A stretch of 56,374 nucleotides of DNA from the NCBI GenBank assembly GCA_026461395.1, contig JAPJNA010000014.1, positions 1-56,374 on the forward strand, read 5' to 3'. Below, in pieces: positions 1 to 56,374 of this stretch. The notes beneath the pieces are model-generated. The model saw nothing but the letters and a program-made list of their open reading frames with translations. It did no database searches and had not been told where the DNA came from. Source of the stretch: Chthoniobacterales bacterium (lineage in GTDB: Bacteria > Verrucomicrobiota > Verrucomicrobiia > Chthoniobacterales > UBA6821). The first letter of the stretch is position 1, and each line of letters opens with the position of its first letter. A program made the position numbers and the translations under genes.

Positions 1-27
1 CTCTTCGCTGTATCTGCTTTTTTTCAT
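1..27 (-). CDS. IS3-family transposase OrfA, N-terminal fragment (partial)
   Basis: Only nine codons are visible: ATG at 27-25, then MKKSRYSEE, running off the left edge. This is the usual opening of IS3-family OrfA proteins, which start with M-K-K/R-S-R-F/Y-S/T-E-E ahead of the helix-turn-helix that binds the element's ends. An AAGGAG ribosome site lies 11 bases upstream (plus-strand 39-44). OrfA normally works with the integrase-like OrfB through a programmed frameshift; neither can be checked here. The call rests on the short N-terminal match plus the terminal repeat at 97. Confidence 0.65.
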
Positions 28-30
28 GTT

Positions 31-59
31 GTTCTGCTCTCCTTATTGCCCAGCAGAAC
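31..59 (-). promoter_or_regulatory. Stem-loop with the transposase ribosome site in its loop
   Basis: Bases 31-38 (GTTCTGCT) and 52-59 (AGCAGAAC) form a perfect 8-bp inverted repeat around a 13-base loop. On the minus strand the loop ends in AAGGAG, the presumed ribosome site of the orfA start at 27. Several insertion sequences use such hairpins to limit transposase translation from outside transcripts; a similar role here is inference. Confidence 0.45.
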
Positions 60-135
60 TTCATTTTTCAACTGTCCCGTTTATGGGGGTCAGGTCAATG
101 CGAAGAATACTGTAGAAACCCGGAAACTAATTAAT

Positions 136-512
136 ATGGAACTCAAGAGCTCAGGAAGTGAATAGAAAGATCATGAGAGGACAGAAATCCTGGTTTATAC
201 CAATCCCCAACATCATCCCTTCTTCATCTTAGAGCATTGTTGATTTATTCTGACGCTCTGAAAAAGGGTGAGGAAGAGAAAATGAATCTGGAACTCATGA
301 ACTCAGGAAATGAATGAGACTGGAGAGGTGTCGTGCCGACGTTGAAAGAACCGATGGGTCCTGCTCCATGGATATTGCGTTCTTTCCACTGTGCCCCAGG
401 GTCATGTGCGGATTTCTCTCTTACAAGAGATCGCCACCCTCCTTGGCTTACTTTCCATCCCGCAGTCCCTTTTGTTCTGCATTTCCCTTCCTGAGTTCAT
501 GAGTTCCAGATT
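136..512. repeat. Three copies of a ~25-28 bp intergenic repeat, one inverted
   Basis: Bases 285-309 read AATCTGGAACTCATGAACTC and continue AGGAA; 488-512 is the exact reverse complement of all 25 bases. A third, diverged copy lies at 136-163 (ATGGAACTCAAGAGCTCAGG, then AAGTGAAT) in the same orientation as the first. The whole 98-590 stretch has no credible gene: short reading frames there show no family features. The repeats bracket about 200 bp and could be remnants of a small non-autonomous element or a member of the phrase-like repeat family seen elsewhere in this window. Confidence 0.75.
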
Positions 513-543
513 AATCATGCAGTCTCCCCTCAAGCGACAGATT

Positions 544-563
544 GACTAGAAGATGCTCTAGTC
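544..563. terminator. Possible terminator hairpin after the FAD oxidoreductase
   Basis: GACTAGA (544-550) and TCTAGTC (557-563) form a perfect 7-bp stem with a 6-base loop, 28-47 bases past the stop codon of the minus-strand gene ending at 591. There is no T-run after it, so intrinsic termination would be weak. Confidence 0.3.
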
Positions 564-590
564 CTGTGCGTCTGCGTGAGAATGCCACGT

Positions 591-1838
591 TCACCGACAA
601 GAGATCACTTCATCGGCGGTACGAAGTCCGCTCGCAAGCGCCGAGTCGATGCTGGCATGGGCAACCTGATCCCCAGCCAGCCAGAGATTGGGAGTGGGGC
701 GACGCTCGGGTTGGAATCGATGAAATCCCGGAATCTGGGAAGGAAGTGCCCGAACAATTCTTATTTCTTGAAGAAACTTCCATTCTCTAAAATCAGGCAA
801 GTATCGGTTTATCTCTTTCTGAACTAGTCCAGAAAGATCGCCGACTGGAGGATTGAGAACGGTCGCGGAAAGAAGTCTTTTTCCCTTGGGGGCATATTCG
901 GGCGCCGTATTTGTAAGATCCGTGAAGTGCCTTACTAGAGCGTTCTTTCCCTCAGGCAATACCAGCAACCCTCCCTCGTAGAGCGGATCGTTGCCCGTGA
1001 AGTAAAAGGTGGATACCTGACTCCAAGCGCGTTGTTCCTTCAGGCTCAGCAATAGACAGGATGTTGACTCATCAGTGGCCAGAATCACGTGATCAGCCTC
1101 AATTTTTTCTCCGCTGGCAAGCTCTACCCCGAAAACGCAATCGCCAGCCCTATCTTTGCGCAGGAGCGCTTGAACGCGAGCGCCATAGCGTTGCCTGGAC
1201 GAGGCTAGGCGTGAAGCGAGTTGTCGGGGGATCTCCCCCATGCCATTGGCTGGTAACAGGGCTCTCCCTAGAGCGAATTTCTTCAGGTCGTAGCGGAGGA
1301 TGGAGGCATCGGTTCCAAGATCGTTATCCAGAAAGACTCCGGCAAAGAAGGGCCTGAGGAACTTCTCCAGAACATCGCCCTCCAGACCGAATCGAGAGAT
1401 TTCCTGTAATGCAGAAATTCCTGATTCTTGACCAAGCAGCGAGTCATCGGAGCGAAGGCACTGAAGGGAGGCGAGCAGGCCAAGCGAGATCTTTTCACGG
1501 AGAGAAAACGATCGAATCAGGGGAGCTGAGAGCAACCAGTCAGGATGATGAAGCGGATTGAGTATCCGCTCCCAACCTTCCTCGCCAACCATCAGGGCAC
1601 CGCTCTGAAAATAACGAGGTTGCAGCGCCTTAAGGTCCAGAAGGCTGCTCGCCGTGGGATAGGAATCGAGCAATACCTGGAAGCCCCGGTCGAGACGATA
1701 GCCCTCCGGAGTGATCTCTGTGGCAACCCGTCCTCCAGGATGATCGTCCGACTCCAACAGCAGCCATTCCACTCCGGCTTCCTGCAGGCGGATTGCACAA
1801 GCCAGACCTGCAAGGCCGGCACCGACAATGATCACCAT
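591..1838 (-). CDS. FAD-dependent amine oxidase-like oxidoreductase
   Basis: A 415-residue flavoprotein of the NAD(P)/FAD-dependent amine oxidase superfamily (protoporphyrinogen oxidase, phytoene desaturase relatives). The N-terminal Rossmann motif GAGLAGL (residues 6-12) is followed by an acidic residue at the end of strand 2 (LLLESDDHPGGRV) and the second glycine motif that contacts FAD. The C-terminal FAD segment is NLWLAGDQVAHASIDSALAS, about 20 residues from the end. Size and the two end motifs fit the family; the middle substrate domain gives no specific substrate. It lies 34 bp downstream of glycogen phosphorylase on the same strand, so the two are probably cotranscribed, although no metabolic link is evident. 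A carotenoid or other polyene substrate is possible but unproven. Confidence 0.8.
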   Translation of the reverse strand: MVIIVGAGLAGLACAIRLQEAGVEWLLLESDDHPGGRVATEITPEGYRLDRGFQVLLDSYPTASSLLDLKALQPRYFQSGALMVGEEGWERILNPLHHPDWLLSAPLIRSFSLREKISLGLLASLQCLRSDDSLLGQESGISALQEISRFGLEGDVLEKFLRPFFAGVFLDNDLGTDASILRYDLKKFALGRALLPANGMGEIPRQLASRLASSRQRYGARVQALLRKDRAGDCVFGVELASGEKIEADHVILATDESTSCLLLSLKEQRAWSQVSTFYFTGNDPLYEGGLLVLPEGKNALVRHFTDLTNTAPEYAPKGKRLLSATVLNPPVGDLSGLVQKEINRYLPDFREWKFLQEIRIVRALPSQIPGFHRFQPERRPTPNLWLAGDQVAHASIDSALASGLRTADEVISCR

Positions 1839-1872
1839 AAGGATTGAGGAGAGGCGTAGTCTGAAAGAATCC

Positions 1873-4338
1873 CTACACTTTCAACGGTTCAAGATGCCAT
1901 ATCTCGCGGGCATACTCCGAAATCGTACGATCGCTGGAGAACTTACCCATGCGAGCCGTGTTAAGAATCGCCATTTCGGCCCAACGGGACTTATCTCGGA
2001 AGGCAGCATCCACGCGCTCTTGGGCATCACTGTAGGAACGGAAGTCCGGCAGACAGAGGAAAGGATCACTGTAGACCAGATTGTCATGGAGCATGCTAAA
2101 GACTCCGGGCGGTTCGTCAGGGGTGAAATAGTTCGATCCCACCCAATCCACCACAGCCTTGAGTTCCTCGTCAGCTGCCAGGAAATCCTGCGGGTTGTAG
2201 CCTTTCTTGCAGAGGGCCTCCACCTCCTCCACGGTCATGCCGCAGATGAAGATATTCTCTTTTCCGACCTCTTCCTGGATCTCGACATTGGCACCGTCCA
2301 GCGTACCAATCGTGAGCGCTCCATTCAGTGCCAGCTTCATATTTCCTGTTCCGGAAGCCTCTTTGCCGGCTGTTGAAATCTGCTCCGAAAGATCAGCGGC
2401 TGGCACGATGCGCTGCGCGAGCGAAACGCGGTAATTAGGGAGAAAGACGACCTTCAACTTGTTGTTGATCCGGGGATCAGCATTGATCTTGGCCCCGACG
2501 GAATTGATAGCCTTGATGATATTCTTGGCTAGATCATAACCAGGAGCCGCCTTGGCTCCGAAGATGAAGACACGGGGGGCGATGTCCAGCTTGGGATTCT
2601 GTAAAAGGCGCCGGTAGAGGGCTAGGATGTGCAGTAAATTCAGGTGCTGGCGCTTGTACTCATGGAGCCTCTTGATCTGCACATCAAAGAGGGCCGCTGG
2701 ATCAACTTCGATACCGCAATCCCGCTTGATGATGTGGGCAAGGTCGACCTTGTTGGCGTGCTTGACCTCCATGAACTGCTTCTGAAACTCAGGATCCTTG
2801 GCATAAGCCTCGATGGCGCGGATTTGAGTGAGATCACGTTCCCAGTCGCGACCGATTTTCGAAGTGATCAGGGAGCTCAGACGGGGATTGCAGGCCAGCA
2901 GCCAGCGACGCGGGGTAATGCCGTTGGTCTTGTTATTAAATTTGCCGGGATAGAGCGCGTCGAACTCAGGAAAGAGATCACGCTTTAGCAACTGGGTGTG
3001 CAGAGCGGCAACCCCGTTCACCGAGTGGCTTCCAACAACTGAGAGATTGGCCATACGGACCATCTGGGGATGTCCCTCCTCGATCAGCGAAAGCTTACGG
3101 ACCATGTCGAGATCTCCGGGCCACTTCGCCTCGACCTCCAGAAGGAAGAACTTGTTGATCTCGAATATGATCTGCAGGTGCCTCGGCAGGACTTTTGCGA
3201 ACAGGCCAACACTCCATTTCTCAAGAGCTTCGGGGAGAAGCGTGTGGTTCGTATAAGCGAAGGTGCGGGTGACAATATCCCAAGACTGTTTCCAAGGGAG
3301 GCCGTAAATGTCATGGAGGAGGCGCTGGAGTTCTACCACGGCGATGGCCGGATGTGTGTCGTTGAGCTGGATGGCCACTTTCTCAGGAAAATCGTTCCAA
3401 TCCGTGTTGCTCCTGCTGAATCGGCGGATAATATCCTTCAGAGAGCAAGCAACGAAGAAGTACTGCTGGATCAGGCGCAGTTCCTTGCCGCTCTCCGTCT
3501 TATCGTTCGGATAAAGTACCTTGGATACCGTTTCGCTGTAGTTTTTGTCTCTCACCGCCTCGTCGTATCCGCCGCGATTAAAGGCCTCAAAGTCGAAGTC
3601 CTCATGTGCCTTCGAGGACCAAAGGCGAAGGAAATTGACCGTGTTCGTTCCGTATCCAGGAATCGGAATATCGTAAGGAATGCCCATCAGTTTCTTGGTG
3701 CCGGTCCATTTCGGAACATAGTTGCCCAGGTCATCGAAGACATTCTCGACCTGACCATACAGCTCTACCTCGGTGGTGTGCTCAGGACGGACAATCTCCC
3801 AAGGAGTGCCGTACTTCATCCAGTCGTCGGGAAGCTCTACCTGATAACCGTTACGGAACTCCTGTTTAAAAAGCCCGTACTGGTAGTTGATGCCGTATCC
3901 GATGGCAGGCAGATCAAGGGTGGCTAGTGAATCCAAGAAGCAGGCAGCTAGACGCCCCAACCCACCATTACCGAGCCCCATGTCGTACTCTTCTTGGCGG
4001 AGTGCATTGATATCGAGCCCCAGTTCTTTAATAGCGAGCTCCATATTCTGGTAAATACCGGCGCTGTAAAAGCTGTTGATGTAAAGTCGCCCCATGAGGA
4101 ACTCCAGTGAGAGGTAGTAGAGACGCCTGGTGTTTTCGGCGCGGTGTTTCGTCTGGGTCGCCATCAGGCGTTCGATGACGACGCATTCGACAGCCTTCGA
4201 GGTGGCAAGCCACCAGTCCCGTTTTGTTGCCGTCTTAGGGTCGCGTGCCAGGCTGAACTTAAGCTGGCTTTCGATCAGGCTCTTCAGGCCGGATACAGAT
4301 GTATCGATGCTGGAATGAAATTCTTCGGGAGTGCTCAT
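1873..4338 (-). CDS. glgP: Glycogen/starch (maltodextrin) phosphorylase
   Basis: An 821-residue cytoplasmic enzyme that releases glucose 1-phosphate from alpha-1,4-glucan ends with inorganic phosphate and pyridoxal phosphate. The start at 4338 ([10 protein letters not shown]) is preferred over one 22 codons upstream because family members begin near here. Visible hallmarks are [10 protein letters not shown], the [19 protein letters not shown] segment, [16 protein letters not shown], and the PLP site [20 protein letters not shown] with the Schiff-base lysine at about residue 668. Length matches the roughly 800-840 residue family. The gene reads away from the aldo/keto reductase at 4498, with about 160 bp shared upstream. 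Glycogen synthesis genes are not in the window. Identity of the family is certain; glycogen versus maltodextrin preference is not. Confidence 0.97.
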
Positions 4339-4497
4339 AATGGGTGAAAAGGTTCCTAAGTCAGGTTTTGGGTTTCGTCTTGATAGCCTGTTGTGGCAAT
4401 CCAAAAATAATACCAGTCCATTTCTGTCTTATAGCAACGTTGTTCCAAGTCACGAAGCTTGGTTTATCATTCTTCGGGATGTTACAATGAGGTCACC

Positions 4498-5547
4498 ATG
4501 AAGTATCGCACGCTCAACAGGGACTCAGATCTCAAAATCAGTGAAATAGGCTTCGGCCTCTGGACCGTCTCCACGGGATGGTGGGGAAGCTATACCGATG
4601 ATGAAGCGGTGGTACTCATGCGGCAGGCGGCTGATCTGGGTATCAACTTGTTCGACGCCGCAGACACCTACGGCAACGGACGGAGCGAAGAGCTTATTGC
4701 AAAGGCCTTCCCCGCTGGGGAGCGCTCACGGATTGTGATCGCCACCAAGGTCGGCTACGATTTCATGAATCATGGCGACGGGAGACGCGGTCAAAAAGAA
4801 ATTCCCCAAGACTTCAGCCCCGCAGCAATCAGAGGCGCCGTGGATTCGGCTCTGAAGCGTCTTGGCACCGATCACATCGATATTCTTCAACTCCACAATA
4901 TCCGCGAGTCCCAGGTCAATGATGACGCCCTGTGGGAGGTAATGGAAGATCTCCGCTCTGAAGGAAAATTCCGTCATGGAGGGATCGCTTTGGGCCCTGC
5001 AATCGGTTGGATCGGGGAGGGAGCCTCTGCAATCGCCCGCCGTAAACCCGATGTCGTCCAGCACATCTACAATCTCCTAGAACAACACCCCGGATCGGAT
5101 CTCCATAAGATCGCCGAGGCCACGAATGCCCCGACCAAGTTTCTGATCCGTGTCCCCCACTCCTCAGGCATGCTGGAGGGTAAATACACAGCCGACACAG
5201 TCTTCCCTCCCAATGATCATCGGAACCACCGTCCGAAGAGCTGGCTCATCAATGGTGTCAAAAAGATCGATCAACTCCGTTTCCTGGAACTTCCCGATCG
5301 AACGATGGGGCAGGCGGCCATTCAATGGCTACTGAAGGACCCGCGCACCCTCTCCGTGCTCCCAAACATCTATAACGCCGAACAAATTTCCGAATTTGCA
5401 GCGACTTCGGATTCCCCTCCCCTGAATCACGACGAGATGAGCCGCATCAGCGAACTAGTTAGCTCCCATTTTGGCTTGGAGCCTGAGGAGCACAAATTCA
5501 AGGGAGAGATGGAACTCCCCCCAGAACTTGCCTCCCTGATTTCCTAA
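4498..5547 (+). CDS. Aldo/keto reductase
   Basis: A 349-residue NAD(P)H-dependent aldo/keto reductase with a TIM-barrel fold. The start at 4498 (MKYRTLNRDS) is chosen because GAGGT lies just upstream; a further in-frame start at 4459 would add 13 unlikely residues. The catalytic tetrad is visible: D53 and Y58 in LFDAADTYGNGRSE, K84 in VIATKVGYD, and H133 in DILQLHN. The cofactor-binding end carries GQAAIQWLLKDPRTLSVLPN. It resembles the oxidoreductases of the YhdN/L-glyceraldehyde 3-phosphate reductase type more than the xylose-reductase type. The substrate is not predictable. It heads a plus-strand run with only 33 bp to the next gene. Confidence 0.9.
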   Translation: MKYRTLNRDSDLKISEIGFGLWTVSTGWWGSYTDDEAVVLMRQAADLGINLFDAADTYGNGRSEELIAKAFPAGERSRIVIATKVGYDFMNHGDGRRGQKEIPQDFSPAAIRGAVDSALKRLGTDHIDILQLHNIRESQVNDDALWEVMEDLRSEGKFRHGGIALGPAIGWIGEGASAIARRKPDVVQHIYNLLEQHPGSDLHKIAEATNAPTKFLIRVPHSSGMLEGKYTADTVFPPNDHRNHRPKSWLINGVKKIDQLRFLELPDRTMGQAAIQWLLKDPRTLSVLPNIYNAEQISEFAATSDSPPLNHDEMSRISELVSSHFGLEPEEHKFKGEMELPPELASLIS

Positions 5548-5580
5548 AGAACAGATTTCAGAACACGATCCTCACGACTG

Positions 5581-6297
5581 ATGACCGACTCCCCCATCAC
5601 CCATGAGAAGGAATCGCAATCGGCCATCAACATTTCGCCCTCAGTCGTTGAACACCACATTGCAAAGGTGCTGCTCTTTGATTTCGATGGCACCATTGCC
5701 GATACCAGAAAGATTGCACACGGCATTCTCAACGACATGTCCAAGGAGTTCGGATTCAGGCAGCTGCCAGAAGAGCATCTTGAAAACGCCAGAAACATGG
5801 GGACTCGGGAATTTATCCGTCACCTGGGCATCAGTACGTGGAAGGTCCCCTCAATCGCCCGCAGAGGATTGACACTCCTTCACGAAAGAATGGACCAGGT
5901 GAATCCTATCGAGGGGATGCCGGAAGTGCTCAAGCAGCTTCATGGTCGGGGTCATCGGATCGGCATTCTGACCTCCAATTCTGAGGCAAACGTCAACGAC
6001 TTCTTAAAACGTCACGATTTGCCCTACTTTTATTTCGTACGAACCTCCTCCAAGTTATTTGGCAAGGCACGGGAGATGAAGAGACTCGTCCGCGCCGAAG
6101 GGATCACCCCGGGGGAAATTCTGTACGTAGGCGACGAGACTCGGGACATCGAAGCAGCCAAAGAAAGTGGTATCCGTATGGCCGCAGTGACTTGGGGATA
6201 TAATTCGGAGAGCGCACTGGCTGCACTGAATCCTGAACACATACTGAATTCGCCCGCAGAGCTTCTAGGGATGAAGTCACCATTATCAAACCCGTGA
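5581..6297 (+). CDS. HAD-family phosphatase, phosphoglycolate phosphatase-like
   Basis: A 238-residue haloacid dehalogenase-superfamily hydrolase. Motif I is DFDGT at 34-38 with the nucleophile aspartate and general acid, motif II is TSNS at 131-134, motif III lysines lie around 158-162, and motif IV is GDETRD at 184-189. The helical cap between motifs I and II (NDMSKEFGF to about residue 115) is of the C1 type seen in Gph phosphoglycolate phosphatases and pyrophosphatases. The first 28 residues are extra and poorly ordered. The stop codon overlaps the next gene's GTG start by four bases (GTGA), implying coupled translation with tlyA. A house-cleaning role against 2-phosphoglycolate is a family-based guess. 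Confidence 0.85.
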   Translation: MTDSPITHEKESQSAINISPSVVEHHIAKVLLFDFDGTIADTRKIAHGILNDMSKEFGFRQLPEEHLENARNMGTREFIRHLGISTWKVPSIARRGLTLLHERMDQVNPIEGMPEVLKQLHGRGHRIGILTSNSEANVNDFLKRHDLPYFYFVRTSSKLFGKAREMKRLVRAEGITPGEILYVGDETRDIEAAKESGIRMAAVTWGYNSESALAALNPEHILNSPAELLGMKSPLSNP

Positions 6298-7097
6298 AGA
6301 GCGCATCCCCTACTCGCGTCCGCCTCGACCAGCTTCTGTTTGATGCTGGTCATTTTGATTCCCGGGAGAAAGCTCAACGGGCCATCCTGGCAGGTCAGAT
6401 AACTGTGGGGGGACAGATCGCCGACAAGCCGGGAACGAAGGTGAGTCCCGAACGGGAGATCTTGATCACGGGGCGCGATCGCTATGTCGGGCGCGGAGGG
6501 CATAAACTCGAGGGGGCACTGGCGGGATTCGGGATTGATCCGATGGGATTGTCCTGCCTTGACCTTGGTTCCTCGACAGGAGGATTCACAGACTGCCTTC
6601 TCCAACATTGGGCCGCCCATGTCACAGCGGTCGATGTCGGTAGAGGTCAGTTGGCATGGTCGTTGAGGCAAGATCCACGAGTTGAGGTCCGCGAGGGAAT
6701 CAATGCACGGTACCTGACAGCCACGGATTTCGACCGATGCTTCGACCTAATCGTTGGAGATCTCAGCTTTATTTCATTGACGAAGATCCTTCCTGCGGCG
6801 TTTCAGTTGCTAAACCCAGAGGGTCTCATGATCGTTCTTATCAAGCCACAGTTCGAGCTCGCCCGTTCCGATATCGGCAAAGGGGGCATCGTGCGCGACA
6901 CAACAGCACGTTTGAGAGCCGTGGAATCTATTAAAAGCTGGGTGATCACCGCTGGCCACCGCTTCGACCACGTCATTGAGTCGCCTCTACCCGGCACCTC
7001 GGGCAATATTGAGTTTCTAGCCCTACTCCGCCGGGGAGATTCCACAGCTTTGCTTCCCAACGCAACCAACGAACTGACGCCCTCACCCAACCCCTAA
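6294..7097 (+). CDS. tlyA: TlyA-family rRNA 2'-O-methyltransferase (S4 + FtsJ domains)
   Basis: A 267-residue protein with an N-terminal S4 RNA-binding domain (residues 8-60, RLDQLLFDAGHFDSREKAQR) and an FtsJ-type Rossmann methyltransferase domain. The SAM motif DLGSSTGGFTD is at 90-100. A K-D-K-E-like set can be traced: K71 in GGHKLEG, D in IVGDLSF, K in LIKPQFEL and E in GNIEFL. In actinobacteria TlyA methylates ribose C1409 of 16S and C1920 of 23S rRNA; elsewhere these proteins are often misnamed haemolysins. The GTG start overlaps the upstream HAD gene, and nadK follows after 8 bp. The TlyA-NadK order recurs in many bacteria. Confidence 0.93.
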   Translation: MKSASPTRVRLDQLLFDAGHFDSREKAQRAILAGQITVGGQIADKPGTKVSPEREILITGRDRYVGRGGHKLEGALAGFGIDPMGLSCLDLGSSTGGFTDCLLQHWAAHVTAVDVGRGQLAWSLRQDPRVEVREGINARYLTATDFDRCFDLIVGDLSFISLTKILPAAFQLLNPEGLMIVLIKPQFELARSDIGKGGIVRDTTARLRAVESIKSWVITAGHRFDHVIESPLPGTSGNIEFLALLRRGDSTALLPNATNELTPSPNP

Positions 7098-7105
7098 CCA
7101 AACCC

Positions 7106-7960
7106 ATGATTATTGGACTGATCGCCCATGTTGGTAAGGATGGCTCTGCCAGCCTCGTACAGTCCGTCGTAGCAGAGCTCGATCGGCGAAATGCTCCTTA
7201 TCTCTTGGAAAAGGCCACCGCCTCACTTATCGGAAAGATATCCGACCTGGATGAAGCCCTTCTTTCTGAACGATGCGACCTTCTTCTTGTCATGGGAGGT
7301 GATGGAAGCATCCTTCGCGCGCTTCACCGCTCAGGGGGGCACATTCGCCCGATCTTCGGAATCAATATCGGATCCTTGGGCTTTTTGACCTGCCTCGGTT
7401 CTGCCGAATACCTCAAGGCCATCGACTGCGTCCTGTCGGGGAACTACAAACTCAGCCCGCGAAGCCTTCTGGATGTCACCATCGAGGGACCGGAAGGCAT
7501 TATTCCGCTGGAGCGCGCGTTGAACGACGTCACCATCAGTCGTGGAGTGCGCTCTCAACTCGTGAAATTGCAGGCCTCAGTAGACGGCGCACAACTCACC
7601 GAGTATCATGCCGACGGATTGATCGTTGCGACGCCGACAGGATCCACCGCTTACTCACTGGCAGCAGGAGGACCGATCTTGATGCCCGAGAGCGGAGCGC
7701 TTGTCATCACGCCGATCTGCCCCCATGTCCTAAGCAATCGCTCCCTAGTGATCTCGGACAAGAGCAGGGTGGTTATCCGCTCTTCGGGTAACCAGGAAGT
7801 CTTTGTGACCATAGACGGACGCCCCCCCAATGCACTCAAACCCTCAGAACAGGTGATCCTACAGCTCTCACCGCTAACACTTCCACTTGCCATGATGCAG
7901 GACAGCACCTTCCCGGAAATCCTCCGTCAGAAACTCAAGTGGAGCGGGAGCAATATTTAG
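7106..7960 (+). CDS. nadK: NAD kinase
   Basis: A 284-residue ATP- or polyphosphate-dependent kinase that makes NADP from NAD. Diagnostic features are the GGDGS loop at 64-68, which carries the catalytic aspartate, the NDVTISRG segment at 140-147, and the glycine-rich DGLIVATPTGSTAYSLAAGG region around 170-190. Length is typical. It is followed after 18 bp by the PtsN-like gene, in the same run as tlyA, so probably one transcript. Confidence 0.96.
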   Translation: MIIGLIAHVGKDGSASLVQSVVAELDRRNAPYLLEKATASLIGKISDLDEALLSERCDLLLVMGGDGSILRALHRSGGHIRPIFGINIGSLGFLTCLGSAEYLKAIDCVLSGNYKLSPRSLLDVTIEGPEGIIPLERALNDVTISRGVRSQLVKLQASVDGAQLTEYHADGLIVATPTGSTAYSLAAGGPILMPESGALVITPICPHVLSNRSLVISDKSRVVIRSSGNQEVFVTIDGRPPNALKPSEQVILQLSPLTLPLAMMQDSTFPEILRQKLKWSGSNI

Positions 7961-7978
7961 CAAAGTCTGACCCCTTTC

Positions 7979-8440
7979 ATGAATACCCTTTGCGATTCGC
8001 TGCTGAGTAAGGACATCAAGCTTCAGCTCAAGGCCACCGATCATCACGATGCTTTGGAGGAAATCCTATCAACGCTTAGAAGCGATGTCCGGGTTCGGGA
8101 TTGGGAAGAACTGCGATCAGCTCTCCTAGCCAATTCTCTTAAGGAAAACCTCCTGGACTCTACAAGCGCGATGCTTCTTTACCATTGCAGGACCGAAAAC
8201 GTCTCCGAGTTGGTATTAGCTGCTGGCCGGAGCACTACTGGGATTGTCATACCGGGACGTGAGGAAAGAATCCATCTCATCTTTGTCGCAGCCATCCCCG
8301 GCGCCCTAAATAATGAATATCTCAGAATCCTAGGGGCCATTTCTCGTGTCTGCGGAAATCCGATGGCCATGCAAGAACAGCTTGGTGTTGAGAACACCGC
8401 CGATTTCTTGGCATTCTTGGAGAAAGGGTGCCGCTCGTGA
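7979..8440 (+). CDS. PTS EIIA type-2 domain protein, PtsN/EIIA-Ntr-like
   Basis: A 153-residue single-domain protein of the mannitol/fructose EIIA fold, closest in layout to regulatory EIIA-Ntr (PtsN). The phosphorylatable histidine is most likely H69 in AMLLYHCRTENVSELVLA, which aligns with the A-I-P-H-x-R site of the family, although the usual proline before it is replaced. The end (LRILGAISRVCGNPMAMQEQL) matches the family helices. No EI, HPr, EIIB or EIIC gene is visible, which supports a regulatory rather than a transport role. Its stop codon overlaps the start of the ABC ATPase gene by four bases. Confidence 0.8.
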   Translation: MNTLCDSLLSKDIKLQLKATDHHDALEEILSTLRSDVRVRDWEELRSALLANSLKENLLDSTSAMLLYHCRTENVSELVLAAGRSTTGIVIPGREERIHLIFVAAIPGALNNEYLRILGAISRVCGNPMAMQEQLGVENTADFLAFLEKGCRS

Positions 8441-9258
8441 ATCCACAGCAAAAACTTCAGGGCGAAAGCCTCACTCCATTATTGGAGGTACGCGACCTCA
8501 AGGTTCATTTTCCGATCCGATCAGGAATCTTGCAGCGCCAGACCTCTGTCTTCAAGGCGGTCGATGGCGTGAGCTTTACAGTACCACCGGGCAAGACAGT
8601 AGGCCTTCTTGGAGAGAGTGGAAGTGGCAAAACCACAATCGGTAGGGCCTTGGTGAAACTCATTGCAGCGACCTCGGGGGAGGCACTCTGGAAAGGAGAG
8701 GATATTCTGACCATGACTGAACGGGAGTTCCGTCCGCTGCGTCGTAGGATTCAGTATATTTTCCAAGATCCTTTCGGATCCCTGAATCCCCGGATGACCG
8801 TGGCCCGGATCATCGGGGAGGCCTTGGAGATTCATTTCAGGGAACTGACTGTGGGAGAGCGTGCCGATCGGGTTGCCGCACTGCTGCGACGCGTGGGTCT
8901 CACCCCCGAGATGGGAGCACGATATCCCCATGAATTCAGCGGTGGTCAGCGTCAGAGGATCGGGATTGCCCGTGCCCTTGCGGTAGAACCGCAGTTCCTG
9001 ATCTGCGACGAACCAGTCAGTGCGCTGGATGTCAGCATCCAGGCCCAGATCGTGAATCTCCTGCAGGACATCCAGGAGGAACTAGGATTGGCCATGCTCT
9101 TTATCGCGCACGATCTTGCGGTTGTGGAACACATCAGTGACTCAGTTCTCGTCCTGCACCACGGAAAAATCGTTGAATCGGGACCCTCAAGAGAGGTGCT
9201 GGAAGACCCTAAGGATCCCTACACCCGCACACTACTTGCCGCTGTCCCGCGAATCTAA
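8437..9258 (+). CDS. oppF: Oligopeptide/dipeptide ABC transporter ATP-binding protein, OppF/DppF type
   Basis: A 273-residue ABC ATPase. I place the start at the GTG at 8437 (MNPQQKLQGE) because AGAAAGG lies 9 bases upstream and it forms a GTGA overlap with the previous stop; an earlier GTG at 8428 has no such site. Walker A is GESGSGKTT, Q-loop FQDPFGSLNPRM, signature FSGGQRQRIGIARAL, Walker B LICDEPVSALDVS, H-loop IAHDL. The C-terminal DPYTRTLLAAVP is the marker of oligopeptide-permease ATPases. Such ATPases normally act as an OppD/OppF heterodimer, but no OppD is present; the permease genes oppB-oppC start 2.1 kb downstream, with rodA and a minus-strand gene between. Confidence 0.9.
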   Translation: MNPQQKLQGESLTPLLEVRDLKVHFPIRSGILQRQTSVFKAVDGVSFTVPPGKTVGLLGESGSGKTTIGRALVKLIAATSGEALWKGEDILTMTEREFRPLRRRIQYIFQDPFGSLNPRMTVARIIGEALEIHFRELTVGERADRVAALLRRVGLTPEMGARYPHEFSGGQRQRIGIARALAVEPQFLICDEPVSALDVSIQAQIVNLLQDIQEELGLAMLFIAHDLAVVEHISDSVLVLHHGKIVESGPSREVLEDPKDPYTRTLLAAVPRI

Positions 9259-9268
9259 GAATAACTCC

Positions 9269-10375
9269 ATGAACACCCTCATGCTCGCGCGGAAGTTTCG
9301 CGCCCTCAATAAGCCACTTCTGATCGTGATGCTGGCCCTGTGCTCATTTGGCATCTATGCGATCTACAGCGCCACATGGATGAGGGATACGCCTTTTTGG
9401 ATCAGCCAGATCAAGTGGATGCTGATCTGCGTACCATTCTTTTTCATCATCGCCTTCAATGATTATCAATGGGTCAGACTAGGGGCGATTCCCCTCTACA
9501 TCCTTAGCGTCATCCTCCTGATCCTTGTCTTTTTTATCGGAGTAAAGGTTTTCGGGGCTAGGAGTTGGTTGAATCTTGGATTCGGAAACTTCCAGCCTTC
9601 TCAATTGGCGATTTTCAGCGGCGTTCTTCTCTTCGCCCTCTTTCTGAGCGAAAGCGATGGCACGCATCCGGCGATTCGTATTCTTATTTGCCTAATGATC
9701 ACACTCGTTCCCTGCGTACTAATCCTGGTCCAACCCTATCTGGGTGGCACTCTTGTCTGGTTGCCCGTGCTCTTCGCCATGCTGTTTGTTGCCGGTATCC
9801 AGGTTCGCTATCTGGTCACACTCCTTCTTATGGGTGTGGCCTTGATTCCCCTTGTCGTGAACTTCGGCCTCAAGCCGTATCAGAAAGATCGGATCATGAT
9901 CTTTCTCGATCCCTCACTTGATCCCCAGGGTGCAGGTTGGACTATTAACCAATCGCTCAATGCGATCGGTAGCGCCGGGTTCTGGGGTAAGGGATTCAAG
10001 GCTCATAATACGCTCAATGAGCTAGGTTATCTCCCGAGCACGATTGTTCACACCGACTTCATCTACTCGGTTTTCGGTGAACAGCATGGATTTATGGGGG
10101 CAATCCTCCTCATCTCGACTTTCGGGATTTTGCTGCTGAGTGCTCTCTATGTGGCATCTCAAGCCCAAGATTTATTGGGAAGACTACTCTCGGTCGGAAT
10201 TGCGATGCTTCTCTTCACCCATATTTTTATGAACGTCGGCATGACTGTAGCTGTAACTCCGATCACTGGGCTCCCTCTGCCGATGGTTAGCTACGGTGGC
10301 TCGTTCCTGCTCATCACGATCACTTGTATGGGACTGCTTCAGAGCATCTGGATCCACCGAAAGCTGGTTTACTAA
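9269..10375 (+). CDS. rodA: Rod-shape SEDS glycosyltransferase RodA
   Basis: A 368-residue polytopic inner-membrane protein of the FtsW/RodA/SpoVE family, which polymerises lipid II into glycan with its partner class B PBP. The start at 9269 (MNTLMLARKF) is preferred; an upstream in-frame extension lies inside the preceding ABC gene. Family marks are ARSWLNLGFGNFQPSQLA in the first half, the large extracytoplasmic loop with DPSLDPQGAGWTINQSLNAI, LPSTIVHTDFIYSVFGEQHG, and GLPLPMVSYGGSFLL near the end. No mreB, mreC or pbp2 gene is near, so the elongasome genes are split in this genome. Confidence 0.93.
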   Translation: MNTLMLARKFRALNKPLLIVMLALCSFGIYAIYSATWMRDTPFWISQIKWMLICVPFFFIIAFNDYQWVRLGAIPLYILSVILLILVFFIGVKVFGARSWLNLGFGNFQPSQLAIFSGVLLFALFLSESDGTHPAIRILICLMITLVPCVLILVQPYLGGTLVWLPVLFAMLFVAGIQVRYLVTLLLMGVALIPLVVNFGLKPYQKDRIMIFLDPSLDPQGAGWTINQSLNAIGSAGFWGKGFKAHNTLNELGYLPSTIVHTDFIYSVFGEQHGFMGAILLISTFGILLLSALYVASQAQDLLGRLLSVGIAMLLFTHIFMNVGMTVAVTPITGLPLPMVSYGGSFLLITITCMGLLQSIWIHRKLVY

Positions 10376-10396
10376 GCGCAGAATTTAAAACTAATT

Positions 10397-10419
10397 CTCA
10401 TGAGGGTTAACCCAATGAG
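10397..10419. terminator. Possible hairpin between converging rodA and dienelactone hydrolase
   Basis: GGGTTAACCC (10404-10413) is a perfect palindrome, extended by CTCAT (10397-10401) and ATGAG (10415-10419) across a small bulge. On the minus strand it is followed by AATTAGTTTTAAA, giving a modest terminator for the hydrolase gene; on the plus strand there is no T-run. Confidence 0.35.
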
Positions 10420-10503
10420 TATGGTGGGGTAGGCCTCCACGCGAAGCTGGTTATCTTAAACTGCGAGCGAAGTAGAAAATCCCGCAGCACCTTAATCCCA
10501 AGC

Positions 10504-11244
10504 CTAAACCAAGCGGCGCTTGAAGAGTTCAAGAGTCATCTCCCATCCAATCCGAGTCACTGCCGCGTCATAACGGATTCCCTCATCACGCGCAAAAGCA
10601 TGGGCCGTATTGAACTCGTGCCAGGTGAAGTTTCTTCCCGTCTCGGACAAATGATCATATATCTTCCGGCGACCCTCGGCAGGAACATGAGGATCCTGAC
10701 GGCCAAAGATCATGAGTAACTCCGCTGTGATCTCTCCGCTCCGATCCAGGGTATCGTCGCACTGGCCCTTCCCGAGAGTGGCGGAGTGGATATCTGTCGG
10801 GAACCAGCACGCCGAGGCATGCACACGCCTATCAAATGCGGCACGGAAAGACAGGTGGCCTCCAAGGCAAAATCCGATCGTCCCCACGCCTTTCCACCGA
10901 TACTCAGGACGATTGAAAACAGAATCGATCAAGGCCGTGGCATCGGAATCAAAACCTAAAACTGGTTTCTCAAACTTTAGAAAATTTCCCCGATCAGTTC
11001 CCTCTTTGTCATAACAGAGAACCTTCCCCGGTTCCTCGAACTCATGGTAGACCTCAGGAACAAGCACCTCAAACCCCTCGCAGGCGAGACGCGCCGCAAG
11101 CCGGGCGATCGGACCAGTCATCTGGTAGATCTCGGAGTAGAGAATGACCACAGGCCAGCTTCCCTCTTGAGGAATGAACCGATGCACGCGCATCGGACCG
11201 CTAGGTGTTTGAACATCGAAAAAGTCAGGCTCCTGAATGGTCAT
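10504..11244 (-). CDS. Dienelactone hydrolase family protein
   Basis: A 246-residue alpha/beta hydrolase of the dienelactone hydrolase family. The start at 11244 (MTIQEPDFFD) is chosen over one 27 codons upstream because the domain begins directly afterwards. The Cys-Asp-His triad is visible: C126 in GFCLGGH, D184 in GRQDPHV and H215 in NTAHAF; the conserved glutamate E38 (YSEIYQ) that arms the cysteine is also present. The central GTIGFCLGGHLSFRAA motif is standard. Natural substrates of most such bacterial proteins are unknown, and no aromatic degradation genes accompany it. It is transcribed away from oppB with about 146 bp between them. Confidence 0.88.
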   Translation of the reverse strand: MTIQEPDFFDVQTPSGPMRVHRFIPQEGSWPVVILYSEIYQMTGPIARLAARLACEGFEVLVPEVYHEFEEPGKVLCYDKEGTDRGNFLKFEKPVLGFDSDATALIDSVFNRPEYRWKGVGTIGFCLGGHLSFRAAFDRRVHASACWFPTDIHSATLGKGQCDDTLDRSGEITAELLMIFGRQDPHVPAEGRRKIYDHLSETGRNFTWHEFNTAHAFARDEGIRYDAAVTRIGWEMTLELFKRRLV

Positions 11245-11390
11245 CGTGGTGAATGAATATGAAATGTGCCCTAGGGAAGGGCGAGTACATCCTTCTGCAC
11301 GAAAATCCTTAAGTGCGACAAGCAAAGACGCGTCTCCAAGCGCCTTTTATTCTTCAGGTTTAAGGTTTCAAACTTCATCCTTTCATCACC

Positions 11391-12296
11391 ATGATCCGCC
11401 GACTCGCCTCACTACCCGTGGTGCTGTTCTGCGTGGTGACGATTACATTTTTCCTGATCCGTCTCTCACCGGGAGGACCCTTTGATTCGGAACGGAAACT
11501 GCCGCCAGGGATAGAGAAGCAGCTTCTGGCGAAATACAAGCTGGATGGTCCGATTCTGGGTCAATACACAGGCTATCTGAAAGATCTGATCCATGGCGAT
11601 CTGCGCCTCTCCACCAAGTATCGAAACCGCTCGGTCAATGAAATCATGGCCCAGACGCTTCCGGTCACGCTGACTCTCGGTGCCACAGCCCTACTGATTG
11701 CCGTCACGACCGGTGTCTGGCTCGGAGCCTTCGCCGCCGCGCGTCCGGGAACACCAGCTGAAGGCGGTGCGCTTGCAATGACCCTGCTGGCGATTTCCCT
11801 GCCCTCCTTCGTACTGGGCCCCCTCTTGATCCTTATCTTCGCGATCAAGCTCGCTTGGCTGCCTGTAGGTGGTTGGGGTTCACCTCTTCAGTTGATCCTT
11901 CCGGCGGTGACCCTCGCAATTCCCTATGCCGCCGTGATCGCCCGATTGCTGCACGATAGTCTGAGAGAGACATTAGCCGAGGATTTCGTTCGCACCGCCC
12001 GGGCGAAGGGACTCTCCGAACGTGCCGTGGTCTATCGTCATGCCCTGCGTGTGGCAATCCTGCCCATGATCTCCTACCTCGGCCCCCTGGCAGCCAACCT
12101 GCTTACTGGTTCGATCGTCGTAGAGACGATCTTTCACATTCCTGGTGCGGGGGGCTTCTTTGTGAACTCCATTCTGAACCGCGATGGATTTTTGCTTGGA
12201 GGCGTGGTTATCGTCTACTGCGTACTGCTGGTGATCTTCAATCTTCTAGTAGACCTCTCCTACCGCCTACTGGACCGCAGGATCCAAGAAACATGA
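11391..12296 (+). CDS. oppB: Peptide ABC transporter permease, OppB/DppB type
   Basis: A 301-residue inner-membrane permease. It has the N-terminal helix typical of this subfamily (residues 8-24) followed by LSPGGPFD, a periplasmic loop, and five further helices. The cytoplasmic EAA loop that docks on the ATPase is EDFVRTARAKGLSERAVVYR. The C-terminal FHIPGAGGFFVNSILNRD segment is also typical. The stop codon overlaps the start of oppC (ATGA). The cognate ATPase is probably the OppF-type gene at 8437 and the binding protein the one at 26404; these pairings are inferred. Confidence 0.93.
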   Translation: MIRRLASLPVVLFCVVTITFFLIRLSPGGPFDSERKLPPGIEKQLLAKYKLDGPILGQYTGYLKDLIHGDLRLSTKYRNRSVNEIMAQTLPVTLTLGATALLIAVTTGVWLGAFAAARPGTPAEGGALAMTLLAISLPSFVLGPLLILIFAIKLAWLPVGGWGSPLQLILPAVTLAIPYAAVIARLLHDSLRETLAEDFVRTARAKGLSERAVVYRHALRVAILPMISYLGPLAANLLTGSIVVETIFHIPGAGGFFVNSILNRDGFLLGGVVIVYCVLLVIFNLLVDLSYRLLDRRIQET

Positions 12297-13159
12297 TTCT
12301 CTCACTCCCGAGATCGGCAAGGCTTCCGGCGATAGTTCTCTGCGGAATGATCCTGGCCGTTCTTGTCGGCCCCCTTCTCTTTCCTCACTCCTTCGCACTT
12401 CCAGGGACGGAGACCTATGCAGCACCCAGTACTACCCACATCTGTGGAACAGACCTAAATGGCCGTGACCTTCTCCTGCGGATACTCGAGGGGGGACGAA
12501 TCTCGCTACTTGTTGGCATCTGTGGCGCTGGCATCAGTCTGATCATCGGAACCTCGTACGGCCTTATCGCAGGGTCTTCAAGCCGGGGCGTTGATAACTC
12601 CATGATGCGCTTTGTCGATATCCTCTATTCGGTTCCACGCCTGATTTTCATCCTGATTTTCATCAATGCGTTCAATGAGCGTCTTCAGTTGGCCGCGAGC
12701 AGCCAAGGATGGGACTGGCTAGTCGGCTCGTCACGCCTGGTGATCCTGATCCTGAGCCTTGGAATCATCGAATGGCTCACGATGGCTCGGATCGTACGAG
12801 GCCAGACCCTGACTCTGAGAGAGCGCTCTTATGTGGCCGCTGCGCGCGTGCTCGGAGAGGGCTATTGGACGATTCTCTGGAGGCACCTCCTTCCCAATCT
12901 TGCCGGCATCATCCTTGTCTATCTCACCCTAGCCATACCCTCTGTCATTATCGACGAGGCCTTCCTGAGTTTCCTAGGTCTCGGAGTCCAGGCTCCACAA
13001 TCAAGCTGGGGCTCCCTGCTCGCCGAGGGTGCCTCATCCATCAACCCCCTCAAGGGAGCCTGGTGGATGATTCTCTTCCCCTCATTGGCCCTGCTGACAA
13101 CACTGCTCGCACTTTATTCAATAGGCGATGCCCTCAGACGCTCCATCTCAGCTAAATAG
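12293..13159 (+). CDS. oppC: Peptide ABC transporter permease, OppC/DppC type
   Basis: A 288-residue permease partner of oppB. It opens with a hydrophobic helix, then a CGTDLNGRDLLLRILEGGRI segment that is a hallmark of OppC/DppC (GTD-x-x-GRD). The EAA loop is RERSYVAAARVLGEGYWTIL, and the end carries FLSFLGLGVQAPQSSWGSLL. The four-base overlap with oppB indicates coupled translation. It is followed by a repeat-rich spacer, so the transcript likely ends or weakens before cca. Confidence 0.93.
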   Translation: MILSLPRSARLPAIVLCGMILAVLVGPLLFPHSFALPGTETYAAPSTTHICGTDLNGRDLLLRILEGGRISLLVGICGAGISLIIGTSYGLIAGSSSRGVDNSMMRFVDILYSVPRLIFILIFINAFNERLQLAASSQGWDWLVGSSRLVILILSLGIIEWLTMARIVRGQTLTLRERSYVAAARVLGEGYWTILWRHLLPNLAGIILVYLTLAIPSVIIDEAFLSFLGLGVQAPQSSWGSLLAEGASSINPLKGAWWMILFPSLALLTTLLALYSIGDALRRSISAK

Positions 13160-13162
13160 ATT

Positions 13163-13255
13163 TACAGGGATAAAGGAGATGAAGGGAATTCTTTAAAGAT
13201 GCCAAAAATCTTCTCTCTTTTAGTCATATCCCTTTTATCCCCTTCATCCCTGTGA
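13163..13255. repeat. Facing copies of a GGGATAAAGGAGATGAAGGG-type repeat
   Basis: 13164-13187 reads ACAGGGATAAAGGAGATGAA then GGGA; the segment about 13228-13252 is the same kind of phrase on the other strand (reverse complement ACAGGGATGAAGGGGATAAA then AGGGA). The two arms could fold into a long imperfect hairpin between oppC and cca. The motif is made of reshuffled GGGATAAA and GATGAAGG words, like the other intergenic repeats in this window. Confidence 0.65.
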
Positions 13256-13304
13256 GTTTCTTCCCGTCTTGCCCCATCCATCTCGAAAACGTCACGATAC
13301 TGTC

Positions 13305-14615
13305 ATGAGTGAAGCCGCCGCACGATCCATCGTGGAGAAGCTTCGTGCCAAGGGATTTGAAGCACTCTATGCTGGGGGCTGTGTTCGGGATCGCCTCCTC
13401 GGATTAGATCCTCATGACTACGATGTGGCCACGAGCGCCCGACCCGAGCAAGTGGAGGCACTCTTTCCTAGGACTGTCCCCGTAGGTGCACAGTTCGGCG
13501 TGATCGTCGTGTTGGAGGCAGGGGCCGAGATCCAGGTAGCCACCTTCCGTGGAGACGGCGCCTACCATGATGGCAGGCATCCCGAGAGTGTCCATTACAC
13601 GGATGCCAAGGGAGACGCTTGTCGTCGTGATTTCACCATCAACGGTCTCTTCTACGATCCGATCGCTAAGGAAACCTTGGACTTCGTGGGAGGCCGCGAG
13701 GATCTGAAGAAGCAGCTGATCCGGGCGATCGGAAATCCCTCCGAGCGCTTTGCCGAGGACAAGCTACGTGTGCTACGGGCCGTCCGTTTTGCAACAACCT
13801 TGGGTTTTGTTATCGATCCCCAGACATGGAGCGCCCTTCTGCAGTGGACCCCTGAAATCCATGCGGTGAGCGCCGAAAGAATCCGAGAAGAGTTCTGCAA
13901 GATACTCCTCTCAAAGAATCGGCTTCGAGGATTCGACCTACTGGATGAGAGCGGCCTCCTCCGGATAATCCTGCCCGAGATGGATACACTGAAGGGTTGC
14001 GATCAACCGCCGGACTTCCATCCCGAGGGGGATGTCTTTGTTCATACACGCCTAATGATTTCCCTTCTGCCACCGACTGTCTCACTGCCTCTTGTGCTCT
14101 CGGTGCTCTTCCATGACTTGGGTAAACCCCAAACACGGTTTGTCGATGAGACGGGTCGCATCCGATTCAATGGCCATGAGGGCGTCAGCGCCGAGATGAG
14201 TCTTCGGATCATGAAGCGGCTACGCTTCTCAAACGAGATCATCGATGCCGTGATTCCTGCAGTCAGACTCCACATGAGCTTCAAGGATGTGCCGAACATG
14301 AGGGTCGCCACCCTCAAGAGGATGATGGCACGCCCCACCTTTGATGATGAGTTAGAACTCCATCGCGTCGACTGCCTAAGCAGTCACGGGATGCTCGACA
14401 ACCATGCGTTACTGATTACCAAGCGTGAGGAGTTCGCAAATCACCCCCTTATCCCCTCACCCCTTCTCACCGGCGACGACCTAATAAGACTTGGTTGGAA
14501 ACCAGGGAAGAAATTTGCAGAAACCCTCCAGTCAATTCAAACCCTTCAACTTGAGGGGACTCTCAACTCTCGAGACGAGGCGCTCGCCTGGATTACCTCG
14601 GAATATTCCAATTGA
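13305..14615 (+). CDS. cca: CCA tRNA nucleotidyltransferase / poly(A) polymerase family, with HD domain
   Basis: A 436-residue class II nucleotidyltransferase that adds or repairs the CCA end of tRNA. The start at 13305 (MSEAAARSIV) is favoured over a TTG 12 codons upstream. GGCVRD (24-29) and DYD (38-40, metal-binding carboxylates) form the head, RRDFTING is at 108-115, and the neck motif ERFAEDKLRVLRAVRFAT spans 147-164. A C-terminal HD domain (LFHDLGKP, H270-D271) suggests added phosphohydrolase activity, as in E. coli-type Cca. A division of labour between CC- and A-adding enzymes cannot be excluded from sequence. The stop codon is only 4 bases from the 3' end of the facing tRNA-Val gene. 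Confidence 0.9.
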   Translation: MSEAAARSIVEKLRAKGFEALYAGGCVRDRLLGLDPHDYDVATSARPEQVEALFPRTVPVGAQFGVIVVLEAGAEIQVATFRGDGAYHDGRHPESVHYTDAKGDACRRDFTINGLFYDPIAKETLDFVGGREDLKKQLIRAIGNPSERFAEDKLRVLRAVRFATTLGFVIDPQTWSALLQWTPEIHAVSAERIREEFCKILLSKNRLRGFDLLDESGLLRIILPEMDTLKGCDQPPDFHPEGDVFVHTRLMISLLPPTVSLPLVLSVLFHDLGKPQTRFVDETGRIRFNGHEGVSAEMSLRIMKRLRFSNEIIDAVIPAVRLHMSFKDVPNMRVATLKRMMARPTFDDELELHRVDCLSSHGMLDNHALLITKREEFANHPLIPSPLLTGDDLIRLGWKPGKKFAETLQSIQTLQLEGTLNSRDEALAWITSEYSN

Positions 14616-14619
14616 AGAA

Positions 14620-14694
14620 TGGTGGGCAGTGAGGGGATCGAACCCCCGACCAACTCGGTGTAAGCGAGCCGCTCTACCGCTGAGCTAACTGCCC
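14620..14694 (-). tRNA. tRNA-Val (anticodon TAC), CCA encoded
   Basis: Read on the minus strand from 14694. The acceptor stem GGGCAGT pairs with ACTGCCC, the D-stem is GCTC/GAGC, the anticodon stem GCTCG/CGAGT encloses loop CTTACAC (anticodon TAC), and the T-arm is GGGGGTTCGATCCCCTC. Discriminator A at 14623 is followed by a genomically encoded CCA (14622-14620). It lies 35 bp downstream of gcvP on the same strand and may be processed from that transcript. Confidence 0.96.
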
Positions 14695-14729
14695 TAAAAA
14701 TTAAATACTGAATGGCATCTCAGGTGGGA

Positions 14730-17594
14730 CTAGTCCTCCTGAACCGGCAAACAACTGCAGAAAATATTCCGATCGCCGTACACATTGTCAACACGAGAGA
14801 CCGAGGGCCAGAACTTATGCTTCTTGAGCCAGGGAGCCGGATAAGCAGCCTGAGTGCGTGAGTAGGGCCTGTTCCACTCATCTGAGGTGACAGTGAGCGC
14901 TGTGTGGGGAGCCTGCTTCAGAGGATTATTGGCCTTGTCAAGTTCCCCCCGCTCGATTGCGGTGAGTTCTCCGTGAATCGCTATCATCGCATCGCAGAAG
15001 CGGTCGAGTTCTTCTTTCGATTCACTCTCAGTCGGCTCAATCATGAGGGTTCCCGCGACGGGCCAGCTCATGGTCGGTGCATGGAAACCATAGTCGATGA
15101 GGCGCTTCGCCACATCCTCGACCTCGATACCAGCACGGGTTTTCCACTCGCGGAGATCCAGAATGCACTCATGGGCGACCGTACCATTGACACCCTTGTA
15201 GAGAACGGGGAAATAGGACTCGATCCGCTTGGCCATGTAGTTTGCATTCAGGATGGCAATGGCGCTGGCTGCTGCCAGTCCATCGGGACCCATCATGCGC
15301 AGATACATCCAGCTGATCACACAGATACTGGCACTGCCCCATGGTGCGGCGCTGACCTCGGAGACGGCTTGGGATCCACCGGTCGGGATCACGGAATGTC
15401 CGGGCAGGAATGGTGAGAGATGCTCAACCACACCGATCGGACCCACTCCAGGACCACCTCCTCCATGAGGGATGCAGAAGGTCTTGTGGAGATTCAGGTG
15501 ACAGACATCCGCCCCGATGTCACCGGGGCTGCAGAGCCCGACCTGGGCGTTCATGTTTGCTCCATCCATGTAGACCTGACCTCCCGCCTCGTGGATCATG
15601 GAGCAGATTTCCTTGATTCGGGACTCGAAGACGCCATGAGTCGAAGGATAGGTGACCATGAGGGCTGAGAGACGGTCACGATGAATCTCTATCTTGGAGC
15701 GGAGATCATCCACATCGACATTGCCCTCTGCATCGCAGGCGACTCCCACGATCTCCATACCGGCCATGACTGCGCTGGCGGGATTCGTCCCATGAGCGGA
15801 AACTGGAATGAGGCAGACGGTACGATTCAGATCACCCCGTGAGCGGTGATAGGCACGGATCACGAGCAATCCCGCATATTCTCCCTGGGAGCCTGCATTC
15901 GGCTGGAGAGAGACGGCATGGAAGCCGGTGATTTCGGCAAGCCACTGCTCAAGTTGCTCAAAGATGACTTGATAACCCTTGGCCTGTTCTGTGGGGACGA
16001 AGGGGTGAAGGCCTCCTATCGTGTCCCAGGTGACAGGGAGCATCTCAGAAGTCGCGTTCAGCTTCATGGTACATGATCCGAGTGGGATCATCGAAGTGGT
16101 GAGAGAGAGATCCTTGGCCTCGAGGCGACGCATATAGCGAAGCATCTCAGTCTCAGTGTGGTGTGTATTGAAGACCGGATGAGTCAGATAGTCCGAGGTG
16201 CGTCGTAGAGCATCAGGAGTCTGCCAGGAGAGTGGATCATTCAGCACATTGCCGGGCCCCTTGCCAAAAAGTTCGATCAACTCATCAACAGAATCGGAAG
16301 TTTCATCGAGAGAAACGGAAACTGCCGTGTCGCCAAGGAACCTGAGATTGATACCGGCTTCCTCCGCACGGGAACGGAGTGAAGAGGATTCAGCAGGGGT
16401 CATGTTCACCCGGACGGTGTCAAAGAAGGGGGCGTGACTGACGGACCAGCCATTTTTGGCAAGAAGTGAGGCCAGCTTGAGGGCATGAAGATGGATCTTC
16501 TCGGCGATATCCCGCAGTCCCTTCGGACCATGGTAGACAGCATACATGGAGGCGATGACGGCAAGCAGAACCTGGGCAGTGCAGATGTTGCTCGTGGCCT
16601 TCTCGCGGCGGATATGCTGCTCGCGGGTCTGGAGCGTGAGTCGATAAGCGGGATTGCCATCTGCATCTCGGGAGACTCCAACCAAGCGGCCCGGCAGGCG
16701 GCGCTTGAACTCATCACGAACAGCTAGGAATGCGGCATGAGGTCCTCCGTATCCCATAGGGACACCGAAGCGCTGGGAGGATCCGACGACAATGTCGGCA
16801 CCGAACTCACCAGGAGGCTTCAGAAGGACTAGGGCCAGTGGGTCCGAGGCAACCACGGCGAGACCGCCGGCGGCATGGATTTTCTCAATCACTGAAGTCG
16901 GGTCGATGATCGCACCATCCGTGGCCGGATACTGGAGGATTCCACCACAGAGATCCGATGTAGGGATCTGATCTTCACTGCCGACGATCAATGCGATGCC
17001 CAGCGGTTCCGTGCGGGTGCGGAGAAGGGAGATGGTCTGTGGATGGCAACCCTCCGATACAAAGAAAGATCCTCCGCCCTGAATACCCTTGAGATCATGA
17101 CACATCGCCATGGCCTCGGCGGCGGCTGTGGCCTCATCCAGCATCGAGGCATTCGCGATCGCCATGCCGGTCAGGTCGCAGACCATCGTCTGGAAATTCA
17201 CCAGAGCCTCCATGCGCCCCTGCGAGATCTCGGCCTGGTATGGCGTGTAGGCCGTGTACCAGCCGGGATTCTCCAGAATATTACGTCGAATCACAGAGGG
17301 CAGGTTCGTGCCGTGATATCCCATCCCGATATAGGAGGTGCGAACTTCGTTCCTGGAGGCAATTTCACATAGCTCGGCAAGAGCCTCTTCTTCGCTGGCA
17401 GCCGGGGGAAGATCCAGCGGCTTTGTGCTCCTGATCTCTGCGGGAACAGTCTTTGTAATTAATTCCTCGAGAGAGGCGTATCCGAGAGTCTCCAGCATCG
17501 CCCCGATCTCACGATGGTGGGAACCGAGATGTCTGCGGGAGAATCGCCCGCGGGAAAGAACGGCATCTAGTTGCTCTGCCCCGATGGTACTCAT
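14730..17594 (-). CDS. gcvP: Glycine dehydrogenase (decarboxylating), P-protein, single-chain form
   Basis: A 954-residue PLP enzyme that decarboxylates glycine and passes the aminomethyl group to lipoylated GcvH. It is the fused one-chain type rather than the gcvPA/gcvPB pair. The N-terminal half carries [20 protein letters not shown] and [20 protein letters not shown]; the C-terminal half carries the PLP lysine K704 in [20 protein letters not shown]. Length is typical of the family. Its start overlaps the gcvH stop by four bases, and it is the last protein gene of speA-gcvT-gcvH-gcvP. The L-protein (lpd) is not in the window. Confidence 0.98.
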
Positions 17595-17971
17595 TGGCCG
17601 ATCTGAGCGGTGTAGGCTTCGGGGGCTAACAGAGCGTCGATCTCGGCAGGATTTGAGGCCTTCATCTTGAAAATCCAGCCCTGACCGAAGGGATCGGTAT
17701 TCAGGAGGGCAGGATTGGATGTGAGGGCATCGTTCACATCAGTCACAGTTCCCGAGAGTGGTGAGTAGATGTCGCTGGCGGCCTTCACCGACTCGACGAC
17801 GGCGGCGGTGGCTCCGGCCCTCACCTCGGCGCCGACTTTCGGTGGCTCGGCATAGACGATATCAGTAAGCTCCGCTTGGGCGTGGTCGGTTATTCCGACG
17901 ATGATAATATCATTCTCCTGACGGATCCATTCGTGGGTCTTGGCGTAGCGGAGGTCTGCTGGGACATTCAT
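17591..17971 (-). CDS. gcvH: Glycine cleavage system H protein
   Basis: A 126-residue lipoyl carrier that shuttles the aminomethyl intermediate among P, T and L proteins. The lipoylation lysine is K63 in [17 protein letters not shown], the invariant family context. The N-terminal [10 protein letters not shown] and the C-terminal GWIFKMKAS segment also match. It overlaps gcvP by four bases and follows gcvT after 43 bp, so the three are one operon. Confidence 0.97.
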
Positions 17972-18014
17972 GCGTTGTCGAGTGTGTTGGCGGTTTCGAT
18001 ATTACAGGGAGGAT

Positions 18015-19142
18015 TCAAAGAGAGGGCTTTTTGTAGAAAGGGAGCGTTGCAATGCTAGCGGCGTAACGGCGACCTCGCACCTCAATTTCTAATTGAGTTC
18101 CGGGGATTCTACAGACCTCAGGAAGATAGGCCATGGCAATTCCTTCACCCAGACTCGGGGAGAGGGCGCCGCTGCAGGTTTCTCCAACAGCAACTCCATC
18201 GGCCAGAACAGGGTAATGGGAACGGAGCGGCGGGCCCTGCACGGAAAGCTTGAGGGGTGTCAAGCGAGAGGGCAGTCCCTCTGAACGCTGCTGCTCTAGA
18301 GCCTTACGCCCGTAAAAATCAACCTTCTCGGGATCATCAAGGCCAACAAAGCGATCCAGACCTGCCTCTAGCGGAGTGCGATCACGGGAGAGATCTGAGC
18401 CATTCAGCGGATAACCCATCTCAAGTCGGAGGGTGTCCCGAGATCCAAGGCCACAAGGCTTCACTCCGGCGGCAAGAAGGCTCTCCCAGAGCGCGATACC
18501 ATGCGCTACAGGGACAAAGAGCTCGAACCCATCTTCGCCGGTATATCCGGTACGGGCGACAAGCGAGGGAACGATCCCATCGGAAGCAACATGAGAGGGG
18601 ATAAGCGGAGCGATGCCGTTTCGCTTCGGGATGTCGCAGGCAGGGTAGAGTGCTCTCAGAGCCTTTTCTGCGTCGGGGCCCTGCAGAGCGATGGCCGCAT
18701 AGTCGTTCCCTTGATCCTGCAGCACAACGGAACCATCAGAAGGAAGGTGACCATGCATCCACTCGAGATCGAGATCGCGGCAGGCACCATTGATCACCAA
18801 AAAATAAGACAACTCTCCCGTCCTATAGATTATCAGGTCATCAATGACCCCCCCCCTCTCATCCAGCATGAGGGTGTATTGACCCCGGGTAACGGCAAGC
18901 TTTCCGACGCGGTTGGTTAGAAGACTCTCCAACCAAGCCAAGGCGCCGGGCCCTGAAACAATGACCTCCCCCATATGGGAGATATCGAACATACCGGAGG
19001 CAGACCTGACAGCTCGGTGCTCCTCCATGATGCCGGAGTACTGGACCGGCATGTACCAACCTCCAAACTCGACCATGCGGGCGCCGCAGGCCACGTGGGC
19101 AGATTCGAGAGGGGTATGCTTGAGAAGGGCAGGATCGCTCAT
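18015..19142 (-). CDS. gcvT: Glycine cleavage system T protein (aminomethyltransferase)
   Basis: A 375-residue tetrahydrofolate-dependent aminomethyltransferase that yields methylene-THF and ammonia. Visible marks are LKHTPLESAHVACGARMVEFGGW at the start, VRSASGMFDISHMGEV, RTGYTGEDGFELFVP (folate-site region) and LGSRDTLRLEMGYPLNG. The start codon is only 5 bp after the speA stop, so it is cotranscribed with arginine decarboxylase. No glycine riboswitch is seen directly upstream because speA occupies that space. Confidence 0.96.
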   Translation of the reverse strand: MSDPALLKHTPLESAHVACGARMVEFGGWYMPVQYSGIMEEHRAVRSASGMFDISHMGEVIVSGPGALAWLESLLTNRVGKLAVTRGQYTLMLDERGGVIDDLIIYRTGELSYFLVINGACRDLDLEWMHGHLPSDGSVVLQDQGNDYAAIALQGPDAEKALRALYPACDIPKRNGIAPLIPSHVASDGIVPSLVARTGYTGEDGFELFVPVAHGIALWESLLAAGVKPCGLGSRDTLRLEMGYPLNGSDLSRDRTPLEAGLDRFVGLDDPEKVDFYGRKALEQQRSEGLPSRLTPLKLSVQGPPLRSHYPVLADGVAVGETCSGALSPSLGEGIAMAYLPEVCRIPGTQLEIEVRGRRYAASIATLPFYKKPSL

Positions 19143-19147
19143 CGTGA

Positions 19148-21175
19148 TTAATTGGAGGTTTTTGTTACTGAGCTCATGGAGCCATTGGGACGACGGGCGT
19201 TAAAATCCAAGTAGGTATAGGACTGGAACATCTTCTCGTACTCGTCAGCGAGTCGCATCGCCTCGTTGGGCTTAAGACGATCGCCCTTGAGTGCGGCATC
19301 GGCCTGGGACTTGATCTTGCGGGCCAACTCTTTGGTGTCCCACTGCGTAAGGGTCAGTACCTGATCGATGGTATTGCCGGGAAGCACCTCCTCGATGTAG
19401 TAACCGGCCTCCTCATCCTCGTCGAGAAAGACATGCATCTCGTTCACCCTACCGAAGAGGTTATGCAGATCCCCCATAATGTCTTGATAGGCTCCGGAAA
19501 GGAAAATCCCCAGGTAATAGGGTTCGCCGGGCCGGACGGCATGCACAGGCAGGGTCTCCTTCACATCCTGAAAATCGATAAACTTGGCCATCTTGCCGTC
19601 GGAATCACAAGTGATGTCGACGAGCGTGCCACTACGCTCCGGAATCTCGTCGAGACGGTGGATCGGCATGACTGGGAAAAGCTGTCCCAAGGCCCAGTGG
19701 TCTAGAAGGGACTGAAAGACGGAGAAGTTGCAGAGAAGCTGGGCGGCCAGGGCCACTTCGAGCTCCCTCACTTCCTCGGGCACCTGCTTCATCCCGGCAT
19801 GGAGTTTAACAATTGCGGCGGCAATATGCCAATACAGGGTGTCAATCTTTGCCTTGGAGCGAAGCTCGAGCAGGCCGAGATCGAACATCGACTGCGCCTG
19901 ATCCCTTATCTGTTGGGCATCGTGGAGATTTTCCAAACGACGCTTTTCATTCAGACCAGTCAGGATCTCGAGCATGTCGGAAACCAACTTGGGATCCTCG
20001 GGTGAGGCCAAGACTTGGGCCCCATGAGTCTGCTTCTCGATGGAGCCGAACGCCTCGATAATCAGCACTGAGTGGGGCGCTACAATGAAGCGACCGCTTT
20101 CACTCACGATTACGGGATGCTCGACCTGCTCCGAGTCACAGACCTCCATGATATTGTAGACGATGTCGCGGGTGTACTCGTGGAGTGAATAGTTCCTGGA
20201 ACTATCGAAGCTCGTACGGGATCCGTCGTAGTCGACTCCGAGTCCGCCACCCACGTCGAGATAGCCGAGAGCGTGGCCCATCTTCTTGAGCTTGGCATAG
20301 AAGCGGGCGGCCTCACGAGTGGCGCGGCTGATCGTCTGAATATCGGGAACCTGGGAGCCGACATGGTAATGAAGGAGCATCAGAGCGTTGGGAATGCCCT
20401 CGGCGTGAAGCGTGTCGCTCATTGATACAAGATCGGCTGTGGAGAGACCGAACTTGGCATTCTCTCCGCCGCTGGTGGCCCATTTGCCAGCTCCCTTGGA
20501 GAGAAGCCTGACTCGGGCGCCGATCATGGGAGTCACTCCGACCTGCTTGGCAACGGCCAGGATCTGGTGAAACTCCTCCAACTTCTCCACGACAAGTATG
20601 ACTTTCTTCCCGAGTTTGATACCGATGAGCGCGGCCCGGATGAACTCGTCGTCCTTATAGCCGTTTCCGACCACAAGGCTCTCGGGATCAGAGTGGACGG
20701 CCAGAGCAGCAATCAACTCGGGCTTGCTTCCAGCCTCGATACCGAAATGGTAGGGCAGTCCAGCGTCGACGATCTCCTCGACGACCTCGCAGAGCTGATT
20801 GACCTTGATGGGGAAAACCCCACGGTACTGGTTCTTGTATCCACACTCTGAGATGGCCCTAGCGAATGACTCGTTCAGCCTGCGAACGCGGTCGCGAAGC
20901 AGATCATGGAACCTGACCAAGAGAGGGAAGCGGAGTCCGCGGTCCCTCGCCTCGCCGACCAACTCCATCAGGTCGATCTCCTCGCCCTCCTTTCTCTGAG
21001 GCCGCATGGTGACATGACCTACATCATTTATTCTCACGTATCCCTCGGACCATCCCTCCACGTTATAGAGAGAGGAATTCTGTGCAGTGATGGATCCGGT
21101 GGAGTCTTGAGGTTGTGGCATTGACTGAGAAATTGAGGAATTAATTAAAACAAACATGTCCTGACTTGGCGACAT
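19148..21175 (-). CDS. speA: Biosynthetic arginine decarboxylase
   Basis: A 675-residue fold-III (alanine racemase-like barrel) PLP decarboxylase that converts arginine to agmatine for polyamine synthesis. The PLP lysine is K124 in YRGVFPIKVNQ, the barrel carries LMLLHYHVGSQ and DVGGGLGVDYDGS, and the catalytic cysteine lies in EVCDSEQVEHPV. Length matches the 630-680 residue SpeA family. The start is uncertain: ATG codons at 21175, 21157 and 21121 all lack a clear ribosome site, and the extra N-terminus (to about residue 35) is not conserved-looking. No speB or aguA partner is in the window. Its position at the head of the gcv operon is unusual. Confidence 0.93.
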   Translation of the reverse strand: MSPSQDMFVLINSSISQSMPQPQDSTGSITAQNSSLYNVEGWSEGYVRINDVGHVTMRPQRKEGEEIDLMELVGEARDRGLRFPLLVRFHDLLRDRVRRLNESFARAISECGYKNQYRGVFPIKVNQLCEVVEEIVDAGLPYHFGIEAGSKPELIAALAVHSDPESLVVGNGYKDDEFIRAALIGIKLGKKVILVVEKLEEFHQILAVAKQVGVTPMIGARVRLLSKGAGKWATSGGENAKFGLSTADLVSMSDTLHAEGIPNALMLLHYHVGSQVPDIQTISRATREAARFYAKLKKMGHALGYLDVGGGLGVDYDGSRTSFDSSRNYSLHEYTRDIVYNIMEVCDSEQVEHPVIVSESGRFIVAPHSVLIIEAFGSIEKQTHGAQVLASPEDPKLVSDMLEILTGLNEKRRLENLHDAQQIRDQAQSMFDLGLLELRSKAKIDTLYWHIAAAIVKLHAGMKQVPEEVRELEVALAAQLLCNFSVFQSLLDHWALGQLFPVMPIHRLDEIPERSGTLVDITCDSDGKMAKFIDFQDVKETLPVHAVRPGEPYYLGIFLSGAYQDIMGDLHNLFGRVNEMHVFLDEDEEAGYYIEEVLPGNTIDQVLTLTQWDTKELARKIKSQADAALKGDRLKPNEAMRLADEYEKMFQSYTYLDFNARRPNGSMSSVTKTSN

Positions 21176-21267
21176 GATGCTTCAGTTTTTTTCATTGCCG
21201 TATCCTAGACCAGTAGATGTGAATGGATGAACGGAATTATCCTTCCCCCTGCCAGACTCCAACCATC

Positions 21268-22587
21268 ATGAAACTCCTTCATATCGATGCCTTTACCGGA
21301 ATCAGCGGTGACATGTCCGTTGCCGCACTGAGAGATATCGGGGTTCCCGAGGAAGTTTTTCAAGAGGCACTGAGGGCACTGGCCATCGAACTTCCCTCAT
21401 GCCGCTTCGAACGTGGGGACAGGAATGGCATCTCTGGGTGGCGCTTCCTAGTTAGTGGCCATGAAGGTGATGAGGTGGATGAGGGAAAAGGGGGCGGTGA
21501 GGCGACCAATACCACTCACCATCATCACGAGGATGATCACGAGCACGACCAACACGGTCATCATCATTCTCATACTCACGATGCCCAGCAACACCAGGAG
21601 AGCCATAACCATCACACCCATGGACGCAATCATGCCGAGATCGTCTCTCTTCTGGAAAAGAGTTCTCTCGATGCCAATGTGAAGACCCGTGCCCTTGCCG
21701 TCTTCAGAAGGATAGCTATCGCCGAAGGCGGGGTGCATGGAGTCCCTCCCGAAAACGTAGGATTCCACGAGGTCGGAGCGGAGGATTCGATTGCGGACAT
21801 CGTCTGTGCCTGCGCGGGATTCGACCATCTGAAGATCGATGCGATCACCTGTGGACCGCTGATCGAGGGCTCTGGACACATTCATTGCGCCCATGGGACA
21901 TTTCCCCTGCCGGCTCCGGCCACACTCGCGATTCTCAAAGGTATTCCCTTCCGTCAGGTCGAGGAACCTTGGGAACATATCACTCCGACAGGGGCAGCAA
22001 TCTTGGCCGAGTTTTCAGGAAAATTCGGCCCCATGCCCGAGATGATGGTAACCTCTATCGGATATGGACTTGGCTCTCGGAGAACACCAAATCGTCCCAA
22101 TGCCCTCCGTCTGATCTTGGGAGAATCCTTGCAGTCGGATCACTCCCATACCGATGAAGTGGTGGAACTCCGTTGCAACCTGGACGATCTGAGTCCGGAA
22201 CATGCATCCAGCGCTCTTGATGCACTGCTTACCGCTGGTGCGCTAGACGCCACCCTCACACCTACTGTTATGAAAAAAGGACGTTCGGGATGGATCTTGG
22301 AAGTCCTTTGTCATGAAGAGAAGGTTGGTGAACTCTCAGAAAGAATACTCAGGGAAACCACGGCATTCGGGATCAGGCGTCAACGCCTCGAGCGCCTTAA
22401 ACTCGAGCGACACTTCGAGGAGGTCGATACCCGTTATGGAAAAATCCAGGTCAAGATCGGCACCCTCCGAGGCGAGGTAATTCAGCAATCTCCGGAGTTC
22501 TCCTCCTGCGCAGAAGCGGCAGCCCTCCATGGCGTGGCCGTGAGGGATGTCCACACGGCCGCACTGAAGGCTCTAGCAGTTCTCTAG
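21268..22587 (+). CDS. larC: Nickel pincer cofactor biosynthesis protein LarC, with His-rich insert
   Basis: A 439-residue protein of the LarC family, which inserts nickel to form the pincer nucleotide cofactor of lactate racemase and relatives. The start at 21268 (MKLLHIDAFTGISGDM) fits the family opening exactly. LarC1 covers roughly residues 1-250, with a histidine-rich insert at 84-122 (18 His), and LarC2 covers the rest (VVELRCNLDDLSPEHASSAL onward). In Lactobacillus plantarum the two parts are joined by a programmed frameshift; here they are one continuous frame. larA, larB and larE are not in the window, so the target enzyme is unknown. It converges with lpxA with only 3 bp between stop codons. 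Confidence 0.9.
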   Translation: MKLLHIDAFTGISGDMSVAALRDIGVPEEVFQEALRALAIELPSCRFERGDRNGISGWRFLVSGHEGDEVDEGKGGGEATNTTHHHHEDDHEHDQHGHHHSHTHDAQQHQESHNHHTHGRNHAEIVSLLEKSSLDANVKTRALAVFRRIAIAEGGVHGVPPENVGFHEVGAEDSIADIVCACAGFDHLKIDAITCGPLIEGSGHIHCAHGTFPLPAPATLAILKGIPFRQVEEPWEHITPTGAAILAEFSGKFGPMPEMMVTSIGYGLGSRRTPNRPNALRLILGESLQSDHSHTDEVVELRCNLDDLSPEHASSALDALLTAGALDATLTPTVMKKGRSGWILEVLCHEEKVGELSERILRETTAFGIRRQRLERLKLERHFEEVDTRYGKIQVKIGTLRGEVIQQSPEFSSCAEAAALHGVAVRDVHTAALKALAVL

Positions 22588-22590
22588 TTT

Positions 22591-23409
22591 TTACTCCTCC
22601 CTATCTGATGAGGAGGAACCGCCACGAACGGGTTTTACTGCGCAGACTCCACGTTTCTTTGCAGAAGCAATGAAATCGAGAAACTCTTGGGCCTCGGGTC
22701 CCCACGATGTCTTCTTCGATTCTTCAAGGGCTTGAGTGATATTAAGGCCGGAGTGGTAGATGAGACGGAAGGCCCTCTTGATCTCCAGCCTGGTCTCAGA
22801 GCTGAATCCGGCCCTCTTCAGTCCGACGGCATTGATGCCCGCCACCATGCTGGTTCCATAGGCCGAAACAAAGGGAGGAATGTCCTTAGGAAAGCGTTCC
22901 CCTCCCCTCACCATGCAGAGCCTTCCCACACGCAGGAATTGGTGAAAGACCGAGCCCCCTCCGAGTACAGCTCCATCCTGAACCTCGACATAGCCGGCCA
23001 ACAGGCAGTTATTAGCAATGATGACCCGGTTGCCGATCGAGGCATTGTGACCGAGATGGACGCCTACCATGAGGAAATTATTGTCACCAACCTGTGTCAC
23101 GCTCCCCTCCTTGGTACCGCGATGGATCGTCACGTATTCACGGATGATATTGTCATCACCGATGAGCACCTCACTCTTGGTACCGGGCTTGAAATCATAA
23201 TCCTGCGGATCAGCACCCAGGATGGCTCCATACCCTACGGTATTCCGTGCACCCATCTTGACATGTCCCGTGATCACAGCATGAGCTTGGATCCGACACC
23301 CTTCACCGATCACTGCCCCCGACTCAATAATAACCCCTGGGCCAACCTGCACATCGGCGGCAAGACGGGATGCAGGATCGACAAAGGCAGATGGATGGAT
23401 CAGCGGCAT
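22591..23409 (-). CDS. lpxA: UDP-N-acetylglucosamine acyltransferase
   Basis: A 272-residue left-handed beta-helix enzyme catalysing the first step of lipid A synthesis, transfer of a 3-hydroxyacyl chain from ACP to UDP-GlcNAc. Hexapeptide repeats run from residue 3 to about 180, and the catalytic histidine is probably H121 in GVHLGHNASIGNR (E. coli H125 context). The C-terminal helical part contains GINAVGLKRAGFS, diagnostic for LpxA. About 20 charged and serine-rich residues at the end are extra. lpxD and fabZ do not accompany it. Its presence implies a lipopolysaccharide-type outer membrane. Confidence 0.95.
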   Translation of the reverse strand: MPLIHPSAFVDPASRLAADVQVGPGVIIESGAVIGEGCRIQAHAVITGHVKMGARNTVGYGAILGADPQDYDFKPGTKSEVLIGDDNIIREYVTIHRGTKEGSVTQVGDNNFLMVGVHLGHNASIGNRVIIANNCLLAGYVEVQDGAVLGGGSVFHQFLRVGRLCMVRGGERFPKDIPPFVSAYGTSMVAGINAVGLKRAGFSSETRLEIKRAFRLIYHSGLNITQALEESKKTSWGPEAQEFLDFIASAKKRGVCAVKPVRGGSSSSDREE

Positions 23410-23735
23410 TAGGCAAATTATGAATGATGAAGGATGATTTATGAAGGACGAAACGGCACTGGAGAAACCGACGCTGGGAAGTCGAGGGTCGATGCCAATG
23501 ATCAGCCTATACCCCTATCTACTTGCTCCCCCTTCAACCCTTGACGGCACTTGCCACCTGGCAAGCGATGCCGCCCTGACGGGATGCCTTCGGCATTCTA
23601 CCGCGCCGGTTCCCACCTTCTTTCTATCTTCCATCTTCAATCGTCCATATCTCAGCTTCACCTGCCTCCACCTAACAGTCTTCAGCCTAACAGCCATCAG
23701 CCTTCATGATCCCCCCATCTACCATCACCCATCTC
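23410..23735. other. 326-bp gene-free spacer built of repeat-like phrases
   Basis: Nothing here looks coding. The left part has TGAATGATGAAGGATG and TTTATGAAGGACGAAA. The right part, read on the minus strand, has runs such as GATTGAAGATGGAAGATAGA and GAAGGCTGATGGCTGTTAGG, i.e. near-tandem variants of G-A-A-G-G-C-T/A words. Two small palindromes lie in the middle and are listed separately. A reading frame crossing it on the plus strand has a low-complexity product and no start site, so I treat it as spurious. Confidence 0.65.
23550..23597. repeat. REP-like cluster of short palindromes
   Basis: CTTGCCA-CC-TGGCAAG (23550-23565) is a perfect 7-bp stem. It is followed by CCGCCCTGACGGG and then ATGCC-TTC-GGCAT (23584-23596). 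A GC-rich set of adjacent hairpins between two same-strand genes (radC and lpxA) is the arrangement of repetitive extragenic palindromes. Copy number elsewhere in the genome is unknown. Confidence 0.5.
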
Positions 23736-24464
23736 CTAAATCAATCCAGCCTCACGGAAGCTGAAATACGGTGATTGCTCACCCCTCATTGCCCCGATGA
23801 TCACATGGTCGACCAGTGGAATCTGCAAGAGAGTGCCGGCTTCAGTGAGTCTGCGGGTCAGGCGACGGTCTGCCTCACTCGGCTGAGGATCCCCCGAGGG
23901 ATGATTGTGGACGACTGCGATCGCGTAGGCACCCTTGGCAATTGCCGGACGGAAGATCTCCCGCGGATGGGCAATACTTTCGTTGAGGCTTCCACGGGAG
24001 ACCTCCTTTTCCTCAAGCAGACCATGACGCGTATCAAGCAAAAGGATCCGTAGCGACTCGTAGGGAAGAGTCTGCAACTCCCCAGCCAGCATTTCATAGA
24101 TCACTCCGGCACGGTCGACTCGCTGTCTCTCCAGCTCGGGACGGGCCATCCTCCGTCCCATCTCAAAGGCGGCCTTCAGTTCGGCAGCCTTGGCGGGTCC
24201 CATGCCGGGTAACGAAGAAAGCTCCTCGATCGAACATCCGGCCATTCGCCTCAGACTGCCCCATTCGGCCAGCAATGATCTGGCTAGGGAAAGGACATCC
24301 AGGCCGACCTTCCCAGTCCTCAGGAACAGGGCGAGCAATTCGGCATCGGTAAGGACTGCGGCACCATGACTGAAAAGCCGTTCTCGCGGCCTCTCGGCAC
24401 GGGGAATGTCCCCGAAGCATGAAGAAATCATTAAAGAAACTATGCCACTCCCTGCAATTCGCAA
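23736..24464 (-). CDS. radC: RadC/JAB-domain DNA repair family protein
   Basis: A protein of up to 242 residues. An alternative ATG at 24431 gives 231 residues and sits closer to the conserved opening (RAERPRERLFSHGAAVLTDA). An N-terminal helix-hairpin-helix region (SSLPGMGPAKAAELKAAF, about residues 84-101) precedes a JAB/MPN metalloprotease-like domain with the zinc motif VVHNHPSGDPQPSEAD. Despite the name, a role in DNA repair is not well supported in the literature. It lies 30-60 bp downstream of the polyprenyl synthase gene on the same strand. Confidence 0.92.
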   Translation of the reverse strand: MRIAGSGIVSLMISSCFGDIPRAERPRERLFSHGAAVLTDAELLALFLRTGKVGLDVLSLARSLLAEWGSLRRMAGCSIEELSSLPGMGPAKAAELKAAFEMGRRMARPELERQRVDRAGVIYEMLAGELQTLPYESLRILLLDTRHGLLEEKEVSRGSLNESIAHPREIFRPAIAKGAYAIAVVHNHPSGDPQPSEADRRLTRRLTEAGTLLQIPLVDHVIIGAMRGEQSPYFSFREAGLI

Positions 24465-24493
24465 GGGAGACTCACGCTGCCGGCTTCAATTTC

Positions 24494-25567
24494 TTAGCAA
24501 AGGGAATCGAGAACTCCTCGCAGATACTCGGTCATGGAATGGAGCGCGGCCGCATGGCGGTTTTTCTGCACCTTTTCCAGCTCGGCATCAGCCTCGTCCA
24601 CCAAACTACGCGCGGCCTGAACAGCGGCAGGCAAGGCGCCACGGGAGGTCACCAGTTCGACAAGCCGTGAAGGGGAAATCCCTTCTTCGGAAAGAAGCAT
24701 GGACTGAAGCTCATCCCGATCCTTGGGAGAGGAGTTCTGAAGTAGCAGCAGGACGGGTAGAGTAAACTTGCCGCAGGCAATGTCTGTTCCAAGCGTCTTA
24801 CCGATCATCTCCTCGTCTCCGACCAGGTCGATGCAGTCATCGAGTACCTGATAGGCGATCCCGATCTTGTTACCGTAATTCTTAAGGGCACTGATCACTG
24901 CAGGAGAAGCCCCGCTGAGAAAAGCTCCAAGCTCGCAGGAGACAGCAAACAGTGCACCAGTCTTCATCTGGACCATCCGGTAGTACTCGGAAAGCGGTAT
25001 ATTCAGGTCGAAGCGACGCTGAGTCTGGAGAATCTCTCCCGTGCAGACATCGGCGGCCGCATCGGCGATTCGTCGGGAAATATCGGAGTTCGAAAACTTG
25101 GTGGAAAGCCGGAGAGCATGAGCGAACAGCACATCGCCAACCAAAACCGTCAAGGAGTTCCCCCACTTGGCATTGAGCGTCGGTCGGTCACGGCGACGAT
25201 CGGCTCCATCCATGATGTCGTCATGGACAAGGCTCGCGATGTGAATCAATTCCACGATCACAGCCAAATCGACATGATCAGAGACAATCCGTCCGGTGGC
25301 CCCTCCTGAGAGAAGTGCCAGCGCAGGTCTCAAACGTTTGCCACTACCACCAATGGCATACTCAAAATAGTGCTCGATGCCAGCATCCACGGCCTTAGAT
25401 TGCTCGTGGATCCTTTCCTCAACAGAGTAAAGATCGGGACCAATCAGCTCGATAGCCTCCGCAAAGGCGGCATTGGATCGCGGGTCAATTTCTTTGGAGG
25501 ACCATCTTGTGAAATTTTTCACAAGGTAACTTTCGTCGATATACTCCGTATCGTCAACATCGAGCAA
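24494..25567 (-). CDS. Polyprenyl diphosphate synthase (IspB/heptaprenyl-octaprenyl type)
   Basis: A 357-residue trans-prenyltransferase that elongates allylic diphosphates with IPP, probably for a quinone side chain. The first aspartate-rich motif is HDDIMDGADRRRDRPT and the second is QVLDDCIDLVGD; GGSGKRLRPALALLS precedes them. The C-terminal half matches long-chain synthases rather than FPP synthase, because no bulky aromatic residue is obvious just before the first motif (LIHIASLVHDD). The first 40 residues are acidic and unusual. Product chain length cannot be read reliably. It follows the short-chain dehydrogenase after 9 bp. Confidence 0.88.
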   Translation of the reverse strand: MLDVDDTEYIDESYLVKNFTRWSSKEIDPRSNAAFAEAIELIGPDLYSVEERIHEQSKAVDAGIEHYFEYAIGGSGKRLRPALALLSGGATGRIVSDHVDLAVIVELIHIASLVHDDIMDGADRRRDRPTLNAKWGNSLTVLVGDVLFAHALRLSTKFSNSDISRRIADAAADVCTGEILQTQRRFDLNIPLSEYYRMVQMKTGALFAVSCELGAFLSGASPAVISALKNYGNKIGIAYQVLDDCIDLVGDEEMIGKTLGTDIACGKFTLPVLLLLQNSSPKDRDELQSMLLSEEGISPSRLVELVTSRGALPAAVQAARSLVDEADAELEKVQKNRHAAALHSMTEYLRGVLDSLC

Positions 25568-25576
25568 AGAAGGATA

Positions 25577-26407
25577 TTATTTAGGTCTTTGAGGGCCAGC
25601 ACCCAAGCGGATGGATTCACGGATCAAGGGAAACGGCAGGAGACGGCTTCCACGGACCAGCAATGCCAGCAGTCGGTTCGGAATGACTCCGGGTTTATTC
25701 CGCTCAATCCCCCGCAAAGCAGCACGGACAACCAGTTCCACAGGAGTCGCCAGTGCAGGATGGGTGCGATCCATCGCTCGAATGGTCTGACCGTCACGGG
25801 ATGCGACCTCAAAGAATTCCGTGGGTACAGGCCCAGGACAGAGTGCCGTGACAGTTATCCCTTCAGGGGCAAGCTCCATACGGAGAGCCTCACTGAAGCT
25901 TGTCACATAGGCCTTGGTGGCTGCATAGACGGCCATCTCAGGTAGCGGATAGAATCCTGCCACGGAGCTGACATTAAGGATGCCCGAGGGACTCTGCGAT
26001 CGGAGCATCGGCAGAAGAAGGTGGGTCAGATGGGTCAGCGCGGTGACATTCACTTCCAACAGAGGGGCAAGACGCTCCCAGTCGGCGCTGTCAAAGGGGC
26101 CAAGTTCACCAAGGCCGGCATTATTGATCAGAAGATTAAGCGGAACTTCCTCACGGATGATCCATGCAGTCAGACGCTCACGCTCCGTGGATTGGGAAAG
26201 ATCTGCCTTGAAGCAATCGATTCTCAAATTGGGATGCAAAATCTTCAGTGCATCGGAAAGCGAGGAAAGGCGTTCTTCGCGGCGCCCCACAAGGATCAGG
26301 CGCGAGGCGACAGAGGCAAGCTGACGCGCAAACTCGGCTCCAAGTCCCGCCGTAGCTCCAGTAATAAGAGCCGTGCAGTCTTTGATCGTGAATCGTTGTT
26401 TTTTCAT
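25577..26407 (-). CDS. Short-chain dehydrogenase/reductase, DltE-like
   Basis: A 276-residue classical SDR. The cofactor motif is TGATAGLG (16-23), NNAG is at 95-98, the catalytic triad is S148 (NVSSVAGFY), Y161 and K165 (YAATK), and PGPVPTEFF is the substrate-side loop. No aspartate follows strand 2 (LILVGRREERL carries arginines), suggesting NADP(H). It overlaps the OppA-like gene by four bases and precedes the polyprenyl synthase by 9 bp. Substrate unknown. Confidence 0.87.
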   Translation of the reverse strand: MKKQRFTIKDCTALITGATAGLGAEFARQLASVASRLILVGRREERLSSLSDALKILHPNLRIDCFKADLSQSTERERLTAWIIREEVPLNLLINNAGLGELGPFDSADWERLAPLLEVNVTALTHLTHLLLPMLRSQSPSGILNVSSVAGFYPLPEMAVYAATKAYVTSFSEALRMELAPEGITVTALCPGPVPTEFFEVASRDGQTIRAMDRTHPALATPVELVVRAALRGIERNKPGVIPNRLLALLVRGSRLLPFPLIRESIRLGAGPQRPK

Positions 26408-28005
26408 TTTGTAGGGTGATCTTTGCGGAAGATCTCACGAATCGGATGTTCATCTAACACATTGGGTTCGATCCCCCCCAGTCGATTGCCATCGTATAGC
26501 TGTATCCCGACATAGAAGAAAAGTGGGGAGATCGGCACCTGATCCCTTACTAGCAATTCCTCCGCACGGCGCATGATGCCGAATCTCTTGCCAGGATCCA
26601 TCTCGGCAGCAGCATCATGGATCATACGGTCATAGTCAGCATTCTTCCATCCCGTGCGGTTGTTACCGCTCTCGGAAAGGAAGAGATCCAGGAAGGTGTT
26701 TGGATCCGGGTAATCCCCCACCCAACTGGAGCGGGCGATCCCAAAATCCAGCGAACCAAGCGAGTTCAGATAGACCTTCCACTCCTGTCTGGCGAGCTGC
26801 ACAGTGACTCCTAGGCGCTCTTTCCACATCGACTGAAGCTCGATCGCCACGCCCTCGTTCAACTCCCCCTCGCTGTAGAGATAGGTCGTCAGTGGAAACC
26901 CCTTGCCGTCGGGATACCCCGCCTCGGCGAGTAAACGACGGGCTTCTTCCTGATTTTCGGGAAGTCCCTCTGGAGCCGTGTATCCGTTAATACCGGGAGG
27001 CACAAAGCTCAGCGCATCAGTCTCCCCCGCCCTCGTGATCTTGGTAGTGATGCGTTTGCGATCGATGGCCATGTCGAAGGCCTTGCGCACGCGCACATCG
27101 GTGAAGGGTCCCTTGGCGCAATTGAACCTGAGGAAAAAGGTACCGAGGAAAGGGGCGGCATGGAAATCAGAACGAGTCTTGAGCGCATCCAGTAAGGAAG
27201 GTGGAGCCAGCCCCTTGTCCATGATAAGATCTGCCTGTCCAGCCGCATAAAAGTTATAGGCAACATTCGCCTGACTGATCGGCAGCACCTCGACGGTCCG
27301 GAGTCTGACGTTTTTAGCATCCCAGTAGAGAGGATTCCTTGTCAGATGGATCACGTCGTTGATCCTCCAATACTCCAGAAGGAAGGACCCATTCCCAACA
27401 AGCTTCCCAGGCTTCACCCAGTCATCTCCGTACTTGGCAATCAGATCCGTCCGCACAGGATAGAGCGTCGGAAAGGCGCAGAGATCTAGGAAATAGGGGA
27501 CAGGTTGTTTTAGCTCCACACGAAGCGTCGCTTCATTCAGGGCCTTTACGCCTACCGACTTGAAGTCGGGGGTCTTGCCCGCTGGAATATTGGCATAATC
27601 CTCGGCTCCCTTAACCGAAAAGAGCTGGTAGCTGTAGGCGGATGCCGTCGTGGGATCGAGAGTCCTGCGCCATGAGTCGACAAAGTCGTGTGCCGTCACT
27701 GCCCTCCCGTCACTCCATCTGGCATCGGGGCGCAAGTGAAAGGTGTAGACACAATGATCGGGGGAAATCTCCCAAGAAGAGGCTACTCCGGGCCCGGCGA
27801 CTCCCTTGCGGTCGAAGCGAAGCAGTCCCTCGAAGAGCGTATTCACGATTCGCCCCTCGGGTTGTCCAGTGATCAAAGCCGGGTCGAGTGTCTCGGGTTC
27901 AGCCCCATTGATGAAAATGAGATCAGGACGCTCGCGATGTCCGGAGCAACCTGTCGTCACCAGAAAAAATGCTGAGGAAATCAGCGCGATCAGCCACCTG
28001 CTCAT
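26404..28005 (-). CDS. oppA: Peptide ABC transporter substrate-binding lipoprotein, OppA-like
   Basis: A 533-residue family-5 extracellular solute-binding protein. A lipoprotein signal is clear: basic MSRW, hydrophobic stretch and lipobox LVTTGC with the lipidated C20. The mature protein begins with the family signature GAEPETLDPALI, followed by GLLRFDRKGVAGPGVASSWE and VTAHDFVDSWRRTLDP. Full family length. The permease and ATPase genes are 13-18 kb away on the other strand, so the assignment to that transporter is inferred. It overlaps both neighbours by four bases (ldhA upstream, SDR downstream), indicating a tight operon despite unrelated functions. Confidence 0.93.
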   Translation of the reverse strand: MSRWLIALISSAFFLVTTGCSGHRERPDLIFINGAEPETLDPALITGQPEGRIVNTLFEGLLRFDRKGVAGPGVASSWEISPDHCVYTFHLRPDARWSDGRAVTAHDFVDSWRRTLDPTTASAYSYQLFSVKGAEDYANIPAGKTPDFKSVGVKALNEATLRVELKQPVPYFLDLCAFPTLYPVRTDLIAKYGDDWVKPGKLVGNGSFLLEYWRINDVIHLTRNPLYWDAKNVRLRTVEVLPISQANVAYNFYAAGQADLIMDKGLAPPSLLDALKTRSDFHAAPFLGTFFLRFNCAKGPFTDVRVRKAFDMAIDRKRITTKITRAGETDALSFVPPGINGYTAPEGLPENQEEARRLLAEAGYPDGKGFPLTTYLYSEGELNEGVAIELQSMWKERLGVTVQLARQEWKVYLNSLGSLDFGIARSSWVGDYPDPNTFLDLFLSESGNNRTGWKNADYDRMIHDAAAEMDPGKRFGIMRRAEELLVRDQVPISPLFFYVGIQLYDGNRLGGIEPNVLDEHPIREIFRKDHPTK

Positions 28006-28997
28006 GGTGCCGGCACCGCGTGCGTGCAGGGGAACCCTTTGGCAAACTCATCCAGGCTTTGCATGGTTGTCTCCGCGATATTGCGTAGGGCATGCATGGT
28101 CAGAAAGGCCTGATGGCCGGTCACGATGACATTGGGGAAGGTCAGCAGGCGGGCAAAAGTGTCGTCCCTAATAATATCGGAGGAGTGGTCCTCAAAGAAT
28201 AGGCAGGCCTCTTCCTCGTAGACATCGATAGCTAGGAAACCAACCTTACGGCTCTTGAGCCCCTCTACCACGGCGGGAGTATCGATAAGGGCGCCTCGGC
28301 TTGTATTGATCAAGAAAACGCCATCCTTCATCAGCTTCAGTGCCTCATTATCGATGAGGTGGTAGGTAGAGGGCATCAACGGCACATGCAGCGTCAGAAT
28401 ATCCGAGTAACGAAAGAGCTCCTCCCGGGTGTCGACATAGGAGGCTAGCAGCATGACCTGCTCATTCGGTTCTTCGTCATAGGCGAGGATCTTGCAGCCG
28501 AAGCCGCTCAGGAGTTTCACCACCTCGGTACCGATACGACCGGTACCGCAGACTCCGACCGTCATATCGCGCAGTTCGAAACCGCAAAGTCCCTCCAGGT
28601 TGAAATCTGCACGCCTCACACGGTTATGCCCCTCATGAATGTGGCGACCCAGAGTCAGAATCAGTCCGATGGTGAATTCCGCAACGGCATTGGGTGAATA
28701 GGCAGGCACATAGGCGAGTGTGATCCCTAATTCGCAAGCCGCCTGACGGTCGATTTGGTTAAATCCCGCGCTGCGGGTTGCCAAGAAGCGCGTTCCTCCT
28801 GCCGCAAGTTGTTCAAGGACGCTCCTGTTCGCCACATCATTCACAAAAATCAGGACGGCCTCATGACCAGCGGCTAGTAGAGCGGTTTGGACGTCGAGTC
28901 GCGGCTCAAGGAAAGTGAACTCAATGGGGAAACCATCGGCAGATTTCTCCAGGACCGGGCGCTCGTAGCGCTTGGTATTGAAGACAGCGACCTTCAT
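28002..28997 (-). CDS. ldhA: D-2-hydroxyacid dehydrogenase, fermentative D-lactate dehydrogenase type
   Basis: A 331-residue NAD-dependent enzyme closest to LdhA, reducing pyruvate to D-lactate. The nucleotide motif is GTGRIG (151-156) and the catalytic set is R234 (NTSRGALID), E263 (DVYEEE) and H295 (VTGHQAFLT). The EEEACLFFEDHSSDIIRDD segment is a specific mark of LdhA rather than glycerate or phosphoglycerate dehydrogenases. It overlaps the oppA start by four bases and lies 45 bp after the GH1 gene, so sugar release and fermentation genes may share a transcript. Confidence 0.9.
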   Translation of the reverse strand: MKVAVFNTKRYERPVLEKSADGFPIEFTFLEPRLDVQTALLAAGHEAVLIFVNDVANRSVLEQLAAGGTRFLATRSAGFNQIDRQAACELGITLAYVPAYSPNAVAEFTIGLILTLGRHIHEGHNRVRRADFNLEGLCGFELRDMTVGVCGTGRIGTEVVKLLSGFGCKILAYDEEPNEQVMLLASYVDTREELFRYSDILTLHVPLMPSTYHLIDNEALKLMKDGVFLINTSRGALIDTPAVVEGLKSRKVGFLAIDVYEEEACLFFEDHSSDIIRDDTFARLLTFPNVIVTGHQAFLTMHALRNIAETTMQSLDEFAKGFPCTHAVPAP

Positions 28998-29042
28998 AGA
29001 AAGAGAAGGGTGAAAGCGGAAACTTGAAAACTGAGTAAAAAG

Positions 29043-30461
29043 CTACTGACCCGTTTTTGCCCCAGTCGACCTAGTCGACCCAGTCCAGCACTTCGACCCA
29101 TTAGGTTTTCCTACAGGCTCCGGAGTCACCTTCTGATCGCGATTGGATCTCCGGATCACATCCCTGTAATAGTAGGCCGAGGGCTTGAGAACCCTCTCTT
29201 TGGTCTTCGGATCCATGGTGGAGAGCCCGAATTTCGGAAGGTAGCCGTAGTGCCACTCATAGTTGTCGGCAAGCGACCAGACAAAGTACCCCTTCACGTC
29301 ATATCCTTCATCCATGGTCTGTCTGATCTGGGCGATGTGATCGCGCAGGTAAGAAAGACGCTTCTCCTCGTTTTTTGTAGCGATGCCGTTCTCCGTGATC
29401 ATCATCGGCTTGTCATAGCGTTTGCCAACATAACGGATCTGTTTTCCGAGGCTATTTGGATCAATGCGCCATCCCATCATCGTGAAGTTGGGGCCGTGCT
29501 TCATCCCCTCGGAAAGAAGACTCAGGGGACCGGCCATCTGACTGTAGTAATAGTTAAATCCGATGATATCACAGACATCGTAGATCCGGTCGAGGTGGTC
29601 AAAATTGGAGTGCATGACCGTATTGTAGAGCAGACCGCCAGGATCGAGTGGGGCGGGTGTCCACCAAGGGAGCGCCTCAACGCTCAGAACCTTGGCCGAG
29701 GGCTTCACTTTCTTGATTCGTGCCGCCGCATCGCGGAACATCTCCGCACTGGCTATCGTAGCGGCTTCGTAGCCCTTGAAATCGAAGATGTGGCAGGGAG
29801 GCCAGAGACCTATGATGTAGGCGGTAAGAACCTGCCCGTTCGGCTCGTTCTCCGGTGCATAGTAGGTGGCGTAAGGGGCCGTCGCCACGACCACCTTTTT
29901 CACGTAGAGGTTCCAGCGTTCCCGGGCCAACGGATGAAGCCAGTTGGTCTTCGAGCTGTCCTTCGTGTCGGTCAGCCATGAGGGGAAGGTGAAATGCCAG
30001 AGGGTCACGACCGGCTCGAGTCCAGCCTCCTTCAGCTTCCGGCACATGCGAACATACCCCTGCACAGCCTCCTCGTTGTAGTGGCCGGGCTGCGGTTCGA
30101 CACGGGCCCACTCGATGCTGAAGCGGTAATGAGTGACGCCGATCTTCTTCAGGGCGGCGAGATCCTTGTCGAAGTCACTCCAAGTGTAGAGAGCATTCCC
30201 CACAACGGGGGCTTTCTTCTGCTGAATAAGTAGGTCCCAGTCGCGCACATAGTAGTTCTTCTCACCGGGCTTCTCCGCCTTGTTCTCGTACTGGAGACTG
30301 CTGGTGGAGATGCCCCAGGCAAAGGGGGCGTAACCCTTGAGCTTTTCCGCGCGGTTCTCTGGGGCCTTGTCGAGCGGGCCGAGCGGATGGAGGACGCAAC
30401 CGGGAAGGATCGTCAGGATGGCCGCGACGGCCACGGGAACGATGAACTTGGTCATAGTCAT
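29043..30461 (-). CDS. Glycoside hydrolase family 1 lipoprotein (beta-glucosidase-like), copy A
   Basis: A 472-residue retaining beta-glycosidase of GH1 with a lipoprotein signal (lipobox ILPGC, C22), so it probably acts in the periplasm or at the outer membrane; most characterised bacterial GH1 enzymes are cytoplasmic. The acid/base glutamate is E206 in PENEPNG and the nucleophile E357 in MITENG. FAWGISTSSLQYE (about 47-59) and TLWHFTFPSWL match the barrel. GH1 beta-glucosidases usually have TLYHWDLPQ here, so the -1 subsite differs. The last 40 residues are polar and atypical. It overlaps the upstream exported protein gene by four bases. A paralogue lies divergently at 31444. Confidence 0.88.
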   Translation of the reverse strand: MTMTKFIVPVAVAAILTILPGCVLHPLGPLDKAPENRAEKLKGYAPFAWGISTSSLQYENKAEKPGEKNYYVRDWDLLIQQKKAPVVGNALYTWSDFDKDLAALKKIGVTHYRFSIEWARVEPQPGHYNEEAVQGYVRMCRKLKEAGLEPVVTLWHFTFPSWLTDTKDSSKTNWLHPLARERWNLYVKKVVVATAPYATYYAPENEPNGQVLTAYIIGLWPPCHIFDFKGYEAATIASAEMFRDAAARIKKVKPSAKVLSVEALPWWTPAPLDPGGLLYNTVMHSNFDHLDRIYDVCDIIGFNYYYSQMAGPLSLLSEGMKHGPNFTMMGWRIDPNSLGKQIRYVGKRYDKPMMITENGIATKNEEKRLSYLRDHIAQIRQTMDEGYDVKGYFVWSLADNYEWHYGYLPKFGLSTMDPKTKERVLKPSAYYYRDVIRRSNRDQKVTPEPVGKPNGSKCWTGSTRSTGAKTGQ

Positions 30462-31408
30462 GGGCGTGGCGTGGTGGCGGAGGTGGACTGCTTGAGCTTG
30501 TCCGTCGCCTTCGCGGTGAGCAACTTCAGGTCACCCATCGAGTCGCGGTAAAATCCCCTCAGATCAGGAACCATTTCCGACCACGACTGCGTGGTGCCGG
30601 AGAGGAATTTTTCGAAATTCTTTTGGCGATCCTCCCTCAGCTCACCTCGGGAGTCATTGACCACATGGAAGGGGAGCGTGTTCCTGCGATACTCGTCATC
30701 GGAGACACGGGCAAGGTCGAGGCGTTTTGCATCATAGATCGAGATCCACCATCCCCCGTAGGAATCGGGTGCATCCTGAGGGGCCACCTCGAAGGTGAAC
30801 TTTCCGACTTTCCTGACACCGCCGCGGTCACTGATCCCATACAGTGCGGAAATCTCCTCCCGGGAAGTCAGGATGCCGGCCAGATAGTCCCTAGCGACAT
30901 TCTTGAAGCGCTTCAGCGCGAGCCCCTTGCCGTAGACACCGAACTCCACGCACACCGGATCCTCGGGATTGCCGTACACATTCAGCTCGGTGCGCTTGTT
31001 CACCCTGAAGGAGAGGTAGGGAATGTTGCGCAGACGACCATTGTCGATGGTCGTGGCGGGCACCTGCCTGAAGGATCGGATATTGTCATCGGTGCGAAGG
31101 TCCTGAACGATCATCCGCCATGGGGGAAGCTTGCCCGGATCGGCGATGTCGGCGAAGTAGACCAAGGCATCTCCCTCGTCCATGATCCGGCGGATCCTTG
31201 ACTTGGGGATCGTCACCTCGCCCATGCGCTGTTGGAGAATCACCCCCTTGGCGTCGTTCTTGAGGATCAGGCCGTGGAGCTCGCTGCCGTCGTTCAGCAT
31301 GAGGGTGTCGGGTGCCAGACGGCCGTTGGACGGATCGATGGCCCTTAGCGGCTGCACCATCGTCAGCAGCAATGCCGTGGCAGAGAGGGAAAAAATGCGC
31401 TTCATCAT
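30458..31408 (-). CDS. Exported protein of unknown function with N-terminal DGS-x-L-x-G domain
   Basis: A 316-residue protein with a signal peptide (MMKRIFSLSATALLL to about LRA, residue 23). The first mature segment, LMLNDGSELHGLILKNDAKG followed by a strand ending IPKSRIRRI, resembles a small beta domain often found at the start of exported Verrucomicrobia and Planctomycetes proteins. The rest is mixed alpha/beta with no motif I recognise. It overlaps the GH1 gene by four bases and its start is 35 bp from the divergent GH1 copy B, so it belongs to the glycosidase locus. Function unknown. Confidence 0.75.
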   Translation of the reverse strand: MMKRIFSLSATALLLTMVQPLRAIDPSNGRLAPDTLMLNDGSELHGLILKNDAKGVILQQRMGEVTIPKSRIRRIMDEGDALVYFADIADPGKLPPWRMIVQDLRTDDNIRSFRQVPATTIDNGRLRNIPYLSFRVNKRTELNVYGNPEDPVCVEFGVYGKGLALKRFKNVARDYLAGILTSREEISALYGISDRGGVRKVGKFTFEVAPQDAPDSYGGWWISIYDAKRLDLARVSDDEYRRNTLPFHVVNDSRGELREDRQKNFEKFLSGTTQSWSEMVPDLRGFYRDSMGDLKLLTAKATDKLKQSTSATTPRP

Positions 31409-31443
31409 TGATCGTTCGATCCCTTGCTACTAGGGCTTGTCCC

Positions 31444-32787
31444 ATGCATCAAGCAACCTTACGGATAAAGATACCGTTTTTCCTGCTACTTCTGCTCACC
31501 CTTGCCTTCAGCGGATGCATCTCACCCGTTCCTCACTACCGGCCTCCGGCCAAGGCGATCGTTCTGAAAAAACTGCCGAAGGAGCCATTCTGGTGGGGCA
31601 CCTCCACCGCATCGTTTCAGAATGAGGACCGGGGATGCGCCCCCGGTTCCAAGTGGTATTACAGGACGGATTGGGACTGCTTTGCCGATGAGGGAGGGGC
31701 ACCTCCCCGCGGTGACGAGGGAGTCTTTTCCTGGAGCGAATTCGACAAGGATCTGGCCGCCCTCCGAAAACTGGGAGTGAATCATTTCCGCTTCGGCGTC
31801 GAATGGGCACGGATCGAGCCGCGTAAGGGGGTCATCAACCAGGCGGCCCTCCGTCAGTATGCCGGGATAGCGCGCAAGTGCCGTGAGGCCGGGATCGAGC
31901 CGCTCATTACGCTCTGGCACTTCACCTTCCCAGACTGGCTCTGTCCCAAGGACAAGACCAAGGCCAACTTCCTCAACCCCGACGTCCGCACCGCCTGGCA
32001 GGCCCACGTCCGGCGCGTCGTGAAGGCCACCAAGGGGGATGTCCGGATCTATATCCCGCAGAACGAGCCCAATGGGGCCCTCCAACTCGGATGGCTGGCC
32101 GCTCACTGGCCCCCCGGACTCCTGATGCGTCCCGGCTCCTACAAAAAGGCGATGCGCGTCTCCGCCGACATGTTCCGCGACGCCGCTGGGATCGTCAGGG
32201 AAGAGCGACCCGACGCCCTGATCATGGGCATCTATTCCCTGCCCCACTGGAATAAGGCCCGCTTCCTCGACCCCACGCGCTCCGTCTACAACCTGATGCA
32301 GCACCAGAACTTCGACCAACTCGACATGGTGGCCGACACCTGCGACCTGATCGGGGTGAACTACTACTACTCCCAGCAGGCCAGCGCGATTCGCTTCATC
32401 TTCCGACCCAGCGGGGAGCATAACTCCGGATACACCCAGCTCGGATGGGAGATCGTCCCCACGGGTCTCTATCACATCCTCAAGGATATCGACGGGCGCT
32501 ACCACAAGCCGATCGTCATCTCCGAGAATGGCATCGGCACCCAGAGCGGCCAGAAATCGATCCGTTACTTCCGCGAACATATCGCGCAGATGCGCCGCGC
32601 GATCAACGAGGGAGTGGATGTCAGGGGTTATTTCCCATGGACACTCGTCGACAACTACGAGTGGACCGAAGGTTGGAACCACGCGCAGTTCGGCCTCTTC
32701 TCCTACGACAAGAAGACCCACAACCGCATCCCCACCCCCTCCGCCTTGTGGTACGCCAAGTTCATCGAGGCATATCCGGAGCCGTGA
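31444..32787 (+). CDS. Glycoside hydrolase family 1 lipoprotein (beta-glucosidase-like), copy B
   Basis: A 447-residue GH1 enzyme starting at 31444 (MHQATLRIKI); a longer frame upstream runs into the divergent gene and lacks a signal. The lipoprotein signal ends in LAFSGC (C25). The acid/base is E208 in PQNEPNG, the nucleophile E361 in VISENG. It is clearly a paralogue of copy A: FWWGTSTASFQ, EFDKDLAALRKLGVNHFRFG, TLWHFTFPDWL and GVNYYYSQQAS match equivalent stretches in A. Both keep the odd H-F-T-F-P in place of the usual H-W-D-L-P. The pair looks like an inverted duplication around the 35-bp divergent start region. Confidence 0.88.
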   Translation: MHQATLRIKIPFFLLLLLTLAFSGCISPVPHYRPPAKAIVLKKLPKEPFWWGTSTASFQNEDRGCAPGSKWYYRTDWDCFADEGGAPPRGDEGVFSWSEFDKDLAALRKLGVNHFRFGVEWARIEPRKGVINQAALRQYAGIARKCREAGIEPLITLWHFTFPDWLCPKDKTKANFLNPDVRTAWQAHVRRVVKATKGDVRIYIPQNEPNGALQLGWLAAHWPPGLLMRPGSYKKAMRVSADMFRDAAGIVREERPDALIMGIYSLPHWNKARFLDPTRSVYNLMQHQNFDQLDMVADTCDLIGVNYYYSQQASAIRFIFRPSGEHNSGYTQLGWEIVPTGLYHILKDIDGRYHKPIVISENGIGTQSGQKSIRYFREHIAQMRRAINEGVDVRGYFPWTLVDNYEWTEGWNHAQFGLFSYDKKTHNRIPTPSALWYAKFIEAYPEP

Positions 32788-32847
32788 GGAGGAGAGATAA
32801 AAAGGATGAAGGCTAAAGGCTAAAACGGCAACGGCGTGGGTCAGGAC

Positions 32848-33543
32848 ATGAAGCAGGCGGAAATCACCAGAATCGTTGATGAGGTGATCCGCGGTAGGCG
32901 CTCGGCTCGGGGATTTCTGCCGACACCCGTGTCCAAAGAAACCATCCTGGAGATTTTGGATGTTGCTGCCCGCGCCCCCTCCGGGACGAATACGCAGCCT
33001 TGGCAAGTGATCGTGGTGAGCGGGGGGAAGAAGGAATCCCTCACCAAGGAACTCATCGAGACCGCACTTGATCCGATCAACGCGGCGGAGCATACACAGG
33101 AATACTCTTACTATCCTGAGAAGTGGGTGGCACCCTATATCGATCGGAGGCGCAAGGTAGGCTACGATCTCTATGGACTACTGGGCATTGCGAAGGGAGA
33201 GCGTGAACGCATGGATCAACAGTTTGCGCGCAATTACTCCTTCTTTGATGCACCGATCGGACTCTTCTTTACCATCGATCGGATCATGGGACAGGGCAGC
33301 TGGCTCGACTACGGCATGTTTCTACAGAACGTCATGTTGGCCGCGCACGCCCGAGGACTCGATACCTGCCCTCAGGCGGCCTTCTGCAAATACCACCGCA
33401 TCATTGCGCGGCATCTAGAGATTCCCGAACAGCAGATGCTCGTCTGCGGCATGGCAATGGGTTACGAGGATTCTTCAAAAATCGAAAACAGACTCCGCAC
33501 GGAACGAGAACCGAGCACGAGCTTCACCCGCTTTCTGGAGTAA
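32848..33543 (+). CDS. Nitroreductase-family FMN oxidoreductase
   Basis: A 231-residue (ATG at 32848, preceded by AGGA) or 235-residue (GTG at 32836) nitroreductase. The FMN-binding opening IRGRRSARGFLPTPVSKETI and ARAPSGTNTQPWQVIVVSG are characteristic, as is the C-terminal ARGLDTCPQAAFCKYHRI and VCGMAMGYED. It reduces nitro or quinone-type compounds with NAD(P)H; the substrate is unknown. The leader just upstream holds the repeat phrase AAAAAGGATGAAGGCTAAAG. Confidence 0.88.
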   Translation: MKQAEITRIVDEVIRGRRSARGFLPTPVSKETILEILDVAARAPSGTNTQPWQVIVVSGGKKESLTKELIETALDPINAAEHTQEYSYYPEKWVAPYIDRRRKVGYDLYGLLGIAKGERERMDQQFARNYSFFDAPIGLFFTIDRIMGQGSWLDYGMFLQNVMLAAHARGLDTCPQAAFCKYHRIIARHLEIPEQQMLVCGMAMGYEDSSKIENRLRTEREPSTSFTRFLE

Positions 33544-33729
33544 TCGACCCCAGTGCCTGCAACGTGGGAATATGGTACGGGATTCTTTTTCTGAGCCGGC
33601 GATGTGACGTGCTTTGCTGCCCCCCCCATCGGAATCATCATCAGTCCTCATCACCGCCACATAAATTCCCTTCCAGGGATCAGTGGCAGACTAGTCAAGC
33701 GAGGAGGAGTGATAGAAGGAAGAGACTCA

Positions 33730-33751
33730 AGCTCAACAAAATGATTGAGCT
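33730..33751. terminator. Small hairpin downstream of converging nitroreductase and ugd
   Basis: AGCTCAA (33730-33736) pairs with TTGAGCT (33745-33751) across an 8-base loop, 25-46 bases past the ugd stop on the minus strand. No clear T-run follows on either strand. The rest of 33544-33775 shows nothing coding. Confidence 0.3.
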
Positions 33752-33775
33752 CTAAGATGCACCGTAATGCCGTTC

Positions 33776-35152
33776 TTAAACCGTCTTCCCAATCGCAAAG
33801 ACACGGAAGCCTATCTCCTTGAGCTTGGCGTGAGGTAGGATACTTCGCCCGTCAAAAACGAAGGCAGGCTTAAGCATGCCACTATAAATCTTCTGGAAGT
33901 CGAGATCCTTGAACTCGTCCCACTCGGTGAGAACAGCTATCGCATGCGCTCCCTCACAGGCCTCCAGGGCGGTCTTAACGACGATGAGGTTGGGATTAGT
34001 TCCCGTGCCGAGAACATCGGCTCGAATCTGCTCCTCGCTGACCTGGGGATCGTAAACATGGACCATTGCGCCTTCCGCAAGAAGGTCACGGCAGATGGCT
34101 ATGGCAGCAGTCTCACGAGTGTCGTTGGTATCCTTCTTGAAGGCAAAGCCAAGGATGCCGATGTGCTTGCCGCTGACGGTATTAAAAAGGTCACTGACGA
34201 TGCGCCCAGTGAAGCGGGACTTCTGCCAGTCGTTGATCTTCACGACACTCTCCCAATAGGCGGCTGCCTCAGGGAGATCGTAGTGCTCGCAGAGGTAGGC
34301 AAGGTTGAGGATGTCCTTCTGAAAGCAGGAGCCGCCGTAGCCGACCGAAGCCTTGAGGAACTTAGGGCCGATACGGGAATCCTTGCCGATAGCGCGAGCA
34401 ACCTCATCGACGTCTGCTCCTGTAGCCTCGCAGAGTGCAGAGATGGAATTAATAGAGGAGATGCGCTGGGCGAGGAAGGCATTGGCAACCAGTTTGGAAA
34501 GCTCTGAGGACCAGAGATTAGTAGCCAGGATCTTCTCCCGTGGGATCCAGCGGGCGTAGATGGCAGACACCTTCTCGATAGCGGCCAATCCCTCGGGGGT
34601 CTGCTCACCACCAATAAGCACTCGGTCGGGATTCTCTAGATCCTCAACGGCCGTTCCTTCCGCAAGAAACTCTGGATTGGAGAGGACTTGGAAGGTGCCG
34701 TTCTTGGAATTTGACCTGAGAATCGTGAGCATGGCTTCGGCTGTCTTCACCGGTATCGTACTCTTCTCGACGATGATCTTGGGCCCCACGGACTCCTCGG
34801 CGATCATGCGGGCAGCGGATTCGATGAATTTCAGATCAGCGGCACGGCCGGCACCGACTCCATAGGTCTTGGTCGGCGTACCAACACTGACGAAAATAAT
34901 GTCGGCCTCACGGATCGCCATGCGGACATCGATGGAGAAGAAGAGATTTTTTCCACGGGCCGACTCTACTACCTGCTGAAGGCCTGGCTCGTAGACTGGG
35001 AGGGCATCGGAATTCCAGGCGGCAATGCGCTTTTCATTCGGATCAGTGACGGTAACTCGGATATCGGGGCACTTCGCTGCAATCATGGCCATGGTGGGAC
35101 CACCAACATAACCGGCACCAAGACAGCAGATGGAAAGGGATGAGTTGGACAT
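33776..35152 (-). CDS. ugd: UDP-glucose 6-dehydrogenase, eukaryote-like type
   Basis: A 458-residue NAD-dependent enzyme oxidising UDP-glucose to UDP-glucuronate. The dinucleotide motif GAGYVGGPT is at 12-20, and the catalytic cysteine C276 lies in [10 protein letters not shown] with K220 (SSELSK) and D280 nearby. Segments such as [50 protein letters not shown] and [13 protein letters not shown] are those of the animal/plant enzymes, and the length also fits them rather than the shorter or differently spaced common bacterial Ugd. It follows uxs after 72 bp on the same strand; the two make UDP-xylose from UDP-glucose. Confidence 0.95.
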
Positions 35153-35224
35153 AAAGAGGAAAGATGAAACGTGAGACCTGGGACTTGAAATTACTGAACC
35201 GGTTATAGAATCGAAATGCGACTC

Positions 35225-36157
35225 TTACTGGGCAAGGGCAGTCTTGAAATACGAAATCGTCTTTTCGATGCCCTGCTCGAGCGGGACTTTCGGCTCCCAG
35301 CCTAGGACATCCTTGGCGAGAGAGATGTCGGGCTTGCGCTGCTTCGGGTCATCTGATGGTAGAGGGAGATGAGTAATCTTGGACTTCCCACCCACCTTTT
35401 TGAGCACGAGTTCGGCCAGCTGGAGCATCGTAAATTCTCCGGGATTACCAAGGTTCATCGGGCCAACAATTTTATCCTGCTCCATGAATCGCATGAATCC
35501 GTCGACAAGGTCATCGACATAGCAGAAGGATCGAGTCTGGGAGCCCTCACCGTACACCGTGAGGTCTTTCCCTTGAAGGGCCTGAACGATAAAGTTGGAG
35601 ACGACGCGACCGTCGTCGGGAAGCATGCGTGGGCCGTAGGTGTTGAAGATGCGGATAACGCGGATATCGACGCCATTCTCGCGGTGATAGTCGAAGAAGA
35701 GAGTCTCGGCCGCGCGCTTCCCCTCATCATAGCAAGAGCGCAATCCGATCGGATTCACATGGCCCCAATAGGACTCGGGCTGGGGATGGACATTTGGATC
35801 TCCATAGACCTCCGAGGTAGAGGCCTGGAAGACACGGGCTTTCACCCGCTTGGCCAGTCCCAGACAGTTGATGGCCCCAACCACGGAGGTCTTCATCGTC
35901 TTGATGGGGTTGTACTGGTAATGCGGGGGGGATGCCGGGCAGGCGAGATTGTAAATCCTGTCGACCTCGAATTTGAAAGGGTCAATGACATCGTGGCGCA
36001 CGAGCTCGAAGCTGGGATTGCCAATAAGATGCTGGATATTCGACTTACGACCAGTGAAGAAATTATCGAGGCAGATGACTTCGTGCCCCTGCTCGATAAG
36101 GCGGTCGCTGAGGTGAGATCCAAGGAATCCGGCTCCGCCGGTAATGAGAATACGCAT
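35225..36157 (-). CDS. uxs: UDP-glucuronate decarboxylase (UDP-xylose synthase)
   Basis: A 310-residue extended SDR that decarboxylates UDP-glucuronate to UDP-xylose. The NAD motif GGAGFLG is at 7-13, the catalytic E116 lies in [10 protein letters not shown], and Y143/K147 in [38 protein letters not shown] and [10 protein letters not shown] are specific to UXS and strongly like plant and animal sequences, without their N-terminal membrane anchor, so this protein is soluble. It sits between tRNA-Leu and ugd on the minus strand. UDP-xylose presumably feeds surface glycans; no glycosyltransferase is in the window. Confidence 0.95.
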
Positions 36158-36231
36158 TGGTAAATTTGAACTAGAAATATGGAAAAGAGAAAAGCCTCAA
36201 AAGCAATGCCTCATGGAAAAAAGAGGGAATC

Positions 36232-36314
36232 TACCGGCGGTCGGGTTCGAACCGACACTCTTTAAAGGAACCGGATTTTGAGTCCGGCGCGTCTGCCAAT
36301 TCCGCCACGCCGGC
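36232..36314 (-). tRNA. tRNA-Leu (anticodon CAA), CCA not encoded
   Basis: Read on the minus strand from 36314: acceptor GCCGGCG pairs with CGCCGGT (one G-U), D-arm GGCGGAATTGGCAGACGC, anticodon stem CCGGA/TCCGG with loop CTCAAAA (anticodon CAA), a long variable arm TTCCTTTAAAGAGTG typical of class II tRNAs, and T-arm GTCGGTTCGAACCCGAC. The discriminator A at 36232 is followed by GAT, so CCA must be added after transcription. Confidence 0.96.
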
Positions 36315-36391
36315 GTGGGAAAGATATAAAACTACCCGAGCATTGTAAGGAAGGCAAGGAAGCAACAAGGCTACACTGAAAGCGCCGGAAC

Positions 36392-38338
<1,947 letters not shown>

Positions 38339-38436
38339 TCTATGGAGGGGTTAAAACTTCTACTGGGGAGTGAATCTCCTTTTCATCAGAAAGCGGGAAA
38401 AAGAAAAAGGATAACCTATACCGACGCTTCCCTTCT

Positions 38437-39057
38437 TCACTCTCCGATTTCTCTCTCCAAGAGCTGAAAGCGGAATCGCTCGTCGTAGGAACCGTTATTG
38501 TGAGTACGGCAACAGGCAAGGCAGGCGATCCGCTTCCTTGGCCTGCGAACACGCGAGTGGCTAACTCCGCAACCCGGACAACTTAACAGGTAGCGCCGCC
38601 TCATTCGCCGACTCACAAAGGGAAGCTGATGGGTGCGCTTCTCATCGGGAATCCCAAGATCGCTGCAGGCCTCTCGCCACTCCAAGCCGTGAGGCGCAAG
38701 ACGGCGGCGCCCATGGCGGTGTTGGGCCAGAAGGTGAGCTAGTTCATGGAGCAAGGTCTTCTCCACCTCGGCCTCGGAGATTTCCTTCAAGGCTGGGTTC
38801 AGCCAGACCTCCCAGCGTGAAACGATGGCGACACCGGCAGTGGTCCTCATCCGTGAATTCCAGCCGACGATGACCAAGGGCGAGAGCTTAGGCGCGATAG
38901 GATGAAGGAGTGCCCTAGCCTGCTCCTCAAGTAACGGATCGCGTTTCCGGGAATTCCCCGAAGAAGGAGGCTTTACTGCTGCGTCAAGAGACTGTCCGAA
39001 AAGAAGTTTTAGCTGACCCGTTAGCTGACCTTTCAACTGACCCACAAGTGAGCTCAT
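38437..39057 (-). CDS. SprT-like zinc metalloprotein
   Basis: A 206-residue protein with a SprT/Spartan-type metallopeptidase core: HELAH at 104-108 and a third ligand H123 in PHGLEWREAC. A C-terminal zinc ribbon follows, C160-x2-C163 and C179-x2-C182, as in SprT-like proteins. The first 20 residues are a GQLKGQLTGQLK near-repeat of unknown meaning. In eukaryotes Spartan degrades DNA-protein crosslinks; bacterial SprT function is unproven. It starts 12 bp after the cysteine desulfurase stop, so the two are cotranscribed. Confidence 0.85.
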   Translation of the reverse strand: MSSLVGQLKGQLTGQLKLLFGQSLDAAVKPPSSGNSRKRDPLLEEQARALLHPIAPKLSPLVIVGWNSRMRTTAGVAIVSRWEVWLNPALKEISEAEVEKTLLHELAHLLAQHRHGRRRLAPHGLEWREACSDLGIPDEKRTHQLPFVSRRMRRRYLLSCPGCGVSHSRVRRPRKRIACLACCRTHNNGSYDERFRFQLLEREIGE

Positions 39058-39069
39058 ATCTTCATTTCA

Positions 39070-40227
39070 CTACACAATTGGGGATCGGGCCTGACGTTTC
39101 AGAACACGGCTCAGTGCGGCAAGAGTTCCATCGATCGCTTCCGTCGTCGTCTCCTGTCCCAGTGAGAAGCGCACGGTCGCGCGGGCTAGATCTTCAGATG
39201 CCCCCATGGCGAGCAGTACGTGCGAAGCCTGGATCGATCCCACCATGCAGGCGGACCCGCTGGAGGCGGCAACCCCTTCGAGGTCAAGACCCATCAGTAG
39301 GGTCTCTCCATCGCAACCTGGGAAGCTGACATTGAGCGTGTTGGCAAGTGAGGGAGCCGAGGCGGCATTCCGTACTGCCGAGGGGTCGATGGTTCGAATG
39401 CCTTGCCAAAGACGATCCCGAAGATCTGACTCACGGACTTGTTTCTCCTTACCCGAAGCCTCTCTCACTGCGACTTCAGCCGCGGCGGCCATGCCGGCGA
39501 TGGCCGGGACATTCTCGGTGCCAGGACGACGCTCATTCTCATGAAAGCCCCCGTGCTGGATCGCCTCAATGGAGACACCCGACCGGAGCCAGAGGAATCC
39601 AGCACCATGGGGACCATGGAACTTGTGTGCTGTCGCTGAGAGAGCGTCGACACCAAGATCAACGGGCCTGCAGGGAATCTTGCCAAAAGCTTGGACGGCA
39701 TCGCTATGGAAAAGGATACCCCTCTCCCGGCAGAGAGCTGAGAGTTCGGCAATCGGCTGGATGACACCCGTCTCGTTGTTGGCGATCATCACCGAAGCAA
39801 GCAATGTCTCGGGCCGCAGGGCAGCAGCAAAAACCTCCGGATCGATCACTCCTTGAGCATCGACAGGAATCTCGGTCAGTTCGAATCCCTCCCTCTCAGC
39901 CAAGGAGCGCATGGCATGGAGCACTGCATGATGCTCGGTGGAGACGGTAACAAGGTGATTTTTACTTGAGGAGCGGTGTTGCCGTGCCAGTCCCAGGATC
40001 GCCAGATTGCAGCTCTCCGTACCGCCGGAGGTGAAGATGATCTCATGGGATTTGGCCCCGAGTAGTGCGGCGATCCGGTCACGCGCCTCATCGACGGCAG
40101 CTCGGGCGACTCTAGCAGAGGCATGGATGCCGGAGGGATTACCCAGCAGATCCCCCAGAAGGGGCAGCATGGCATTCCTGGCTTCGGAAGAGAGCGGTGT
40201 GGTTGCGTTGTGATCGAGATAGATCAT
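39070..40227 (-). CDS. Cysteine desulfurase, NifS/IscS family
   Basis: A 385-residue PLP enzyme that releases sulfur from cysteine for Fe-S clusters or thio-modification. The start at 40227 (MIYLDHNATTPL) is the family opening; ten extra upstream codons are unlikely. The PLP lysine is K202 in SATAHKFHGPHG, and the persulfide cysteine is C327 in ASSGSACMVGS, with the short loop of the NifS/IscS group. No iscU, iscR or mnmA is adjacent; the gene is followed by a SprT-like gene. Which acceptor it serves is unknown. Confidence 0.92.
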   Translation of the reverse strand: MIYLDHNATTPLSSEARNAMLPLLGDLLGNPSGIHASARVARAAVDEARDRIAALLGAKSHEIIFTSGGTESCNLAILGLARQHRSSSKNHLVTVSTEHHAVLHAMRSLAEREGFELTEIPVDAQGVIDPEVFAAALRPETLLASVMIANNETGVIQPIAELSALCRERGILFHSDAVQAFGKIPCRPVDLGVDALSATAHKFHGPHGAGFLWLRSGVSIEAIQHGGFHENERRPGTENVPAIAGMAAAAEVAVREASGKEKQVRESDLRDRLWQGIRTIDPSAVRNAASAPSLANTLNVSFPGCDGETLLMGLDLEGVAASSGSACMVGSIQASHVLLAMGASEDLARATVRFSLGQETTTEAIDGTLAALSRVLKRQARSPIV

Positions 40228-40371
40228 GAAGAAAGGATTGGATGAATATTCTCTCAATCGGATGCGCTCGGCAATGCCTCAAAAGCTCGCCTGCTCGAAT
40301 CCGAACAACCTCATCGTACGCTGATGCTCTCCTTGCCATCGTCCTCAGCCTGTAACAGCATGGCACGTCTT

Positions 40372-40791
40372 ATGACCGCAGATTCGATTATTCCAGACCT
40401 TCAGGCCGCAATCCTCTGCGAGGATGTCCGGGCCGAAATTAGCGGCCAACAGACACTCATCGGCGTGATTGGGGCTATCCCGACGCCCACGCTACCGATC
40501 GCGTTCTTCAAGCTCTGCCTCTGGACCCGCTGGTGTGGCGGTAGTGGTGACTTCATCCAGAAGTGCCTCATCTATGATCCAGAAGAGGATCAGGCGATTG
40601 CGCAGGCGGAGGTTCCCTTCAGCCTTTCCGATTTGAGCGCGCATGCCACGAATGTGCATTTCTTCGGTGGAGTCCAGTTCCAGAAATACGGGACCTACCA
40701 TGTCGAGGTCCTGATCGACGATCAGATACAGCTCAGGATCCCCGTACCCGTACTCCAGATGGAAGTTCCCCGACCACCAGGCAATTATTAA
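40372..40791 (+). CDS. Conserved hypothetical protein (DUF6941-like)
   Basis: About 139 residues from ATG 40372 (MTADSIIPDL); ATG 40360 or 40324 are alternatives. No signal peptide or membrane segment is seen. The pattern of an early LCEDVRAEISGQQTLIGVIG followed by beta-rich sequence and a C-terminal strand pair (YGTYHVEVLIDDQIQLRIPV) resembles small uncharacterised proteins that I recall as DUF6941; that family name is from memory. The fold looks like an all-beta sandwich. It is divergent from the cysteine desulfurase and converges with the metallo-hydrolase gene. Function unknown. Confidence 0.65.
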   Translation: MTADSIIPDLQAAILCEDVRAEISGQQTLIGVIGAIPTPTLPIAFFKLCLWTRWCGGSGDFIQKCLIYDPEEDQAIAQAEVPFSLSDLSAHATNVHFFGGVQFQKYGTYHVEVLIDDQIQLRIPVPVLQMEVPRPPGNY

Positions 40792-40811
40792 GGCCTAGGC
40801 ATCCTAGGATG

Positions 40812-41600
40812 CTAAAAATCGAGTATCTCACCATCCTCGGGAGTAAAAATATCGGAGATGAGAGGCAAGAGTTCCTCCATCTTTCCATGAAGTTCCTCCC
40901 GATCATTTGCCACATCCTCCGAAAGATGAATCAGGCAGAGCGCATTCAGGTTGGCCTCGCGGAGAACCCCTACAAGTTCGTTCTTGCTGACATGGGAGAG
41001 TTCGCAGACGAGGACATTCGCAGGCGTTGACACCAACTCGACAAGGTCGTCAGCAGAGGAAAGATCACCACTGAAGATGGCTCGGAAATCAGCAGCAATG
41101 ATTTCCAATGAATAGGAGTTACACGGAAGCGCGGCAACCGCACCAGGAAGAGAACGGTAGCACCGCTCGAGATGACGATTGGAAAACGGCGTCACGGAGA
41201 TACTCCCATCGGCGAGCATCTGCGACTCCCGATTCTGCCAGGCAATCCAGACGACCGGGAATCCCAACCCCTCCTCCGTGAGGTAGAGGGCATTGATCCA
41301 GGCATGGATCGGGGCAATCATCTCCTCAGGGAGAGCGATCTCGAGAGGCTTCGTTCGTTCCAGGAGCATCGCCCCCTGAAGCAGGGCGGGCAGCCCTCCG
41401 ATGTGATCGACATGGCCGTGAGTGATCAGGACGGCATCGAGGTCCCGAATCAAGGTTCCACGATCGCGCAGAGAATGGACGCACGGCTCACCAGCATCGA
41501 TGAGCAGATGTTTTCCCTCCAGAAGTAGAAGAGAACTGGCAAAGAATCGGTCGGCCTGAGGAAAGCCGGAACCTGTACCGAGAAAGCTGATGGATGGCAT
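40812..41600 (-). CDS. Metallo-beta-lactamase fold hydrolase, RNase Z/ElaC-like
   Basis: A 262-residue protein from ATG 41600 (MPSISFLGTGSGFP), the usual opening of RNase Z-like proteins; 27 upstream codons are probably not translated. The zinc motif is HGHVDH at 61-66, with further ligands likely in IFSGDLSSADD and a C-terminal LIHLSEDV. The tRNA-recognition arm of true RNase Z is not obvious, so it may be a phosphodiesterase or other member rather than a tRNA 3' processing enzyme. Confidence 0.8.
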   Translation of the reverse strand: MPSISFLGTGSGFPQADRFFASSLLLLEGKHLLIDAGEPCVHSLRDRGTLIRDLDAVLITHGHVDHIGGLPALLQGAMLLERTKPLEIALPEEMIAPIHAWINALYLTEEGLGFPVVWIAWQNRESQMLADGSISVTPFSNRHLERCYRSLPGAVAALPCNSYSLEIIAADFRAIFSGDLSSADDLVELVSTPANVLVCELSHVSKNELVGVLREANLNALCLIHLSEDVANDREELHGKMEELLPLISDIFTPEDGEILDF

Positions 41601-41674
41601 GAGTGCAGAAGGTTGCCCGACAAAACTGAAAAGCGAGCGTAAAGGGCACTCTAGCAAAAAAACACTTTTCCTCT

Positions 41675-41703
41675 TTGACACCTACCTCGTCACTCCCTAC
41701 TCT
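41675..41703 (+). promoter_or_regulatory. Candidate sigma-70 promoter for rplM-rpsI
   Basis: TTGACA at 41675-41680 is a perfect -35 box, followed after 17 bases by TACTCT (41698-41703), a weak -10. The predicted start would leave a leader of about 17 bases before the rplM ATG at 41727. Confidence 0.45.
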
Positions 41704-41726
41704 TTACCTCCTTTCCCGAAATCCGT

Positions 41727-42152
41727 ATGAAGACTTTTTCCGCTAAAGCCCCCGAGGTTAAACGCCAGTGGTGGGTGATCGATGCCAAGAACCAATATCT
41801 CGGCCATGTTGCCGTACAAGCCGCCAATCTGCTCCGCGGCAAGCATAAGGCGATCTGGACGCCCCATGTGGACACCGGCGATTTTGTCGTGGTGATCAAC
41901 GCGGCTGAAATCCAGATCGGCGGCAAGAAGGAGACCCAGAAGAGCTACATGAGCTTCTCCGGATTCGTCGGAGGTCATAAGTCCGAGACCTTCCGCCAGC
42001 GTCGCGAGCGTCGCCCCGAACTCCTCATCGAGCGTGCGGTCAAGGGAATGATCCCCCACAATCGTCTTGGAAGCACGGTCTACCGCAAGCTGAAGGTTTA
42101 CAAGGGTTCCGAGCATCCTCATACGGCTCAGAATCCTCAGCCTGCCAAGTAA
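41727..42152 (+). CDS. rplM: 50S ribosomal protein L13
   Basis: A 141-residue ribosomal protein. Marks are WWVIDAKNQYLGHVAVQAANLLRGKHK near the start, GDFVVVINAAEIQIGG and MIPHNRLGSTVYRKLKVYKG. It forms the conserved rplM-rpsI pair with S9, 35 bp apart. A TTGACA-type promoter lies upstream and an intrinsic terminator follows rpsI. Confidence 0.98.
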   Translation: MKTFSAKAPEVKRQWWVIDAKNQYLGHVAVQAANLLRGKHKAIWTPHVDTGDFVVVINAAEIQIGGKKETQKSYMSFSGFVGGHKSETFRQRRERRPELLIERAVKGMIPHNRLGSTVYRKLKVYKGSEHPHTAQNPQPAK

Positions 42153-42187
42153 CTTCATTTTTCCAAAAAAAGATCTCAATACATCTC

Positions 42188-42589
42188 ATGGCCACCGCTA
42201 AAACACCTACCACAGGTACCACAGGACGCCGCAAGACGGCTGTCGCTCGCATTAATATCGCTCCGGGTTCCGGAAAGATCAGCGTCAACGGCAAGAACTT
42301 CGAGGATTACTTCACCACCATCTCGATGCAGAACACTGTCCTCAAGCCTCTTGAGGTCGTGAATGCCATCAAATCCTATGATGTCGAAGCCAAGACCTCC
42401 GGTGGTGGTCTTCAGGGTCAGGCCGGTGCACTCAGTCTTGCCATTGCCCGCGCTCTTAACGAATTCAACGAAGCCAACCGTCCTCTACTCAAAACAGACG
42501 GCCTCCTGACCCGCGACTCCCGCAGACGCGAGCGTAAGAAGCCAGGCCGCCCGGGTGCCCGCAAGCGCTTCCAGTTCTCCAAGCGTTAA
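42188..42589 (+). CDS. rpsI: 30S ribosomal protein S9
   Basis: A 133-residue ribosomal protein with GRRKTAVARINIAPGSGKIS near the start, GGGLQGQAGALSLAIARAL in the middle, and the invariant basic tail ending in KFQFSKR-like residues (here ARKRFQFSKR) that reaches the P-site tRNA. The first 12 residues are Thr/Ala-rich. It is the second gene of the rplM operon. Confidence 0.98.
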   Translation: MATAKTPTTGTTGRRKTAVARINIAPGSGKISVNGKNFEDYFTTISMQNTVLKPLEVVNAIKSYDVEAKTSGGGLQGQAGALSLAIARALNEFNEANRPLLKTDGLLTRDSRRRERKKPGRPGARKRFQFSKR

Positions 42590-42629
42590 TTCGCCCAGTA
42601 CTTTCGGCACGATTTTTGTGCCACCTTTC

Positions 42630-42667
42630 AAGAAGAGCTTCCTGCAAAGGAAGCTCTTCTTCTTTAT
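42630..42667 (+). terminator. Intrinsic terminator of rplM-rpsI
   Basis: AAGAAGAGCTTCC (42630-42642) and GGAAGCTCTTCTT (42649-42661) form a perfect 13-bp stem with a 6-base loop TGCAAA, followed by CTTTAT. It lies 40 bases past the rpsI stop. Confidence 0.88.
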
Positions 42668-42697
42668 AGCTAAGGCCTAGCGGACAGTTCCCGAGAC

Positions 42698-43396
42698 ATG
42701 AAGCATCATCAAAACAACGTGATCCGTGCCGCATGGAAAGAATCCCTGACTGCGCTCCGTGCTAATCTGATCCCCGGACTGTTCCTTCAACTCCTCATGG
42801 CCTTCATGGCCGCAACCTACTTTCTGAGTCCGGACGCCAGAGCCACATTCGAAAAACTGACGCTTCTGCGCTCCCACTGGGGACTACTTTTTTCCTTTAT
42901 CGGCACCTCAGCGGCCTCGGCGGTTCTACCCGAATTTCTGCAACTCCTTCTTCGCAGAAAACTCGGAACAAACTCTAGCACTCTCGGACAACGTCTTCTT
43001 TTCGCAGTTCCTTTCTGGGGACTCATCGGCATGCAGGTCGATCTTTTTTATCGACTCCAATATGCCCTTTTCGGCCCCTCGGACACGGCCTTGGTGATCA
43101 TAAAAAAAGTCCTCGTTGATGCCTTTCTCTACTGCCCTCTTCTTGCAATGCCGCAGGCTGTCTGTGTCTTCCTCTGGAGAGACCACGGCTTCACGCTTCG
43201 CGGATTCAGAGGCCATCACCCAGTGCCTTTCTATGCTTTGAGGATTTTCCCTGTCCTGATGGCGAACTGGATGGTCTGGATTCCGCTTGTCACCATTATT
43301 TACTCGCTGCCTGCGGCACTCGGGGTCCCGTTCTTTATCGTGGCCCAATCGTTCTGGGTCATGGTCTTCACAACCCTCTCCGAGAAGAATAAATAG
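42698..43396 (+). CDS. Multi-pass membrane protein resembling Mpv17/PMP22 family
   Basis: A 232-residue protein with about four to five hydrophobic segments (roughly 24-43, 62-86, 100-118, 136-160 and 183-228). The second half matches the Mpv17/PMP22 pattern as I know it: F-W-G-x-x-x-x-Q-x-D-x-x-Y (106-118), KKVLVDAFLYCPL (136-148, where Mpv17 proteins have K-x-x-x-D-Q-x-x-x-x-P), FPVLMANWMVWIP (184-196, compare P-x-x-x-N-W-x-V-W-P) and a closing FW-x-x-x-x-x-x-LS (219-228). Mpv17 proteins are eukaryotic mitochondrial or peroxisomal membrane channels; bacterial relatives are little known. It sits alone between the rpsI terminator and uppP. The family call is by eye only. Confidence 0.55.
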   Translation: MKHHQNNVIRAAWKESLTALRANLIPGLFLQLLMAFMAATYFLSPDARATFEKLTLLRSHWGLLFSFIGTSAASAVLPEFLQLLLRRKLGTNSSTLGQRLLFAVPFWGLIGMQVDLFYRLQYALFGPSDTALVIIKKVLVDAFLYCPLLAMPQAVCVFLWRDHGFTLRGFRGHHPVPFYALRIFPVLMANWMVWIPLVTIIYSLPAALGVPFFIVAQSFWVMVFTTLSEKNK

Positions 43397-43469
43397 CCTC
43401 TCGTACTGCTTCGCACGATTGCCAACGGCTTCCCTTATCTCTTAATTACCCAATACCGACACACGCACT

Positions 43470-44330
43470 ATGGAACCCAACCTTCTTCAGATTCTCTTTC
43501 TCGGCCTCGTTCAGGGAGCAGCCGAACTCCTTCCTGTCTCGAGCTCAGCCCACGTGATTGTGGCTGAAAAGCTTATGGGCTTGGATCCTTCCAGCCCAGC
43601 GATGACCTTCCTTCTTGTGATGCTTCACACCGGAACTATGGTCGCGGTCATCGCTTATTTCTGGAATGCATGGAAGAGGACCTTCTTTGCGAGTGCCACA
43701 AGTCTCCGGGAGACAGCAGTGAATGTTTTTGTGGCTACTGTTGCGACCCTGGTCGTCGGTTTGGCTCTGAAAGTCCTCATCGAGAAGGTCTTCATGCACG
43801 GCACTACCAAGGATGAGATGGAAGATCTCTTCGGGCACCTTCCCCTGGTCGGCGGAGCTATCTTTACTGCAGGAGTGCTGATCCTGGTAGCGGGACATCT
43901 GCGCGGAAGTCAGGGCACCCGCTCACTGGGGATTCTCTCCTCGGCCTGGATCGGCATCTCGCAGGGCTTCTGCCTGCCGTTCCGTGGACTCTCACGATCA
44001 GGCACCACGATCTCCGTGGGTATGCTTCAGGGCATCAACCGCCAACGTGTCGAGGAATTCAGCTTCGCCCTGGCGGTGATCATCACCCCACCCGCAGTGG
44101 CCAAGGAGCTCATGAGACTGCTCAAGTCCCATGCCGAGGCAGCCTCCCCACACCACCTTCTCCATCTGATCGGCCCAGGTCTCATCGGCATGATCGGTGC
44201 CTTTGTGGCGGGCCTGCTCGCTCTCCGGCTTCTCTCCTCCTGGTTAGAGAAAGGTCACTGGGCATGGTTCGGCTATTACTGTGTCGCCTTCTCGGGCTTT
44301 GTTTTCTTTCTCGCCTCCCGCGGATACTAA
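43470..44330 (+). CDS. uppP: Undecaprenyl-diphosphatase (UppP/BacA)
   Basis: A 286-residue integral membrane pyrophosphatase that recycles undecaprenyl diphosphate for peptidoglycan and other surface polymers; overexpression gives bacitracin resistance. The two signature loops are QGAAELLPVSSSAH (15-28; the first acidic residue of the usual E-x-x-x-E motif is replaced by A, as Q-G-x-x-E is retained) and PFRGLSRSGTTIS, the phosphate-binding loop. Eight or so membrane helices fill the remainder. The next gene, a lipoprotein, starts 16 bp downstream. Confidence 0.95.
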   Translation: MEPNLLQILFLGLVQGAAELLPVSSSAHVIVAEKLMGLDPSSPAMTFLLVMLHTGTMVAVIAYFWNAWKRTFFASATSLRETAVNVFVATVATLVVGLALKVLIEKVFMHGTTKDEMEDLFGHLPLVGGAIFTAGVLILVAGHLRGSQGTRSLGILSSAWIGISQGFCLPFRGLSRSGTTISVGMLQGINRQRVEEFSFALAVIITPPAVAKELMRLLKSHAEAASPHHLLHLIGPGLIGMIGAFVAGLLALRLLSSWLEKGHWAWFGYYCVAFSGFVFFLASRGY

Positions 44331-44346
44331 CGATACATCACAACTC

Positions 44347-44745
44347 ATGAAGTTCTTCACCCCTCCCCTCTTATCTCTCTTGTTCGCGGCTCTTTTCTTG
44401 TCTGGCTGCTCGTCAGGGCAGAACAAGGAGACACTGCTGACTGCTGCCGGATTCCGCACGGTCGTTCCGACCACTCCCAAACAGATCGCCCAACTCAAGA
44501 CCCTCCCCCAGCTGAAGGTCATCCCTGTCACCAAGAACGGAAAGACGGCTTTCCTGTTTGCGGATGCCTCTCGCAACACCCTCTTGATCGGAAACCAAAA
44601 GCAGTACACCGCTTATCAGCAGTATGCTCTCCAGTATAAAATGCAGCAGGACAAGGAGGCGACCGCCGCTCTCAATGCCGATGCATCGCAGTGGGGTTGC
44701 TGGGGTGGGATGGATGGACCGTTCTGGGGACCAGGCTTCTATTAA
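44347..44745 (+). CDS. Small lipoprotein of the AAGF/TTP repeat family, copy 1
   Basis: A 132-residue lipoprotein starting at 44347 (MKFFTPPLLS); the lipobox is LFLSGC with C21. The mature part reads TLLTAAGFRTVVPTTPKQ, then a lysine-valine-proline strand, FADASRNTLLIGNQKQY, and ends in Gly/Trp-rich WGCWGGMDGPFWGPGFY. It is a clear paralogue of the next gene. Similar small lipoproteins with an A-A-G-F and Y-A-D-P-type core occur in other Gram-negatives but have no known function. Confidence 0.8.
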   Translation: MKFFTPPLLSLLFAALFLSGCSSGQNKETLLTAAGFRTVVPTTPKQIAQLKTLPQLKVIPVTKNGKTAFLFADASRNTLLIGNQKQYTAYQQYALQYKMQQDKEATAALNADASQWGCWGGMDGPFWGPGFY

Positions 44746-44778
44746 TCGTTACAAATTCCCATCTTAGACCCCACGTTT

Positions 44779-45177
44779 GTGAAGCACTCAGCAATTCTAC
44801 TTCTCTGTATGGCCGGACTGGTGGCCTGCTCGAATCTCAGCGAAAAAAGAACCCTCTTGGCCGCTGCAGGATTCAAGACGATTCCAGCGACGACTCCAGC
44901 TCAGTTAGCAAAGCTCAATTCCCTGAAATCCGGAAAAGTGGTTCCCTTGGTTGGAAAGAATGGAACTGTTTATGTCTTCGCTGATACGGCTCGCAAAGCT
45001 CTTTTGGCGGGGAATGCATCCCAATATGAGGCCTATCGTAAACTTAAGGTAAGTCAGCAGAAAATCGATGAGAAGCTCTTGGATGCCCAAGTCAACATGG
45101 ATGACAACGACTGGAACGCTTGGGGACCATTAAGTGGCTACGGCAACGGGTGGAGTGTGGCTTCCGATCCTCTCTAA
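44779..45177 (+). CDS. Small lipoprotein of the AAGF/TTP repeat family, copy 2
   Basis: A 132-residue paralogue of the preceding gene, 33 bp downstream, with a GTG start at 44779. The lipobox is GLVACS (C17). Matching core: TLLAAAGFKTIPATTPAQLA, KVVPLVGKNG, VFADTARKALLAGNASQYEA. The tail is again Gly/Trp-rich (NDWNAWGPLSGYGNGW). Identical length and layout point to a tandem duplication with considerable divergence. Function unknown; an outer-membrane or periplasmic location is likely. Confidence 0.8.
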   Translation: MKHSAILLLCMAGLVACSNLSEKRTLLAAAGFKTIPATTPAQLAKLNSLKSGKVVPLVGKNGTVYVFADTARKALLAGNASQYEAYRKLKVSQQKIDEKLLDAQVNMDDNDWNAWGPLSGYGNGWSVASDPL

Positions 45178-45213
45178 TTAGTCTCCAACTGACGCGCCCC
45201 AGATTCCAACTCT

Positions 45214-45231
45214 CTCATGATCGCTCATGAG
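45214..45231. terminator. Hairpin between converging lipoprotein and SYLF genes
   Basis: CTCATGA (45214-45220) and TCATGAG (45225-45231) form a perfect 7-bp stem with a TCGC loop, 37 bases after the lipoprotein stop and 33 bases past the facing gene's stop. There is no T-run, so it may be a weak or Rho-assisted end. Confidence 0.35.
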
Positions 45232-45263
45232 TAATGGCAGAAGAGAGGATTTATTAAGCCAAA

Positions 45264-45821
45264 CTACTCGCTAGGGGTAAACTGGGTAATCTTAGTACCT
45301 TGAACTCCTAGACCTGCCATCAACCCCTTCTGGCCGAAGAAGAAGGCGAAAATTCCCTTCTGCATGGTGGTGGTGGACATAGAAGAAGTGAATCCCTCAT
45401 CGGCAACGACAAGTGATGGAGCGCCACCGAGTTCGAATCCTCCACTCTTGTTAAGATAATGAAGGGAGCGTTCATCCATGAAGAAGAGGGCGTAGGAAAA
45501 CTTCTGGATTCCCGCCTGCAGCCCATAGGAGACGGCCGATGTGTTGAAGTATCCGGCGACATGACCATCCTTGAAAAGAACTCCGTTGCCAGTCTGCGCC
45601 CCACCGATGAATCCTGCCTTGTAAACAGTGGGAAAAATCAAGACCGCAATAGATTTCTCGCTGATCGCCCGGGCACCGGGGTTATTCCTATAAAGTCTGT
45701 GGAGTGCTTTCTCCGACTGATATCTGAGTTCCGAAGCCGTCTCGGCCTTGGCTTGAGGAATCAGTAGCAGAGTGGCGACGAGGGCCAAGGCGGCAATGAA
45801 ACTGAGCTGAAGTGTCTTCAT
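45264..45821 (-). CDS. Exported SYLF/Ysc84-domain lipid-binding protein
   Basis: A 185-residue protein with a signal peptide ending at PQAKA (about residue 26). The mature part is the SYLF (Ysc84) domain: ALHRLYRNNPGARAISEKSIAVLIFP, GFIGGAQTGNGVLFKDG, YFNTSAVSYGLQAGIQKFSY, FELGGAPSLVVADEG and LMAGLGVQGTKIT. In eukaryotes the domain binds phosphoinositides; in bacteria these periplasmic proteins are of unknown function. It starts 35 bp after the thioredoxin-like gene's stop on the same strand. Confidence 0.9.
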   Translation of the reverse strand: MKTLQLSFIAALALVATLLLIPQAKAETASELRYQSEKALHRLYRNNPGARAISEKSIAVLIFPTVYKAGFIGGAQTGNGVLFKDGHVAGYFNTSAVSYGLQAGIQKFSYALFFMDERSLHYLNKSGGFELGGAPSLVVADEGFTSSMSTTTMQKGIFAFFFGQKGLMAGLGVQGTKITQFTPSE

Positions 45822-45856
45822 GGATGATATTGATTGTGGAGTTATAGAAAATTCAA

Positions 45857-46372
45857 TCAGCGCCGAAGTTGCATCTGGACCTCGGCATTGTTTATTGAGA
45901 GATCAAGGATGCGCTGGCCCGGCAGCGTCTTGGTGCTGAGACAATCAAGGTTCCCGTCACGACCAATAACAATAACGGCAAATCCTTTGGTCACATCATA
46001 AACGGATGCCACCGCCGCGGGGTCATCCACAAGAATGAACGGGATATTGGAAGGGATGCGCCCTCCCTCCGAGGTAAAAGCGGCAAAGAAAAGCATCCCT
46101 TGGGAAGCAAGGCGCTCGTAGCGGCCCTTGAGTTCCTTCATCTGGGAACGGAAAGCTCGGTCCTTGGGCGAGGATGCGATGAGCAAGACGACAGGTTTAC
46201 CCTTGAGCGAGGCAAGTGTGATCTTGCGGCCGGCCGAGGCACCTCCGGTAAAACCCGGTGCGGCGTTGACCACCAGAGAATCCTTCGCGAGCAGCTTCAT
46301 CCCATTTGCTCCCAGGATCAGCGATGTGATCAGGAGGAGAACGATACTCCTGAAACGTGCGGCACTCTTCAT
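45857..46372 (-). CDS. Exported thioredoxin-fold-like protein lacking CXXC
   Basis: A 171-residue protein with a signal sequence (RSIVLLLITSLILGANG, about residues 8-24). The pattern ITLASLKGKPVVLLIASSPK, RSQMKELKGRYERLASQGML, then VTKGFAVIVIGRDGNL is that of AhpC/TSA or thioredoxin-like folds, with cis-proline and strand order plausible, but the catalytic cysteines are absent; only C144 is present, in a late position. It may be a structural or binding relative of the DUF4174 type. It follows frr after about 40 bp on the same strand. Confidence 0.6.
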   Translation of the reverse strand: MKSAARFRSIVLLLITSLILGANGMKLLAKDSLVVNAAPGFTGGASAGRKITLASLKGKPVVLLIASSPKDRAFRSQMKELKGRYERLASQGMLFFAAFTSEGGRIPSNIPFILVDDPAAVASVYDVTKGFAVIVIGRDGNLDCLSTKTLPGQRILDLSINNAEVQMQLRR

Positions 46373-46411
46373 GAAGGATCGGTAGCTGGTAACGTAAAAA
46401 CCCGTGACGAC

Positions 46412-46972
46412 TTAGACAGTCATGAGCTCGGCTTCCTTGTGGGAGACGTGCTTGTCAATCGACTCAACCTGCTTGTCGGTGAGCTTCTGGATCTCCTTCT
46501 CGGAGCGCTCAAGATCATCCTCGGTGATGTCTCCTTCCTTCTGAAGTTTTTTTGCACCCTCCATCGCCTCACGACGGCAAGCGCGCACACGGACACGGGT
46601 CTCTTCAGCGATCTTGTTAATGGTCTTCACAAGATCCTTACGACGCTCCTCGGAAAGCTCGGGAATGCGCAGGCGGATGAGCTTGCCGTCGACTGCGGGA
46701 TTAATGCCGATCTTGCTTTCCTGGAGGGCCCGCTCGATATCCTGGACGGTTCCGGCGTCGAAGGGCTGGATCACGAGTAACCTGGGCTCGGGAGAAGTAA
46801 TGAGGGCAAGTTGCTTCAGCTTCATGCTGCTGCCGTAGGCTGTGACATCGATGTTCTCAACAAGGGCCGGTGAGGCCTTTCCGGTGCGGATCGCATTGAA
46901 CTCATGCATCATGAATTCTCCGGCTTTCTCCATGCCGGCTTCGGCTTCAAAAAGGACTTCCTCTGCGCTCAT
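46412..46972 (-). CDS. frr: Ribosome recycling factor
   Basis: A 186-residue factor that, with EF-G, splits post-termination ribosomes. Conserved blocks are EFNAIRTGKASPALVENIDV, LALITSPEPRLLVIQPFDAG, KIGINPAVDGKLIRLRIPEL and the C-terminal helix with KEIQKLTDKQVESIDKHV. Length is standard. It follows pyrH after 39 bp, the usual pyrH-frr order; rpsB and tsf, which often precede pyrH, are not here. Confidence 0.98.
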   Translation of the reverse strand: MSAEEVLFEAEAGMEKAGEFMMHEFNAIRTGKASPALVENIDVTAYGSSMKLKQLALITSPEPRLLVIQPFDAGTVQDIERALQESKIGINPAVDGKLIRLRIPELSEERRKDLVKTINKIAEETRVRVRACRREAMEGAKKLQKEGDITEDDLERSEKEIQKLTDKQVESIDKHVSHKEAELMTV

Positions 46973-47011
46973 AGTCTGTGGTGTGGTGAAGGGTGAATTA
47001 GGGAAATTTCC

Positions 47012-47761
47012 CTAGAGGGCTGGCGTGGTATCCGACACGAGGGTTCCGATAGCTTCGCCGCGTACAGCACGCAGGATATTCGCGGGATCGGACATGTCAA
47101 AAACGATGATCGGCATGGCATTGTCCATGCAGAGGGAAAAAGCCGTCGAGTCCATCACCTCCAGGCGGCGACTCAAGGCCTCCGAGTAAGTCAGGGTATC
47201 GAAACGCTTCGCCTCAGGGTTCTTCACGGGATCAGAGTCGTAGATCCCGTCGACCTTGGTTGCCTTGAGGATGATATCGGCACCGATCTCATTGGCACGG
47301 AGCGCGGCGGTCGTATCGGTCGAGAAGAAAGGATTACCGGTACCCGCGACGAAAATAACGATGTGGCCGTTCTCCAGATGGCGGATAGCCCGGCGAACAA
47401 TGAAGGGCTCCGCAACGTTGTTCATCTGGATGGCGGTCTGGACGCGCGTGGAATGACCCAGATCCTCCAGGGCACTCATCAGCGCCATCCCGTTGATCAC
47501 CGTGGCAAGCATCCCCATATAGTCCGCCGTGGCACGATTCATCCCCCGGTGGCTTGCGGCGAGACCGCGCCAGATGTTGCCTCCTCCAACCACAACTGCC
47601 ACCTCCACTCCCATCTTGCGAACCTCTGCAATGGAGGCCGCCACTTTCTGCACGATTTGAGGCGAGACGCTATCAGAACTCCCCTTCTCCTTAAGTGCCT
47701 CACCACTTATCTTAAGGACGATGCGGCTGTATTTCGGCGAAGACGACAAGGTATCGGACAT
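47012..47761 (-). CDS. pyrH: Uridylate kinase
   Basis: A 249-residue hexameric bacterial UMP kinase of the amino acid kinase fold. Marks are [15 protein letters not shown] at the start, [55 protein letters not shown] and the C-terminal [14 protein letters not shown]. It sits between fmt and frr on the minus strand. Confidence 0.97.
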
Positions 47762-47835
47762 GAGGACAAATCAAACCGCAGGAGAGGCCCGAGGCAAAGT
47801 CAAATCGGCACCATCAAATCCTCACAACCATGCCC

Positions 47836-48771
47836 TTACGGGCCAGTTTTTAGCGCTCGACCGCGCGCAAAGGCAGCTGAATGCATCCGTGCCTTTCCCT
47901 CGGGCTGGATCATTCGAAGCAGAAGCCCCCCATCACCGCAGGCAACCAGCACTCCTCGTTCATCGACCCGGAGAATGCTGCCCGGCTTTCCCGAGGCCTT
48001 CCGGGCAAGGATTGCCGAATGAATCTTGAGAGAAATCGCCTCTCCATTCGACGCAGGAAGAGTCGCTACGGCAGCAGGCCTCGGTTGAAGGGAGCGGATT
48101 TTTTGTTCCAGCACGACTGCGGGTTGACTCCAGTCGAGCAATGACTCTTCCCTTCCGATTTTACCGGTGACGGTAGCCATCACATGATCCTGCTGGAAAC
48201 GCGGAGCATTTCCACGGGAGAGCCGTTCCAGAGCCTCGGACAGGGCAAGCGGGGCCAAATTGGCAAGTTTTTCCGAAAGCGAACCGGCAGTCTCGCGTCG
48301 CGCGAGAGGAATGCTTTTTTCAAGAATGACATCGCCAGTGTCGAGTCCCTCGGCCATATGCATGATGGTGACGCCGCTTGTCCGGTCTCCCGAGGCAATG
48401 GCTGCCTGGATTGGGGAGGCTCCACGATGGCGCGGAAGCACCGAGGCATGGATATTCAGGCAGGCAAGGGAAGGCGCCTCGAGAAGCTCCTTGGGTAGGA
48501 TCCGCCCGTAAGCCATCGTGACCATGACTTCCGGGACAAGTTGCCGAACCCAGGAAATGGCCTCGGGAAGTCGTGGGGATTCCGGTTGGAGCATCGGAAT
48601 TTCGGGAGCCAGTTTGAGTATCTCCTCCTTGATCGCTGGAGCCTTGAGATCGCGGTGTCGTCCGGCCGGGCGGTCTGGCTGAGTCAGGACGCCTGCTAAG
48701 GTGTGGTGAGCCATCAGATAGTTCAGGGTCGGAATCCCGATATCCCCAGTGCCGGCGAAAATGACGCGCAT
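47836..48771 (-). CDS. fmt: Methionyl-tRNA formyltransferase
   Basis: A 311-residue enzyme that formylates initiator Met-tRNA with 10-formyl-THF. The start at 48771 (MRVIFAGTGDIGIPTL) is the family opening; the 37 codons upstream overlap the next gene's coding region. The folate site NIHASVLPRHRGASPIQAAI holds the catalytic N and H, with D in GLDTGDVIL. The C-terminal tRNA-binding domain runs from about residue 205. The usual partner def is absent; the gene lies between a zinc-ribbon protein and pyrH. Confidence 0.95.
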   Translation of the reverse strand: MRVIFAGTGDIGIPTLNYLMAHHTLAGVLTQPDRPAGRHRDLKAPAIKEEILKLAPEIPMLQPESPRLPEAISWVRQLVPEVMVTMAYGRILPKELLEAPSLACLNIHASVLPRHRGASPIQAAIASGDRTSGVTIMHMAEGLDTGDVILEKSIPLARRETAGSLSEKLANLAPLALSEALERLSRGNAPRFQQDHVMATVTGKIGREESLLDWSQPAVVLEQKIRSLQPRPAAVATLPASNGEAISLKIHSAILARKASGKPGSILRVDERGVLVACGDGGLLLRMIQPEGKARMHSAAFARGRALKTGP

Positions 48772-48793
48772 TCGTATGGGGCCAATCAGACCT

Positions 48794-49042
48794 TTAGTAG
48801 CCGAAGGACGACGGGATCCCTGAATTGCGGCGGCCTTTAATCGCTGCCTTGGAGACCTTAGACATTCTAAGATCTTCCGCACTCACCTCACGGCTTCCAA
48901 GTGATGCCGAGCACCCGGTGCAGAGATAGTCGTAGATCTCCTTGTCAGGTAGAACCAGCAAGAGCATCTCCCTCACCGGCACCGCCTTGGCGCATTTATT
49001 GCAATAGAGCGAGGACGCCCGAAGATTCTCGAACTGGCTCAT
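48794..49042 (-). CDS. Small two-CXXC zinc-ribbon protein
   Basis: An 82-residue protein with C14-x2-C17 and C41-x2-C44, a likely zinc ribbon, followed by a basic tail (KVSKAAIKGRRNSGIPSSFGY). No signal peptide. I do not recognise the family. Its place between adk and fmt in a translation-associated run, 22 bp upstream of fmt and 19 bp downstream of adk, suggests a ribosome, RNA or transcription accessory role, which is inference from context only. Confidence 0.7.
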   Translation of the reverse strand: MSQFENLRASSLYCNKCAKAVPVREMLLLVLPDKEIYDYLCTGCSASLGSREVSAEDLRMSKVSKAAIKGRRNSGIPSSFGY

Positions 49043-49061
49043 GAAGCTGTGATCTAACTCC

Positions 49062-49679
49062 CTATCGTGGAGTCAGAGTGGAACTCTCGGCAGATGTTTC
49101 CTCCAGAAGTCCTTCCAAAACCTTGTGGAGCACTTCCAGCGGCGTCATCGAGGCATCAATATCATGACGCTTCACCGACGAGTAGTGGCTCAGCATCGGC
49201 TTGGATTCGGAATCATAGGTGCCAAGACGGTTGCGGATGACCTCCTCGTTGGCGTCGTCAAGTCGGTTATCGCGCAGCGCACGCTTCTTGAGACGGGCAA
49301 CCAGCTTATCCCGATCAGGACAGGAAAGATGAAAGACCCTGCGGACCTCGATATGAGTCTCCATGAGCACGGCTTGGGCGACATTACGCGGAATTCCGTC
49401 CAGGATGAGGTGATCGCGCTCGGGTTTGAACTTTCCGGATTCCACAGTCATGCGGATCGACTCATGCCAGAGCCTGACGGTCATCTCGTCGGGAACAAGC
49501 TCTCCCTTGCTGGAGTACTCAAGGAACTGGGCGCCTAGTTCACTAGTGGGATCGAGCGACCGGAAGACATCGCCGCAAGCGAAGTGGTAGAAGCCTGGAA
49601 TCTTACCCAAGATCTTGCCTTGGGTTCCCTTGCCGCTTCCGGGAGCGCCAAAAATCAGAATGGTGCGGTAACGTGACAT
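49062..49679 (-). CDS. adk: Adenylate kinase, short form without LID domain
   Basis: A 205-residue nucleoside monophosphate kinase from ATG 49679 (MSRYRTILIFGAPGSGKGTQ); the P-loop is at 11-20. LILDGIPRNVAQA replaces the usual DGFPRT, and the region between RLKKRALRDNRLDDANEEV and the final helices is too short for a zinc- or disulfide-type LID, as in cytosolic or UMP/CMP-kinase-like forms. AMP preference is probable but not certain. It heads the run adk, zinc-ribbon, fmt, pyrH, frr. Confidence 0.88.
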   Translation of the reverse strand: MSRYRTILIFGAPGSGKGTQGKILGKIPGFYHFACGDVFRSLDPTSELGAQFLEYSSKGELVPDEMTVRLWHESIRMTVESGKFKPERDHLILDGIPRNVAQAVLMETHIEVRRVFHLSCPDRDKLVARLKKRALRDNRLDDANEEVIRNRLGTYDSESKPMLSHYSSVKRHDIDASMTPLEVLHKVLEGLLEETSAESSTLTPR

Positions 49680-49747
49680 AAGACTTATCAGAACTAACTT
49701 AGGGCAGCATCCATGGAAAATCAACGGCCCAATGCGCGGAGAGCGCG

Positions 49748-49777
49748 TTGACAAAGAAAAAAAGGGAGAGATGATAT
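49748..49777 (+). promoter_or_regulatory. Candidate promoter for the GspE/PilB pair
   Basis: A perfect TTGACA at 49748-49753 is followed after 18 bases by TGATAT (49772-49777), a poor -10 box. A small GCGC-GGAGA-GCGC hairpin lies just upstream. The ATG of the ATPase is at 49805. Confidence 0.3.
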
Positions 49778-49804
49778 GCCTCCTCACGCAATCATCCCCC
49801 GACA

Positions 49805-51466
49805 ATGCCCGCCAACGACGAATATGTAATCGAGATCCTGAAGGATGTGGGTCTCATGTCCCAGGAGCAGGCGGATGATCTCTCAGGTAGGACGGGAGGA
49901 CTCCATATGGTGGAGACACTCATCAAGGAGGGCACGGTAAGTGCAGAGGATGTGGCTCGGACGCTTGCCTCCCAGAATGGCATGGATTTTGTCGACCTCT
50001 CCCTAGTGACCCCCAGCCCTGAATTGATCAATCTCCTGTCGCCGGAAACTGCACGGCGTTACAAGACGGTACCCGTTTCCGAACATGATGGGTCGCTCGT
50101 GCTCGCGATCGCCGATCCGATGGATTTCGAGGCATTCGACAGCATTGGATTCCTTCTCAAGAGACCCGTGGAATTCGTCTGCGCCGTCCCGACACAAATC
50201 CATGATAAGCTCGACCGCCTCTATCCCCAAGGTCTCGAGGAACTCGGCAAAGCGGTTGTCACCGAAGAGGAGGAAGACTACACAGGCGACGACGATGCCC
50301 CGATCATCCGCTTGGTCTCCAGTCTACTGATCGAAGCCCAGAACCATAGGGCAAGCGATATTCACATTGAGCCTATGGAGAAGCGACTAAGAATCCGCTA
50401 TCGTATCGATGGGAATCTTCAGGAAATGCAGAGCCCTCCAAAAAAGCTTCAGGGAGCGATCATCAGCCGCTTGAAGATCATGACTGCCTCCATGAACATC
50501 GCCGAAAAGCGCATTCCCCAAGATGGACGTATCCAGATAAAGATGGGTGAAAAGACGATCGATCTGCGTGTCAGCAGCGTTCCCACCGTCCATGGGGAAA
50601 GTATTGTCATGCGTATCCTCGACAAGTCCTCGCTGATGCTTGGGCTGCCCGAGCTCGGTTTCATGAGCGATGACCAGGCAACCTTTGAGCGGTTGGTACA
50701 GATGCCGGACGGCATTATCCTGGTTACGGGTCCGACGGGGTCGGGAAAAACTACTACCCTCTACGGTTGCCTCAACTATATGAACCGACCTGACCGCAAG
50801 ATCATCACGGTCGAGGAACCGGTCGAGTACCAGATGACCGGCATTAACCAAGTACAGGTTAACGCAGAGGTTGGGATGACCTTTGCGGCGGCGCTACGAT
50901 CCATGCTGCGCCAAGCACCCAATATTGTGATGCTAGGTGAGATTCGAGACAAGGAGACCGCCGAGATAGCAATCAACGCCTCACTGACTGGACATCTTGT
51001 GCTCTCCACCCTTCACACCAACGACGCCCCGGCAGCGGTTGCCCGTCTCGTGGACATCGGCGTGCAGCCTTTCCTCGTTTCGAGCGCTGTGCGCGGTATC
51101 ATAGCCCAGCGCCTTGTCAGAAAGCTCTGTGCGAATTGCAAGGTGCCCGGGGAAATGAGCGAGTACGAGGCAAGGGTATTGAACCTCGATGCCTCACAGC
51201 TCTCCAAGGCAACGCTCATGCGTGCAGTGGGATGCGAAAAATGCCGCGGCAAGGGCTTCCGCGGACGCATGGGAATCTTTGAGATCTTCGTGGCCGACGA
51301 CGAAATTCGCCAGATGATCAACCGTAACGCTACCACCCTTCAACTCCGACACAGAACTAGGGAAATGGGGATGAGAACCCTGCGAGAGGATGGTATCCGC
51401 AAGGTTCTTGCCGGTCTCACCACTCCAGAAGAGGTCATTTCCAGCACCATGGGTGAAAGCCATTAG
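49805..51466 (+). CDS. Type II secretion/type IV pilus assembly ATPase, GspE/PilB family, copy 1
   Basis: A 553-residue hexameric motor ATPase. An N-terminal MshEN-type domain (about 5-140, with VSAEDVARTLASQNGMDFVDL) precedes the catalytic core. Walker A is GPTGSGKTTT (309-318), the arginine-finger region is RASDIHIEPMEKRLRIRYRIDG, and the zinc site is C442-x2-C445/C477-x2-C480. The Walker B/Asp-box region reads RQAPNIVMLGEIRD where most members have RQDPD. An acidic linker (EEEEDYTGDDD, about 154-164) joins the halves. No other secretion or pilus gene is nearby. The second copy follows after 6 bp. Confidence 0.93.
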   Translation: MPANDEYVIEILKDVGLMSQEQADDLSGRTGGLHMVETLIKEGTVSAEDVARTLASQNGMDFVDLSLVTPSPELINLLSPETARRYKTVPVSEHDGSLVLAIADPMDFEAFDSIGFLLKRPVEFVCAVPTQIHDKLDRLYPQGLEELGKAVVTEEEEDYTGDDDAPIIRLVSSLLIEAQNHRASDIHIEPMEKRLRIRYRIDGNLQEMQSPPKKLQGAIISRLKIMTASMNIAEKRIPQDGRIQIKMGEKTIDLRVSSVPTVHGESIVMRILDKSSLMLGLPELGFMSDDQATFERLVQMPDGIILVTGPTGSGKTTTLYGCLNYMNRPDRKIITVEEPVEYQMTGINQVQVNAEVGMTFAAALRSMLRQAPNIVMLGEIRDKETAEIAINASLTGHLVLSTLHTNDAPAAVARLVDIGVQPFLVSSAVRGIIAQRLVRKLCANCKVPGEMSEYEARVLNLDASQLSKATLMRAVGCEKCRGKGFRGRMGIFEIFVADDEIRQMINRNATTLQLRHRTREMGMRTLREDGIRKVLAGLTTPEEVISSTMGESH

Positions 51467-51472
51467 TCTCCC

Positions 51473-53164
51473 ATGAATCCGCATCAGGTTATCGACATTT
51501 TTAAGCGTGCCGGAGTCCTCAACGAGATCACCGGAGAGGAACTCTTGGTGGAGACGACGAATTCGGGTCGCCCCATCGAGGAGATCCTGGTCGAACAGAA
51601 CTTCGTCACCGAGGAGTCCTTTGCCCAGACCATCGCTGCGGAGTTGGGGGTAGATGCCGTTGACCTCACCGGTTTCGAACCCCTCCCCGCTCTGCTTCAT
51701 CTCCTGCCATCCGGCATGGCCCGGCTTCACGAGGTGATGCCGGTGACAGCCTCTGGCAATGTGTTGACCGTCGCACTGGGCAATCCCTTAGACTCCCAGG
51801 CCCTTGAGGATCTTCGCTTCACACTGAACCGGGATATAGCCCAAGTCGTCGCCCCCTGCAATCAGGTCAGGAACCTCATTGCGACGCATTACGGTTCGGA
51901 GGAGACCTCCATGGAGGATGTCCTCCAACAACTCACTGCCACGGACGTTACGGAGATTGAAACCGGAGAGGATGAATTCAATGCAGCTACAGCGGCGGCC
52001 GAGGCTAACGCCACTCCGATCATCCGCTATGTCGACCTGATCCTTGATCGTGCCGTTCAGGCGCAAGCCAGTGACATACATTTCGAGCCCTTCGAGAAAG
52101 AGTTCAAAATCCGCTACCGTGTTGACGGAGCCCTCTACGAGATGGAGCCACCACCACGCCATCTGGCGATCCCCGTCACTTCGCGTCTCAAGGTGATGGC
52201 CAACCTCAACATCGCTGAACGGCGCGTTCCCCAGGATGGTCGTATCCAGCGTCAGATCGGCGACAAGACGGTTGACCTCCGTGTTTCATGCCTCCCGACG
52301 CAGTTCGGCGAAAGCGTTGTGCTCCGTGTACTCGACAGGAGCGCAGTGAAACTCGATCTGGAGACCCTCCAGATGCCGCAAGATATCTACGAGTACATCA
52401 TCGAGGTCATTGAGAAGCCCAACGGCATCTTCATCGTCTGCGGGCCCACAGGATCAGGAAAGACCACAACTCTTTACGCCTGCTTGAACAAGATCAACAC
52501 TATCGACTCGAAGCTCCTCACCGCGGAGGATCCTGTGGAGTACGAGATCGACGGAATTCTTCAGGTGCCGATCAACGAGGCAGCGGGACTCTCCTTCGCC
52601 AGGGTACTCAGAGCCTTCCTCCGTCAAGATCCCGACCGCATCATGATCGGGGAAACCCGTGATCTGGAAACAGCCCAGATCGCCATCCAGGCATCGCTTA
52701 CCGGACACTTGGTATTCACCACCCTGCATGCCAATGATTCGACCGGCGTTGTCTCCCGTCTCATCGACATGGGAGTCGAACCATTCATGCTTTCCGCATC
52801 ACTTGAGGGTGTACTGGCCCAGCGTCTCGTACGCCGCATCTGTAACCGCTGTAAAACAGCCTATGAACCCGACGAGGCGCTTCTCTCACAACTCGGCCTC
52901 TCTCCCTATGACATCGGCGATAAGACCTTCTACTTCGGCAAAGGATGCTCCGAATGCAACCAGACAGGGTATAAGGGCAGAAAAGGTCTCTATGAACTAC
53001 TCAAGGTCACCGATCCTATCCGTGCGATGATCAACGAAAAGGCTCCGGGCGTCGTCATCAGGCAGAAGGCCATGGAACTCGGCATGTCGACACTTCGAGC
53101 GGACGGTCTCCGGTGCATCTTTGATGGCATCACGACGATCGAAGAAGTCCTGAAGTACACCTGA
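51473..53164 (+). CDS. Type II secretion/type IV pilus assembly ATPase, GspE/PilB family, copy 2
   Basis: A 563-residue paralogue of the preceding gene with the same plan: MshEN-like N-domain (1-140), variable linker (EIETGEDEFNAATAAAEANA, about 161-180), QASDIHFEPFEKEFKIRYRV, Walker A GPTGSGKTTT (324-333), RQDPDRIMIGETRD and zinc cysteines C457/C460 and C492/C495. Unlike copy 1 it keeps the usual RQDPD box. Six bases separate it from copy 1, so they are cotranscribed and might form a mixed motor or serve different machines. Confidence 0.93.
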   Translation: MNPHQVIDIFKRAGVLNEITGEELLVETTNSGRPIEEILVEQNFVTEESFAQTIAAELGVDAVDLTGFEPLPALLHLLPSGMARLHEVMPVTASGNVLTVALGNPLDSQALEDLRFTLNRDIAQVVAPCNQVRNLIATHYGSEETSMEDVLQQLTATDVTEIETGEDEFNAATAAAEANATPIIRYVDLILDRAVQAQASDIHFEPFEKEFKIRYRVDGALYEMEPPPRHLAIPVTSRLKVMANLNIAERRVPQDGRIQRQIGDKTVDLRVSCLPTQFGESVVLRVLDRSAVKLDLETLQMPQDIYEYIIEVIEKPNGIFIVCGPTGSGKTTTLYACLNKINTIDSKLLTAEDPVEYEIDGILQVPINEAAGLSFARVLRAFLRQDPDRIMIGETRDLETAQIAIQASLTGHLVFTTLHANDSTGVVSRLIDMGVEPFMLSASLEGVLAQRLVRRICNRCKTAYEPDEALLSQLGLSPYDIGDKTFYFGKGCSECNQTGYKGRKGLYELLKVTDPIRAMINEKAPGVVIRQKAMELGMSTLRADGLRCIFDGITTIEEVLKYT

Positions 53165-53285
53165 TTCTTGATAAACCCCACGACCCCACGAAGGGGTAAC
53201 CGGGTTGACTTAGAGCGTTTTTGATTCAGATGTAGAAAAAGGATTTGCGGATGCCATGGGGTAGTGGGCAAGGAGTAACCGAAGC

Positions 53286-53309
53286 GGCTGTAGTCTCTAC
53301 GCTACAGCC
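53286..53309. other. Hairpin in the 239-bp spacer after the ATPase pair
   Basis: GGCTGTAG (53286-53293) and CTACAGCC (53302-53309) form a perfect 8-bp stem around an 8-base loop. The surrounding 53165-53403 spacer has no credible gene. No T-run follows the stem, so its role (RNA element or weak terminator for converging genes) is open. Confidence 0.4.
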
Positions 53310-53403
53310 CAAGAGATGCGACACAGCACAATGCCTCATGCCACCGCAAAGAATGTCTAGAGATGAAGCAAAACAGCTCTAACACCTTGGACCAAACCAA
53401 GGA

Positions 53404-53805
53404 CTATCGAGGGATGCCGGTAGGAACCGAAGGAGTCCCGACAGAATCAGCCTTAGCACCAGGAATGTTTTGGGCCGGGGCACCCAGCACCGGCAGGGAA
53501 ACCGTTGGTAGAGGAGTTGGTGTCGGCCGAGAGCCAGAAACCGGCGGAATCCAAAGGCTCTGGGCAATCAGATCCTTCTTGATCGGAGCAATGATGCTAT
53601 AACTTCCCTTGCCATCAGGGAGCATCGGCGTTCCCCAGCGATCACGGCAGACTACCTCGCGAGCAGGGATCTTCTCACCCGCCAGGGTATGGTTGATCAT
53701 ATCGATGGAAGGAGGAAGTTCCAGAGTTCCGAGAAAGGAAGATCCTCCAGCGATGAGGAGTTTTGGGAGAAGAAGCAGGAAGATCATGGAAGTTAAACCT
53801 TTCAT
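53404..53805 (-). CDS. Exported or membrane-anchored protein with Pro-rich tail
   Basis: A 133-residue product from ATG 53805 (MKGLTSMIFLLLL); a longer frame upstream overlaps the next gene and is unlikely. A hydrophobic N-terminal stretch (7-22) is a signal or anchor, followed by about 75 residues (LELPPSIDMINHTLAGEK, VVCRDRWGTPMLPDG, GSYSIIAPIKKDLIAQSL) and a Pro/Thr/Ser-rich tail. I do not recognise the family. It lies about 80 bp downstream of the BatD-like gene on the same strand. Confidence 0.55.
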   Translation of the reverse strand: MKGLTSMIFLLLLPKLLIAGGSSFLGTLELPPSIDMINHTLAGEKIPAREVVCRDRWGTPMLPDGKGSYSIIAPIKKDLIAQSLWIPPVSGSRPTPTPLPTVSLPVLGAPAQNIPGAKADSVGTPSVPTGIPR

Positions 53806-53884
53806 CAGAACGCTAACCAACCTGTGTACGGAAGACAAGTCCGGCTCGAAAGCACTGCACGCAGCACTCCTCTCTAGAATTGCT

Positions 53885-54502
53885 CTAGTTTCCGCCGGGA
53901 TAGTTCCACAAGTCTTGGAGCTCCTTCCAGCAAGTCGAAATAATCCGTTTGGGCAATGGCCGCAAATCAGTAGCTTGAGGAGCAGGGTCGGGCTTCGGTG
54001 CTTTCTGTGGAGCATTCTTCATTACCTCATCGCTCAGAGAGGAGGTAAGATTGACTGCACGGGCAAGCTCACCAGAGGTCAGCACGGGGGGTTCGCCCTT
54101 GAGCGAAACACGGAGTATCAGCGGAGCCGTCCTAGTGTAAGCCGATGCATCAGTCACGGTGATCGGCGGAATCTCGAAGTCCCCGGTTTCGGTGGGAATG
54201 ATCAGGTAACGAAAAAGCCAAACATCCCCATCCTCGGTCTTGAGTAGGCTTGGCTTGCGGAGCGTCCGCATGCGAAAAGAGGAGGGCCTCTCGACCGAGG
54301 CGATCACCGGATGAAGAGCATTCCGAACAGTCACAACCAACTCCACACGGGCACTCGGTTTGACTCCTCGGCAGGAAAGCGTGGCCACCGCGGAGATTCG
54401 CGGGGTCAACGGATGGCTCGAGGCTTTGAGATACCGTGGAACAGACAGCAAAACAGCTACCAGAAGAAGAGCGCTGAGACAGGATGTCGGGATTTTTTTC
54501 AT
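53885..54502 (-). CDS. Exported protein with BatD-like N-terminal beta domain
   Basis: A 205-residue protein with a signal peptide (MKKIPTSCLSALLLVAVLLS). The mature part has the immunoglobulin-like pattern seen at the start of BatD/oxygen-tolerance proteins: VELVVTVRNALHPV, FRMRTLRKPSLLKTEDGDVW, and LIIPTETGDFEIPPITVTD. After about residue 135 it becomes low in structure and proline-rich, so it is much shorter than BatD (400-600 residues). No MoxR or von Willebrand-domain genes are adjacent. Family placement is tentative. Confidence 0.55.
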   Translation of the reverse strand: MKKIPTSCLSALLLVAVLLSVPRYLKASSHPLTPRISAVATLSCRGVKPSARVELVVTVRNALHPVIASVERPSSFRMRTLRKPSLLKTEDGDVWLFRYLIIPTETGDFEIPPITVTDASAYTRTAPLILRVSLKGEPPVLTSGELARAVNLTSSLSDEVMKNAPQKAPKPDPAPQATDLRPLPKRIISTCWKELQDLWNYPGGN

Positions 54503-54585
54503 CAGCCAATGAGGGTGTCGCTCTTACTATAGAAATCCAAGCCCAGCAGCGTTACAAATTCGGAAAAAACGTGCCTTCCTGATCA

Positions 54586-54954
54586 CTACCACTCTTCGAA
54601 AAGATCAACCTGAACAGCCTGTCCCGGAATTGGGGGAGTGGGCGGCTTTGGTGCCCTGACTTTCGGTGTTTTCTTCTTGGGCGGCTCAAAGGTCTGCTTC
54701 CATTGTTTCTGGACATCCTTGATCACGACATTGGCGCGCTTAAAGTGATTCTTACGCCGATTCGTGGCGATGGAGGGAGTCAAGCGGAGTACCTTTCTGG
54801 CGCGCTGTACACGAGCCTCAGTTATCTTTCCACGCAGACGCCAATGACCCCCTTTGGTTGTGTAAACTCCGACGATTTTCCCCTCTTCGGCATAACGTCT
54901 AAGCTGCCGATCAGAGATCCCTAAAAGGGAAGCTAGTTGCTTGAAAGTGGACAT
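54586..54954 (-). CDS. Small MerR/excisionase-type HTH protein
   Basis: A 122-residue protein beginning with a winged helix-turn-helix: MSTFKQLASLLGISDRQLRR, YAEEGKIVGVYTTKGGHWRL. This resembles the DNA-binding head of MerR or excisionase proteins (L-G-I-S-x-R-x-L-R-R-Y). A basic middle part and a Lys/Pro-rich linker follow, ending in the acidic-aromatic motif QVDLFEEW. There is no effector-binding domain. Possible roles are transcription regulation or nucleoid/segment binding; target unknown. Confidence 0.65.
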   Translation of the reverse strand: MSTFKQLASLLGISDRQLRRYAEEGKIVGVYTTKGGHWRLRGKITEARVQRARKVLRLTPSIATNRRKNHFKRANVVIKDVQKQWKQTFEPPKKKTPKVRAPKPPTPPIPGQAVQVDLFEEW

Positions 54955-55000
54955 AAGAAAGTTTTCAAGTTGTAGCCCATTGCACCAGAAAGAGCATGTC

Positions 55001-55042
55001 TAAAAACACTATAAAACGGACATCATCTGTCCAGTTTATAGT
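55001..55042 (-). terminator. Intrinsic terminator of mntR
   Basis: Read on the minus strand, ACTATAAACTGGACA (55042-55028) pairs with TGTCCGTTTTATAGT (55022-55008) with two mismatched pairs, loop GATGA, then GTTTTTAGAC. The stem begins inside the last codons of mntR (stop TAA at 55038-55036) and ends before the next gene. Confidence 0.75.
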
Positions 55043-55473
55043 ATTCCTTTATTCGATCCATGTTTGATTTTTGCAAGTAAATCGGGGTGGCAAGTGAGTT
55101 GCTGACAAAGACGTTCGATAGCTTCCAGCGAGTCGAGACTCAAGTGATGCTCCATCCCCTCCACATCGCGCTCCACTTCCTCACTAGAAACACCCAACTG
55201 GCTCAAAAAATCCGTCAGGATACGATGCCGACGTGCGATCTCCTTGGCGATACGCTCCCCTTCAGGTGTGAGAACCAATCCCCGGTATTTCTCATAGAGG
55301 ACGAACCCTTCGGTATCGAGGCGCTTGACCATGTTGGTGACGCTGGCTTGGGAGATTCCCAGACTGGCCGCTATATCCACCATCCTGGCGTATCCCTTGG
55401 CCTCAATCAGCTCCTGGATACGCTCGAGATAGTCCTCAGCTGCCGATGATGACTTGTTTCCTGATTTGATCAT
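55036..55473 (-). CDS. mntR: Manganese-responsive regulator MntR (DtxR family)
   Basis: A 145-residue dimeric metal-dependent repressor. The N-terminal winged HTH is AEDYLERIQELIEAKGYARM to about residue 70, with recognition helix SQASVTNMVKRL. All six metal ligands of B. subtilis MntR (D8, E11, H77, E99, E102, H103) are present with a constant offset of six: D14, E17, H83, E105, E108 and H109. The aspartate at position 14, where DtxR has methionine, argues for manganese. It is divergent from mntH with an operator between them, and lacks the C-terminal SH3 domain of DtxR/IdeR. Confidence 0.93.
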   Translation of the reverse strand: MIKSGNKSSSAAEDYLERIQELIEAKGYARMVDIAASLGISQASVTNMVKRLDTEGFVLYEKYRGLVLTPEGERIAKEIARRHRILTDFLSQLGVSSEEVERDVEGMEHHLSLDSLEAIERLCQQLTCHPDLLAKIKHGSNKGIL

Positions 55474-55512
55474 CGGAATGCCGGTTTATGATGTTTCTCG
55501 GGGAGAATTCGA

Positions 55513-55540
55513 TTGCAGGCAATCTATAGTCTCATATAAA
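55513..55540 (+). promoter_or_regulatory. Predicted mntH promoter
   Basis: TTGCAG (55513-55518) and TATAAA (55535-55540) are spaced by 16 bases. Transcription would start near 55547, inside the palindrome described next, leaving a leader of only about 15 bases. The -35 box lies within a second inverted repeat, GATTGC-AG-GCAATC (55511-55524). Confidence 0.6.
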
Positions 55541-55563
55541 TAAATTAGCCAAGGCTAATTTAT
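55540..55563. promoter_or_regulatory. MntR/DtxR-type operator overlapping the mntH start
   Basis: ATAAATTAGCC (55540-55550) and GGCTAATTTAT (55553-55563) are perfect inverted arms around AA. The TTAGCC-x2-GGCTAA core is of the DtxR/MntR box type. The site covers the predicted transcription start, the AAGG ribosome site (55551-55554) and the first two bases of the mntH ATG (55562). Binding of Mn-MntR would therefore block mntH directly. Confidence 0.8.
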
Positions 55564-56374
55564 GAATCAACCGCATCACCCAAGCCTTCCGGAAGTCCAT
55601 CGTTCCCTGGATATTCCGCAGCAACGCGGCTTTTGGAGGAAACTGCTCGCCTTTGCAGGGCCGGGATATCTGGTTGCGGTGGGCTACATGGATCCCGGCA
55701 ACTGGGCCACAGATCTGGCTGGGGGCTCCAAGTATAACTATGCGCTCCTCTCGGTCATCCTGCTTTCCAGCATCATGGCAATGTTCCTACAGCGACTCTC
55801 GCTGAAACTCGGAATCGTGACCGGTCACGATCTGGCGCAGAGTTGCAGGCTCCACTATGGAAAGAAAGCCGCTATCCCTCTCTGGATCGCGGCCGAAGTT
55901 GGTATCGCCGCCTGTGATCTTGCAGAGGTGATAGGCTCGGCCATCGCGCTCAATCTCCTCTTTCATATTCCGCTACTCTGGGGCGTCCTCATCACCACGC
56001 TCGACGTCCTTCTGCTTCTGCTGCTTCAGCAGAAGGGATTCCGCTACATCGAGGCGCTCGTCATTGTCCTCATCGGCACGATCGCCGCCTGCTTCGGTCT
56101 GGAACTCTTCTTTTCAAGACCAGACTTACCGGCTGTTCTCAGAGGATTCATCCCCTCCCCTTCCGTGGTGACCGACCCGGGAAAACTCTTCATCGCAGTA
56201 GGAATCCTCGGAGCCACGGTGATGCCTCATAATCTCTACCTTCACTCCTCGATCGTTCAGACACGTCGATACCCGCTTGATCAAGTGGGAAAAAAGGAGG
56301 CCCTCCGGTTCGCCACCATCGACTCCAATATCGCGCTCACGATCGCCCTGGCCATCAATGCCGCAATCCTGATC
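55562..56374 (+). CDS. mntH: Manganese/divalent metal transporter, Nramp family (partial, 3' end beyond window)
   Basis: The first 271 codons of an Nramp symporter that imports Mn2+ with protons. It starts at 55562 ([14 protein letters not shown]) and continues [20 protein letters not shown] with the metal-binding DPGNWATD motif (usually D-P-G-N-F/W-x-T-D/N), then [15 protein letters not shown], the conserved M-P-H-N segment of helix 6. About seven helices are visible before the window ends; full length is usually 400-450. The gene is divergent from mntR and its start lies inside the MntR-type operator, so it is the regulated uptake gene. Confidence 0.93.

Follow-up and report, generated by a model that had tools for sequence, protein, structure and literature searches.

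People who lose MPV17 develop a fatal depletion of mitochondrial DNA; the channel activity of the eukaryotic Mpv17 family has been seen in vitro. The known members are mainly mitochondrial or peroxisomal proteins. An open reading frame on a 56,374-nucleotide contig from a Chthoniobacterales bacterium (the window), whose product is called P0001 here, raises the question of whether a protein of the same kind is present in organisms without organelles and, if so, what it might do there.

The gene in its genus

The P0001 frame starts with the ATG at 42698, ends with the stop codon at 43394-43396, and encodes 232 amino acids (Table 1). It is found as a single-copy gene in 16/16 sampled genomes of the window's genus, with relatives that are 63-91% identical. 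A rough count against close relatives gives a dN/dS of about 0.1-0.2 (that is, non-synonymous changes per site are ~4-10x fewer). Given this genus-wide conservation and the low dN/dS, the frame is a genuine gene under purifying selection. The genome of the window, ~2.0 Mb in size, belongs to the Verrucomicrobiota, and its host is a lake-dwelling verrucomicrobial bacterium (the habitat being judged from the isolate names of the nearest named Spartobacteria contigs, which are mostly from lakes).

Table 1. Features of the P0001 locus, in window coordinates
Feature	Position	Strand	Basis
rplM (L13) and rpsI (S9), upstream of the P0001 gene	41727..42589	+	Pfam; genus-wide synteny
14-bp RNA hairpin between rpsI and the P0001 gene	42630..42661	+	folding
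Gene for P0001 (232 aa), predicted Mpv17-like inner-membrane protein	42698..43396	+	ORF, genus conservation, Pfam sub-threshold PF04117, profile homology
N-terminal extension, residues 1-61 (predicted helices 2-22, 24-43, 45-61)	42698..42880	+	AlphaFold2 helices
Mpv17-homologous region, residues 107-229	43016..43384	+	hhalign P 5.7e-10; plant PMP22 alignment
K137-x3-D141...P147 motif, on MPV17 K88, D92, P98	43106..43138	+	alignments, column mapping
Stretch matched directly by PF04117, residues 183-223	43244..43366	+	12 bits, E 0.23
W191-x2-W194-x-P196 and P205, on Mpv17 N-W/Y-x2-W-P ... V-P	43268..43312	+	alignments, column mapping
uppP/bacA (undecaprenyl-diphosphatase), downstream neighbour	43470..44330	+	Pfam BacA E 2e-51

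Two other features of this part of the window deserve mention in their own right. At 44329-45177 (+) lie genes for two adjacent small predicted lipoproteins, without a Pfam match, whose 39% mutual identity over 114 residues suggests that an undescribed lipoprotein was duplicated in tandem. The gene at 40812-41681 (-) encodes a metallo-beta-lactamase-fold protein (Lactamase_B_2, E 1e-15), possibly RNase Z-like, which scores below threshold against the anti-Pycsar protein Apyc1 (33.5 bits, cutoff 50).

Homology to the Mpv17/PMP22 family

When P0001 alone is compared with Pfam, PF04117 (Mpv17_PMP22) is the sole match, and its score lies below the curated cutoff of 27 bits. The preliminary description, which had proposed an Mpv17/PMP22-like bacterial membrane protein and a check against this profile, is suggested by the single sequence and largely holds once its relatives are included. 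These were collected from whole genomes and genome contigs and aligned as A1 (24 sequences) and A2 (68 sequences). Within A2, 47/68 members match PF04117 (best E 6.9e-7), while each other Pfam family is matched by one member. Loci above the curated cutoff occur in 4/289 genomes of the phylum (one of them, L111, reaches 29.5 bits on a full-protein scan), and the proteins encoded there score against the A1 profile with E-values of 1e-37 to 1e-53. (It should be noted that some bacterial members may already carry a PF04117 annotation in databases, as the Pfam model recognises a few of them above its cutoff.)

The proposal was borne out by profile searches in both directions. At a nominal database size of Z = 200,000 sequences, the bacterial profile finds plant PMP22 at E 7e-7, in an alignment that spans family positions 68-225, followed by zebrafish mpv17 (5.7e-5), yeast Sym1 (0.01) and mouse Mpv17 (0.04); 200 shuffled sequences reach at most 4.7 bits. 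In the reverse search, a profile of four eukaryotic sequences picks out bacterial members by the dozen, with E-values of ~1e-9 to 1e-3, the lowest being 6e-9. Likewise, hhalign joins the 68-sequence bacterial profile to eukaryotic Sym1/Mpv17 over residues 107-229 with a probability of 96.6 and a P of 5.7e-10, and gives a probability of <1% for reversed profiles and for UppP, an unrelated membrane family. Of the manually entered eukaryotic query sequences, two were checked against Pfam, which confirms Sym1 (98 bits) and PMP22 (66 bits) as members, and the residues P98/P104 and N166/N172 are numbered in them as in the literature (PMC8701800).

Taken together, the reciprocal significance and the blank controls make the homology convincing at the level of the family, P0001 by itself being suggestive. 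We are highly confident that the P0001 family is homologous to Mpv17/PXMP2/PMP22 over the core (residues ~63-231), most strongly over 107-229. Because P0001 scores under the curated cutoff, we assign it to a divergent bacterial branch that is homologous with Mpv17/PMP22, and do not count it among the members of PF04117 in the curated sense. In the literature searched, no paper was found that describes a bacterial Mpv17 family or a branch with the N-terminal extension discussed below; the kind of family itself is already known. (An apparent literature match for Mpv17 and Verrucomicrobia proved to be the virus name MpV1 followed by a citation number.) A second set of weak PF04117 matches, up to 24 bits, comes from another membrane family of the phylum (L117, L121, L122, L123, L125); hhalign probabilities of 31 and 0.3 do not tie it convincingly to the P0001 family or to eukaryotic Mpv17.

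Conserved residues

Mpv17/PMP22 proteins (MPV17, MPV17L2, PXMP2, Sym1 and plant PMP22) and the bacterial family are colinear over their last ~120-160 residues and share the motifs K-x3-D-Q...P, W/Y-x2-W-P, P and F-W. The order of Mpv17 motifs that had been read by eye in residues 106-228 is present, and the unsupervised profile alignment places nearly the same stretch on Sym1/Mpv17; in one detail P0001 differs, having A142 where Q stands in Mpv17 (Q93 of MPV17) and in 88% of the family. K137, D141, W194, P196, P205 and P211 are invariant in the 68 sequences, and P147 is conserved in about three quarters of them. In a joint alignment, K137, D141, P147 and W191 fall on MPV17 K88, D92, P98 and Y135, and W194, P196, P205 and W220 fall on W138, P139, P150 and W165. 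At two of these positions, the variants K88E and P98L have been reported from people with MPV17 disease (PMC7379809), and P104L, the yeast equivalent of P98L, is deleterious (PMC8701800).

Other positions differ. The site of the patient variant N166K is not kept in the bacterial family, which has V after the tryptophan in place of MPV17 N166. The N-terminal G-D motif of Mpv17 is P-E in the bacterial proteins, and Mpv17 P-L-x-x-R corresponds to bacterial L-Q-x-P, its arginine being replaced by Q in the family and by G in P0001. Of the C-terminal signature W-x2-W-P ... P-L-x-x-R ... F/V-W-N, the bacterial family keeps W, W, P, P and W. With the K-D pair and the proline retained in cells that have no organelles, the bacterial family allows the core activity to be considered apart from organelle biology, and it provides genes present in single copy that can be deleted and proteins that can be purified.

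Predicted structure

AlphaFold2, run with A2, gives an all-helical model of P0001 (pLDDT 93, pTM 0.87), and a second family member is modelled with the same overall architecture. Six of the helices have the hydrophobicity needed to span a membrane (24-43, 63-84, 96-125, 131-162, 175-203 and 206-231), which points to a probable location in the inner membrane. In this model, the last five would make up the Mpv17-like core, with the extra region lying N-terminal to them. The profile alignment to the eukaryotic proteins begins at family position 68, and most of the extension is without a counterpart in Mpv17. Both are all-helical membrane proteins, but MPV17 has 176 residues and four predicted membrane helices, whereas P0001 has about six and the added N-terminal helix region that Mpv17 lacks.

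A sequence search of the PDB with P0001, profile A1 and Sym1 found no significant relative and no solved Mpv17 structure (VosA, at E 0.18, is noise). Searches of structure libraries with Foldseek and VIA-align likewise gave no significant match, and the best PDB Z, 6.0, is typical of unrelated helical bundles. Rows for a GPCR, GltPh, a complex I subunit and CysZ were rejected as relatives. Proteins of the CysZ/EI24 type (PDB 6d79) are also small helical membrane proteins with hairpins, for which VIA-align gives Z values of 5.0 and 4.4 with 150-179 residues aligned; these values, however, lie within the range of unrelated helical bundles, and the Pfam scans of the family hold no CysZ/EI24 match. 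Among the viral models of BFVD, Foldseek aligns P0001 with a Tetraselmis virus 1 protein annotated as Mpv17/PMP22 (TMt 0.63, rmsd 4.6, prob 0.66), but at E 2.5 and rank 7. It is the only long BFVD alignment of P0001 with a low rmsd, and with the second family member as query it is not among the best 50 matches listed.

Proposed function and alternatives

PXMP2 forms a 1.4 nm pore in bilayers (PMC2662417), and Sym1 and MPV17 also show pore activity there, with a diameter of 1.8 nm for MPV17 (reviewed in PMC8701800). When Sym1 or MPV17 is lost, the metabolism of dNTPs and pyrimidines is disturbed (PMC8701800, PMC10000845). From this published pore activity we infer that P0001, probably as an oligomer, may form a route by which small hydrophilic metabolites cross the inner membrane of the bacterium, in which the conserved K137 and D141, spaced by four residues along a single predicted helix, would be a candidate gate or selectivity element. 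Since a permanently open pore of 1.4-1.8 nm would collapse the bacterial proton gradient, the bacterial protein would be expected to be gated, narrower or a carrier rather than a constitutively open wide pore. Our best guess is that P0001 moves small metabolites, as a gated channel or as a permease. As a whole, an inner-membrane Mpv17 homologue that forms such a pathway would be the best explanation of the locus, and we give it about an even chance.

Somewhat unlikely, in comparison, is that P0001 is an Mpv17 homologue that forms no pore and serves the structure or assembly of membrane complexes, a role that some eukaryotic members have been suggested to play. Mitoribosomes require MPV17L2 for their assembly (PMC4117752), Sym1 is found in a large complex of unknown composition (PMC8701800), and in the window's genus the P0001 gene adjoins rplM and rpsI. 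This ribosomal neighbourhood, however, is confined to the genus, to which the order rplM-rpsI-X-uppP is specific, and a strong hairpin separates rpsI from the P0001 gene. The region around it (42615-42680) folds at -24.4 kcal/mol (z -3.9), and the hairpin, which was not picked up by a terminator scan, is probably the terminator of the ribosomal operon.

The downstream neighbour suggests another role, in which P0001 would work with UppP in the recycling of undecaprenyl phosphate, the lipid carrier of peptidoglycan synthesis, for example as a lipid-carrier flippase. In all loci of the genus uppP is indeed the next gene, on the same strand, starting 73 nt downstream in the window. Such a partnership is nevertheless very unlikely, because tblastn with the window's UppP finds no uppP near the family genes at any of the searched loci outside the genus, and because the sister genus is without a P0001 family gene (0/6 genomes). 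No partner gene is common to the whole family at the loci outside the genus; shared neighbours, a DnaJ-like gene and one adjacent cluster, were seen at 8 related family loci only. The gene neighbours thus give no pointer to a substrate.

Convergence, by which the short W, P, K and D patterns that hydrophobic membrane helices often carry would have produced the likeness to Mpv17, fits the E of 0.23 for P0001 alone and the non-significant Foldseek matches, but it is highly improbable in view of the reciprocal profile significance, motifs colinear over ~120 residues, members above the curated cutoff, and controls that stay blank with another membrane family among them.

Distribution and origin

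The family, as found with A2, is present in 56/278 sampled genomes of the window's phylum, Verrucomicrobiota (~20%). The phylum names here and below were taken from record titles, in which assembled genomes are at times misnamed. In each of the other sampled sets one match is the genome used as centre; there the family is present in 12/246 genomes from the phylum of a Planctomycetota genome (~5%), in 4/198 from that of a Spirochaetales genome (Spirochaetota, ~2%), in 1/141 from that of a Myxococcales genome and in 1/398 from that of Rhodoferax (Pseudomonadota), the centre being the sole match in the last two. The family is thus centred on the Verrucomicrobiota and patchy, with members scattered over several bacterial phyla. 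Viral contigs contained no relative of P0001, and none matched a three-sequence Mpv17 alignment or the pattern N-W-x2-W-P-x2-Q-x2-N-F; plasmids gave no match with the Rhodoferax relative as query.

This distribution, with members in Verrucomicrobiota, Planctomycetota and Spirochaetota and nearly none in the sampled Pseudomonadota, makes the origin of the Mpv17 family testable. That a bacterial homologue would bear on this origin had been anticipated. The simple idea that the family came in with mitochondria finds no support: the near absence from the Pseudomonadota, sampled here as one set, lends none to an origin with the alphaproteobacterial ancestor of mitochondria. In an unrooted tree, a very long branch separates the four eukaryotic proteins from the bacterial ones, which speaks against a recent transfer. 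It is conceivable, though unlikely, that the Mpv17 family arose in bacteria and reached eukaryotes through a bacterial donor of the Verrucomicrobiota/Planctomycetota type and not through the mitochondrial ancestor. If this were true, the function of MPV17 could be worked out in a simple bacterium.

Two observations concern individual members. The Rhodoferax copy (L102, Rhodoferax sp. OV413) is an isolated one, carried on a 920-kb contig of a betaproteobacterial genome; it groups with verrucomicrobial proteins in the tree and is a probable case of horizontal transfer. Two bacterial genomes have tandem pairs of Mpv17-like genes (L119:832-2536 and L147:1492-2970), which may give rise to hetero-oligomers; the proteins of the L119 pair are 27% identical, and their open frames overlap by 14 nt.
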